DNA from: Pseudocercospora fijiensis CIRAD86
Taxonomy: Eukaryota > Ascomycota > Dothideomycetes > Mycosphaerellales > Mycosphaerellaceae
Reading direction: 5' to 3'
DNA length: 64,000 nucleotides
Assembly: GCF_000340215.1 (NCBI RefSeq)
Contig: NW_006921548.1
Span: forward strand, 173,400-237,399
The translations under genes and the position numbers were made by a program. The notes under the pieces are model-generated. The model saw only the letters and a program-made list of their open reading frames with translations. It was not told the origin of the DNA and made no database searches. This document shows positions 1-64,000 of this stretch, piece after piece; position 1 is the first letter of the stretch; the number at the start of each line of letters is the position of its first letter.

Positions 1-119
1 TAATTAGATATAATTAGACGCAAACATTTACCTACGCGAGTATATTACTATATAGCTTGCCTCTCGCGCTGCTATATATAGCTAACGTTATCTATATAAG
101 GGTATTAATCGAAGCTAAG

Positions 120-3100
120 CTTACTCTAGTCGACTGTTGCTAGTATAGTTAGTTCGGTTAGTAGTAGGAGGTAAGATAGTACTAGCTTTCTATCTCGCCT
201 AGCGCGACTAGACTATTATACGAATAATGTTAGTAAGGGTAGGAGGCCGACGTAGATAACAACTCGGATACGTAGTACGTCGAATCCTTCGCCGAGCGTA
301 GAAGTAGCGATAAGAAATAGATTGTCGGTACTATTAAGCTAGGCGTCGAGTAGCTATTCTTTCTCGCTAGCAGTTCTACTAGTAGCGGTAAAGTACGGGC
401 AATTAATTTCCCTCGCTAGCTACTCGGTATAGTCGAGACTATATACGAATACTAGGACGCGATCGCCGGGTACAAATATACTCGCTCTAGGTTACTTCCT
501 AATAAGTTATACGGCTATAAGTAGTAACTATACCTACTAGTATAAGGAAACACGATATACAATATTAGCGCGATTAGTACTCCGCCGTACTATTATAAGC
601 TAGGCGATAACGTTACGCTATAGGAATTTAGGTTCTATTAATAGTAGTAGAGTAGCGGTTAGGTAGACGACCTAGGTACTAATCGACCCGAGATAGCTAA
701 ATTAGCGAAAGATAGAGCGGTACGGCAACGCAGTTACGGTTAAATAGCACTCGTCGACGAAGATACGATCGAGCTAGTTCTAGACCCCGAGACGCCGTAT
801 ATATATAATAAATTAGGTAGAGCAGGCGGCCTTAGCGCTAACTAGGACAAGGGAAGCGGGGCGCTCTATTCCTAGTTACTATACTATATAGGACACTTTA
901 GCGGCTTTAAGTTAGGTAAGTATATTAACTCGTAAAGCAACTAGAGGAAGGATAAGTATAGTAGTCCGCGTACCTTTTATATAGTAAGGAACTATAAAGA
1001 GGAGACTCTTACCGGCGCTAGTACCGAGGACGACAAGTAGTCGGGCCTCGAGGGAGAGGATCTATCGTATAGCGGTCGCTTAACCCTCGCTCTTCTACTA
1101 TAGCTGCGGGTTTTGTATAATTTCGCGCGTATACTATAGGGCTTTATCGAGGGTAAAGACGGGGGCGAGACTACTATTCTCGAGTACTAAGAGGTTGCTA
1201 ATAGAGCTACCTAGCGACGGCTAGGTCCCCTAGTAGCGAGTAATAGCGGTAGGAAGCTAGAGGAAGTTCGACTAGATATAAGACGCATAGTGCCCGCCTT
1301 AGATTAAGCTATCCTATAAGTTAGACGACGCGGCGAATAGATTAGCGTTAGTATATAAAATATTAGCGGTATAGAGACTATAGTTGCGCTACCTAGCTAT
1401 AGCTACCTTTATATCGTCGACCTCGTCGTCTTCGTCGTCTATATCCGATTAATCGAAGCCTACGAACTTACTAAAGAATTTCTTAACGATAGCGACGGAG
1501 AAGTAATACTACTCGCTAATACCGAAGGTAGGCAGGCTAGCGGCTATAGTCTATCGACGAAGGTATCGGGTTATAGTATTATCCGACTAGACGAGGTTGT
1601 CCTTAGACTAGAGGAAAGGACTAAGCATCTACCTAGGGTTAGATTAATACTAGTAGAGCTCGCGAAATAGTTAAATATATATAAGGTAATTAATAAGTAG
1701 GCGGCCGAGCTTAAATAGGAAGCAGACGTTTTGTTTATTATTTAGCTTCTAGCGGAGCTTAGTATAGGTTAGGTAAATTATAACGTATCTATCTTAGATA
1801 GTAATAGAGCGGACCGACTAAGTATTACGCTATATCGCCGAGAAGAATTCGGGTTCGCGGGCGGGCTAACCGCTACTAATAAATATAAGGACGCTAAGCA
1901 GCTAAAGGAACTCTTAGACGCAATGCTTATACGCGCCGACTACCGAGCTAAGGCAGAGTGTATCTAAACCGGCCTCTAAGTATAAATGCAATAGAGCCGG
2001 ATTACTAGCGATAGCGTTAATAACGAACGTCCGAGCTAGGTGAACGATAGTAGTATTGCGCTTGTCCTAAAGGAAGCTAAAGTAGACGGTAGTTTCTTCG
2101 GGGCAGTTATAAAGGTCGGTAAGGGGGATAGAGTTATATAGGAGTCCGAAAAGGAGGTCGCGCCGTAGGATCTTATATACCTATCGATAGTAATACTCGA
2201 GTAGGGTAGTTAGGTTTATAACTCGTAGCACGATATTCCTAAATTAAACAGATTTACCGTCGGCGGCCTAGATAGCCTAATTAGTCGATATATAGTTACT
2301 AGTAAAGGCGAAGAGGGCACTACGCTAGCGGACAATTTCTTAGATAGCGGTCTCTCGCGTAAAGAGTGACTCTATCTTATACTTAATAGCCTCTAAAACT
2401 TCGTCGTCGCGGTCGAAGCCCTAGTTATAACGCCGGGAGTAGTTAAATACGAGGAGTTGCCCTATCTAAACAATAGCGGAGAGATAGTAATTAAAGTCGT
2501 TTAGCTCCCGCTATACGCCCGAATACGGTTGTACTATATAAAGGGCGAGGTAGCTAAGGAGTAGGGAGCAGAACTAACGACTACTAATTAGATACTAGAA
2601 TAGGGAGAGTAATAACTAGGAAATAAGAGGATATAGTTCTAGTTCTTCCGTCTCGGTAATACTACTTCGAACGCGGTCGCTAAGTTTATTCTAGAGTTCG
2701 CGCTATTCGTCGGTCGGTATTACTTAAGTAGGGCTATAGTCGACTTTTTCGTCGACTTTATCGCTTACTTAACTAGCGACTTCGGCGTCGACGTCGTCGT
2801 TAAGTTTATCGGTAGGCGATATTATAGAAGGGAAAAATAGAACTTTAGGGGAGATATAACGAATAAAATATACTAGCGCGTATAGTATAGCGTCGGCGTA
2901 TTTAAGTTCGCTTAAGCGGGTCTTATAGCGCCGAAAGCGAAAATGTTTATAATAGTCGGACTTCTATATTATATTATAAAAGTTGGCGAGGGCTTACTTA
3001 TAGGAATTAGTAAGGTTAAAATAGGGGCTACTTTCGCTATAATGCCTTATTATATAAAAGAACGCTCGGCGAGCGATAGCGATAACTTCTACGGTATAGG

Positions 3101-3986
3101 GCTTATTATCTTCTTTAAGGAGGCGGATAGCGGCCTATATTTCGTTTTTATAGAGTAAGACGACGTAAAGGTCGATAAAGAGTTGCTAAATCTAGGGGGG
3201 GAGGGCAGATACGTAGGCTAAGCTATTATAAACGACATTTCGATCCTCGTCTAGTTTCTCTTAGATATTAGCCTAGGCCTTAATTAGGGCAGACGCAAAC
3301 TAGTTATTATACGATAAGGAGGGAATAGGCACTATACGAGCGCGACGATAGACCTAGAATAGGCGATTCTATCTAGGTTCGTACCTAGCTTTAGGGCAGA
3401 AGAATTGCTATACGTAGATATTACTCTCCTATAGGCGATTAGGTATCTCTTATAGGCGGGCTTTTCTACTACTGCCCCGAGTCTAGGTATTAGTCTACTT
3501 ATATCGCGTTTTATAATACTCTTATATCGAGGTACGCGAGTAAAAGACAGCTATATATTATTCGCCCTATTCGTCGATAGTAGTATATTAGAAACAATCG
3601 AAGTAGAGCGGGAACTCCGGGGCTTAATTATCGGTTAGCTAGGGCCAAATCACCTAGTCGGGTATTATAGCAACATCGGGGAACGGCTTAAATTCTTCGA
3701 TAAGAAGGCGACGGATAGCAATAGGAATAGTATATCGGTATTAGCGGCTAAGGTAAGCGTAAAAATAGTAAGGGGGCACGGCGTATCGGCAAGTTACGCA
3801 CTTAATAATACGATATTAAGGAAGATAATAGAAGTAATCCTCGAAACGGTGTCTTTCCGACATATAGGTCCCTAGGTGTTAGGAGTAGTTCTTATAACCC
3901 TAATAATCTCGATCGTAATAATATATCAATCGCGAGAGCGCGTTAACGGACGTATATCTATCGCCTCCTTTATAGACTAAAGTAGT
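120..3986 (+). pseudogene. Large unknown gene relic, about 1,280 codons
   Basis: One reading frame (codons starting at positions divisible by 3) runs the whole length, broken almost only by TAG/TAA and one TGA. No frameshift is needed. The codons show the purine-any-pyrimidine bias of real coding sequence. The longest intact stretch is the 71 codons from 2943 (MFIIVGLLYY...). The frame stays open to the window's left edge, so the true start is unknown; a Gln-rich stretch at about 150-200 may be near it. A hydrophobic segment near 3890-3920 (LITLIISIVIIY) could be a membrane span or a buried helix. I recognise no family or catalytic motif. It converges on the minus-strand relic at 4.5-5.5 kb. 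The damage is typical of RIP, so it was probably multicopy. Confidence 0.55.
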
Positions 3987-4529
3987 TAAGGCGCGGATTG
4001 TCTAACCTAAACCTTAATAGTATCTCTATATAGGCCGTATCTACTATAAATAGTATATAGGAAGATAATAAGGCGAAGGTCGTATAGAATATAACTTAGT
4101 ATAGCGTAGGCGTAAACTAGTTAGAAATCTAGGCAGGCGGTTAGAATAGATAGTATACAGCTACGAGCTAATCTGCCTCGGGATAGTAGGGAGCTATATA
4201 CGTATAGGTTACGGGCTTCTAAGCGAGGCGGTCGTAAGATTAAGTAAAAGGTGCAAGATATAGACTACTTTGCTAGCTAGAAAACGGGTAGATCTTTCGC
4301 TATATAGCAAAATAGTTAGCATTTATATATATTAGGTAGAGGGACGGTACGTAGTAGGAACGGAGTAATTAAAGTTTATATATACGGTAGCCGGCCTAAC
4401 GCAGCGAGACGCTCTCTAATATTCGGTAGCAAAGTATAGGTAAAGTCTATCTACTATTTGCGGCAGTAGGTATAGTAGGCTTCTATCCCTTCTCTACGGC
4501 TAAGCTAGCGACATTGTAAACGGAGCTCT

Positions 4530-5510
4530 AATCTATCGCATATATTAAGAAAATTAGAAGCCGTATCTCCGTCTATGTTAAGAGGATTATCCTAGGTACC
4601 TTTCCCTCCTTCGTCGTCTAATACTAGCATATCGGGTTCTGCGCTATCGTCTTCTAGCTATAAATCTAGTACTAGTGTGTTACTACCCGCTTTAACCCTA
4701 GGTTTCCTTAGATGTTTTTTGCGTAAGGCGCGTAATAGGTGTTTTTTCGGCGCTAGTAAATTACGCCCTGTCTTAAAGCCTTAGAGAACGATATAGTCTT
4801 TAGGAATGTTAGGTAGGTAGGCCTACATCGTGCGTTCCTTACTAGGTTTCGGTTTGTAAGCGTCTCTTATAGCAGTAATGTTACTACTAGTAATAAAATC
4901 GTAAAGAGCGCTCTTCCTCTTATTAACGCGACTATTCTAGGCTTCCGCGAGCCTCTTCCGTTTGCCTTGTATCTAGAAGCGATAGGCTTCTTCGAGACTA
5001 AGTCCAATCTGAGTAGTAGCTACAATGTCGGCGAGAATGCGTTTAGGTGCTAAAAGTAGAGCGCTAAACGGAAGCCGGATAAGCTCCGAGGCTTAAGTAA
5101 ACTAATCTTCGCCCTAGGCGGCTTCGATAATACGGTTGCTTACTCGGTAGGAGGCGTCTATAGATATTCCGAGGACGACGGCGTAATAGATTAGGCCGTA
5201 CTAGTCGAGGCTTCGAACGAAGGCTTAGGATATACGGAGTAAAGGATTAGCACTAGTCTCCTAGATCTTATACTATAGAGCGTACCGCTAGAGTATAGTC
5301 GCCTTAACCGAGTTACTCTCGATAGAATTACCGATCTATTCGAATATACGCCTAAGTGTGTCTACCTTCGTAGTTCTAGGTTCGTTAGGTCCGCGTAGGA
5401 CTTTAAGAGCTGTTACGTTCTCGTCGGTTAGTTTCTATACTACGAGGAAATCTTTATACTACGCGGGGGTAATAAGATTAAGTCGGGTCGAGATATCTCT
5501 ATTAGACGCG
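4530..5510 (-). pseudogene. Unknown relic, basic C-terminus, about 320 codons
   Basis: Read on the minus strand, one frame runs through several TAG/TAA codons. It begins around 5500 with residues such as TPAQYKDFLVVQKLTDEN and ends with a Lys/Arg-rich segment (APKKHLLRALRKKHLRKP, around 4690-4740) followed by an acidic stretch (LEDDSAEPDMLVLDDEG). A basic then acidic tail of this sort is common at the C-terminus of pogo/CENP-B-type fungal transposases, but I see no DDE triad or helix-turn-helix, so that is only a guess. The gene converges on the large plus-strand relic to its left. The plus-strand frame at 5358-5552 is a shadow of this one. Confidence 0.45.
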
Positions 5511-5926
5511 CGTTATACTTATAAAGAAGAAACCTATACTTATATACAATAAAGGGGCTAGTAATCTGCTATAACAGTAAGGTAATAGTATAAAGTAATA
5601 AGCTGCTAATAAAAAGAATAGATTGTCTAGTAGCTATATTTACGCTAGGATAGATTAGCGAGACTTAGGACGCGAAGGTAGATTGTCTAAACTTTGCGTA
5701 GGAGCGACGTAAAGGGAGTCGTATATAAACAATACGTAGGCATATAACCGACTCTTAGGGGCAACGAGAAGAAACGGCTACGGGCGAATTCTACGGCCGT
5801 AGGCGAGGTCTACTAATAGAAAGCAAACGTTTTAGTGCAAACATTCTAATGTCCCTATTTAGTATTTAGAGGACGCACGGCCGCGCCTGCGCTATATACT
5901 CGAACATTGTAATACTAGAATGTTTG

Positions 5927-7140
5927 GCTCTAGGATCTAGTTTCTATTTTCGACTTCCTAATCGGGAAGCAGACGAGAGTAGACGAGTAGATAAGAGTAG
6001 ATAAGCTAGACGAGCGGACGTCCCCGGGGACCCCCCCGGAAGCTCCCCAGAAGTTAGCCGAATTTAGACGTTCAATATCGAAAATAGGCCTATTTTTTCC
6101 GCTAATTCCGAATCTAAACTCGGTTTTACCGAGAGATAACTAGGGGTCGAGATATAGCTATCTCGAACGAGATATCTACTATAAACATTTCAACTCTTAA
6201 CGGAATTAAGAGAAGTAGAATACAAGACTACTATACCCTCGAATAGAGAGGGATAGAGGTACAAATTAACATCTAAGAACTAGTATAGGCAATAGGGATA
6301 GTAAGAGGCTCGCCTCGAAACCCTCTCTATCTAAAATATTCTTAGACGATATTAATAGTCGATTCCCTACCCTACTATTAGATTACTATCTATAGAGGAG
6401 TAGAATAAAGCCTATAGATTAGGACCTATACTACCCCTAGTAATAGAGAGGTATATCCTATTTATAGCGAGATAGATAGAACTTAAAACCTCTTATAACC
6501 CCTTTCTCCTTCCTTCTAAGAGTAGACCTTAGCTATTTACCTAGACTCTAGTTAATCTAGGCACTAGGTAGATACGTATAAGGGGAATATACCGCGTAAG
6601 AGGCTTTTAACGATATATATCAACCTATAATCTATAGATACTAGGCTGAATTAAAGGGCTAATAGAGGAAAGACCCCTCCGTATAGATCTACTCTACTTA
6701 CTACGCCGCCCTATAAAGGCACTAAGGTACCGAGGATCGGAACTAAGCGTTCCCGGACCCGTACGCTTCCCCGTACGAGTCTAGAACCGGAACTGATCCT
6801 TCCTGGAAGGATTCTAAGCTAAAAACAACTACCGAAATTATACCTACCGAAAGTAGGTAACGGTAGTTTAGCCCTAATCTTACCGGGACGTAGAAAGATC
6901 GCTACCCGACGGCTATACGTCTATCCGACGGTATTATAGCTATCCGACGGCCTAATATTACGCCGTCGGGGTAATCTAACTCCGCGCGACGAGTAGATAT
7001 ATAGAGACAAGCCTATATAGTCCCTAAAGAGTATCTAATAGGCGAAACTACTTCTTTATTTCTATAAGAGTAGTAGGACTACTTTTATATTTATTTAGGA
7101 CTCTATAAACTTATTCTTATTCCTATTCTTTTACGGCTTT
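5927..7140. other. Non-coding, RIP-mutated, no gene recognised
   Basis: No coherent reading frame was found. Visible structure is limited to a C/G-rich patch at 6009-6055 (runs of C and the palindrome CCCCGGGG), and four spaced copies of a motif close to CTATCCGACGG at 6900-6970, the last in the inverse sense (CCGTCGGGG). These may be the remains of element ends. Confidence 0.5.
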
Positions 7141-7158
7141 ATTTAGAGTAAAGCTATT

Positions 7159-7258
7159 CCTAACCCTAACTCTAACCCTAACCCCGGTCCGACCCTAACT
7201 CTAATACCGATACCGATACCGATACTAATACCGATACTAATACCGATACCGATACTAG
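7159..7258. repeat. Interstitial telomere-like and hexamer repeats
   Basis: Positions 7159-7186 hold degenerate (CCCTAA)n: CCTAACCCTAACTCTAACCC and a few bases more. After a short spacer, 7199-7258 is a run of 6-bp units alternating ACCGAT and ACTAAT. The CCCTAA units match the usual fungal telomere repeat. They are interstitial here, flanked by minisatellites, so they mark either an old subtelomere or fusion point, or a chance microsatellite. Two further short TCCCTAACCCTA-like spots occur at about 28926 and 29010. Confidence 0.6.
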
Positions 7259-7299
7259 GATATAAAAACCGAAGTCCGAAATTAACCGAGTCGGAGCCG

Positions 7300-7556
7300 G
7301 ATCCGAGATATACCCGAGAGCGGGCCGAATGCCGAGGTAAGCCCTACTTTCCGATATCCGAGAGCGAGCCGCTTCCTAAAATCCGAAGGCGAGCCGCTTT
7401 TCGAAATCCGGGGGCGAGCCGCTTCCTAAAATCCGAGGGCGAGCCGCTTCTCGAAATCCGGGGGCGAGCCGCATCCCGAGAGCGAGCTATATCCCGAAGG
7501 CGAAAGCGAGTTATATCCCGAAGGCGAAAGCGAGCCGTATCCCGAATATAACATCT
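7300..7556. repeat. Minisatellite, GGGCGAGCCG core
   Basis: About ten imperfect units of roughly 25-30 bp share the core CGA(G/A)GGCGAGCCGC followed by TTCTCGAAATC or a close variant. Some right-hand units drift to GCGAGTTATATCCCGAAGGC. The units differ mainly by transitions. The core resembles the longer array at 8281-8765 (GGCGATAGCGAGC), so the two arrays probably share an origin. Confidence 0.75.
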
Positions 7557-8280
7557 TATTAACGAAGGTATAAGGGTTAGTAGCTAAGTAGTAAGAATAT
7601 ATACGAAACTTTAAACTAAACTAAAAGGAGCACTAAATTAATATAGCTACTATCTATATAAGACGAACTACGAAGAAAGGAAGAAGGGTGCCTTAAAAGG
7701 AGAGCCTCTTCCTTAGTATTCCGCTCTACGGCCGTCTAGCGCGTCCGACGCGTAAGTATAAGTACGTATATCCTACTTACTAGCTTCTTAGTAAACCTCT
7801 ACCTTTAGGTCCTTCCTTACGCGCTAAGCGCGCGCACGTATCCCGCTTATCCGCTATCTCGTAGCGCCTTTATCTCCTAGCCGACTTACGCGGCGCGCGT
7901 ATACGAACTCGTTTAACCGCTCTTAAGCAAATATGTTTCTCTTAGCTCTTCCCTACCTTCCGGTTCCTTCCTACTACTCGGATCTATCCTACGACTCTAT
8001 ATATCTCGCTTACTATCGTCCGTATATATATACGCGTAGTTTAGTATAGTCCCGTCGTTTGTATATTAATATATAACGTATTATTCTACTATATACGGCC
8101 TCCGCGGGAGTCCCTAAGATATTACGTTATACGGCTAAATAGGCGGCTAACTAGGCGACCTACTACTAAGGCAACTTAAATCTAATATTACTTTATAGTA
8201 TAGCGGCTAGCTTATAGGACTTGTCGGTACTTTCTAGATAGCTACTATAATAGAAGGGGGCGATAGCGAGCTATATCTTA
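7557..8280. other. Non-coding stretch between two minisatellites
   Basis: I see no gene. The stretch is RIP-mutated and has a pyrimidine-rich part (7720-8000). No frame holds up on either strand. Confidence 0.5.
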
Positions 8281-8765
8281 AACGTAATATCTCGAAGGCG
8301 TAGCTCTATCTTAAATATAATATCTAAAATACGATATCTAAAATACGATATCTTAAACCGCGATAGCGAGCCGTATTTCGAACGCGATATTTCGAAGGCG
8401 ATAGCGAGCGATATCTCGAATACGATATCTCGAAGGCGATAGCGAGCGATATCTCGAACGCGATATCTCGAACGCGATATCTCGAACGCGATATCTCGAA
8501 CGCGATAGCGAGCGATATCTCGAACGCGATAGCGAGCGATATCTTAAATACGATATCTCGAATGCGATATCTTAGATACGATATCTCGAACGCGACGTCT
8601 CGTAGGCGAGAGCGGAAATCTCGAACGCGACGTCTCGTAGGTAATAGCGGACATCTCGAACGCGATATCTCGAAGGCGATAGCGAGCTATATCTCGAACG
8701 CGATATCTCGCCGTATCTCGAATACGACGTCTCGTAGGCGATAGCGAGCTATATCTCGAACGCGA
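8281..8765. repeat. Minisatellite, GATATCTCGAACGC units
   Basis: This is a long array of 15-bp units (GATATCTCGAACGC and variants such as GATATCTCGAAGGC) interspersed with GATAGCGAGC, giving a higher-order period of about 40 bp. The central part (8390-8560) is most regular. The open frame at 8562-8744 is a by-product of this array, not a gene. Differences between units are mostly C/T and G/A, consistent with RIP on a tandem repeat. Confidence 0.85.
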
Positions 8766-10088
8766 GCTATATACTAAACGTATTCGCGTATAGCTATAGA
8801 CAATTTTTAACTAACTAGCTATTATATATATATATTAGATACTTTAATACTATATTAGTAGAGGGAGAAACTTTTAGTATATACCTAAACTTTCGCCGAT
8901 ATAGACAATATATATATTTTTTAAGACAGATACTTTAATACTACGTTAGTATAGGAAGAGACTTTAGGTATATACCTAAACTTTTATTACTATAGACGCA
9001 TTTCCGCCCTAAGCTACTAACTAGTAGATATATATATATATAATATAAGAGAGGAGAGACATCTACTACTACGAACTAGCTTTAACTATATTACCGATAA
9101 CTATATTACCGAATGCTCTACTACTTATTAAATAGGTTCTTGCCTTGCTTCTAGTAACTACCGCCTAATAGATCCCGTAGGTAATCGTATACCCAAACTC
9201 GCTCCTACGCACTTAACCGATCGAATCTAGCTATAAACGCTATCTCGCTAGCCGCCCGGATACTATTAGGTATAGGTAGCGAACTAGGTAGGTTTATAAT
9301 AATAAACTTGTTACGTAGACCTCTAGTATTCGAGATAGTAGTAGCGATCTCTTAAGTAGTCGGCTCTAGGGGTCCGGGTAAGGGAGTAGGTAGAGGAGTA
9401 GGTAGAGGAGTAGGTAGTATATCTAAGCGATTAGTAAGTTCGCTATTACTTAAAGACGGCGAAGGATTACGTAGTAGATTATCGTTAATACTTAGAGACG
9501 GCGAAGGATTACGTAGTAGATTATCGTTAACTATAGCTAGCCGCGGGCTCGGAGGTAGAGGAAGTAGTAGATCGCCGTTTACTATACCTAGGGATAGGGG
9601 AGGTAGAGGTAGCGATAGAGATAGTAGAGGACTATCTAGCGGCGGTAGTAATATATAAGCTTTCTTCTACGCTACGGCTACCTTCTCCGCCTAGCGCTCT
9701 TTAAACACTATTAGTTAATCCTTATAGTCCTCCTACTCTCTAATAAGGCTCTAAAGCTCGCGTAGACTCTTTCGAACCTTAGCGCGGGCTAGGTCGGTCG
9801 CCTTTATAGCGTTTAGTTTCTAGTTTACCGCAGCAACTAATTCGTTCTACTTGCTATTAATAATGCTATTCTTAACCTCCTTGCCGAGGGATAATAGGTT
9901 AGGCTTCTAGGGCGGCTACTCTTCGTTATCTTCTATAGGAGGGGTAGTCTATATTAGGGAGAACGGAGGTCTCTCTTATTAAAGCTATAGAGGGACTGCT
10001 ATACTATCCTACTCTACTACGTAGGCAAGGCCGTTAAGGATGTAGTCGGATAGCGAGTCGACCTAGCGGTAGAACTAGGATACGATGT

Positions 10089-10197
10089 CTATAATTATTA
10101 TTAGCATTAACTTAGAAACATTTAGAAGAAACTTTAGGTATATACCTAAAGAGTATAATAATAGATATACGCCTAAAGTTTTAATAGTAGAATATAC
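10089..10197 (-). other. Intron 4 of SNF2 relic
   Basis: 5' site GTATAT (10197), branch GCTAATA (probably GCTAACA before RIP), 3' end ATTATAG (10089). The join is in phase 1 and fuses the helicase C-domain to the coiled-coil/Pro-rich last exon. It carries two palindromes. Confidence 0.7.
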
Positions 10198-11309
10198 CGG
10201 TTCTGCTTAAGTACGCTAGCTTTGCGGTATCTGTACGCGTAAGCTAGTCGGCGTAATACTATACGAGTCTATTAACCTTATCTTAGTCGATAACTAAGGG
10301 CCTAGTCTTACGCTAGAGGTACTAGCGGTCCTCGACGTACTTAGCGACTAGCTTAACGTTAAGCTTATCTACTTCGGCGGGGTCTAGGTCCTCGTTAACG
10401 AGATTAGGGTAGTTGTCTAGGTTGCTCTTCTCTTAGACCTGTCCGATAACCTTACGGGCAACCGCGCTACTATATACTAAATAGTATAGCGTCTCGTTAG
10501 GTAATAGGTTCTTCGCTATAGGATCCTTAATATCGCACTAAGAGACGTTAGTACGAGGGGAGCGTACGCTATATATAGTACGTAGTAGGGCGTCGGCTAT
10601 AACCGTATAGATACGCGTTTCGATAGACTCTCGAACGAGACTAGTTAGCGCCTCCGCGGCGTCGTTCTCGCGCTATTTAGTATTATTGTTTTAGAATAGA
10701 TAGTCTCGTATAATAACCTCTATATCTTCTAGGCTAAGGGTATAGGTAGAGCGAATCTACTTAAGGAACCGCACTTCGTATTTGTACTATAAGGCCTAAT
10801 CGACAGTTTCGTTAACATTTAAGGTATAGACCGTTACTAGGTATTCTTAGCCTATACGGTAAAGTCGACCGCTAGCTTAAAGCTTAATACGGAACGAGAC
10901 GGCGTCGAGTATAACTATATAGCGAGCTGCCTTCTAGTAGTTAGCGGACTCGGCGCCTATACGCGACGATATAATTATAACGCGAACGTTAGGGTCGTTT
11001 AGGAAGGCGCGCTCGGCTAAGACGCGGCTGCGATTACTAATATAAGCGCGGATTATAATATATTCGATCTAGAGCAGGCCGTATATAGCCTCGATAATTA
11101 AGAGAGAGATAGGTTCGTAGGCCTAGACTACGAGTTTTAGTAACTAGATAAGTACGACGTTGCGGAAGATCTCTAGGAAAGTATAATACTTCGGCGATAG
11201 GCGGTAGAGGAAGTTAAGGTAGCTAAATCGATTAGAGGGCGGTAGCGTCTAGAGGTTACCCTTAAGCGATATATAAATATACGTAAAAGGGTCGATAGAG
11301 CTATTAGTC

Positions 11310-11409
11310 CTATAATAAAAGGTTAGCAATATCTAAATTATAGAAACTTTAGGTATATACCTAAACCGTAGCTAAAAAAGGTATATACCTAAAGTTTTAG
11401 AAAACTTAT
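11310..11409 (-). other. Intron 3 of SNF2 relic, mutated donor
   Basis: The donor reads ATAAGT where GTAAGT is expected. The base before it is T, so CTG>CTA (a RIP change) explains the loss. The branch GCTAAC and 3' TTATTATAG are intact. The join is in phase 2, between SNF2 motifs III and V. Two palindromes occupy the 5' half of this 100-nt intron. Confidence 0.72.
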
Positions 11410-12829
11410 AGTAAGTTAATAAGCTTAGCACTCGTATCTAAGCGGCGTCTTAGTATAACCGAGCTAATAGGGTTGTTAGAGGTTAGTATAAGCTAACGGC
11501 GTAGGCTAGTAGCGTAACCGGTCTTATCGTCTTCGTCTATAGTATAGAGACGCTTAGTCTCTACTATATTAGTAAACTACCTATAGGCTATATTATAGAT
11601 CGTATAGCTAGTATCGTCTATACGAATCTCGATATTATAGAAGTATATAGGTAGGATATCGGCGCCGATACGATAGTCGACGCTATTCGCTATAAGTATT
11701 TAGCCCTTAATACGGCGGATTTAGACTAGACCTAGAAGTAGTAGTATTACGAAGCCGATATTAGCCGTACTACCTATCGCCTTATAGATCGCTTTAGGAT
11801 AGAGCGCGGCTAAGTAGTACTAGTTAAGTAGGAGATTCGGGCAGCCCGTAAGCCTATATAGGATATCTAGAATCTTGCTCTAGTTACGGTCGTAGAGTGT
11901 CTCGAACTTATAAAACAGACGTCTATATTCCTCGACGTCTAGGCTATTCTTCTTAATACTAGAACCTAAATCTAGGAGGTTCTTAACTTAGCGCTAACTA
12001 AAGCGGACAATCGATGCTATATTATATACGTAGTTGCGAATAACTATAGCCGAGATAATAGCTATACTATTCTACGGACGTAACTTATATAGTACGTCGG
12101 TCTAGTTTGCCTTAGGATTGCCTACCGTATAACCCTCGTCGGCCGCGACAAGAGAGAACGAGTCTTCTAAGATAAGTAGGACGTTTAATATTATAAGCTC
12201 CGCCTACTAGAGGTCGGCAAGCGTAGTGCCTCTATCCTCGTCGTCTAAGACATCGCCCGCTTAGCCGTCGGCGTCCTTATTATCTTCGTTATAAGCTATA
12301 GTGCGCTTCTTAGAGACCCTAACGGTCTATCCGACCTCGAGGATCTGTCTAGGCAGTACTTAGTAGGTAGTAAGCACTAGATTTCGCGATGTTTGTTTAT
12401 TATCGCCGCTCTAGGAGGCTAACTAACTCTTTAGAGCCTCGAGGTTCGTAGGGATAGGTATAGACTCGGTAAACTAATTATCTCGCTAATTCTTCTTAAT
12501 GCTAAGTAAACAGAACGTATATATATAGATATACTTAGAACGGTTACTATCTAGATCGTAGAAGTATATGCCGGCATTAGTAAGCTAAGCCGTAAGACTA
12601 TTCGGTAGGCAGACGATAATCGGTAGGCGGTGCTTAGGGCGTAGACTAAGAGTCGATATAGCTAAGCGTATAGATACTTTACGATTAAATGCCTCGTCGC
12701 TCGCTTATATCTTCTCGATAACATCTCGCTTCTTAGGCGCTTAGTTAGGGGGAAACTAGTCGCGATAGGCTTCTAGGTACTTCGTAGTAGCTATGTTTAT
12801 TGCGACGCTTATATAGGTACGGACCTTAT

Positions 12830-12993
12830 CTATATATAAGAAGTTAGCAAAAGTTTCGTTAGTAGGAAGGAACTTTAGGTATGTACCTAAAGATTATAAC
12901 GATCGGAAATAATAAAACTTTAGGTACGTACCTAAATCTCGTAAGAATAGGTACGTACCTAAAGTTTTATAATAAATCGTAGGGAAAACTTAC
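12830..12993 (-). other. Intron 2 of SNF2 relic
   Basis: 5' site GTAAGT (12993), branch-like TACTAAC and 3' end TATATATAG (12830). The join is in phase 1 and keeps the frame just downstream of helicase motif I. The 164-nt intron carries three copies of the ACCTAAAGTT palindrome. Confidence 0.78.
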
Positions 12994-14497
12994 TATCGTA
13001 GACCTTAATCTAGCGGGTAGTCTCTTTCGCTATTTCGTAGATCGTTACGAGGACCTAAATAGTCTTACTAAGGCTAACGTCGTCGCCTATAATAGCGAAC
13101 CGAGCGAAAGAGAGTATTATACGCTTAAGGTACGTAGCACTAGACACCTACTAAGGCTATAAGCTTAGCCCGTAGTATGCAGCCTTAAATCCTAACTTAG
13201 TAAAGCCGTCTAGTACGCTTAACGTTTCGGGTATAACGCCGAGCGTAGCGTAGGCGTCCTCGAACGTAGGTACCTTAGCGCTCTTCTAGTTTATAGCGGA
13301 GTTAATAAGCGTAAATATCTTGCTATCGATAACTAGGGTACTGTCGGTATTATAGGCGCTAGCACGCTTATTGTTAGTATCTTCGGCGTACCGCTATTAA
13401 AAGGCTTATACGTCGCTTACGTTAACCTTAGGTATTACGGTATCGAACCCTAGGCGCTCGATCTTAGTAGGATCGCTAAATAGCTATAGATATAGACGTA
13501 CGCTACCGGTAGTATTAATAATGTTATTAATGTAGGTAATACGCGCCTCGTTATTAGTAAAGTTATCTAGGCGTAGGCTAGTCCCTAGATTTATATTACC
13601 GCGCTTAGACAAAATATCGAAGGTCTTAAGCGTAGTATCCGGGTCGGTATTAGCTTATATACGCCGCATCTCCGTAGTAGTAGATCTATCGTAGAGACCC
13701 TTCTTAGCGAGGTCTAGTAACTGCTCTATAATATTGCCTATACGCTCGTCCTACTCCTTAGTATTTACTCGGCTAGCTTTCGGGTTAATATAGACCGGGG
13801 TAGTAGTAGTAGCGATGCGGGAGATCTTTATCGGCTCGAGTAATAGGTTAACCGCGTTATTATTGTTGTTCTTATTCTTTATCTTATTATATAGGTATAA
13901 GAGTAGTAGTCCTCGATAGAGGTCTTCTCCGCAAATATCTAGCTCTAAGACTAGGTAGACTAGCTAGAGAGCAGGTCTATAAAGCGTAGTAGGAGTGCCT
14001 ACGAAGAACGTAGGAATATACGCTAGATCTAGCCGATCGATTGTAGGATCGAGGGAGTCTAGAATAACCTTTATCTTCTATACGGCGCGGATATAGATAA
14101 AGGCTATACGCTTTAGGTTGCCCTTAACGGTATCGGGATAGCGCGGGCCGGAAAGGGCGCGATCTACGACGTCGTCGTCCTCCGCGATTATACTCTTAAT
14201 CTTAATCTAGCCTTTAGTAAAGCTAGAGATAGTCTTAAGGATCTTATTCGGCGTAAGCTAGAGTCGGTAGCTCTACTAGTTACCGTTATCTTTCTCGTCG
14301 ATATCTATCTTATCGACGTCGTTATTAGGGTCTTACTCTACTATATCGTCTAAACCTTAAGCGTCTTCGCTATCGCTAACGTATTCTAATAAAACGGGCT
14401 GTTTGCCCTTACGCTTAGTCGGTCTAGCCTTGCGGCGAATGCCCGCTAGGGGTCTAGCGTACTTAGCCGACGCGCTCTCGTATTTACTAAATGTTCG

Positions 14498-14798
14498 CTA
14501 TAATAACTTAGCACTATTCTAAAGAGGAGAATTAAGAATATAGAAACTTTAGGCGTACACCTAAATTATAAACCTTCGAAGAAACTTTAGGTACGTACCT
14601 ATTTAATACGTAGAATAGGTGCATACCTAAAGTTTTATATTTAGAGTTAACTTAAGGCGTATACCTAAATCGTAGTGTTTTAAGGAAACTTTAGGTACGC
14701 ACCTATTTAACGCGTTTTATCTTTTAAGTAGAATCGATATAACGGTAAAGGAAAAAAAGAATAAAAAAAGGGGATATACTTAGGCCTATTATACTTAC
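14498..14798 (-). other. Intron 1 of SNF2 relic
   Basis: A consensus 5' site GTAAGT (first base 14798) and 3' end TGCTAAGTTATTATAG (last base 14498) join the two exon frames in phase 0. At 301 nt it is long for an ascomycete intron, because it contains at least five copies of the TTTAGGTATATACCTAAA-type palindrome. Confidence 0.75.
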
Positions 14799-15283
14799 GA
14801 CGCGATGTAAGTAGAAATACTTAAACGCTAGCTCGAGCTTCGTTATTATACGTACGAACTAGTCGCCGACTAGGATCTCTATAGCTCCTACGGTAGTCTC
14901 GTTCTTAATAGATCTAGAGGAGTAGGCGGCTATATAGACACCTTAACTATAGGATAGGGCCGTTGCTACGCCGCGGGTCTTGTCTATAATAGCCTTAAAG
15001 CTATTAACGCGACCTTCCTTAAACCTCTACTCGGCTAGGTTAAGCTTATCTTAGTCTATCTCTATACCGATAGTCTTATCCTACTTAGCTTTAGTTAACT
15101 TCTTAGGCGTATTAGCGGTCTTAGCCTTCTTTAATAGCGATTCTTTCGGGGAAGGATCGCCGAGGCTAAGTAGTAGGGTATACTGCTTCTTAGCAGTAGA
15201 CGTCGGGGTTTAGGGCGGGTCGCTTAGCGGACTAGTGCCTAATTTGCGCTTACGCGCGCTAGGGATAAGTAGGGAACTTATAG

Positions 15284-15689
15284 CTACAGTTTTTTCGCGA
15301 TTATAGTAATGTGTTTCTTTCGAAAATAGTTTAACTGTTGCTATTTTTAAAGAAACTTTAGGTATATACCTATTCTAGTGCTAGTAATAGTAAGTGCTAC
15401 GGAAGGTTGATGTTAATATTTAAGTTAAGAAGAGGGAGTAGGTTTGTAAAAGAAGAAAAGTTGTGTTACGTACGGACTACGTGTTTGCCGCTAGCGGCAT
15501 ATCCCGCGTCTAATAGCGATGTTTGCTTTAAACGCTTACCCGCACTAGTATTAGGTAATAGCCTATAAGGTTATATAAGGTTATATAAGGTATAACGTAA
15601 GGAAATTTTAGGTGCGTACCTAAAGTTCTATTAAACGCTTATTATTGCTACTTACTATAACAACCTTATACTACTATCTAATTAAGGCG
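15284..15689. other. Divergent spacer between SNF2 and plus-strand gene
   Basis: The spacer holds two palindromes (15355-15380, 15605-15632) and a GCCGCTAGCGGC inverted repeat near 15487. It lies between the 5' sides of two divergent relic genes, so it probably contained both promoters and perhaps a first exon of SNF2. I cannot place a transcription start or an ATG. Confidence 0.45.
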
Positions 15690-17322
15690 AGGATATTATT
15701 CTCCGAACTGTCGATCGAGCTAAAGGATCAAATCCTACGCTACTTAGTAAACGTTAGGTATAGAGACTATAAAGTCTAGGTTGCTTATAACTATAGCATA
15801 GATAGGGAGTAGTAGATATAATATAAGCGCTAGCCGGCGGGGTTCGGTATCGATAGTTAGACTCGAACTATCGCGTAGAATTAGATATATACGGCGGTCC
15901 TAGTCGCTCTCTATATTAACGGTAGTCCCGAATTGCGACCCTTATTACATATGCCTATACTTACTAACTACGGCGACGAAGCGGTTCGGATAGTAATAGC
16001 GAGTATGCGGCTTAGTCTCCGGTTTAGCGAGGTCGTAATTAAGACGAAGTCGGATCCTCCTTTACCTATTAAGAAGCGCAAACGCTACTTCTCGTTATTG
16101 CCGGTACGGAGTTTAACGATATATATCCGTATACTCTCGATTATATAGGGTAGTTACTTACTACCTTATTGTCCTTAGCGGCTAGCGCCGACGCCCGAGA
16201 ACATACTATAGGAGACGTCTTATAAGGTATTAATTAATGCGAGTAGCTATAATAATAGTAGGCCTAGCACGATAGCACAATTGTTAGCCGCATTTAGACC
16301 GCTATATAGTCTCGGGAATAACCTTTACCTATACGATAGAGAACGTAGTTAAAGGAGGCTCGACGAATATATTAACTTAAGCTCGGAGAGTGTACTAAGG
16401 CAGTAGTCGCGATCTATGCACGACTAATTGCTATTCGTTAAGTACCTAGTAGACAACCTCTACTTAAGTTATTATAATGCATTCTTCGGGTGTTATAGCT
16501 CGGCGTTAGTACCTCTACGACTCTACGACGTCGCCCTCGTATATTTCCGGTTTATATAGACCTTACGTTCTAGACTCTAGGATATACGAGATAAGGATCG
16601 GCGGTAGTTAAAAGACGTATAGCAAAGTGCGGATAGATTAGCGGTATATACTAGATTTTGCTTAATATCGGTCGCACTCGTATACGGCGGTTTTATATAT
16701 AATGTTCTAGTTTCTCGCGCGGCGTAGCTATAGTCGCCGGATTGTAGGAAGCACTAGTATTTATATTAGATTATTACCGATCTAGGTAATAAGAATAAAG
16801 GTGTATTTAGCCTTAAGCGTTATACTCGGTATAGACTCGATAAGAAAACTTAGCTATCGATGCAGTATCGCTTCTTAGTTTATTACTATCTACCGGACTT
16901 TAACGTTACAATAGCGGATGTTAAGGCGCTTCGCTATAACCTTAAACTGCTATATAGCGAGATAGAGTACGAGATCGGAATCGGGGCATTTAATCTCGAA
17001 GGTAACGTTAAAGTCTTAGGAACGATTATATATTAGTAGCGCTATAGCATCGCCTACCTAGCGAACGATATAGCAGATATAACTCTAATCGAACTTCTAG
17101 AGGGGGAGGAGGCGTATAATAACGATATTACGCTCGTCGTACTATAGCGACTAAGTATAGCGAAGGAACGCGAGCTGCTAGTAATAGAAGAGGGTACGGC
17201 TACTCTACGTAAAGTGTCGACAGAGGAAGAGAACCCGACGCTACTTAAAGGTAATATTCTTAGATTAGGTGTATAATACTACGATTATAGAAACAGTCTC
17301 CGTAATATTAAATTATATAAAT
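15690..17322 (+). pseudogene. Unknown gene relic, about 540 codons
   Basis: One plus-strand frame runs from about 15690 (ILFSELSIELKDQILRYL) to a TAA at about 17320, broken only by TAG/TAA. The intact stretch at 15933-16148 lies in this frame. The opening SELSIELKDQILRYL resembles the start of F-box-like helices, but nothing downstream supports that. The middle has a Lys/Arg patch (PIKKRKRYF) and the C-terminal part is acidic (ELLEGEEAYNND, STEEENPT). No catalytic motif was recognised. It diverges from the SNF2 relic across a palindrome-bearing spacer and shares its RIP damage. Confidence 0.55.
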
Positions 17323-18031
17323 AATTACATAAGCATATAAATAAGTAACAACGTCTTTATTTAATTAATTATAGTCCTTCTAGCTTATGCAACTACGTAA
17401 TAATTTCGTTACTTAAGTAGTTAACTATAAAAAGAATTTAGGGCCTATTAAGTAAAGTTAGTCTACCTCGTTATCGTCCTCGATAACCCTATAGTATATA
17501 TAAGGGTTAAGAGCTATAGTAATCTATATGTTAAGTAGACAGTATAATAGAATATCTAGCGGTGTTCTACAGCTCCGAGTAAATATAGATCGCTATATAT
17601 AGTAGTAGAGAACGCCTCTTCCGAGATGCTAATTTCCGACTTTATAGGTCGAGATTTCTACCTATACTACGAGGCTCTATCTCTAATAGTATAGTATAGC
17701 TTCCGGATAAAGAGAGGTTAGTACTATATAGCAATTTTGTTATTCTAAGCATATAGAACAATAATAGTGTAATAGAATCCTATTATTCTCGACGCTAGTC
17801 TAGTAAAGTCGACAAAGCAATAAACCTAGATTATACGCTATTATATATAACAGGCTATCTGTTTATTTAGTAGTGCGCTAGTCGCTCGCTATTTAATCTT
17901 ATTTAAGCGCTATCTACTTAGTTAACCGGCCTATATCTACTTCTTTAACTATACGATTAAATGTTATAGAGACTGTACGCAAATAAAGGAACTTTAGGTA
18001 TATACCTATTCTACGTATTAAATAGGTACGC
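17323..18031. other. Gap between two plus-strand relics
   Basis: A plus-strand frame from about 17350 to 17990 stays open apart from many TAG/TAA codons, but the stop density is higher than in the neighbours and I recognise nothing, so I do not call a gene. Palindrome half-sites at 17993-18040 close the stretch and could belong to an intron linking it to the following gene. Confidence 0.4.
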
Positions 18032-21000
18032 ACCTAAAGTTTCTTTATTAGTATACACTTATTATATAACTACGGTTTTAGGCGTACGCCCGAAGTTTTT
18101 GCTATTATCGGCGCTATCTAGTAGCCGTATTAAGCGGTAGCTATGCCTAGTATTCGGCTAGCCTTGCCTTACTATTTCGCGACGGAATCTACTTGTCGTT
18201 ATCGTCGTCGTCGGTAGACGTATAGTTACTATTATCTAGCCCTCTTAGTCGCTAAATCTGTCGCATCGCTATAAAGCAGTTAATAAGATCTTCGCTAATT
18301 ATCTACTATCCTTAATTGCGGAGCAGATTAGGAGTATAGCGGTATATTATATAAAGTTAGTTCTTCTTTTTTACGGTACTAACGAGCGACTAATGCTACA
18401 AGATAGTGCTATTCTAGATAAGGTTACTCGCACTAACTAGGACGGCGGCTACCTACTTTACCTAGTATTAAGCGGTAGTACCGGGTATTTTCTTCTATCG
18501 AACGGCTTAATAGATTTTGCTTTTATCGTAAGTAGGGAGGATGCGTATCTAATTTATTATATAACGCCCTATACTACACTTAAACTATTACGTAATGTCT
18601 AGGTAATCCCGACTAAGTAAGGCGAGTACGTCGAAACAGTACCTTACCTACCTACGCTATAGTCGGCGTTCCTAGCTATCGCGGCGAAAACCGTCGTCTT
18701 AGTTAAAGAGTAGCTAAAGGCGGGTTTGCTAGATAGCGGTAAATAAGGTAAAGCCGCCTTCTATAGCGTTACTACTACCGCCCCGGGCGACGACAATATT
18801 AGGTCTTCTACCTGTTATCTAATATATAAGGTCGTACGAAAAGCTATAGAGACTAGCTCTCTCTTTATCGGTAACTTCCTCCGAGAAGAAGCAGCGTAAC
18901 TATACCTAATCCCTTAGGCGCTTATCGGGCTTTAAGAGTATATAGAGTATATAGCTAGTATAGCGGCATCTATATACCTAGCTTAATCGCTAAAGCGCCT
19001 ATTTAACGATACCTAGGTACTAATCCGAGTTATTATCCTCTTCTAAGTCGTTACCCTTACGCTCCCTATACGCTGCTTAATACGTTTAGTAGGCGGTAAC
19101 GAATTAGTCGATCGTCTCCTTTATATAGTTATAGAAAGCTTACTCTAGCCTTCCCGAACCGGTAGCCTAGAGCTAGCTACGGAGGAAGTCGGTAGTATAG
19201 GCGGTCTGCTAGAGCGCGGCAGTATAGAAGCGTAGTTAAACCTAGTTAAAGAGATCGGCTAGGAGCTAGGCGGCGTACGTAGTACGGAGGCTTACTATAA
19301 TGTTTAAACCCCGACGACTTCCTTTCTACTCTCTATCGCCCGCGCCTAACTAGTCGTAACGATTACGAGAGAGTCTATGCTTTATACTAAAGGAACTACT
19401 ATTATAGGTCGTCGTTAGTAAGTCGAATAGTATATTAAGCATTGCCGACGTAGAGGCTTCCTTAACGGCGCGGGTTATACGATCGAGTTAGGCGGTATTT
19501 ACGCCTACGTTAACAGACCTTTATAAAAGGACTATATATATTGCAAAGAGCTAGCGGTTTAACTATAAACGTATAAAGTCGATAACGTGCTTACTCTCGA
19601 GTACGAAAAAAGGCTAGTAAGTACGACGCCTATCTACTCCTTCGGTTAGGCTTAGGCGAGTTATAGGCAGATTAGGCTAATAGAGCAGGTCCTAGTAAGT
19701 ACGAACCTCTCCTCGTACGCTAAAGGGAACAGTACTCGAGGCGTAGCTATCTAGCGTATTATACGCCTATGTAATTTCCGCTTTAAAGGCGTCTAAGATA
19801 CGAGCTCGGCGAAATATAGTATCTCGGGCAATAAGGGAAGTAACGGCAGCTACCTAGTCGATAGTAGACTAGGAGAATGCAAGAAGCGCTAGTATTAACT
19901 AACTGAAAATAGGTTCTACTATTCGGTTAATAGACGCGAAGAGATCCTTCGATATATTATATCCTTAGAAGAAGCCGATACTACTAAGCCGCTCTATAGA
20001 CTTACGGAGTAGTTTGCCTCGGATACTATAAGCCTCTTATATACCGAACTACTAGTATACTTAAGGATACTCGATATTAAGGCCGCTAGTCTTCGTAACG
20101 CTATAAGCTGTCCGGTAAAGGGCGATAAGCGGAGATGCTACTACGTCTTCGACTACTAGTCTAGTAGGGATGTCTTCCTACGCGAGGTCGAACTAAGCGC
20201 GGTCTACATTACGATATATAGGGTTAAACTAGCGCTCGAGGGACTAATCGAGGAGTTCTTTAAGCTCTAGGGGAGTCTATGCCTCTAGACGGATTTTAGT
20301 CCTATACTATATAACAATACTACTAAGCCGCTCTATAGACTTGCGGAGTAGTTTGCCTCGGATACTATAAGCCTCTTATATACCGAACTACTAGTATACT
20401 TAAGGATGCTCGATATTAAGGCCGCTAGTCTTCGTAACGCTATAAGCTGTCCGGTAAAGGGCGATAAGCAGAGATGCTACTACGTCTTCGACTACTAGTC
20501 TAGTAGGGATGTCTTCCTACGCGAGGTCGAACTAAGCGCGGTCTACATTACGATATATAGGGTTAAACTAGCGACCTAAAGTTTCTTTATTAGTATACAC
20601 TTATTATATAACTACGGTTTTAGGCGTACGCCCGAAGTTTTTGCTATTATCGGCGCTATCTAGTAGCTATATTAAGCGGCAGCTATACCTAGTGTTCGGC
20701 TAGCCTTGCCTTACTATTTCGCGATAGAATCTACTCGTCGTTATCGTCGTCGTCGGTAGACGTAGAGTTACTATTATCTAGCCCTCTTAGTCGCTAAATC
20801 TATCGCATCGCTATAAAGCAGTTAATAAGATCTTCGCTAATTATCTACTATTCTTAATTATAGAGTAGATTAGGAGTATAGCGGTATATTATATAAAGTT
20901 AGTTCTTCTTTTTTATAGTACTAACAAGCGACTAATGCTACGGGATAGTACTATTCTAGATAAGGTTACTTACGCTAACTAGGACGGCGGCTACCTACTT

Positions 21001-22856
21001 TACCTAGTATTAAGCGGTAGTGCCGGGTATTTTCTTCTATCGAACGGCTTAATAGATTTTGCTTTTATCGTAAGCAGGGAGGATACGTATCTAATTTATT
21101 ATATAACGCCCTATACTGCACTTAAACTATTACGTAATGTCTAGGTAATCCCGACTAAGTAAGGCGAGTATATCGAAATAGTACCTCGCCTACCTACGCT
21201 ATAGTCGGCGTTCCTAGCTATTACGGCGAAAACCGTCGTTCTAGTTAAAAAGTAGCTAAAGGCGGGTTTGCTAGATAGCGGTAAATAAGGTAAAGCCGCC
21301 TTCTATAACGTTACTACTACCGCCCCGGGCGACGATAATATTAGGTCTCCCGCCTATTATCCGATATACGAGGTTATACGAAAAGCTATAGAGACCGGCT
21401 CTCTCTTTATCGGTAACTTCCTCTAAGAAGAAGTAGCGTAACCGTACCTAATCCCCTAGGCGCTTATCGGGCTTTAAGAGTATATAGAGTATATAGCTAG
21501 TATAGCGGCATCTATATACCTAGCTTAATCGCTAAAGCGCCTGTTTAACGATACCTAGGTACTAATCCGAGTTGTTATCCTCTTCTAAGTTATTACCCTT
21601 ACGCTCCCTATACGCTGCTCGATACGTTTAGTAGGTAGTAACGAATTAGTCGATTGTCTCCTTTATATAGTTATAGAAAGCTTACTCTAGCCTTCTCGAA
21701 CCGGTAGCCTAGAGCTAGCTACGGAGGAAGTCGGTAGCATAGGCGGTCTACTAGAGCGCGGCAGTATAGAAGCGTAGTTAAACCTAGTTAAAGAGATCGG
21801 CTAGGAGCTAGGCGGCGTACGTAGTACGGAGGCTTACTATAATATTTAAACCCCGACGACTTCCTTCCTACTCTCTATCGCCTACGCCTAACTAGTCGTA
21901 ACGATTACGAGAGAGTCTATACTTTATACTAAAGGAACTACTATTATAGGTCGTAGTTAGTAAGTCGAATAGTATATTAAGTATTGCCGACGTAGAGGCT
22001 TCCTTAACGGCGCGGGTTATACGATCGAGTTAGGCGGTATTTATACCTACGTTAATAGACCTTTACGAAAGGACTATATATATTATAAAGAGCTAGCGGT
22101 TTAACTATAAACGTATAAAGTCGACGACGTACTTACTCTCGAGTACAAAGAAAGGCTAGTAAGTGCGACGCCCGTCTACTCCCTTAGTTAGGCTTAGGCG
22201 AGTTATAGGTAGATTAGGCTAATAGAGTAGGTCCTAGTAAGTGCGAACCTCTCCTTATACGCTAAAGGGAACGGTACTCGAGGCGTAGCTATCTAGCGTA
22301 TTATACGCCTATATAATTTCCGCTTTAAAGGCGTCTAAGATACGAGCTTAGCGAAATATAGTATCTCGGGCAATAAGGGAAGTAACGGTAGCTACCTAGT
22401 CGATAGTAGACTAAGAGAATACAAGAAGCGGCAGTATTAACTAACTAAAAATAGGTTCTACCGTTCGGTTAATAGATGCAAAGAGATCCTTCGATATATT
22501 ATATCCTTAGAAGAAGCTAATACTACTAAGCCGCTCTATAGACTTACGGAGTAGTTTGCCTCGGATGCTATAAGCCTCTTATATACCGAACTACTAGTAT
22601 ACTTAAGGATACTCGATATTAAGGCCGCTAGTCTTCGCAATACTATAGGCTATCTAGTAAAGAGCGATAAGCGGAGATACTACTATATCTTCGACTACTA
22701 GTCTAGTAGGGATGTCTTCCTACGCGAGGTCGAACTAAGCGCGGTCTATATTACGATATATAGGGTTAAACTAGCGCTCGAGGGACTAATCGAGGAGTTC
22801 TTTAAGCTCTAGGGGAGTCTATACCTCTAGACGGATTTTAGTCCTATACTATATAA
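18032..22856. repeat. 2.54-kb tandem duplication within a gene
   Basis: Sequence from 18032 recurs from 20574 (offset 2,542 bp) and stays alignable to about 20307 / 22856. The first copy ends with an extra partial repeat: the segment at 19979-20231 is present again at 20311-20573 and a third time at 22519-22772. The copies differ by scattered C/T and G/A transitions with no indels that I could see, so point mutation went on after the duplication. Confidence 0.88.
18100..20573 (+). pseudogene. Unknown large gene, truncated upstream copy
   Basis: This is the upstream copy of the gene at 20.65-23.88 kb. The same frame (codon register at 18285) reads IFANYLLSLIAEQIRSIAV... through GYFLLSNGLIDFAFIVSRED and on to LCLQTDFSPILYNN at about 20305. 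There it joins a repeated 262-bp piece of its own 3' part and then runs into the second copy. The C-terminal 340 codons are missing. Stops are TAG/TAA only. It looks like the product of unequal recombination within a tandem array. Confidence 0.55.
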
Positions 22857-23877
22857 CAACTAGTTCTATACGCCGCTAATATATATCTAAGTCTCGACGT
22901 AACCGACGTTCGATGCCCTACTATAAACAATATAGTCGTAGTATAGCTATATCGACTATAGGGTCTTAATTTGCCGGTAGCGGATCTATAATATCGTAAG
23001 AGATTTTACTAACGTTACGATTATTGCCTTCTACGCCTTGTTTCTATCGAGCGTATATGCGATTATATACTTACTAGAAGGATAGGGGATAATATACGAG
23101 CACTCGAGAAGGATAAGTATCGCAAAGCGTAGGAATAAGAATAGTATTAACAAAGTAAGCCTGTTTACGCTTATTTATATAATAGCGACATTGCCGGTCG
23201 ATCTTCCGATTTCGATTCGCTTTAGGGAGTAGAAGGTTAGGGAAGAAGAGATACGTATTAAATCTAGAAGCATCGAGTCTAGTCGCGATCCGTATATACT
23301 TATAGCGTTCGGGTCGTATCGGAGAGCGGCCTACTAGTATATACTACTCGTAAGTAATAGTCTTTATAAAGCGAGGCGTATAGAACAACCGAATATCGGC
23401 TCTATAGGTCGCAAGTAAGGTTATAGGGAGGAGAAGTGCCTTAATATCCTAGTATCGAGTAATGTAAAATAGCTAATTAGTAGATATAAGGCACAACTTC
23501 TCGAGTAATAGGACCGTAGAAGGTATCCTATTAACCTGCCCGGCGAGGAGTCTACGCTAGTCGACGCCTCGGAGCTGCTCGTATATATACGTTAGGAGCT
23601 TGCTATACTCTACGACGTACGTAAGTATATCCGGGAGCTAGTAAAGTTAACTTTAGGCGAAGGTAGTAGTAGTGCCCTTAGCAACAAATTCTACGAGTAT
23701 AACTTTAGGCGGTATCGGCTTCTCTTCTTCCGCGTCTATATCCTAGTCTTAGGAATACTTATAAGAGCAACTATCTACGGCGAGCGCTTAGTAAAGTACT
23801 ATCCGACTGTAAGGGGTCGATATAATAGGTAGATTGTCTAGTTCCTCGTCGGAATTAACCCTAGCGTCGCTACTTAA
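20650..23877 (+). pseudogene. Unknown large gene, full-length copy (about 1,070 codons)
   Basis: A single frame runs without frameshift to a TAA at 23875-23877, after which the coding signal moves to the other strand. Strong coding codon bias. The N-terminus is uncertain: ATG is lost and an intron is possible. I see no nucleotide-binding, nuclease or polymerase motif. Regions worth noting are a hydrophobic segment FYALFLSSVYAIIYLLEG near 23040, a Lys/Arg-rich stretch after it, and LLFFRVYILVLGILIRATIYG near 23730; two possible membrane helices therefore lie in the C-terminal third. The gene converges with the Ser/Pro-rich gene on the minus strand, with a 90-bp overlap of frames. The function is unknown. 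Confidence 0.55.
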
Positions 23878-24286
23878 AGGACTGCTTAAATCCGATTAGA
23901 TTAAACTACTAGTTGCCGAAGATACTCGCGAGCTTTCGAGCGTAACGTCGCTATTATCGTCTCGACTCTACTAACCTCGCGGTAGCGTAGGTCGTAGCGG
24001 TAGTAGGGGTTCTAGTAAAGTAGGGCGCGGGTTACGCCCTCTAGGATTTAGCCGGATACGTAGTAGGAGCCTGCGTTATAGCTGCGATAGGTAAGCTCTA
24101 GGACGAGGCCTTTATAAGCTCTCTCTTAAATTAGACCTAGTAATACTATCTCTTAATCTAGATAGGCTTCGCCTTAAGCTAGGGCTAGGAATACTGTCTC
24201 TAGAATTAGACTTAGATATACTCGCGCTTGCGATCGGTCGACTACGCTATACTAAGGCTAGCAGTTAATTCGTCCCGTCTCTTAAA

Positions 24287-24574
24287 GTAGGCAACGAGGG
24301 GCTCTCTAGAATAGAAGGGAAGGAGAGACTTCTTTGAGAAGTCGGCGAAGTAGGTTAAGTAGCGGACTTCGAAGCTAGTAATAGGGGAGAATAAGCTACG
24401 CTTACTTAGGAGTCTAGCTTAGGCGGCGTCGTAGGCAACGAGGGGCTCTCTAGAATAGGAGAGAAGGAGAGACTTCTTTAAGGAGTTAGCGAAGTAGGTT
24501 AAGTAGCGGACTTCGAAGCTAGTAATAGGGAAGAATAAGCTACGCTTCCTTAGGAGTTAGGCTTAGGCGGCGTC
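24287..24574. repeat. Two tandem 144-bp units
   Basis: GTAGGCAACGAGGGGCTC starts at 24287 and again at 24431. The unit is exactly 48 codons, so the duplication is in frame with the minus-strand gene. The copies differ mainly by transitions, plus a two-base change near the end. Confidence 0.85.
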
Positions 24575-24924
24575 GCTAGTATAGAAGCTAGCGGGGAAGG
24601 CGTCGCTAGTATAGAAGCTAGCTAGGAAGGCGTCGCTAGTATAGAAGCTAGCGCGGGAGGTATCGCTAGTATAGAAGCTAGCTAGGGAGGTATCGCTAGT
24701 ATAGAAGCTAGCGCGGGAGGTATCGCTAGTATAGAAGCTAGCGTAGGAGGTATCGCTAGTATAGAAGCTAGCGCGGGAGGTATCGCTAGTATAGAAGCTA
24801 GCGCGGGAGATATCGCTAGTATAGAAGCTAGCGCGGGAGGTATCGCTAGTATAGAAGCTAGCGCGGGAGGTATCGCTAGTATAGAAGCTAGCGCGGGAGG
24901 TATCGCTAGTATAGAAGCTAGCGC
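24572..24924. repeat. Twelve tandem 30-bp units
   Basis: The unit GTCGCTAGTATAGAAGCTAG plus ten variable bases repeats 12 times, with the first 18-20 bases almost invariant. Ten codons per unit keep the frame of the minus-strand gene (LASILAIPPA). The strong uniformity, against the RIP-mutated surroundings, suggests recent expansion or that units this short escape RIP. Confidence 0.92.
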
Positions 24925-25656
24925 TAGTAGGGATTGTGCTATAGCGGACGAAGGGGGTCTAGCAGCTATTAGAGCGGGGCGGTAAACTGTTCTATATAGG
25001 GTAAGAGGACCTATATACGAAGGGAGAGTATTAGATAGGTATACTAGTTAAGTGCTATCTATTTTAGGGAGAAGGGGACGTAGAGGAGCCCGCCGAATAG
25101 CTAACTAAGGCTAGTCGTAGGTAGAGACAGCCTATACGATCGATTATTAAACGATAGACGTAGAAGTACTATTCCTTAGAGTAGAGCTAGCGGCGTTAGC
25201 TCTAGTAAATTAATCGACTACCGCGATAATATCGTCGATCTCGAGCTAGTTAATATAGGTAGCAAGGAGCTATAGCCTATCTCTAGTGTTTGTACGCGGC
25301 GCTATCTATAAAGAGAGCGGTAGTAGTCGTAGTACTAGGAGAAGTAGCCGTCCCTAACTAGCCGAATAGTGCTAACTCTAGAGTGTTTAACTACCTACTA
25401 CGCCTATTTAGCTACGAAGTAGAGGGTTAATATAGGGGATAGGTTAGGTAGCCGAGGAGGTAGACGATATAGCGGCTAGATATAGTAGTAGCGCAGACGA
25501 AGAAGATACTACGCCTAGGTCTTACTCGGCTTATTATACTTTCTTCTAGACTCGTCGTAGAGCCGTACTCGCTAACTTCCTCGCGGTACGTTCGGCCTTC
25601 TTCTTCTACTCTTCCTCTTTAGTACCGAGTAGCTTACGCTATCCTTTAGGCGGCAT

Positions 25657-26544
25657 TGTGTTAATTCCGTTAATAGCGGAGGGCAAAGCTTATATGTAAG
25701 CCGCGCTAATAAGTATAGAATTCGAGGAGGTAGTAGTTCTATCTCGCGGAAACTACTAATACTAGAAAGGGCTACCCCTTTCTAGCGATATATTTTGTAT
25801 ATAAGAGAGTAAGGAATAGCAGCGCAGTATATTTTGCGTATAAAGTAGTACGTACAAGCAGGTTCGTATACTGCCTACGGCTTTCCCGTAGACGTTGCAA
25901 AACCTAAAGTCTAGCAATTAAAGGACACCGTAAACAACTTAAAACTTTAGGTACGCACCTAAAACTAGGCGTTTTAGATGCGTACTAAAAGTTTTAAGTT
26001 GTTCCTCTATCGGACCGTAGGATAAGTAAACCTAAAGAGTATTACTAGTAGGTCTGTTATTAAAGGTAAAAGTCCTTGCTAGGCGATAGGCGGAGTAATA
26101 CGAGATACGGGGTAAGGTTCGTAGTAGCCTTCCGGAATAGCGAAGGAAGGCTATTTAATTAGATAGTTAGCTAGGTTCTAATAATGTTTGATTAATGTTA
26201 GGTAGATAGGTTAGCTAGATTTCGGGAAAGGGTACCTCGTATACTTAATATAAGACTAAAAGTATAGCTAAGAAGATAGGTAAATCCCTACTTACGGAAC
26301 CGGAGGGTAAGGGGTAGGGGAATGCGTATCCTATATGTTTCTTAACCGGAAGCGCTCCGTCGCGTTCTAACGGAGCGAGGGCCGTATCGCTAGTTATAGC
26401 TAATTAGCTAGACGCGGGCGCGGTCGAGATACGACTTAGAATGCGAACGCCTTCTTACTTTAATGTTTCTTAAGCGCTTCGTCGTATCCTAGCGAAGCGG
26501 CTTACTAACTAGAAGCGCTTCGTCGTATCCTAACGAAGCGGCTT
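25657..26544. other. Spacer with palindromes and hairpin repeats
   Basis: Upstream of the ATG at 25656. It holds the right-most TTTAGGT..ACCTAAA palindromes (about 25945-26003). Three similar GC-rich hairpins follow: CGCTCCGTCG..CGGAGCG near 26351 and two copies of CGCTTCGTCG..CGAAGCG at 26472 and 26513 (41-bp spacing). The hairpins abut the truncated end of the SF1 helicase. No gene seen. Confidence 0.55.
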
Positions 26545-27800
26545 AACGACATCCTTATCCTTGCTACGACTACTAAGACGTGCAAATTCTTCCTCGAATA
26601 TAGCGATATAACGTAAAAACTAGTCGATAGCGTAGTTAGTCTAATAAGCGATAATTATTAGTAGATCTCCCTTGTTCTAGTTCTCGAGCATTACTTTAAT
26701 AGCTTATATAGAGACATAGGTCTTGCTAGTACCGGGTAGGCCTTAAATAATAGCAAGACGCGCCGTTAGAATACGACGGAGCGCTTCTAGTTAGGAGGCG
26801 TCTAGAGCACTATTAGGCTTAGAAGGCTAGTACTTAACTATATTAACATTCTCGAAGCTCTCGTTAGAGTTATTAACTAGGACAGAGCTTAGATCTCGCT
26901 TCGGCTATGCTTTAAAATACTTAGGCGCCGAAATGTAAGGCTATATACTAACGAGGTGCTCTAATAAGGGGAAACCCTCGCGTATTATACGCTAAAGGCT
27001 AAGTAAGGTGTGCCGATTAGCTTCGAAAAGTCCGCTACGGTCCTCTACTATAAGATATTCTATAGTAGGATCTAGCTCTAACTCCTCGGGATAGGCAAAG
27101 GCGAGATTAAGCTTAAGTAGATTCTGCTAAAGTCCCTCTAGTAGTCGAGCGGTAATAGTAGCGATAATAGCGCGAGATACGAACTTGTTATTTATTAGTA
27201 TAAGAACGACTAAGCTGCCGGCGATAAGGCGCTTTAACTGTTCCTATAGAACTTTCTTACTAGTGCGGAGGAGACTAAAAGTAACGCGGACGGCGAAGCT
27301 ACGTATAGATAAAGTCGCGCCGTAGATATAAACCTGCTTAGGTTAGCATATAACGGGCGGCGCGTTAAAGGGGTAAAGGCGAGACTAACCTTCGTATAGA
27401 TACCGACTTTGCTATTAAATACGTCCTTAGCGGCATATAGAGTATAGCGAGTTATTAAGACTACTTCGCGAAGGCCGCGGAGGGCATCTTCGCGGTTCCT
27501 ATAGAACTTTCTTATTAGTACGGAGGAGACTAAAAGTAACGCGGACGGCGAAGCTACGTATAGATAAAGTCGCGCCGCAGATATAAACCTACTTAGGTTA
27601 GTATATAACGGGCGGCGCGTTAAAGGGGTAAAGGCGAGACTTACCTTAGTATAGATGCCGACTTTGCTATTAAATGCGTCCTTAGCGGTATATAGAGTGT
27701 AGCGAGTTATTAAGACTACTTCGCGAAGGCCGCGGAGGGCATCTTCGCGGTATAGCTCGTAGAGAGTGCTCTAAGAGAATAGTTCTATAAGGGAGGCGAT
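26545..27800 (-). pseudogene. SF1 RNA-helicase relic, ZNFX1/Hrr1-like
   Basis: The minus-strand frame reads LDASQLEALRRILTARLAII then QGLPGTSKTY (26719-26742, Walker A; the family has GPPGTGKT) and DLLIIIAYQTNYAIDQFL. In UPF1-like SF1 helicases the matching motif is I(V/A)CQTNHAVDQFL, so C>Y and H>Y here are RIP changes. Upstream residues (VYIYGATLSIRSFAVRVTF; SKKVLQEQLKRLIAGSLVVL) match the beta-barrel region before the helicase core in ZNFX1-type proteins. Those proteins act in small-RNA-directed heterochromatin and antiviral defence. Everything C-terminal of motif Ia is missing: the frame ends at the hairpin repeats near 26545. An 85-codon segment upstream of the core is duplicated in tandem. 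Confidence 0.75.
27243..27752. repeat. 255-bp tandem duplication in the SF1 helicase
   Basis: CCTATAGAACTTTCTTA starts at 27243 and again at 27498. The unit is 85 codons, in frame, and includes REDALRGLREVVLITRYTLY on the minus strand. Copies differ by a few transitions, for example CTAACC versus CTTACC, so it arose after or late in the RIP history. Confidence 0.88.
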
Positions 27801-28462
27801 AAATAGTAAATAGGGCTAGTCGACGTCGTATACGAGGGCGAGCGTTCCTATCGCTAGTTATAGCTAATTAGCCCGCGGCCCTTGCCGTATCGCTAGTTAT
27901 AGCTAATTAGCCCGACGTAGGCGCAGTCGAGATACGACTAAGAATGCGACCGCCTTCTTGTTTAGCTCGCAATATACGTAGGCGGCCTACGAGCAGGCGC
28001 GAGAATATATTCTTTTATACCTTCGATATTATAATATCGAATAAATAGAGAATAGTTCTATAAGGGAGGCGATAAATAGTAAATAGGGCTCGTCGACGTC
28101 GCGCGCGAGGGCGAGCGTTCCTGTCGCTAGTTATAGCTAATTAGCCCGCGGCCCTTGCTATATCGCTAGTTATAGCTAATTAGCCCGACGCGGGCGTAGT
28201 CGAGACACGACTAAGAATGCGACCGCCTTCTTATTTAGCTCGCAATACACGTAGGCGGCCTGCGAGCAGGCGCGAGAATATATTCTTTTATACCTTCGAT
28301 ATTATAATATCGAATAAATAGAGAATAGTTCTATAAGGGAGGCGATAAATAGTAAATAGGGCTCGTCGACGTCGCGCGCGAGGGCGAGCGTTCCTATCGC
28401 TAGTTATAGCTAATTAGCCCGCGGCCCTTGCCGTATCGCTAGTTATAGCTAATTGGCCCGAC
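27775..28462. repeat. 273-bp tandem repeats, 2.5 units
   Basis: GAGAATAGTTCTATAAGG begins units at 27775, 28048 and 28321. Each unit holds two copies of CTAGTTATAGCTAATTAGC, GC-rich flanks and the inverted pair CGATATTATAATATCG. The unit is 91 codons, but I see no gene running through it. The 20-bp CTAGTTATAGCTAATTAGC box also occurs near 26390, 28838, 28877 and 28961. Confidence 0.85.
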
Positions 28463-28531
28463 GCCGGCGCCCTACTATACGCCCGCTATACGCCTAACTC
28501 TAACCCTAAAGTGCCCTATAGTACTTAGATA

Positions 28532-28812
28532 CCCTAGCTAATTTATATATAAACTAAGTACTAAATATAGTAATATGCTACTTAGAAACTTAGTATTACT
28601 AGTATAATACTCCTAGGTTATAGTATAATACGTAGAAATAAAAATCTCGTCTTCGAAACTCTTTACTTTATTACTTAGAGATTTTATTTAAATTACTTAG
28701 ACTCCCTAGCTAATTTATATATAAACTAAGTACTAAATATAGTAATAGGCTACTTAGAAACTTAGTATTACTAGTATAATACTCCTAGGTTATAGTATAA
28801 TACGTAGTTATA
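28532..28812. repeat. 172-bp tandem repeat, two units
   Basis: CCCTAGCTAATTTATATATA begins at 28532 and 28704. The second unit is cut after TAGTATAATACGTAG. AT-rich, non-coding. Between them is a short unique insert (AAATAAAAATCTCGTC). Confidence 0.85.
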
Positions 28813-28865
28813 CGTAGAAGTAAGCGTTTCTGTCGCTAGTTATAGCTAATTAGCTCGCGACCCTA

Positions 28866-29040
28866 GTCGTGTCGCCGGTTATAGCTAATTAGCTAGACCC
28901 CTGCCCCCCTACCGGACGCCTATCCCTAACCCTATAGCTAGGTAGGGTAGTCGTATCGCCGGTTATAGCTAATTAGCTAGACCCCTGCCCCCCTACCGGA
29001 CGCCTATCCCTAACCCTATAGCTAGGTAGGGTAGTCCTTA
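28866..29040. repeat. 84-bp tandem repeat, two units
   Basis: TCGCCGGTTATAGCTAATTA recurs at an 84-bp offset (28872, 28956). Each unit ends in CCTATCCCTAACCCTATAGC and carries CCCCTGCCCCCC. The two units are almost identical, so the expansion is recent or too short for RIP. Confidence 0.9.
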
Positions 29041-29799
29041 TCCTAATCCTTATACTCCTAATATAATCTTGCTTCCCGTACTATTAATGTCTCTTTCTCT
29101 ATCTCCTACTATACCGCCGCCGTATCCTAAGCTTTCTACCTATCGCTAAGCTTCTATTAGTTTTCTACTAGTTTTATCTAGCCTTGTTATAGAGTTTCTT
29201 CTTTCTAGCGGAGCTTTTTAAGAAGTTGTTCTATAAGCTCTTCTTATTAGTTCGCGTATCCCTAAGCGAGCGTTCCTACTTATTTAATCGCTCTTTACGC
29301 GCTTCGTAGGACTCTTCTATTATAAATGCGATAGATATAGGGGTAACTGTAGGGTTTAGGGTTCTTAGTTACGGATACGCGCTTATTATATAGCCGGGCC
29401 GGGTAGGTTGCGCTTTCCTTTCGCTACTAAGATCGAGGGGTTAGATAAGCTAAGAGATACTCCGGTATAGTTATAATCGGTAGAATTGTAGGCGATTAGA
29501 TTTGTAGTTAAGCGTATTAATATAATTCCGAGAATCTTCTTACCCGTTCGAGACTATAGTATCGGAAGAGTACTAACTAAGGCGCTAGATAATTATACGC
29601 GAGTCGTGCCTTGCTATTACTATCTCTATTAGGAAGATAGTATTAGGAATGCCGCTAGACTAGGCATTAATAAAACCTCTCTCTCGTTATTATTATTCTT
29701 ATAATATATGCTATATAATTACGCGTATTAATTAACTACTAATCTCCGAACTAGGTATAGTATTATCTGTCCTACTTATATCTATACTTACTCCTACGA
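29041..29799. other. No gene recognised
   Basis: This is downstream of the minus-strand coiled-coil relic and may include its 3' end. No consistent frame, no repeats. Confidence 0.4.
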
Positions 29800-30752
29800 G
29801 AACTCTTATAAGAACTCCTTAAACTCTATATTAAGTCCTCCTTATAACTCTTAAATTTAGCTACTTGTCTCTATCCCTAATCTAAAAGTTATTAATTATA
29901 TAGCTCTAATTCCCGCGTAATTGTCTTATACTTACGCGCTTCTGCTTTAGACTTATTAATTCGTTTCTAGGCTAATTCTAACTGTTTCTAGTAGCTCGAG
30001 ATATAGGCTTATAGGTCTTGCTTATTAGACTAGAGATGTTCGATTTCGCGTAGATAGCGCTCGGTAAGTTTTAGTTAGGCGGTATACTCGATTTTAAGGT
30101 ACGCGAGCTATTATTCGAGTTCGGTAGTATAGCGGTAGTTATAAGGATATAGCTAAACCTCTTCGTCTTATATTTATACTCGTACTCGTACTTCTTCTCG
30201 AGCTCTAGCTCCGTCTATATTACCTCGTATATATCCCTCTACGGCCTCTCTATATCCGGCTTCGCCTTCGCGCTACTCTCGTCCTGCTACGTCCTCTCTA
30301 TATCTAGCTTCGACTTCGTATTACTCTCGTCCCTCTATATTCTCTCCGCCTTTACTAGCGCTAGCGCCTTCTTCGATAGTAGCGGTAGTAGTAGTAGGAT
30401 TAGCGTAGATACTATCGAGCTAGGCTATCTTAACGGCGGTAGGCTTAAAGCGATCGGCGGGGCGGTCGAGAGCGGGAACGGCCGATTAGTTAACAATCTA
30501 TATAGCGCGTCCCTTTTGCTAGCGATTAGAGGCGAGGAAAGTGCCGTCCTTAGGTACGATATAATAGCGAACGGCCTTTTCGAATTTGTCGCGCTCTAGG
30601 CTAGCCTTAGTTACATCGTACGGCTATAGCGATACTAGATACTCCTATTTATCGTCTGTTAGTACTTACTACTCTAATAAGCCGCGGCTTTCGTAGAAGC
30701 CGAAGATCTTAGACTAGTCGTACGAGGTAGACGTAAACGTAGACGTAGACAT
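29800..30752 (-). pseudogene. Coiled-coil protein relic of unknown role
   Basis: The start ATG survives at 30752-30750 (MSTSTFTSTSYD). The frame runs about 315 codons with TAG/TAA only. The first 120 residues contain GFYESRGLLE, KASLERDKFEKAVRYYIVPK and ALDRPADRFKP. An acidic/basic repeated part (REDVAGRE, REGEAG) follows. The rest is a strong Lys/Glu/Gln-rich coiled coil (for example LKLTERYLREIEHL, INKSKAEARKYKTI). The layout is like some retrotransposon gag or transposon accessory proteins, but no zinc knuckle or protease follows, so I leave it unassigned. Confidence 0.5.
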
Positions 30753-33689
30753 AGCTATAAGGGGCTAGAGACTAGGATATACTAATACACCTCTACTACA
30801 CACTCGGGGCTATATACTTTAGCGATAATAAGAGTAGGCCTACTTACTGTTTGCCTCTCCTTTATAGTAAACTAAATAGCGGGCTACGGCGTAGTACTAC
30901 TCGGTATAGTATCTAATATCTAAGACCGTACGCGTAGCTTTGCGATATATGTCGGCGTATAGTATAATATAGAGATAATATATCGCCCGCTTCTACGTTT
31001 GCTTACCTACGCCGGTCTTTTATTATATCGATTGCTTTATGCTAATTAATCCCTTCGCCCTCGTTAAGTACCGCTATCTTCCTCGCTTATATCGAGACGT
31101 TATATAAGGACCTAGTTAAAGTTACGGCTATAGCTCGCGCGACGTACGTATAGAAACATTCGACTAAGTTATAGATAGTATTAAGCGGCGTAGGCTTCGA
31201 CTTAGCCTTTAGCTTCGTACTCGAGTATTAGTATCGGCTTTATTATTAATATCTATATTTGTATCTACTATACCTTAGCCGCCTCCTTAATCGGTTAGAT
31301 ATCTTGCTTATTTATACTATACGCCTAATTAGACCGGTAGTTATAGGTAGTTAAGACTTAATATAGCGCTGCCCTAGGAGCCTCTACCTTCTCTATTATA
31401 TACCTATCCTCTATATTAAGAGCGTACGATAAGCGATAATTTCCGGTTACTACCCTTCGCGAAATAGTATTCTATTAAGACTAATAAAGGTAGGCGACAT
31501 TAGCAAGATCTATTCCGAGACACTCCTAGAAACTACCGCTCTTACTCTTACTCGAAGGTAGGGTAGTATAGCGCTCCCCTCCGATATTTAACTTAGCGGC
31601 AGCCTAATAAAGGCGACTACGGTTAGCGGAATTCATTCCTCTAAGGCGCTTATATCGGACCCGCTCGTAAGCGATATCTTTATCTACTATAGGAGAACCT
31701 AAATCTATTCTTATAGTCGTTTATATCGAACCTATTAGGCCCGTTATCCCTATTAAATCTACTAGGCCCTCCTTAGGCATTAAATTTAATTCCGGTCTCG
31801 CTACGTTATCTCGAATACTCTTTAGTACTATAGTAGCTATCGGCTAAGAAACAAATTAACCTACGAGTACTTTCTTTTTCTACGTCGCCTTCTATAGTCC
31901 CTCGGTAGTCGTTTAACTAGCTTCTATATTCTCCGCCGCCTCCTCTCTTAAAGCCTTAGTAAGAGAAAGAACCTTAGTAGGAACTATCGCTAAGCGGACG
32001 TATTACTAGATAGCGGTAGTTACCGCGATTAGAGTAGTTACCGGTAGTTAGCCTACCTCTAAGAACTAATATCTCTCCTCTATCTCTAGTACCTCGAGTT
32101 AATTATAATAGCGAGAGCGACTTTAAATATTCTCGAAAAGTCTCTCCTCTATCTCCTGCCTCTCGAGCCTATCTTAATAGCGGGAATAACTTTAGATATT
32201 CTTCTCGAGAATTATCTCCTCTAGCTCTCGCTCCTCGTATTAATCGTAATCGTAATACCGGATATTCTTTTCGAGAGGCCTCTCCGCTACTACGAGAATT
32301 CTTCGTCCTAGATAGATATCGTCTACCTAATAATATTAATTACTATTATCGCTTCCGAAGATTAGGTAAAGCTATTCTACCTAGAGAATACCTACTTTCG
32401 AGTCTATTAGATACTATATAGCGAATTCGGTCTAGTCGAGAATACCCTTATTCCTATATCCTAGAGATAATATAGTAAACTCTATCTAGCCTAGAGTATT
32501 CTCTTTCTAGACTACCGGATATAATATAGCGAAGTCGATTTCGTCTAGAATATACCTATTTAAGTCTACTAGATACGGCACCGCTAATTCGATCTAGCCC
32601 TTCCTATTCGCTAAACATTCTACTAGGTTAATACCCTCTTTCTAGCCTAGTAGGTACTATATAGCGACCCCGATCTAGCCCTCCTCTTCCGACTAACGTA
32701 CTAGAAGAAATAAGCGATTAGGTCGCTCGCTTAGCTACGTCGGCGCAAAACAATACGGACCTATCCGCTATACTAGAGGTAAAGTTACTATCGCTACTAC
32801 CCCTACTACCGGAACTACGACAAGCTTATCGTCCTAGTATTCCGGCAATTATAAAGAAAATTACGACTAGTTAAAGCAGCTAAGGAGGTATATAATAAAA
32901 GAGACGTAAAATAAAAAGATAGACCCGCTACTACGGCGTTATATAACTATTATACGATCTAGGATAGGAGTAAAGCTAAGGTAGCGATAAAGGGTTAGAA
33001 TTAAATACTTTGCGAGGCAATATGCTTGCTAAATCTAATATAGACTTTGCTTCGCAACGCGCTTGTATTTACTTAGCTTATTATAGATATTGCTACAAGT
33101 GTATATCTTATCGCTTAGCTATTTTCGAGGATAGAAGAAGGATTTTAGTAGGCGAGAGGAATAGTATACTATTCTAATCTCCTATATAGTTCTCGCTCTC
33201 TATACCGAATCGATATATCGTACGTACCGTAATAAAGCAATACGAGATGCGCGAGTAGCCGGGCGCGTACGTATACGCGTACGTTGCTTAGTTAATTGCA
33301 AGCGCTAAGTAGAATATAGAATATAGAATGTAGTATATAAAAATTCGCGAATTATTACAATATTCTTTCCCTAAAACACCTTACTAACGCTCGAAACGCG
33401 TAGCAATCCGGTTAAACCGCGCGCGTCGTTAGTAAAATAGCGTAACGTAGCGAAATCGTTATAATATAGTAATCCTTTTCTACCTATATTTACCCTCTTT
33501 CTCCGTACGCCCCTAATGCCTTCTAGAAGGCTATTCCGTATAGTATCTCGACGACGTAATATCTAATTAGTACTAGTACGCCGTCGCTATCGGCTCGATA
33601 GCGATATACGGCGGTCCTAGCTCGTACTATTTCTACTCTTCCTTCTTAGCCTCTTTATCTACCTCGACCTACACTTCGTCCGGCCTCTA
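30753..33689. other. Long stretch without a convincing gene
   Basis: Both strands show frames with only TAG/TAA stops in places (31.1-32.8 kb), which happens by chance in RIP-mutated DNA. Apart from the 60-bp repeats at 32.38-32.70 kb, I can support no feature. The part at 33.0-33.5 kb (AT-rich, short CG islands) is non-coding. Confidence 0.4.
32380..32700. repeat. Degenerate repeats of about 60 bp, five units
   Basis: Five imperfect units contain TAGATACTATATAGCGA or variants followed by TCG(G/A)TCTAGTCGAGAATA and a C/T-rich tail, at about 32408, 32465, 32520, 32575 and 32648. The divergence is mostly transitions. They may be the remnant of a repetitive protein, but the strand is undecided. 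Confidence 0.55.
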
Positions 33690-34850
33690 GCGCCGCTATA
33701 CTACGTTAAAGGGTACGTACCGGCGTAGGTAGCGAATGCTTTAGTAGCTAGTGTAACGTGCTAGGAATCTAAACTTTATTACCCTATATATCTATTAGTA
33801 TACCTTCGATAGCCTAGCGTAAGGAGCGGAGTTAGGTACGAATCTTATCCGGATCTTCTCTAATAACTAGTTTATACTACTTTACGAGCTATACGACGAG
33901 TCTATATACGCGCTATTTAAAAACTTAGATTAAGTTGTCTCGTACGCTACGTAGGCAAGTACTTAAGTTAAGCGCTATATATAACGAATCCGAGATGCCG
34001 AAGTCTAGGTTTCTTAGGCTCGCTAGTCCGTAGTTATCGAGTAGTATAAGCTATATTTTCCGGCTAAGTAAGACTAAACCGCGAGTCGGATCGATCGGTA
34101 GAAGCTCTATATCTAGTATAAGCTCTTCTATCCGCTATAGGAAGACTAGCCTATATACTATCCTACTCGCCGCTTAATCGGACTATACTAACTATACGAG
34201 TAGATAAACGGCGAAGATATGCCTCTAGATCTATACCTCGTCCTACTCGAAGGATAGTAGTTAGATTTACTATCGCTTATAGTATCCGCTAGACCTACCG
34301 AGCTCGTAACTCTAGCTCTACGAACCCGTATCGATATAGGTCTCTCTTAGCTCTATAGCGTCCTCGAAAACATTACCTATACTATCGACTACGACCTCCG
34401 ATATATTAACTATATATAAAAGCTCGCTTCTTATACTAAGCCGCTTACCTTCCTTATCTAAGTCGAAGTACGCCTCCTCGTCTACGACCTTATAATAACT
34501 ATATTCGAAACTAGAACAAAAGCTACCCTCGCCTTCGCTAATACCCTTACTATCTCTATCCTCTACGATATAATCGAAACCCTCGGACCTAACTATCCTA
34601 CCGTTAGTAGACTTTCCTCCTCCTCCCCTTTCCTTAAAACTATTACTATAATCCTTACGAAACTCTTACGTAATCCTACTACCTCCTACTTTAACTCCCC
34701 TCTTTGTCTCTACTACCTCGCTCTCGAAGTCTAGCTAAGATACCTTACCGCCCTCTCTACCTTCCTCTGTACTATCTCTCGCTTAACTTCCTACCGCTAG
34801 GTCCTCTAATACTTCGAATACTATCTCCTCGAGTATAGAGGTAGGTTAGG
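33690..34850 (+). pseudogene. Unknown gene relic, about 385 codons
   Basis: One plus-strand frame from about 33690 contains FDSLAQGAELGTNLIRIF, FILLYELYDESIYALFKNLD, then DMPLDLYLVLLEG and ELVTLALRTRIDIGLSQLYS, and closes near RYFEYYLLEYRGRLG at 34850. Only TAG/TAA interrupt it. It is Leu/Ile-rich, probably helical, with a Ser/Pro patch (TVSRLSSSSPF). I recognise no family. Some resemblance to helical regions of TE-encoded gag proteins is possible, but not supported by any motif. Confidence 0.45.
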
Positions 34851-36099
34851 GTATTTATCTTACCCCTCGAGACTCTTACGCTAATAGTTTATATTTAATA
34901 GAATAGAGGAGGAGGTAGAAGGTTTAGATTTCTTCGCGGCGATTCTAGCTTCGAGACTAGATTCTAGGGCGACGAAGACAAGGGAAGAGACGTTATTAAA
35001 GGGCGATATAGCGGCTTAGGTTAGGGTTTTAGATTAGAAACGGCTTGTAGGTAGGGAAGGGTTAGAGGAGATAGTAGTTAGGTAGAGGGCGGAGTATTGT
35101 TTTATTTAGGGAGAGATTAGGTAGGAGGAACGGAGGGATAGGAATAGGAGAAAGGAGTAGGAGGGGTGCTTTTTTATTATTTAAGAGGGAGGGAGGGGGA
35201 AAGTTCTTAGTAAAGTATAATTATTAGCGTTCGTTTATCGATTGTTTAAGGATTAGTCTAGCCGAGCTCGAAGTTTACTAGTATATTTTATCTTTAACTT
35301 ACAATCTCCCTTGCCGCTCGCAAACGTCTATATATTTAGTTATAGCGTACTTGTATATAGGCAGTAGATTTAGGGATGCTAACTAATAGGTTATATTAGC
35401 AAAGTCGATAATATACATAGTACGAGAGCTAGGAGATAGGTAATAGCAAGCGTAAAGTGAGTTAGGTCCGGCTTATAAAGGCTGTCTTTCGAAACGCTCC
35501 GGTATTAGTAAAGGTTATATATAATATAAGTAAGAGTTACGGACTTGTCTTTAGCTTATAAAGGTATGTCTTTCGAAACGCTCCGGTATTAGTAAAGGTT
35601 ATATATAATACGAGCAAGAGTTGCGGACTTAGTAATAGAGCGTAGAGTAGATTTAGGGCAGCCGACTAGTTGCTAATAGATAGATAAATAAATAAATAAA
35701 TGCAAGGGCTCCGGTTGTAGTAAAGGTTATATTGTCCCGAGTCGAGTTAATATACGTACGCTAATAGTTAACTACTTTCGAGAAGACGTCGATATATTTA
35801 ATTATAGCGTACCTAGTAATAGCAGGCGTATAGTAGATCTAGGTAGGGTAACTAATTAGTGCTTTATAAATAAATGAAATTAAACGCCCTAGTAGGCTAA
35901 AGGCTAGTAACGTAGTATAAGAGCTAGGAGATAGGCAAGTAAGTATAGTTTCTTTCTAAAAGTCTTATCTATACAAGTTAGTATCTCTTCTTAGGCCTAG
36001 TCGATATACGTATATAATAGTTAACTATATATAGCTAGCTTATACCTGTTTATATTAACTCCTAGTAAGTTCTAAATGTATCTACATCCTCTAAATAGC
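34851..36099. other. Non-coding, contains an 84-bp tandem repeat
   Basis: A purine-rich stretch (34900-35200, many AGGG/GGAG) could be the antisense of a Pro/Ser-rich tail. An 84-bp direct repeat lies at 35471-35637. A (AATA)n-like microsatellite sits at 35684-35700. No gene seen. Confidence 0.45.
35471..35637. repeat. 84-bp direct repeat, two units
   Basis: CTTTCGAAACGCTCCGGTAT occurs at 35486 and 35570 within two adjacent units. They differ by a few transitions. A third, partial echo (GGCTCCGGTTGTAGTAAAGG) is near 35706. Confidence 0.8.
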
Positions 36100-36900
36100 G
36101 ATAAGCAGCTCCCTAAGGGTAATGTTTTTAAAAGGGTTAGGAATACTAAAGTCGGCGGCTATAGAACAAATACGTACGACATTACTAGCCGTAAGTTCGA
36201 ATAGGTTTAGGCGGAGCTATTAGAGAACTAGTCGAAGAATGTAGTCGTCGCCGATACTAAGGGCGACTCCGAAGGCTATTATAGCATCGCTAACGGTGTT
36301 AAATAAGCAGTAGGTATATATAGTCTTATCGTGCTTAATAGTCCTAGTAGTAGCTTGCGTCTAAGGTTCCGTCTAAAGAGGGTAAGAAGGTAATAGGATT
36401 AGATATTGCTTAACGGTAGGAGAGGGCGACTAAGGCAGCTCTAGCCTAATAGCGGGATAAGAAGATTAGATAGGATAATACTCGGTAGGGCAAGGAGTTA
36501 ACGGGGGTAGGGGCTCGGTAGTAGTACGAGAAGGCGACTAGGGTTCTTTCTTAGTAATAGTAATAGGGAGGTTAACCGGGACTAGGCTACTAGAGCGCTA
36601 GTCTAAAAAGTTGTTAGTAAGAGAAGTTCGATCGAGAGTAACGCTATTACCTCCGATGCTTACGTTACTAAGGGCTATAGTAAGATAGTCTAGGAGCTAT
36701 ATAATCTTATCGACTTAAGCCGCCTAATCGTCGCCTTCGAAGTTATAGCTTATATTAGCGCGGCGAAGACGGTGTTAATAGTAGAAGCAGATATTAAGTT
36801 ATTAATATCGGGCGTAGTAATTTTTTATAAGGTAGGAGGAGATATGCTCCTGTTGCCTAGGTCTATACCGGCGGTTAAGAGCCGTATAAAGGCATTATAG
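36100..36900 (-). pseudogene. Unknown relic, about 260 codons
   Basis: The minus-strand frame is open apart from TAG/TAA. The upstream part has DDQAAQVDKIIQLLDYLT and a Ser/Thr/Pro-rich linker (SPSRTTTEPLPPLTP). The downstream part is helical (SDAIIAFGVALSIGDD, LRLVLQQLRLNLFELTASN). It reads like an N-terminal regulatory region of a fungal signalling or transposon protein, but there is no motif to name it. Confidence 0.35.
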
Positions 36901-37364
36901 TAATAGACTTAATTAAGGAGATGCGACTATCCGAATTACTAGTAGTGGTATACGACGTCGCGATACGCTATATTGCGATACGTCTATATCGGAGAATAAC
37001 CTATACTCGAGCCTATTTAATATATAGTAGCGATGTACCGTAAAGGCGTGTCTTTCTTCCCGCTACTTATATATATATCGCTCCGAAATTAGTAATAACA
37101 TGCGATAATGTAATAGTAGTAGTAGTAGTAGTTAAAAGCGAAGCTAGTGTTTTACTACGCTACCCTAGTTACACGTAAGCTCTTAGTACTGTATTTTGCT
37201 AGAAGGTTAAGAATACTAAGACTTAAGAAACCCTACTAAGATTTTACTAGCAAATTGACTATTTCTTCCTATTCTTGCGCGATTATAGCTCTAAATACGA
37301 TAAAACACATATTATTAGTATAGCTGTTAAATATATAGTTTAAGATATTATTATTACTAATACC

Positions 37365-38406
37365 CTAGCTATCCTAGCTCTTCTACGCCGTCCGAGCCCT
37401 TCCTACCGCCCTATCTAAGTATACGACTCGACTCGCTAAAGAATACTTAATTAGCGGTTACGAGGTAATTAATATTATAGCGAAAATAGATATAAGCTAG
37501 TTAACCGTATATTATTAGAAGTATTATTATAGCCTATTTAGTAAGGTATTCCTATTATTAGAGAAATTTAAATTAAGTCGTAAGAGAATAATAACGAAGG
37601 AGATAGAAATCTACCTACTTAAGTACTTATTAATAAGGCCGGAGGTATATCTTAAGGAAAACTATACTACACTATACGACCGCTTCGATATTAAGTTAGA
37701 TCCTTCTACGATATAGCGCTACCTATGTAGACTTAGTTAGAGTCGTAAGGCTACTCGTAAAGTCGCTAAAGAACGTAGTACGCTAGCGAGAGCGACCTAG
37801 TATATAAAGAGCTAGAAATAGCCTATAAATAAGTTAGTATTTATCGATAAGACTACCTCTAATAGGAAGACTAGATACCGTAAGTATAGATAGTCTCTAA
37901 AGGGTGTCGATTACTACGACTATTAGTATATATAACGGTAAGAGCGAATATCGGTACTTCTAGTACTTATAATCTTTAGATACTTGCCTTATATACTCTA
38001 TATCTAAGGCGCGGTTAACTATGTTATATTTAACGACTAGATTAAGAATAAAGTGCTACCTCTTCTTAACGATAATATAATTGTTATAATAGATAACGCT
38101 TTAATCTACTATAGCTAGAAGGTCGAGGAGATAATCGTATTAGCTAGATATACTCTTAAGTATCTACTACTATACTCGCCGGACTTAAATCCTATTAAAT
38201 AGACCTTCGCTATACTAAAGAAGTAGCTTAAGAAGAATAAAGACCTTATAGACAATTTTAAGACCTTCTACGACTTCCTTATATAGGCTCTTAATTACGT
38301 TAGTAAGATAGACGTTATAGGCCTATTTAAATATAGCGGCTATAACGTATACGGCTTCGAGACTTCCGAGGAAAGCTCGCTTACTAGCAACCTCAAGTCG
38401 CTTTAA
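37365..38406 (+). pseudogene. Tc1/mariner-type transposase relic (DD34E type)
   Basis: The frame is complete from the helix-turn-helix part (SRKRIITKEIEIYLLKYL, near 37590) to TAA at 38404-38406. The DDE_3-type core is clear: LVFIDKTTSNRKT (first Asp at 37856), IIVIIDNALIYYS (second Asp at 38092) and LLYSPDLNPIKQTFAILKK. The third acidic residue is Lys here (codon AAA at 38197), exactly 34 residues after the second Asp, so this is a DD34E element whose Glu was mutated. Trp codons have become TAG. No frameshift. Length about 345 codons, normal for the family. It would have cut and pasted its own element at TA sites. Terminal inverted repeats were not found with confidence. Confidence 0.85.
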
Positions 38407-38679
38407 ATTTAACTACTATAATATCGATAATATACCTTAGTATCTATAAGGTATTAAGATAACGTATATCTAAAGCTCCGCTACGATTTTTATATATATA
38501 GCTAGTATAGTATTAGTATAGCAAAATTAATTAGGTATTAGTACGTATACTAAGCTTTATATGTCTCTATAGCTTCCGATACTACCGAATTTCTTAAAGT
38601 AACGACGATAATAGAGATATACGTAACGGAGCAAATAGAACGCTATTAGATTCGCTATTACTATATAAACGCCTATTAA

Positions 38680-39547
38680 ATCTAAACAAATAAAAGCGGC
38701 CGTCGCTCTATTATAAATATTATTATTATCTTACTTCTTCTTAGATAGTTTTTCCTTCTAGAAGCGCTTTAAATAGTTACGTAATATACCTAGGTTACCT
38801 TTATAGAAGCTAAGCTCCTTCTACTCTCTTAAAGGAAGTTAATATAACTAGTCGTAGTTATATCGTTTAGTTATAAAGTATGCTTCTATCTTTAAGAGCT
38901 ATTCTTAGTCTTCCGGCTCTTTCTATTTATACTATATCGCTATCTATCTAAAGAACTATCTAAGTAGACTTCTTAGCGGTATTTTAAGCTACTAAGCAAC
39001 CTACTTTAGAATAGGCGAGTCTTATTATTATATAGGCTAAGCTTCCTACTAAGCGGTAGAAGTAACGCCTAGCTACTAGTTAATTAAGCTAAATATCGTC
39101 TCGAAGAGCTTAATATAGTTAATAGCCGGCGGCGGCGGTAGATAAACTAGCGTAGAGCGAGCCTTTACTACTATTATCTATACTTAGAAGGGCTCCTTCG
39201 AGGCGGTAAGTAAACTACTTAGTTTTCGAGACTACTACTTCTCTTTATATAACTATATCTTTACTAGTAATATACTATATAGCGGCTTCTTAATAGTTAT
39301 ACCTTCTTACTTTATAGCAAGGGTATAAGACTATAGCTTTATAGCCTTACTATAGAGCTAGTAATAGTACCGATCGATATCTAGCAATCCTTTAGGCTTA
39401 TAGTAGTAGTTGTTATAGTTCTCGTAGCTAGGAAGGGTATATATATAGTTACTATCTTTACGCTCTTTAGTAATAAAGGCAAGACCGTCTATATTATATT
39501 AATTATTCGTCTTTAATTTACTAACCTTAAGGATAGCTCTAGCTCCG
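38680..39547 (-). pseudogene. Unknown relic truncated by hAT insertion
   Basis: The minus-strand frame of about 285 codons is broken only by TAG/TAA. It includes GLAFITKERKDSNYIYTLPS, YKPKGLLDIDRYYYQLYSK, YLPPPPAINYIKLFETIFSL and a Lys-rich end (FQKEKLSKKKQDNNN). Its 5' part is missing because a hAT terminus (39556) abuts it after the octamer GTATAATC. I do not recognise the family; low stop density suggests it was a single, fairly conserved protein. Confidence 0.45.
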
Positions 39548-39917
39548 GTATAATCTAGACGCCGTAGTAGTTCGGGTTAGGTTAGGTTAGTTTGCTAAGC
39601 CAAAATTCCGGGTTAGTTTAGTTCGGTTTGCTAAGAAACTATAGGATTAGCTAGTTCGAACTATAGAACTTATCGGTTTCTAACACTTAAAGCATGCCCT
39701 TTGTAAGACTAGTACTAATAGAATTTCCGAAGACTTTAATTCTATACGCTTAAGAAAGCATATTATACTATATATATATACCTAGAGAGCATATAGAGCG
39801 CGCTATATAGCGCTATATTTTGTGTATAGAAACGCTTATAGAGGACACTAAGAACAACTACGCTACCTATTACCTTAGCGAATAAAGACATTCTAGCTAG
39901 TAAGAATCCGATCGAGG

Positions 39918-40300
39918 TAGACCCTATAGTAGTCCGGGTTAGGTTGGTTTAGTTTGCTAAGCCGAAATTCTAGTTTAGTTTAGTTTAGTTTGCTAAGCAA
40001 CCGGTACACGGACCGGTTTGCCGGCTACGTGCCGGCTACGGACAAAAACCTATCCCAAAACACGTCTAAATAGCCCGAAATACAGATGCAATCGTATAGC
40101 GTATACAATATAGGGCCCCCGTCGCGTCCGGGACTAAATCCGAGGTCGTCGTATACCGTCGTAGTTTAGTCGGATTTTCTCGGAAACTAGCTTAGACTAG
40201 CGGGGTAAAAAACTAAACCGGAACTAAACCGGAGGGGTACCGCTAAGAAACTAAACTATATACGTTTAGTAGTTCGCAAACCGAACTACTATAGGGTCTA
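39918..40300. mobile_element. 383-bp non-autonomous hAT copy with 8-bp target duplication
   Basis: The ends are TAGACCCTATAGTAGTCCGG (39918-39937) and, inverted, TAGACCCTATAGTAGTTCGG (40281-40300): 19 of 20 positions match. The element is flanked by perfect 8-bp direct repeats GATCGAGG at 39910-39917 and 40301-40308, the target-site size expected for hAT. Subterminal GGTTAGG and TTTGCTAAGC boxes, and two GCCGGCTACG boxes at about 40020-40040, link it to the autonomous copies. It has no coding capacity and is inserted in the 3' end of the first H3-like gene. Confidence 0.93.
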
Positions 40301-40995
40301 GATCGAGGGCGATAAAATCCTTCTATATTATCGTAATGCGCTTAGCGTAAATAGCTATAAGCTAGACAGCTAAAACAGTATTAGTATAGTTCGAAAAGAG
40401 GTAGAAGAGAAACATATATTCGAAGATACGAATTAGGTAGGCTTCTATAGCCTCTTAAAGGGCCTCGATTATAGATCTCTAAAAGCGAAGATCGGCTTAA
40501 TAGAAGACGGCGATTTCGCGAATAAGTCGCTAGAAGGGAGCTTTCGGAATAAGGAGCTAGTTACCCTTCTAATACCTCCGAATCTTACAAAAGGCTACGG
40601 CTAAAGAAGGACTAGCAAAAAGGAGCAAAGATACCGGCTACGCTACCGGCTACGCTACCGGCTATACTACCGGCTATACTACCGGCTATAGAGAAAACTT
40701 ACTTCCTAAGCGCTATCGACGGTTGCTACGATTATTGCTACTAGTAGTAGAAGCACTCGTCGTCGTCTTACGCGGAGTCTTACCTACCGTTGTCTTATCC
40801 GCCGTCGTCTTATATAGAGCCTTACCTATAATCTACTTTTAACTAGCGCGACCGGTAGCGGTAGCGGCTATCTTACGTAAATATATAGTACTCTTTCTAT
40901 TAGGTCTAGTTATGTTACGACCCTAGGTAGCGGTAGGTCCCTTCTTACGACCCTTCTAGATTTAGTCGAGTAGATTCGCTATTATAAAAGTCGTC
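40301..40995 (-). pseudogene. Divergent histone H3-like gene relic, copy 1
   Basis: Exon 1 (40703 to about 40995) encodes a Lys/Thr/Ser-rich tail (GKALYKTTADKTTVGKTP) ending RRQRLG. It joins exon 2 across a 102-nt intron to read RRQRLGTVAFCKIRRYQKG, matching the H3 pattern RYRPGTVALREIRRYQK. Next come LLIPKAPFQRLIREI, ADLRFQRSIIEALQEAIEAY and, after a second intron with a TACTAATAC branch, IAIYAKRITIIQKDFIALD, the end of the H3 fold. No extra residues are present in loop 1, so it is not clearly CENP-A. The 3' end is broken by the 383-bp hAT copy. Only TAG/TAA interrupt it. It lies downstream of, and on the same strand as, the hAT transposase. Confidence 0.82.
40601..40702 (-). other. H3 copy-1 intron filled with GCCGGCTA repeats
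   Basis: Donor GTAAGT (40702) and acceptor TTCTTTAG (40601), phase 1, splitting the Thr codon of the GTVA motif. Its 5' half is five tandem units of TAGCCGGTAG type at 11-bp spacing. Confidence 0.75.
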
Positions 40996-41493
40996 GAATT
41001 AGCAAAAAGGTGCGTTGCGAAGGTATAGAAAGGCGCGCGCGGAGCGGAGGTATAGTAGAGGTAGTAGATATAGAGCGTAGAAGTATCGATACGAAGATTA
41101 TATATAGCGAGAGGGGTAGTAACGCGGTATCGCTAGGCAACTAAGTAAGCTTCGCGCAAGCCTATAGTAGAGTAACGTTATAGTAAGTAAAGAAGGTAGG
41201 TACGGCTAAAAGAGGCAGGAACGGCAAACTTTAAAATATAGCCGGTACCTATAGCCGGTATAGGAAAACCGCGAAAGCCTCCTTTTAGTAAATAGTCGGC
41301 GTAATAAAGGTAGCCTACTATAATATAGATATTTTTTAGTAGTCCGATTAAATTCCGAACTGTCTTTCTCGACTAGAAATAGAAATACCTATCCGCCGTA
41401 TAGTAAAACGGCGACTCGCTTTATAGCGAGAATCTAGTAAATTCTGCCTAGTAATACTATTAGCAGATAATTAAAAATTATAAAAAAGGAAAT

Positions 41494-41646
41494 AACTAGT
41501 ATAGGAATTGAACCTACGACCTCTTAGACCCTATCGATCCTATATCCCCTTAAATAGCCTATAGCTAGGCGGGGACTATTATAGCTAAGTAGCTAGGAAA
41601 TATAGGTCTTTTGTAGCTAAGAATTATACTACTAGACTAACTAGCT
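41494..41646 (-). tRNA. tRNA-like sequence, intron-containing, degenerate (Pro-like)
   Basis: The 5' acceptor strand AGCTAGT (41646-41640) pairs over 7 bp with the 3' strand ACTAGTT (41500-41494). The D-arm region reads TAGTCTAGTAGTATAATTC, close to fungal tRNA-Pro, and the T-arm is GTAGG-TTCAATT-CCTAT. TCTTAG (5') pairs with CTAAGA (3') as an anticodon stem, but about 85 nt lie between them, so the intron is unusually long or holds an insertion, and the anticodon cannot be read with confidence. G:U pairs in the stems are consistent with RIP-type changes. It is probably a pseudo-tRNA, or a tRNA-derived SINE head. Confidence 0.5.
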
Positions 41647-41699
41647 AGAATATAAAATAGACGAGAAATACTAGGAATATATACCTTTAGGATACTAAA

Positions 41700-42208
41700 T
41701 TCTCGGCGTTCCTACTAGAGAATTTAGAAATAGACTATAATATACTATCTAGGCGACTCTAGTCGCGAGGCGACATCTATAGCCGTCTATCTAAAGGATA
41801 TAGCTCGTTAAGGGGCAACGAGTATAGTACTAGCTCGACGACGGAAGAACTAAGTTCTCTCTCTAGCTCTTCTATTTAATATATTAAGGCTTCCTCTACC
41901 TTTATAATACTATATATACTAGGTTTCTACTTCGTACCTTAAATCTAGGTAGGGCGCGGAGTTGAAATAAGAGGTATAGCCGGTATATATAGCCGGTAAA
42001 AGGATACGGAAAGAAGCCTCCTCCTACTAAAAGGTCGGCCTATCTAGGGAAGCCTACTATAGTATAGATATTCTCTAGCAATGTAATTTATAGAGAATTA
42101 GGGAGCGTTAATAGAGAAGGAGAAGGAGAAGGCATCGAAGGGCTTACGCCCTAAGAGGGGCCGTTCGCCGGGTAAGCGATTAGTCTAGTTGCTAAATACA
42201 AATCCTAA
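41700..42208. other. Spacer between tRNA-like sequence and H3 copy 2
   Basis: No gene. Contains two GCCGG(C/T)A boxes near 41975-41995 (ATAGCCGGTATATATAGCCGG) and a short GAGAAGG run near 42120. It shares a segment with the region left of the tRNA: ACTATAATATAGATATT.. CTAGCAATGTAATT (42060) versus the copy at 41318, which suggests that the two H3 units arose by duplication. Confidence 0.5.
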
Positions 42209-42960
42209 TTATTCCGCTACAAATCGACGCCGAATCTTAGCTAGAAGCTATATATCTTTTTATTAAAGAGTAACCCGCTTCGTATAGATAGTAAGAAGGT
42301 TAGAAAGCTCTAACTCGGTTATAAGAAATGCCTCCGTAGCTTCTTAAAGAGCACTAACCGCCTTAGCCGTAAATCGTATACCGGACTTAAAATCTAATAT
42401 AATTTCTCGGACGAGTCGCTAGAAAGGAGCCTTAAGGATTAAAAGCTTAGTCCCCTTTTTTTCTTAGAATTTCCGGATCTCGCGGAGGGTAATAGTACCC
42501 GGTTTAAAGCGCCGGCGTTTGCCCTTTTTCCTTATAGAAGAATAACTCTTCTTCGCGATAGTCTTCGTCCGCCTACTTTTTTTTCCTACTTTAGCCGAAG
42601 CCGCCTTGTTTTTCGATACTATTTTACGAAGAACCCCCTTCCTTTATATATACTACGAATAGTCCTCCTCTTCCGATATCTCGTTCTCGCTACGGTCTTC
42701 CCGTACTTAGCGTCCTTTACTCTTACTCTTTTCTAAGTTCTTAAGGTATCTTTATATATATTCGGGCGACGAGGGTATACTAGTAGTACCTAGAAAATCT
42801 CTAAGCCTTTAATCGTAAAAAGACATTAAGTGCCTCTTACCTTCCGAACTAAATAGTCTTTTATTAAACTAGTTTAGTAGGCCCTCGTTAGATTCGTAAT
42901 TAGTATAGTCGCTATAGGGAGAGGAGGCGGCCGACTTAGCAAGGCCCGAAGAGCCGAATC
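42209..42960 (-). pseudogene. Divergent histone H3-like gene relic, copy 2
   Basis: The C-terminal 100 residues align to histone H3 without gaps: RFKPGTITLREIRKFQ, LLILKAPFQRLVREI, DFKSGIRFTAKAVSALQEAT, LSNLLTIYTKRVTL and KDIQLLAKIRRRFVAE, then TAA at 42211-42209. H3's DTNLCAIHAKRVTI has become LSNLLTIYTKRVTL, with H>Y and C>L-type changes. The tail upstream is strongly basic (RRTKTIAKKSYSSIRKKGKR) and longer than a normal H3 tail. Loop 1 is of ordinary H3 length, so it lacks the CENP-A hallmark. One frameshift lies at an A-run (42456-42462 on the plus strand). It sits just downstream of the hAT transposase on the same strand. Confidence 0.87.
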
Positions 42961-43189
42961 CGTAAGGTATATTTGTATTTTAGAAGATAGGGAAAGGGAA
43001 GAAGGAGAGGAAGAGCGAATAGAGACTTAGAAATAGTAGTAGGCGAGCGGGGTAGGTTGCTATAGCAACTACTCTATTTAAGAATTTAAAACACATTAGG
43101 AACGTATACCGGCTATATATACCGACTATATAGGTCGGTTATATATAGAAACTCTAGTAAATGTAGCTATTTACTAGCTATACCTACCG

Positions 43190-45560
43190 GCTATATTACC
43201 TTCTACGTAAACGCTTCGCCTACTTTAAGTCGCCCTTAGCCTATATACGCTTCCGCTTCTCGACTCGTAGTCGCCTTCTACCTCCGCCCTCTTCCTCTTC
43301 GTTATCGCTAATAAGGGTCTCGCTTAGACTAAATTTCGCATTCTCTTTATACTCCTAAGTTTCTTCGATCTTAAGCTTTTCTAATTAGTCGATAAGCTCC
43401 TTTAATAAGATATATAGTATCTTGCCTTAGCGACTCTAGTAGAAGAGGTAGTATCGGAATACTATACTAGATTCGAAGGTAGTAGGCGAGTATATTCGAT
43501 TAAACCGGCCTTAGTAACGAGCGATACTAAAAGATCTCTTATAGCCTATATCTACGCTCGGAATAGCGAGGACGTCCCGAGCGATCGAAGCTATCGTTAG
43601 AAACTTAGGCTCTAACCGCTACTATATAGCGAGAATATCGTCTCCGAATTCGTCTTAAAGACTAGTAAGATCTAGAGATTATTAGCCCTCTTTCCGAGCC
43701 TATAAGTTTAGTACTTACCTACGCTCCGATAGAGATCGAACTCTTCTTTATTTAGTATAGAACTAACTTACTCTTCTGCCTCTACTTCCTACCTACTAAA
43801 TAGGTAGGATATCGGAGCCTTCTTAGCCTTCCTTTTCCTAATACGACCTATATTTAGACTAGTTTCTTTCCGACGCTTACTAAATATCTTTTCTAAAACC
43901 TCCTAATATCGCTTAGGCTATACCTTATTATCCTTCTATTCCTCCTTCTACTAGTATATATCCTTTTTAACTAGGTTTAGTAAGTACGTAACGCTATAAA
44001 GCTCCCCGAACGACTCGAAGGTAGTACTATAATATTTATCTAGCTTAGTATAGGAAGCCTCTATAGCTTTCGTTATAGCTACTTTCTAAGGGACGCTCTT
44101 CTTAGCTAGCTTAGCTGTAAGTTCTTTAAGCTAATTAAAGAGCTAGTTATAGTACGTAAAGACAAGGTAGATCGTCGGTCCTTAGATTCTTTTAATCGTA
44201 GTAGTAACCTTTACGTAATGTTTGCTAATATCTACGAGATACTCTACTTAGCGCTATTCGGCGGGTATAAGCGCGAGCTACTTAACACCCTTAGTATTCT
44301 AATAGAGCTCGAGAGCGGTACGTAAAGTACATCCTCTCGTAAGTATATAGAAAGTCGAATCGAATCGGGTCTTAATATCTTAGGTAAAACGGAGTAGGCG
44401 CTAAGGAGGCCGCTTTTGCTATCGCTTATTCTATATAATATTCTAAGTATCGACTTTAGGGCGCTCGATAAGGGTCTTTTAAATAGCCTCGAATCGGTTA
44501 TATCTCTATAAGCTCGAGTTCGTATAGATTGCTAGACGACGAAGCTAGAAAAAGAGGGTTAATACTATCCTAGATTGCCGGCTATAGGTGCCGGCTATAG
44601 GTACCGGCTACGGATAAAGGTTATACCTTATATAAAACGAGAGCGAGGCTCTCTACCTTATCCTATTTTATTACCGTAACGAGTTTCTCGACTCTCGACT
44701 TTGCTTTACCCTTAGCTAGGACCTTCTATTAGTCGTCGTTAGATAGTGCAATTTTAAGCGTCTTAAAAAGGGCTCGGATCGCGATTTAAACTATATAAGC
44801 GAGGTAGGGAAACTTCCGTAGGGATATAACCGCTAATATCGGCTCCTATTCTATAGGGCCGTTAGGGTTTCTTATCTAAGGGTCCTTATTATCTTCCGGG
44901 TCGTGCGTATCCGAAATCGTAGTAAGCTTAATATTAGGTAGATTAAGCTAGATTATAGACCTTATAATCTCGTCTATATAGTCGACCCTATTAGTACTAT
45001 TAGTTATTTCGAAGATAAATACAAATAGATAGTATATATAACGCCTTATATAATGTTCGATTATTACTAGCGTTGTCTATAGTAATCGAGATTAGTTTCG
45101 TAGTTACGCTAACCCTATCTATTACTATATAGATAAGCTTCGCTATATCCTAACTAGTATAGGAACCTAGAATTTCTAGGAATCCGATTAGCATTTCCTA
45201 GAGTTTCTAATCCGAATTAATAAAGTATAGTATAATAGAGAGGAAGGAGGCCCTTATAGTCCGGCTTAACTAGCTATCGATAGTAATAGCTACTCGGCGA
45301 GTATTACGGAGAATCTCCCGAATATCGTCTAACGTAGCCTCTTTATTCTTCTCGAATATAGTACGCTACGTAGTTACGCCTAGAAATATAGAGGGGTACT
45401 TTATAAGACATAGGTATGTCTTCTATATAGAATCCCTTTCGAAGAAGTCTTCCGGAAGACTATTTATAGCTAATATTTCGTTTACTAGTTGCTTAATGTT
45501 ACGGGTAAGCAACGCGTACGCAGATGCTAGATATAAGACTTAATAGGTTCGATAAAGAGC
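43190..45560 (-). pseudogene. hAT transposase relic, copy 1
   Basis: Catalytic region (45.5-44.9 kb): a segment nearly identical to copy 2 with LPEDFFERDSI, then IDSxLSRTIRASFLSI, ITTDNASNN (at 45060-45077) and further on KFPYLAYIVQIAIRALFKTL. The middle region matches the fungal hAT pattern: ALIPAEQRQVEYLVDISKHY, QGPTIYLVFTYYNQLF, LAKKSVPQKVAITKAIEASY and KLDKYYSTTFESFGELY. A C-terminal part at 43.3-43.6 kb (ARDLLVSL region) may be the dimerisation domain. An intron with GTAGAG donor, three GCCGGCTATAG boxes and TTAACC...TTTTTCTAG acceptor is at 44545-44656. The N-terminal zinc-finger part is missing beyond about 45500. Confidence 0.82.
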
Positions 45561-46069
45561 TAAGTCTATCTACGTGAATCCGAATGGTTTTGTGCGGTGC
45601 GCTAAGCGCTAAGTAGTAGGTTAGAGTCGCGTAGGCCGAATGCCTAAGGCTAGCGCTTTCTACCTAGGGTATAGCCCTTTATATTACCCCCGTCCTCCTC
45701 CCCTTCCTTAGTAGGGATAGAAAGCCCTCCGTAGTTTCTATCGCTATTACTTTATCCGTTAGATCTATATCTATCTAAGCTTCTCTAGAGTAACGCGCTC
45801 GTAGTTTCCTCCTTTGCGATCGGGGTTTCCGCTACTTTCCGGTCGGGGTTGCCGTACCTAGGGTTTTAACGACTATAACTTTCTTCGCGACTACTAAACC
45901 GCGCTCTTTTACCTACTTACCGCCTTCTAGAACGCGCTATAACTGCGCTTTTAAACGCTTTACTTATAATCGCGCTTTCCCTTACTTTTGCGACCTTTAC
46001 TTCGGTATCGCCTTCTAGGAGTATTAATATTTCTCTCTTCTTCTTCTTCTTCCTCTTTTCTTTATATAT
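45561..46069. other. Probable LTR fragment left of the LINE
   Basis: No coding signal. Pyrimidine-rich with CG-rich words (CGGGGTTTCCGC, GGTCGGGGTTGCCG), like the sequence at 51.0-51.8 kb on the other side of the LINE. I infer that both belong to one long terminal repeat split by the LINE, but did not find a repeated copy to prove it. Confidence 0.35.
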
Positions 46070-46102
46070 ACCTCTACTACTACTACTACTACTACTACTA
46101 CT
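46070..46102. repeat. (CTA)n microsatellite at LINE 5' flank
   Basis: About ten CTA units run directly into the LINE 5' end (CTGCATTAAGACTAACGC). A shorter run (CTACTACTACTACTA) follows the LINE 3' tail at 51019-51032, so the LINE probably inserted within, or duplicated, a CTA run. Confidence 0.8.
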
Positions 46103-46155
46103 GCATTAAGACTAACGCTTCACAGTTTGCTATATTAGCTATTAACTGAAAAAAA

Positions 46156-47440
46156 ATGGCAGCGAACAATTAGAGACGAAGGGAAGACAGTTAAGAAGGA
46201 AGAGAGGACGAATAGAAAGCACTATATACTAGGGCAGAGGAGGTGCTAAAGGCGGAAGATAGAAGAACCCCTAAGAGGGCATATAGGATAATAATCTTAG
46301 AACTCCTTAGAGGACTAAAAGCAATCTACAACTAGGCAAGCTACGTAATTACAAAGGTAGCTAATATAGTCGCAGCAAAGATTACGAAGAAACAATAGGA
46401 GACAAGCCTAAACTACCGTACCTAGGCAGTAGTAGCTAGTTAGGAGGCGCTAAAACCCCCGAGGATAGTAGTCAGAGTCTATATTACGGACCTATAGGAG
46501 TAAAAGGAAATCTAAGGACTTATAGGGAAAGAGATTATAGAAAGAATTGCAGTTAAAGAGATAATTAGGGCTAGGAACGAAGGTAAAGGGGTAATCAAGC
46601 TGTTTATAGTATAAGAGCAGGACAAAAAGAAGCTAGAAACACAAAAAGAATAGACAACTAAGATAGGGAGAATAGCAAAGGTCTCCTAACAGCAGTTTAT
46701 AATTATAGCCTATAGTATAATAAGAAGCTTTAAGGAAGAACGGGATATTGAGAGCCTATAGAGACAAAACTAAGCTACATACCTAGGCCTAAAGATTACA
46801 AAAGTGGCATAGATTAAAAGGAAAATCGAAGAGACTAAGAAGCAGTCTTCCCTAATTATCTAGGTAGGGAGTGTAGAGCAAGCTAATATAGTGCTAGACT
46901 AGGGGTTGTTCTAAGATTAGAAACAGAGATATATAGAAGCAACTATAGGATAATACAGTGCTTCAAATGTCAACACTATAGACACTTAGCAGCTAAGTGC
47001 ATAAAGACAACTAATACTTACTCCTATTATATAGGGGATTACTAGGTTAAAGAATGCAAAGTATACAAGGGAGAAGCAAGAAGCAAGATATATATACTAT
47101 ACTAAAAGATACCCCTCTTAGGCGAAGGAATACCCAGTAAGAATATAGGTAGCTAGGAAGGCAAAGGAAGCTAGAATTAATACACTAAAAAGATATACAA
47201 CAAGCTAGGGCAGCTAGGTATAGAAGCAACCTAGCTAAGTGCTATAAAAGAGGTCTAGGCAAGATAATAGGTTTACATTTAGGGCCTTACTAGCACAAGA
47301 GAGTTACTAGTAACTAGGGAGACTAAGATACCTTAATATTATAGGAAAGGAAGTAGGGCAGACAAAGCTTAGTCAAATGTTAATCTAAAGTAAGGGAAGA
47401 CTAAAGGAAAACTTATAGGGAAATAATATAGATAAAACCT
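46156..47440 (+). pseudogene. LINE ORF1, gag-like with CCHC zinc knuckles
   Basis: The start ATG (46156) survives: MAANNQRRREDSQEG, a Lys/Glu-rich helical protein of roughly 400 codons. A clean knuckle CFKCQHYRHLAAKC (from 46962; Cys-X2-Cys-X4-His-X4-Cys) is followed by a second, decayed one (SYYIGDYQVKEC, where family Cys and His have become Tyr). The knuckle is in a different frame from the N-terminal part, so there is a one-base indel shortly before 46960. It would bind the element's RNA and chaperone reverse transcription. Many TAG codons replace Gln/Trp. Confidence 0.78.
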
Positions 47441-47443
47441 AAT

Positions 47444-50400
47444 AAACATTGCAACATTACTAAACATTATATAGTACAATATTAATAAGAGCAAAGACAA
47501 GGTATAGAGGAGCTTCCTTTAAGCACTAAACCTAAAAGAACATCACATTATTGTAATCTAAGAGCCCTAGCTCAACCTATATATAAAGAGACTAGCAACA
47601 GTTAAAGACCTAAGATACTACCCAATTATCTATAACTAGGGAGCCCTAAGGATATATATCTATATTAGCAAGGAGATAGATATAGAAATCTAGCAGGCTA
47701 TACTATAGGAAGATAGGGACCTAATATTAGTTTAAGTAGAGACATCCTAAGGTACACTCTAAGTCTACTATATATATAACTTACTACTAGACTTAAGAAG
47801 CAGTACCTAACTAAAAACCCTAGAAAGACTACCTAGAGTTATCTAGGGGAACACCTACTAAATCCTACTTAGGGATTTCAACCTCTACTACCCCCTCTAG
47901 GGCTTAGACTTTACCCTAGCTTACTACTTCCTAGTAGGAAGACTAATTGATATATTAGAGAGGGAAGGAATAGAAATTGTTACCCTAAAGGGACTAATCA
48001 CTTAGGAGGCAAGAGGAAGTAGTAGCACACTAGACCTATACTTTGTATTATATTAGATTAGGAACAGGATTATAAGATATAGGGTTAACTAGGAACTAGA
48101 AGAATTATTAGACCACTTCCCGGTATAGATTGAGCTGAATGTCTAAGCCAATTAGGAAAGGGAACTAGAGGAGAAGCTTAACTAGAAAGATACTAAATAG
48201 GGCAGGATTAGGGAGGAACTAGAAAGGGACCTAAAACTAGAGGAACTCTTAACAAAGCACCTACTAAGGCTAGAGGACATTAACAAGGCAGTAGAAGAAC
48301 TAATAGGAATCCTAAAATAGGTAGCTAGAAAGCATACCCTAGCAAAGAAACATTCACTATACTAGCAACTATACTAGACTAGTAAGTATATAAGGAAGGT
48401 TAAAGTAGTAAGGAAGGCTAGGAGGCAGTAGATATAAACCTATACCTAGGAAGCATAGGATAACTATAATAAAGCCTACTAGGAAAAGAAGATCTAGATT
48501 AAGAAAGATAAGATACAAGAATAGAGATCTATAATAGGAATAATTACAAAGAAACTAGAGGAGATATAAAGGATAGCTAAATAGGTAAGGAGGCCTAAAC
48601 AGGAAAAGAATATACTACTACAATTCCTAGACATTATAGACTAATAAGGACAAATGTAGACTACAATAGAAGGGAAAGCAAGAGCCCTAGGCTAACACTT
48701 CTTCTATAGAAAAGTACAAGCAGACCTATTAGATATAAAGGAGGAAGAATAAGAGACTCTACTACTAGGCACACTAAGAGACACCTAGGTTAGACCCGAA
48801 ACCATTAAAAGGATCCTAAAGAAAATTCTAGGCAACAAGGCACTAGGAGAAGATAAGATCTATAACAAACTTCTAAAAGCATATAGGAAGGGGCTAGCCC
48901 TAGCACTAGCTAATATCTTTTTATAAAGCCTAGCACTAGGACACTACCTAAGACTATTTAGGAAGTCCCTAACAGTAGTACTAAGGAAGCCCTAGAAGGA
49001 AGACTATATATAGCTTAAGGCCTATAGACTAATAGCCCTACTTAACACAATAGGCAAGGTACTAGAGAAAATTGTCGCTAAAAGGCTAACAACCTTTACC
49101 GAGGAAAGGAACATCCTTCCTAAAGGCTAGATAGGAGGAAGAAAGAAGAGGTTAATACTAACAGCTATAGAACTAATTACAGAACAGATTAAGCATATCT
49201 AGTACTATAGTCAAAACTAGGTAGCAACCCTCCTCTCCCTTAACATCTTAGGAGCCTTTAATAATATCTCCTATAAAAGACTCCTATATATACTTAAATA
49301 GAAAGCTATACTAAACTAGATGGTCCAATTTATCTAGTCCTTCCTATAGGAAAGATCGACATAGCTTATTCTAGGCAAATTCAAATTAGACCTAATGCTA
49401 ACTAAAAAGGGAATCCCCTAAGGATTAATACTCTCCCTAATCCTCTTCCTTATCTTTATAGCAGACCTACTCCTACTCCTAGAATCAAAAAACACATTAG
49501 CATTAGGGTTTGTAGATAATATAAACATCCTAGCCTAGTCTAAGACAACAGAAACTAACTGCAAGATCCTAGAAGAGAAGCACTAGGAGTATAAAAAATA
49601 GGTAAAGAGGCATAGAGCAAAATTCGCCCTAGAAAAGTACTAGCTTATCTACTTTAGCAAGGCTAAATCAACCTATAATATAAAGCAATTAATCACTATC
49701 TAAGGCTTTGAAACCCAGCTATTAGCAGAGCTTAGGGTACTAGGGATCTAGCTAGATCCAAAACTAAATTAGGGACTATAAGTAAAGAAGGCAAAGCAGA
49801 GGGCAGATACTAACATGCAATCCATTAATAGACTTATAGCCTCTATATAGGGGGCTACATTCGAGAAAGCCAAAGTTATATACAAAGCAATTATCAAGCT
49901 AGCAATACTATATAGAGTACAGATATAGACAGCCTAGGAGAAAACACTAAGGAGGATTAAGCAACTAGTTAGTAGGTCCTAAACCCAAAGCCTAAAGAAA
50001 ATCCTAGGAGCATATAAAACTATACTAACAAGGGTAGTAGAAATGGAATTAGGGATCCTACTAGTCAAACAATACTTCAAGGGACTAAGACACTAATATG
50101 CGGCAAAGATAATAGAATACCTAGTCTAATAGACTATCTAAAAGGCACTAGACAAGATAAAAGCCTAGTATATTAGGACTAGGAGGCGAGACAGACTATA
50201 AATGACTCCCTAGAAAGTCAAAGACCTAGAGCAATATAGAGTCTTAATAAGAGAAATGCTAGAGAAAGAGCTTTAGGGACTAAACATAAGGCCAAAGAAA
50301 GACAAGCTAAAGGGAGAGAAATAAAGCCTAGTAGAGTCAATTGCTAGATACCTATAGGAGCAGGAATAGAATAAAACACAAGTTAGACTAGGAACCCTAA

Positions 50401-50900
50401 AGGCACTAATCAAATTTGGTTAATACAACTACTAGCTCTATAAGGACCTAAACAGGGCCGAAGCAAGCCTAGCTATCTAAATCAGATCTAAACATATTAG
50501 ACTTAGGTCTTACCTGTTTAGAAGAAACGTCCTAGGAATTGAAAGCAGAGCGTACTAATATAGCTACTAATCTTAGAACCCTAAGTATATACTACTAGTC
50601 TGCCCTTAGTAGTTAGAAGGCAGAAGTAATTAGAGACTAAAAGCAATAGAAAGGGAATACGACAAGCTAATCTAGAGTAAAGAAGACCTAAAGAGGATAG
50701 TGAAGTAGATTATTAAATAGGGATTTATATAACAATTCGTACTAGTAAGGGAAACTAAGGAGTGGATAAGAAGGAGGGAAGAAGAGGGGGAAAGAAGGGT
50801 AGGGTAGCAGGCAAGGTAGTTAGAGGGTAACAACTATAACACTAGTATACCCTAGAGGAAGGAAAACAAGGAAACGAGGAAGATTAACACTTATAAATAG
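47444..50900 (+). pseudogene. LINE ORF2: AP endonuclease and reverse transcriptase
   Basis: Endonuclease signatures in order: IIQYNINKSKDKV, VIQEPQLN (catalytic Glu), LLRDFNLYYP (family GDFNLHHP; Gly>Arg, His>Tyr), SSTLDLYFV and LLDHFPVQI. The reverse transcriptase follows: RPISLLNTIGKVLEKIVAKR (49.0 kb), ILPKGQIGGRKKR, SLNILGAFNNISY, KKGIPQGLILS and the active site FVDNINILAQS at 49509 (family YxDD; second Asp is now Asn). A C-terminal helical region continues to about 50.9 kb. The frame needs no frameshift. ORF2 would nick the target and copy the RNA there. The Asp>Asn change alone would kill it, apart from dozens of TAG codons. Confidence 0.88.
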
Positions 50901-51029
50901 GACAGGAGGGAGGTTTTTACTAACTAAGTTGGTTTCCTACCTAAAACAATATATAGAAACAGACCTGCATAGGCCGAAAGGCACTACAATAGGCAAATGA
51001 AATATCTATCTATCTATCTACTACTACTA

Positions 51030-51772
51030 CTAATACCGTAAGTCCCTCCCCTTCCTCCTCGGTTCCCTTCGTAAAATTAACTTGTCCTAGATAGCTCGTC
51101 GAATTTACTACGTTAGTTGCTATAACTCCGGCGAAGACTGCGCCGACTAATCTATAAGGTTCCCGTCCGATTTATCGCAGGGTCCGCTAACTTTTCTTAA
51201 GCCCGCTAGCTCGAGGGCTTGCGCTAATTGCGCTCGTAAGAGAATTGCCTACGCCCTGCTATAAGTTATCGCGATTCCCGTATTAAATCTCTCGCTAACT
51301 ATTTAGTCCTTAAATAGCCTACGTAGCCTACGCTAGCTATACCCGCGCGACCCGCGCTAATATCGCCGAGAAGTACTCCGAGCTTCTTAAGGTTCTTAAG
51401 GCCTAGAAAGCCCTTAAGTCTCTCTAGCCGTAGGGGTTATTGTCTAGGTAAGATTCTCCGTTTCCCGCGATAAAACCCTCGCTAACCGTTTGTTTTAGCG
51501 CTATCGCCTTAGAGGTAACAAACACCGTCGCTAATGTCGTAGCTTAATAGACTTAGACGTAAGTTCCTCGCTACCCTTCGACTTTCTCTCGCTAACCTCT
51601 CTTTTTTAGTAGCGTTCCGACCGCCCTCTATCTCGGTAACAATCGTCTAGGTCCGCTAGAGGAGTAAAGGTTTCTATAGGTTTTCTAGGGGTTTCTAGGT
51701 AGTTTCGGATATATTATTATTATTTTTTTTATAGTCCTAAGGTAATCTTCTAATTTCGGGCGGAGACCCGAC
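51030..51772 (-). repeat. Probable LTR of gypsy element 2
   Basis: The minus strand reads TGTCGGGTCTCCGCCCG from 51772, a typical TG-start just after the pol frame ends. No tRNA primer site or matching second LTR is visible, because the LINE breaks the region on the left and the hAT on the right. The sequence is GC-richer than pol. Confidence 0.4.
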
Positions 51773-51839
51773 ACTTATTTATAAATACCTAAATAAAATT
51801 CTTCTTAGCTCTAAATTATATTTCTCTTCTCTAGTATTC

Positions 51840-54334
51840 TAGTAATTCTTAGTCTAATAAGTTAGTAAGAAAATCTAAACTCTAGAAGTTAGTAAAAGTC
51901 CCTAGAATCTATAAACCCGTTACTCCGTAGAAAAACTCTAGGTTACCGCGTTATTTCTTCCGTTTTCCTCTCTTCTCCTAATCTCCTAGAGGCCCGTCGT
52001 TCTCCTCGATTTGTCTATATTTCGCTTCGAAGTCGTCTAGCGCGGAGGTATCTACGATATAGTCTAGGGGTTCCTACGTAGGTTTATAGTACCCGCTCTA
52101 TTTTACGAGTGCTTCTCGCCCTCGGCTTTACTTCTTTTTTTAAGCGTATAGGATTTCTTCGACTTACTACTCTTTATACGTCTCGATTAAGATAGGGTCC
52201 GGCTATTCGTCGTCGGTTACCTATCCTAGAAGGGGGTCCCGGCTCGCAAGTCTTAGAAGGTCGGTATAGAATACCGGGTAAATGTTACTAGGTATCCCCG
52301 AGAGTCGTACTAAGATAGGCGATAATACCTCTTCTACCGTATACTTAGCGTACCTCGAGTCGAGGCTCTTCTTTAGTCTACCGGTCTAGTAATTCCTTAG
52401 GTCGAGCTAGACCTTATCTCCGATATAATATACCGGCGCTAGAGTTCTAGTTTTATTCGCGCTATCCTCTTACTTCTATACAGCTTCCGCTATTTATACT
52501 TAGTATAGATCTAAGATCTTCTTAATTTTGTTTACGAACTCCTCCGCCCGTTTCGTAGCAGTTAGCCGTCTATCGATAGCTAGGTCCTCTTCTAATACAA
52601 TAAGGGAGGTAGATTCGTAACCGTAAGTCGCGAAGAAAGAGCTTATTCCTAACCTCGCTTAGTGTCTTCCGTTAAACGCTAGTTCTACCGTAGGAAGCTA
52701 TTAGTTCTAATCGGACTGTATCTAGTTAATATAGTTCCGTAGGTAAGCTTGTACGTCTTAGTTTGCGCGCTCCGGACCCCCGTCGGTTTATAGGTAGTAG
52801 GCGGAGCTTAACCTCTACTTTACGCCGAGTAGTCGATATATCTCCCTCTAGAAAGTACTTATCTAATTCGTACCTCTATCGCTAGTAATAGTACGAGGAA
52901 GTCCGTAATACCTAACCTAGTATTTTAGAAACAAAACCGCGTATTCCTCTACTTTTATAGAGGGAGTACCGATAAGGGCGATCTATTTACTAAGGCGGTC
53001 TTTAATTACCTATAGATACCGGTTCCTATCTAACTCTAGTAGGTTAGTTATAAAGTCTATCGAGATTTCCTAGAAGAAATAGTTAGGTACTAGTAGGGGT
53101 TTTAGGAGGCCGTGTTTGTATTCCCTCTATACCTTATTACGTCTATAATAGTTGTAGTTCCGTAGGAATTGCCGTACCTACTTCGACTATAGCGGCTAGT
53201 AAAAGTCGCGACCTAGTATAGAAGTAGTAGAATCCCGGCCGGGGTAGCCGTAGAGCGGCGAGTCGTAGATCGACTAGATAATCTTCGTACGTAGTATATC
53301 CTACTATAGTTCCTCGGCCCCTATATCTTTATATTCGGTTTCCGTCGTCGCTAGGGCTCCTAGAACCTAGAGCTTACCGCGGTAGCGAAGGAACCCCTTA
53401 GGGTCTATTATATAATCCCCGATCTGAATTTTTGCTTTAATTTCCGGTTATAATATTCTATATCCCTTACGGATTTTCCGTACTACCGTCTAGTATACCG
53501 TATCTTTCTCGATAATACTCTTCTATATATCGTTTATCTCTAGGTCCTAGAATAGTTTAGCGCTTTCCGGCGAAGGCTATACGGGCTCCGTTTCGTTCGC
53601 GAGTAGGGATAACGGGCTCGCCTTCGTTATACGCGAGAAGCTACGGATAGTAGTACTAGAAATCTAGACGTTTTCCGGCTAGTTTAGAGAGAGGTCCGGC
53701 TCTAAGAATCTCCGGAACCTCGAAAGCTTATCGTCTTAGCCTAACGTATCTTATTCCCTCCTCGATAAGGTATCCGGTAGGATAGCTTCGATTCCCGGCC
53801 GGTAGACTAGGGTAAACTAGTGCTTCGCTAGTTCTTCCTACTATCGGATCTATCTTTCGGATAGCTAGCGCTTTACTATAAAGTATTCTAGGTTCTTATA
53901 GTCCGTCTAAATCGTAAAGGGGCTATATAATTTTAGCTCGGAGTCCTAAAACTTAATACTAGATACGACTACGAGCATTTCCTTATCGTAGATATCGTAA
54001 TTAATCTCTGCCTTATTTAGTTTCTTCGAAAAGAAGCCTACCGGTCGGCGGATTCCTACCTTTTCTTAGATAAGGGCGCCTCTAATCGCGAACCCGCTAT
54101 AATCCGTCTTAAGGAAGGTAGGGAGGGACGGGTCCTACTAGGCAAGTACCGGGGCGCGGTAGAATTTTTCCTTTAGCGTCTCGAACGCTTTATTCTATTC
54201 TTCTTCCTAGGCGAACGGGGTTCCCTTACCGGTAAGCGTAGTTAATAGTGCAGAGATCTTAGAATAGTTCGGTACGAATATACGGTAGTAGTTCGTAAAT
54301 CCTAAGAAACGACGAACTTCCTTTTAGGTCTTAG
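51840..54334 (-). pseudogene. Ty3/gypsy chromovirus pol fragment (RNase H, integrase, chromodomain)
   Basis: The frame starts, at the hAT 2 insertion point, in the connection between RT and RNase H: KEVRRFLGFTNYYRIF. RNase H follows ([37 protein letters not shown]). The integrase zinc-binding part has His>Tyr and Cys>Tyr changes (SIYDSPLYGYPGRD, YNYRRNKV). Its core keeps D, D and E (SIDFITNLL; ITSDRGTNQ; YLQTDGGPERAN). A chromodomain ends the protein at 52.15-51.95 kb (ALVKQSGYYKPTQEPLDYIV; Trp codons now TAG), followed by a Lys/Arg-rich tail. Gag, protease and RT are absent: they lay upstream of the hAT insertion. Chromodomain integrases target heterochromatin. Confidence 0.88.
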
Positions 54335-54539
54335 AAGACCCCGTAGTAGTTCGGTTTCCGAACTACTAAACGTATATAGTTTAGTTTCTTAGCGGCGAAC
54401 TAGCTCCCTAGTTCCGGTTTGGTTTTTTCGAACTATATAGATTCCTGGTTTATACTAGAGACTGTATTAGTTTTACTATAAGGACACTCTTATTCGACTG
54501 CCGGCTACGATTACCGGCTATAATAGTAACTCTGTTATA

Positions 54540-54782
54540 TTTACTACGCTCTTTTGCCGTTGCTAGGGCGTAGTTACCGTTACTAGGGCGTAGTTGCCGT
54601 TGCTAGGGCGTAGTTTTACTATAAGGACACTCTTATTCGACTGCCGGCTACGATTGCCGGCTATAATAGTTACTAGGTTGTATTTACTACGCTTTATTAC
54701 CGTTGCTACGGCGTAGTTGCCGTTGCTAGGGCGTAGTTGCCGTTACTAGGGCGTAGTTACTATTACTAAGGCGTAGTTACTA
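54540..54782. repeat. 22-bp tandem repeats in hAT 2 leader
   Basis: GTTGCTAGGGCGTAGTTGCC and variants repeat about eight times in two blocks. A longer duplicated unit of about 140 bp (TTTACTATAAGGACACTCTT at 54472 and 54612) contains GCCGGCTACG boxes. Transitions dominate the differences. Confidence 0.82.
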
Positions 54783-54949
54783 TAGTTGCGAAAGCTTACC
54801 TACATAACGTTATATAGGCGGCAACAATTAGGGCTTCGCGATATTCTTACACTTTTAACTTCTTCCTCTATACCTATACCGATAATAACTACTATACGCT
54901 GCGCCCCCGCCCCTTTCCCTTATAATAGTAAGAGAGAAGCGCGCCGCGC

Positions 54950-56350
54950 GCTAAACAGAAGATAGAACTAAAGACCGCGAGTTTGTTTTGCCTAAGCGTC
55001 TAACTAAAAAGCGCAAGACTAAAGAGGAGTACTCTACGAAAAAGAATTCCGTACGAGACCGCGAGAGAAAGGATAAGATAGATAAGGATAAAAGAGCTAA
55101 GGATAAGAGAAGAAAGGCGCGGAATAAGGCATTCTATCGATAGCTAGCGCCTATAGAAAAAAGTAAAGGTTAGAATAAGAAGACAACCTAAGAGAAGGCT
55201 AAGAGGAGGAAAGAATTGCGGCTAGTTTTCGAGCGTAAAGTTCTAGCAGCGTAAGTTAATCTAGCTAGCGGCCGTAGCTAGCAGCTATAGCCGGCAGCCG
55301 TAGCCGGCAGCTATAGCCGGTATATTTTTCTTTAACACGTTAACTAATAGTATTTAGACCTATAGCCGCTACCTCTATCGATACGACCGATAGTAACGGA
55401 GATGTTTAGATAGCCGAGAACAACAATACTAGAGTTTAGGATGCCGCGACAGAGCTTAATACTACGAATAAAGGAACTAAAAAAAGCGAGGAGATACTAT
55501 ACGTTGATCTAGTAATAGGTGCAGTCTTAGGGCCTAACGCTATAAACGATAAGCGCTAGGAGTAGATCGAGTATAGTCAAAGAGACGAGATACTAGTAAA
55601 GGGCTAAGGTATAAGTCCTATCAATCTAGAAAATTATAGTTAAAGCTACTACGAAAAGCTAGTAAGGATTGGAATCGAGACTAGTCGTCTTTATATCCTC
55701 GATATAGAGTAGAAGTTTCTTTATTAGTATTAGAGCGAAGCCTTTGCGTCTATAAAGGCAAAGTAGCTTACGATTAATGCGATTAGGGCTAGGTATCTAG
55801 GGACGGTAGAAGTGTTACTATAGGAGGAAGGGGTATAGGTAATTATTCTATACTCGGCATATATAGCCGGCGTTCGTAGCCGGCAGATACTAACAGTTAA
55901 ATAGAAAGCGTTTCTCGAAGGCAGAGTACTACTACTATATAAAATCTTTACTAAGGTAGAGAGGGCTTGTATCCGGAATCTAAGCTACTAGTAGGATAGG
56001 TTAGCGTTAGAATTCTCTAAATCTCTATATAAGCCTCCGAAGGATTACCTATTTCAGCGATACGGCTTTATCTCGACTACTCCGTAGGTATCCGAAGAAG
56101 CTCGAGCGCTCTTTAAGGTCTTTACTAAGAAGCGGAAGGAGTTCGAGGATTAGGATTAGTTAATAGAGCTGTTAGTTAGTCTTAGGTTTCGTAGTTAGAC
56201 TCGGCCTAAGCATTTGCTTATCGAGTGTCTTATACCGAAAGAGGATAGATTAAGACTAAAAACGAGCTTAGATTCGTTAGGTATAGTAGCTCGGTTCCGT
56301 TAGTAGGAGAGAGCCGCCGTATAGAAGGCAAAATTCAGGTAGTTAGGGTA
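54950..56350 (+). pseudogene. hAT-associated first gene, unknown
   Basis: Exon 1 is extremely basic (Lys/Arg/Asp-rich, 54960-55248, for example KRKTKEEYST). An intron with GTAAGT donor and TTAACTAATAG acceptor (55249-55342) follows and holds three GCCGGCTA boxes. Exon 2 reads LYVDLVIGAVLGPNAIND, YYEKLVRIGIETSRLYILD, LGTVEVLLQEEGVQV and PPKDYLFQRYGFIS, with a further GCCGGC cluster at 55861-55888 that may be another intron. The frame ends near 56350 at a TAGTTAGGTAGCTAGG repeat. I recognise no domain. Position, between the hAT end and the transposase, suggests either an N-terminal part of a larger transposase or an accessory gene. Confidence 0.5.
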
Positions 56351-56440
56351 GCTAGGAAAGAAATTCTAGTAGTTAGGCTAGCTAGGGTAGCTAGGAAAAA
56401 AAATCTAGTAGTTAGGTAGCTAGGAAACAAAAAAAAAGGT
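56340..56440. repeat. TAGTTAGG(C/G)TAGCTAGG repeats
   Basis: Five or six 16- to 40-bp units of AGTTAGGGTAGCTAGG with short A-runs, between the first gene and the transposase of hAT 2. Confidence 0.7.
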
Positions 56441-56499
56441 AGCTAGCTATTTACTTCCTAGCGATTCCTAACGATACGATACTATAAAAGAAAGGGTGT

Positions 56500-58250
56500 T
56501 TCCCTATAGCTACTAGTATACATCTACTACTCCTAAGTCCTTACCTTACCGTACGAAACCTTAAAACATACCGACCGACATTGTATATATACTAGGCGCT
56601 ATACTAGGAAGGGTAATAACGAGACGATAGTCGAAACAGTCTAGTATACGAGCGAGATTGCGATAGCGTCGAGAGGAGGTCGTATACTTACCTTCGAGCC
56701 TATCGAGTCCTAGACGACGATTAGGGCTAGATTTATCCTCTCCGAATCCTAGTAGTAGGAATTTATTATAGGGTACTACTACCTAGTCCTTACCTTTACG
56801 GAGTCTAAGTAGAAGGTTGTTCGGAGATATAAGAACATCGAGTATTAACCCGGAAATCTTCGAAAAGGCTAGCTAGGCGTATCTTTAGAAACCCGAGTAT
56901 ATAGAGCAGTTTAATTAATAGGTCTATAAGATATAGTTCCCTTTATACTTACGTTCGAAGGAGTGTAAACTCCGGAAGTACTCGATGCGATAGGGGAGTA
57001 AGGAGCGAACGGACACATTCTAGAAGTTCTTTATAGAGGGGGCATTACACTATTATACGACTTCTCGACTTAAAGGTTAACTAGTAATTATCTATAACTT
57101 CTACGGTTCAATCTTAAAATACCCGAAACTAGGGGATAGGAACTTATCGCCTACGAACTATCTCTATTCTAAACGGTATTAGGAATCTTAAGGAGAGAGG
57201 AGAGTTAATATAGATATAGCGTTCTAGAAAGAGGTACGTCTTCTAAAATGCCGGCTATAGCTGCCGGCTATAGCTACCGGCTATAGCTACCGGCTATAGA
57301 TTCCGGCTATAGATTCCGGCTATAGATTCCGGCTACAGATTCCGGCTACTTAAATCAACCGTAGAGGTCTAGCTAATTATTATAGGCTGCGCTTAAGGAA
57401 GCTCTAGGATTAAAGGCTACCGATTTCTCCCCCGAAGACTTTAAGCAACTAGCAAACGAAATACTAGCTATAAACGGTCTTCCGGAAGACTTCTACGAAA
57501 GGGAGTCTATATAGAAGACATACCTATATCTTATAAACTACCCTCCCCTATTTCTCGGCGCGATAACCTAGCGTATTATATTCGAAAAGAACAAAGAGGC
57601 TACGTTAGACGACATTCGGGAGATCCTCTATAATACTCGCCGAGTAGCTATTACTATCGATAGCTAGTTAAGCCGGACTATAAGAGCCTCCTTCCTCTCG
57701 ATTATACTATACTTTATTAATTCGGATTAGAAACTCTAGGAACTTATAATCGGATTCCCTAAAATTCTAGGTTCCTATACTAGTAAGGATATAGCGAAGC
57801 TTATTTATACGGTAATAGATAGGGTTAGCGTAATAACGAAACTAATCTCGATTACTACGGACAACGCTAGTAATAATCGAATATTATATAAGGCGTTATA
57901 TATACAATTCACTCGTATATGTCTTTAAAATTACTAATTATATCGATAGGGTCGAGTACGTAGAGGAGATTATAAGGTCTATAATCTAGCTTAATCTTCC
58001 GAATGTTAAGCTCGCTACGATTCCGGATACGTACGATAATACGTACGATAATAACGATAAAGAGGAGCCTATTAATAGCCCTAGCCCTAACGAATCGGAG
58101 CCGACGTCGTTACTAGTTGTATCCCTATAGAAGTTTCCCTATAAGACGGGTATATTAGTAGGTAGATAGGGTAGTAGTAGGTACGAGTAGTATTTGTTAA
58201 GGATCTAGGAGGAGAGGGAGGAAGGTAGGAGAGTTAGCCTAACGCTAAGC
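56500..58250 (+). pseudogene. hAT transposase relic, copy 2
   Basis: The N-terminal part (56.6-57.2 kb) includes DTFQKFFIEGALHYYTTSRL. An intron (donor GTACGT near 57230, acceptor GCTAATTATTATAG at about 57387) carries eight tandem GCCGGCTATAG units. The core then reads INGLPEDFYERESI, YPPLFLGAITQRIIF, AITIDSxLSRTIRASFLSI, LIIGFPKILGSYTS and ITTDNASNN (57857-57880). These match the hAT signatures DxWTS..., LxxxxFxxIPxxHTG and TTDNAxNN. The frame is truncated near 58250, before the middle and C-terminal parts present in copy 1. Identity to copy 1 is high where both exist, with transition differences. Confidence 0.84.
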
Positions 58251-58800
58251 GCTAAGCCCTACCTAAGGCACTAAGACCCTAGCTTTACTCGGCCTAATTA
58301 TATACTAATTACGTATAGCCTCTTTAGCTCTAATATACGCTTCCCTTCTAAAGGCCGCGCCCTCGTAGCCTGTCTATGTTCTACGACCTCTATTGCCGCT
58401 AACTTAGCAAGTCTAATAAGCTGCTTAGCCCGCGCTAAATTAAACACTTAACTACCTAATTATGTAACTATATCAAACCTTACCTTCTAATACAATGTCT
58501 AACTTCTAACTGCGCTATCCCTATATATAATAAACTATAAAGTGATATATATCTATAAGAATTAAGGGCCTTCGACTAATTACAATACGAGCGCGTCTTC
58601 CCTACTATAACAGGTAGACGTACAAGGTATTATAGCCCTGCCTCCGCTCTAAGTAATGTCGTACCGAGTTCTTTGCGTCTACTCTTAAAAGACCTAGTAA
58701 TGTCCGCTTCCGAGGGTTTGTTCTTATTGTTCGTAGTTTCGCTAGCCCTAATTAGCTAGGTTTGGCAGCCTTTAAGTGTTAATCTTATCTTATCTTTTCA
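58251..58800. other. Non-coding; possible LINE 3' tail at right end
   Basis: No gene. The plus strand ends at 58765-58800 with TAATCTTATCTTATCTTTTC followed by A9, a simple (TTATC)-type tail such as non-LTR elements leave. A second, otherwise unseen LINE may be truncated here. Confidence 0.35.
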
Positions 58801-58809
58801 AAAAAAAAC

Positions 58810-59521
58810 ACAGCTCGTCTAGTTTCTATAGGTAAAGGCTATTATAAGTGTAGTAGTAGAGGTTCGCCTCGCTTAAAGGGTTAGATAGATCGAGGAGTAA
58901 CCTATTATCCGCAAGATCGACCCCGGCTAGCTTAGCTCTATAGTTTTTGCCCTTAGTTAGTTAGTACATTAGTCTACTTAATCTTTTAAGCGACTTAAAG
59001 TTTTGACTTAGCCTTAAAGTTTTAATCAAAGTTTTGATTAAGGGTGCCTTAGGCTCGTAGTATAGGTAAGGTTGTGTCTATAGGCGCAGTAATAATAGCA
59101 AGTAATGTTAACAATAGTAGCGCTAGTCGTCTTAGCGCTAACTTTACCTTCTTCTAATTTCTTTCTTTAACTATTAACAACTCGGCAACACCGTTACTAA
59201 TATAGCTATATCCTTCCTTTCTTAAGTAGCAATACTCCGCAATACTGTTACTAATATAGCCGCGCCGGCCGCGCCGTTATAAGCGCGACGCCGTCCTTAC
59301 CGATCGCCTAGGCCTCGAGGCCTCGATAGAATAAAGGAACAAGAGGGGGACCTATAGGGCGCGTTAGTAAAGAGGTAGAGTCCTTAAAAGAGTATGCGAT
59401 TAATTAATTAACGCGTCGTAGCGCGCCTAGCGTAGTCTTATTGTCCTTTGTTACTAACAATTGCTTGTCTCTAATTAGTTAGCTAATAGCACCCCGGGGA
59501 TAGCATTAATCCTAGGCGACA
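58810..59521 (-). repeat. Probable 3' LTR region of gypsy element 1
   Basis: Immediately after the pol stop, the minus strand reads TGTCGCCTAGGATTAATGC from 59521. The stretch to about 58.81 kb is non-coding, with (CAAAACTTT)-like direct repeats (59.0 kb) and two CTATATTAGTAAC..GTTG repeats (59.2 kb). The distal boundary and the partner LTR (outside the window) were not seen. Confidence 0.5.
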
Positions 59522-59524
59522 TTA

Positions 59525-62500
59525 TAGGCCCTTAGCCTTCTTCTTGTTCTTCGCGCTAGTCTAATACTTATTTAACAACTCGGTTATATCCTCGAAGGAA
59601 TCTTTAGCTTCCTATAAGTCCCATTCTAGTAAATAGCCCTGCTATCTTAGTAGGTACTCCTTCTTGCCTTGCCTAGTCCGGTGCTTTAGGATACGTTCTA
59701 TAGACTACAGCTCTTTACTATTAGCTAAGACTTCTTCTAACTTAGTAGGCGCTTTATCGCCTTTACGCTAGTAGTATAGTTTAAGGAGGGATACATAGAA
59801 GGTGTTATAGATAGTGTAATAGGGTAGAAGCTATAACTAGTAGGCCTATACGGAAGAGCCCTTAACTTCTCGAATGCGGAATAGGCTAATATATCTTAGT
59901 GCGAGCTTAGGCCTCGTTTTGCTATTAGGTAATAGGTGCTTGCGGATACGGAGGTTCTTAGTGCTTAGTATAACTATATCGCCTTGTTTAAAGGTTATTA
60001 GTATATAGCGCTTATCGTAGTAGGCCTTTTAGTATTCTTAAGCCCTTATTAGCTTCTTAGCTATCTTAGTATAGATTTCTCGCATCTTCTAGACACGTTC
60101 TATTGCCGCTAGTGTCTCCGGTACTTAACGCGCTTCCCTTTCCTTGCGCTCGGCCTCGAGCGATAGTAGGTCTTGTAGTATAGCAGCGTTCTAGCCTATT
60201 ATAGCTATGTATAGTAATACCTTAGTCGATAAGTGGACACTATTATTGTACACGAATTTAGCTAGTTGTAGGAGGTTGACCTAGTCGTTAGGGTTCTCGT
60301 TAATGTAACTGCGCAGGTACTACTATAGGGTAGCATTCTGCCTCTCTGTTTAACCGTTAGTCTGTAAATAGAAGGCTATTAATAGCCGATGCTTCAGTCT
60401 TAGCTGCAAGCAAATCTCGCTCTAATAGTAAGACGTTAGTATCGATCTACGATCGGATACGATCCCCTTAGGGGTTCCCTAATAGATATAGAAGATGTTA
60501 GTCTATAGCGCCTCTACTATATTAATAGTAGTCTAATCCTTGCGCGCCGGGATATATCGAGCGCCTTTAGTAAATCGATCTACTATAATAAGGATAGCAT
60601 TATATATATCCTTGCTGCCCCTACGCTTAGTAGGAGGAAGGCCTATAATAAAGTCTATTATAAGCTTAGTAAATAGCTTCCTAGGAACAGGAAGTAAAGA
60701 CAACTCGCTAAATAGTAAGTGCTTTAGTGCTTTAACTCGCTAGTATACTGCATAGGTCTATATATACTCCTTTATATACCGCTTACTATTTAGCTAGTAG
60801 TATGTGTGCGATAGTAACTCGTACGACCTCTCTATACTATAGTAACTAGCGAGCTTACTATTATAGTGTCTCTTTAAAAGCTCTTGTCTAATCGATTGTT
60901 TAGCGGGGATATAATACCTACCTTTGAACTTTAAGTAACCTTTGTCGTCGATCGACTAATTGTTATTACTCTTACTAGATCGAGTCGCCCGCCTACTTAC
61001 AAGCTTATTAATGCGCTCGATAGCAAAGGCGTCCCTCTACTAAGTACGCAACAGCTCATCTATAAACGATTAACTATCCCTATTTGCAAGGTTATTTAAT
61101 AGTACCCTCGCTATCGAACGAGGTACGTATTATATGTATCTAATAGTACTAGTAGCCGGAACTACTACAACCTCTTCTGCAGTACTGTCGCTATAGATAG
61201 CAATATCTTCAATCGAGTTATTATAACTCGAGCGATCTACGTCCTTCTTAACGTATACTAGAAGAACGACAACTCCGCTATAGTATTTGTTGCCGCCGCG
61301 GGGTCTAGAAGTCCGCTTATCCTACGCTTGCTTATTAATAATACGGGCTATAGCAATCTTGTACTACAGGGTTGGAAATAAAGAATTAATATGTTAGGTT
61401 TCGCTGTCGTAATTAGGTCGCCTCGATAGGCTATTAGTAGGGTTGCTTACGCCTAGCCGATATAATATATTAAAATCAAACCCGGCGAGGTAGACGGCCT
61501 ATCTAGCCTATCGACCTATAACCCTAGTAACCTTAGTAATGCTACGGAGGTTGTTATAGTCTATATAGACCTAAATAGTGTACTATACACTATCGAGATA
61601 GTGCCTCTAATACTTAAAGGCCTCGATAATAGCTAGGAGCTCTTACTTGTAGGTCTCGTAGCGACGTTCTATATCGATTATCTTCCGTAAAAAGAAGGCG
61701 ATTAGGTGCTAGTAATTATTATTAGCCTGTTATAACATAATAGCTAATATAGCGAACTGTAAAGCGTTAGTCTCGATTCGGATCTGCTTACTTAGTACGA
61801 AATAGTGTAATAAGGGGACTTTAGTAAAGCGTTACTTTAGACCGTTAAAAGCGGCTTGTGTCTTGTTAGTCTATCTAAACTCTCTAGATAGATTGGCCTT
61901 AGTTTTAGTAAGCTTAGTTAGTAGCATTACGTGCCTCGAATAGCCCTTAATAAATCGGCGATAGAAGTTAGCAAAACCGAGGAACGACTATAGTTCCTTA
62001 ATTAACGTAAGAATAGGCTATTTAGTAATAGTCTTAATCCGATTAGGATTAGCCTTAACACCCTTAGTTAATACGAGGAAGCTAAGGAATAACACCTCTT
62101 TAGTAGCAAAGGTGCATTTAGAAGGCTTGCAATACAAGCTATAGGCTCGTAGGCGGTCGAGGACCTTACGTACGGCGGCCTAATGTTCCGCAATGTTAGG
62201 TAAGTGTATATAGACTAGGATGTTATCTAGGTAAACTATACACAGGTAATCTAATAGGCCTAATAAGGCCCGATTGATGTAGGATTAGAATATAGTAGGG
62301 GCATTAGCTAGCCTAAATAGCATAACTAAGTACTTAAAATAGCTATAACGAGTGCGAAAGGCTGTTTTCTATTTATCGCCCTTACGGATGCGGATGCGAT
62401 AGTATGCATCCTTAATATCTAGTATAGTATAGTAGTAAGCGCTAGAAAGGCGATCGAGGGTCTCGTTAATAAGCGGAAGTAGATAGCGGTCTTTAATAGT

Positions 62501-63440
62501 AATAGCATTAAGCCTACGATAGTCGATATATAGGCGTAGGCTACTATCCTTCTTTAGTACGAATAGGATAGGTGCACTAGTAGGGCTGTTACTATACCGA
62601 ATACGCCTATTAGCTAGGTTTTCTTCTAGGTACTTACGCAATATAGTAAGCTCGCGCTTACTAAGGTTATAGAGTAGTCTAAAAGGAACCTCCTTGCCCT
62701 CTATAATATTAATCTTATAATCCGTCTCCTTAAATATAGGCAATGTCGATACTAGGTAGTATTTGAATATATTAATATAGGTCTCTCGAATAGGCTCTAG
62801 TATGCGCTTAAGCTGTTTAGGGTCTATACTATTAGGGGGCATAGGTTCATCGTTATTACTACCGAGCAAATCGGCAGTCGGATTAGCTAAGGCAGAGGCT
62901 AGTATTAGGTTGCTAATAAACAGGACCCTAATATTATTAGGACACTCGCTAATGTCGATATGTTTAATATCCTCTTTCCTAGCGATTCTAAATCGCTATT
63001 GTTAACTGCCTAAGTCTATAACTATAGCATAGTGCTTAAGAATAGGGTTGCTAATAACAATAGTAGCTCCCCTATATAGGTTGTCTATATCTACTACGTA
63101 GGCAGTAAAGTCTAGTAGGCGTTCATTTCCGAGGTCGTCCTTTAGAGCTATAGGAATATAGTAGGCCCTATAGGTCAAGTGCCGAGCGTTATTAAACCAA
63201 GCAAGGATTAGTAGGTTAGTCCTCGGCAGTTGTCGAAGGTCTAATTGCTTAGCTAGGCGATAGCTAATAAGGGCACTAACTGAATTTCCTAGATCTAGTA
63301 TAACCTTAGTTTAATAGGTAGTGCCCTTCGTATCCTATATAAGGCAGGAGCGTGTTATAGCTAGCACAATGTCGATAGTCTTACGCCGTATAAGGCTAAT
63401 AGTTAGTGCGGCGCTTACTCTTTTTTCGACTAATTAAAAG
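59525..63440 (-). pseudogene. Ty3/gypsy chromovirus pol: protease, RT, RNase H, integrase, chromodomain
   Basis: In order on the minus strand: protease ILDLGNSVSALIS (63.27 kb; family DSG, Ser>Leu); RT from [19 protein letters not shown] through [20 protein letters not shown] and [18 protein letters not shown] (intact 166 codons, 62869-62369) to VYLDNILVY (62.24 kb; family LDD, Asp>Asn); RRFIKGYS connection; RNase H IETNALQFAILAIML and TYKQELLAIIEAFKYQRHYL; integrase IVSDRRSILTSYQSEIC and YLQTNGQTERQNATL (Asp>Asn); chromodomain LKHRTRQGKKEYLLR..GYLLEWDL..AKDSFEDITELL ending at a TAA near 59526. This is a full-length pol of normal order. It has fewer stops than gypsy 2, so it is likely younger. 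Plus-strand frames at 60540-60743 and 62802-63005 are shadows. Confidence 0.93.
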
Positions 63441-64000
63441 AGCCGACTAGGGTAGCATTAGCGGCTAAAAGGTGTTTCCTATACTTAGCGGAAGTACGGT
63501 CAATTCGGGCCTAGTCCTTAGGTTTGTCGTATTAGCCTAGTAGATAGCTAGTACTATTACAATTAAAGCACTTCAATCCGGTCGGGAGATTGTTGCCGTA
63601 GCTATTATTACTACTATTGTTAGTCGAGCGGTTAGCATTATAGGGATACAAGCCCCTTCTACGGCCCCTATCGCGGCCTCCTCTATATAGCCGGCGGCTA
63701 CGGCCTCTTCTACGGTTATTGTTACTATTCCTATTGTTAGCATTATTGTTATAGTAGGAACCTTAGTTTCCTCCGCGGCTACTACGATTGCCGCGGTTAG
63801 TACTAGCTAGCCGGATCCTCGATTCTAGTCGTTATTAGAGCTAGATAGCTCGTTCGGCTGTTTCCACTTCGACTATAAATTAAATGCGTATTAGGTTAGC
63901 TTGTTCGAATATACGGCGACGGTCTAATTCGAGGATAAGTTCCTATCTAAGTTTTAGGCGTATTTCCGAGATCTATATAGAATTAGTCTTAGTCGGAAGG
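63441..64000 (-). pseudogene. Gag of gypsy element 1, truncated by window edge
   Basis: A zinc knuckle CFNCNSTSYLA (Cys codons from 63570; family CFNCGKxGH, so Gly>Ser and His>Tyr) is preceded by an Arg/Gly/Asn-rich segment (63.60-63.80 kb; repeated NNNRNNNNR-like and RGRR words, Gly/Arg codons from CGGCC and GCGGC). The nucleocapsid continues upstream out of the window at 64000. It precedes pol on the same strand, as expected for gag-pol. Confidence 0.75.

Follow-up and report, generated by a model that had tools for sequence, protein, structure and literature searches.

A truncated, RIP-mutated hAT transposon copy carrying two histone H3-like genes in Pseudocercospora fijiensis

Results

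Features of the locus

The window, i.e., the 64,000-nucleotide stretch of the Pseudocercospora fijiensis CIRAD86 genome that was analyzed (contig NW_006921548.1, positions 173,400 to 237,399), contains a truncated hAT element in which a transposase and two H3-like genes (H3-1 and H3-2) follow each other in this order on the minus strand (Table 1). The transposase-side part of this copy is gone beyond 45499, so that a single end is left, the H3-side terminus at 39556, which in alignments coincides with the H3-side terminus in full-length copies (position 169 in L001). An earlier note, made from this DNA alone, had placed a hAT end here, of the type opposite to the transposase 5' end, and both the end and its polarity were borne out. 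The note had also put a hAT transposase at 45.5-43.2 kb; homology does run from 45499 to 43168, but the element is cut at 45499 and does not reach 45560.

Table 1. Positions of the hAT and H3-like features in the window
Feature	Position	Strand	Basis
Truncated hAT element, subfamily A	39556..45499	-	blastn to full-length copies L001-L006
H3-side terminal inverted repeat	39556..39575	+	pattern search, 0 mismatches
hAT transposase lacking its 5' part, with several exons and many in-frame stops	43168..45499	-	frames read in L001, L002, L011
H3-1	42185..42970 (about)	-	tblastn and alignment; bounds by eye
H3-2	40982 to about 39895	-	split by 383-bp miniature element
H3-2 exon 1, extended tail, H3-like motifs	40703..40982	-	14-copy alignment, bounds by eye
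H3-2 putative intron 1, 102 nt, GTAAGT..TTTAG, CCGGCTATAG-type tandem repeats	40601..40702	-	
H3-2 exon 2, histone fold	40418..40600	-	tblastn
H3-2 putative intron 2, 48 nt	40370..40417	-	
H3-2 exon 3, first part; homology continues past the miniature element at 39909	40309..40369	-	
Miniature hAT element, 383 bp, inside 3' part of H3-2	39918..40300	.	both ends located
Second hAT piece, copy B	54335..58141	+	blastn (95% identical to L002); terminus matched with 1 mismatch

A degenerate end pattern, derived from the window sequence itself, matched the window at 5 places with up to 3 mismatches, as compared to 0.23 expected, and four of the five are real ends by position. The window has 12 occurrences of the 10-mer CCGGCTATAG, as compared to 0.71 expected, and all of them fall inside the two hAT pieces. 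This agrees with the claim of the earlier note that its motif is confined to hAT copies, but the exact 11-mer given there lies only in the transposase (44577 and 44590) and in copy B (55285, 57250 and 57263). At 40682, within the H3-2 intron, and at 41249, in the stretch separating the two H3 genes, the 10-mer is present and the 11-mer is not.

Two further hAT pieces had been overlooked in the earlier note. One is a separate miniature element with its ends at 39918 and 40300. The 8 bp GATCGAGG are duplicated exactly on its two sides, at 39910-39917 and 40301-40308; full-length copies span this site, overlapping by the duplicated stretch only (L001 1265-1501 and 1492-2528, aligned to 39710-39916 and 40297-41341, respectively). 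Copy B is what is left of another element copy on the opposite, transposase side; it comprises the terminus of that side, a leader region with a possible ORF and the 5' half of the transposase, and a Pfam search with three of its frames gave no family with E of 1 or less.

H3 genes in full-length copies

The exact 20-base end pattern is present genome-wide (73.9 Mb, 30 contigs) at 231 forward and 242 reverse positions, and the reversed control of the pattern gave 0 matches in the same genome. Ends were paired among the 86 listed on contigs C1-C3, with 14 further listed ends on C4. Eleven convergent pairs 1-11 kb apart were found on C1-C3, nine of them 9.5-10.0 kb apart, and the 14 ends on C4 gave no pair of 9.5-10.0 kb. 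Both H3 regions are enclosed in all nine of these pairs (L001-L006, L017, L018 and L020, the last judged by DNA alignment only), in agreement with the proposal of the earlier note that the H3 pair is hAT cargo. Among the pairs examined, both ends without H3 were found only in miniature elements (at least eight close pairs of 368-393 bp among the ends listed) and in two composite pairs made with them, i.e., a 5.2-kb pair (L015) bounded on one side by a complete miniature element and on the other by a transposase-side fragment, and a 3.5-kb pair that has an end in common with L020 and starts from a miniature element lying inside that copy; outside the pairs examined, two on C4 (approx. 4.5 and 3.8 kb) share a miniature-element end.

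Full-length copies of the main subfamily are 9.57-10.0 kb long, and those of subfamily A, to which the window copy belongs, are shorter (8.6 kb in L011 and 8.2 kb in L012). An exact 8-bp target duplication, which the earlier note had proposed to look for around both genes, flanks seven of the 10 testable copies (L001, L003, L004, L005, L017, L020 and the subfamily A copy L011), and L002, L006 and L012 have both ends and no exact 8-bp duplication. The far end of L018 lies outside the fetched locus, and the window copy has one terminus, so that neither is among the 10. Short terminal inverted repeats and an 8-bp duplication, two features of hAT membership, are both present.

Among 780 candidates genome-wide, 149 H3-1-like places of the element were scored, the window's own included, and all 149 contain stops. 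Of the 35 scored places on C1-C3, 19 have an exact end at the expected distance to one side or to both (0.15 expected at random), and 4 of the 35 have it on both sides. The 16 places with no exact end at that distance would fit truncated copies and mutated ends.

Divergence and structure of the two H3-like genes

The claim that two H3-like genes lie on the minus strand was confirmed by tblastn with a Neurospora H3 query (E 2.6e-27 for H3-1 and 3.3e-15 for H3-2), and both genes have a histone fold of the H3 type. The host genome has one H3, on contig C6, with no stops and 98% identity to the Neurospora query over the last exon. When stops were read through as Q, H3-1 and H3-2 were 51% (63/123) and 63% (76/120) identical to host H3, respectively.

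H3-1, with stops in frame and no visible intron, has an N-terminal extension of approx. 125 aa ahead of the H3-like fold, for a total of about 250-260 residues; its read-through in L011 matches Pfam Histone (2.5e-27, 96 bits). Just before a possible start codon in the extension, the three main copies among the seven of 13 alignment rows inspected are one base shorter than subfamily A. At E up to 0.001, 137 proteins are homologous to H3-1, and several of the best 120 bear centromeric H3-like names. Two homologues that were aligned, from eight sequences fetched, match only from residue 85 or 87 on and leave the start of the extension uncovered. Loop 1 is longer in CENP-A than in H3. Between REI and the next RF, no extra residues were found in either H3-1 or H3-2, and by this loop length, H3-1 was rejected as a CENP-A.

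H3-2 has about 45 residues ahead of ARK, and its putative start codon reads ATA in the window copy. Homologues numbered 2141 proteins; the best 120 are all H3 by name or Pfam, and Pyrenophora is absent from the names of these 120.

H3-2 is interrupted by two segments with the signals of introns. Segment 1, 79-116 nt long in the 14 aligned copies, starts with GTAAGT, ends with TTTAG and has CCGGC tandem repeats inside; TACTAAT stands near its end in 13 of the 14, and the window copy reads TGCTAGT. By eye, it splits the Thr codon of PGT in phase 1, at 3 nt from the position of the host H3 intron, which is likewise of phase 1 and splits the preceding Gly codon. Segment 2 is 48 nt long in all 14 copies, and once it is removed FESVNLIAIYAKR aligns gaplessly with host FEDTNLCAIHAKR. 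L002 and L004 have GT at its start, and the remaining 12 copies have AT; across the genome, GT was found at 98 places with exact flanks and AT at 212, as would be predicted from mutation of TpG to TpA. The 16-aa insertion of copy 2, attributed to mutation by Dhillon et al. 2019 (PMC6710886), corresponds in length to segment 2 and appears to be a 48-nt intron, and copy 2 appears, from its splice signals, to carry a second intron besides. Among the literature listings judged, this intron reading of copy 2 was not found.

Mutation and constraint

The ratio of CpA+TpG to expectation ranges from 0.13 to 0.23 across L001-L006, and the window has a value of 0.20, which fits repeat-induced point mutation (RIP). 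The transposase match to Dimer_Tnp_hAT, with a RIP-mutated read-through as query, reached 13.8 bits (E 0.051), under the cut-off of 21.4, and a RIP-mutated query found no transposase homologue at E 0.001 or better among the 7993 best word-sharing candidates scored.

As RIP produces transitions only, purine/pyrimidine differences were counted between subfamily majorities, i.e., between the majorities of the main copies (nine for H3-2, eight for H3-1 and seven for the transposase) and those of five subfamily A copies, with exon bounds set by eye. Gapped codons and sites of <60% majority were left out, as were, in H3-1, the second part of the extension and its tail. In the transposase, 50 of 1454 sites of the amino-acid-changing type differ, as compared to 18 of 225 fourfold sites (P = 0.003), while the pooled H3 genes differ at 77 of 861 changing sites and 9 of 164 fourfold sites (P = 0.17). 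Compared with those of the transposase, the changing sites of H3 show more differences (P = 4e-8), and no such contrast was seen for fourfold sites (P = 0.42). These counts indicate that the transposase was under constraint and that, for the H3 genes as a whole, none was detectable; overall, the pattern favors weak or no protein-level constraint over most of the H3 sequence. Within H3-1, differences fall on 10 of 285 sites in the fold and on 23 of 236 in the tested part of the extension, and no third-position excess by codon position was found in four H3-1 segments. Non-coding flanks showed 7 differences in 180 sites and introns 0 in 81, a figure that is unexplained.

Discussion

Overall, these data make it nearly certain that the element in the window is a truncated copy, mutated by RIP, from a high-copy hAT family of the autonomous type, whose full-length members carry the transposase, H3-1 and H3-2 on one strand. 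The H3 genes lie inside the terminal repeats and target duplications and were moved as hAT cargo. An ancestral element may have captured one or two H3 genes, with copy 2 perhaps taken from intron-bearing DNA, or with introns gained later; it would then have moved by cut-and-paste with both H3 genes as passengers, and RIP would afterwards have broken the copies now seen.

Nested insertion does occur at this locus, as is illustrated by the miniature element in H3-2, which has ends and a duplication of its own, and one could suppose that the H3 pair came to lie beside the hAT by chance, in nested or neighboring repeats, with the end at 39556 derived from something else. The nine full-length pairs, with matching content at different places in the genome, rule out such chance adjacency, which we regard as vanishingly improbable. 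How the H3 genes were acquired is a separate question. Dhillon et al. 2019 (PMC6710886) read them as a single capture of a transcript or retrocopy of host H3, carried purely as passengers, and the lack of a visible intron in H3-1 agrees with this; however, intron signals mark two segments of H3-2, one of which lies 3 nt from the site of the host intron and shares its phase, and both genes bear tails absent from host H3, so that we consider this origin unlikely. For copy 2 at least, its apparent introns would shift the likely capture route from transcript to genomic DNA.

It is tempting to hypothesize that the H3 proteins were encoded by and worked for the element (e.g., by altering the nucleosomes of the element's DNA or those at the silencing machinery), and were kept and diversified before RIP. 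The H3 frames show fixed length differences between subfamilies, multiples of three in five of six cases (by eye), and splice signals are retained; fewer sites differ in the H3-1 fold than in its extension, and changing sites differ at least as often as fourfold sites. Moreover, a dissimilar hAT from Pyrenophora also carries an H3-like gene, with ESTs (PMC6710886; PMC3538342). Conversely, the excess at changing sites is not significant and is compatible with neutrality, the H3-1 extension is one base shorter in the three main copies inspected than in subfamily A, and no intact copy was found among the 149 scored places. We therefore judge a working role improbable, and still more doubtful the wider proposal that two fast-diverging, long-tailed H3 variants are working transposon parts (anti-silencing or nucleosome shaping), with repeated capture by dissimilar fungal hATs as a sign of selection. 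A chromatin or silencing function of the element H3s is possible but unsupported, and the suggestion in the earlier note that they mark the element's chromatin or aid its escape from silencing meets in-frame stops at all 149 scored places.

What our analysis of the hAT cargo family adds is a corrected anatomy, i.e., apparent introns in copy 2, long-tailed, diverged H3 variants in both genes, and two subfamilies, together with an independent confirmation, from raw sequence, of a published DNA transposon that amplified a core histone gene. Whether mobile elements use histone variants thereby becomes a question that can be tested in relatives with intact copies.

Comparison with known H3-carrying hAT elements

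The earlier note had held that hAT elements with core histone genes were not described; an H3-carrying hAT is already known (PMC6710886; PMC3538342). Dhillon et al. 2019 (PMC6710886) described a P. fijiensis hAT family with 784 H3-like copies in 471 repeats, 133 of them full-length at 9.5-9.9 kb and 99 with intact ends and duplications; every H3 copy was broken by RIP, except for the original, which lies on scaffold 6, and five related genomes showed the same event. The window element is very probably this element, likened to it by its described features: a hAT of 9.5-9.9 kb with a 20-bp terminal repeat, an 8-bp duplication and one or two H3-like genes, in hundreds of RIP-broken copies beside one intact H3 (scaffold 6 there, contig 6 here). 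All nine fetched pairs (9.57-10.0 kb) have the hAT transposase and H3-like genes of the full-length elements described there. The present element, as read here, departs from the published description in the apparent introns of copy 2, the long tails on both H3s and the shorter second subfamily; a dimerization region was not found in that study, and here there is a below-cut-off match only. In Pyrenophora tritici-repentis, Manning et al. 2013 (PMC3538342) described a 5.6-kb hAT with an H3-like gene (H3L) between its terminal repeats, an ORF of unknown function, a 2.3-kb derivative, near-identical copies and ESTs. This element shares with ours the hAT nature and an H3-like gene between terminal repeats and is set apart, by its description, by its length and single H3L; Dhillon et al. 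2019 (PMC6710886) reported no sequence similarity between it and the P. fijiensis family.

Two copies of the shorter hAT subfamily, the window copy and a copy at another genomic locus (L014), end at a near-identical element position (at 45499 in the window and at 7096 in the L014 locus). The two copies share 185 bases up to the cut (92% identity), and their comparison past the cut gave no match.

In copy B, the second hAT piece in the window, the leader 5' of the transposase (55413-56406, + strand) contains a read-through frame of approx. 330 residues that appears coding-like by eye; a Pfam search of this frame gave no match. Dhillon et al. 2019 (PMC6710886) report no other identifiable domain in the published element.

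Within the window, CCGGCTATAG repeats were located in an intron of the H3-like gene H3-2, in transposase introns and in hAT element spacers, with a 13-bp spacing in copy B. These repeats might represent transposase-binding sites or merely expanded intron satellites.

Repeat features in the window
Feature	Position	Strand	Method
CCGGCTATAG repeats	40682, 41249, 44578-44600, 55285-55320, 57251-57325		motif search, copy alignment
Tandem array, 30-bp period, 12 registers	24501-25010
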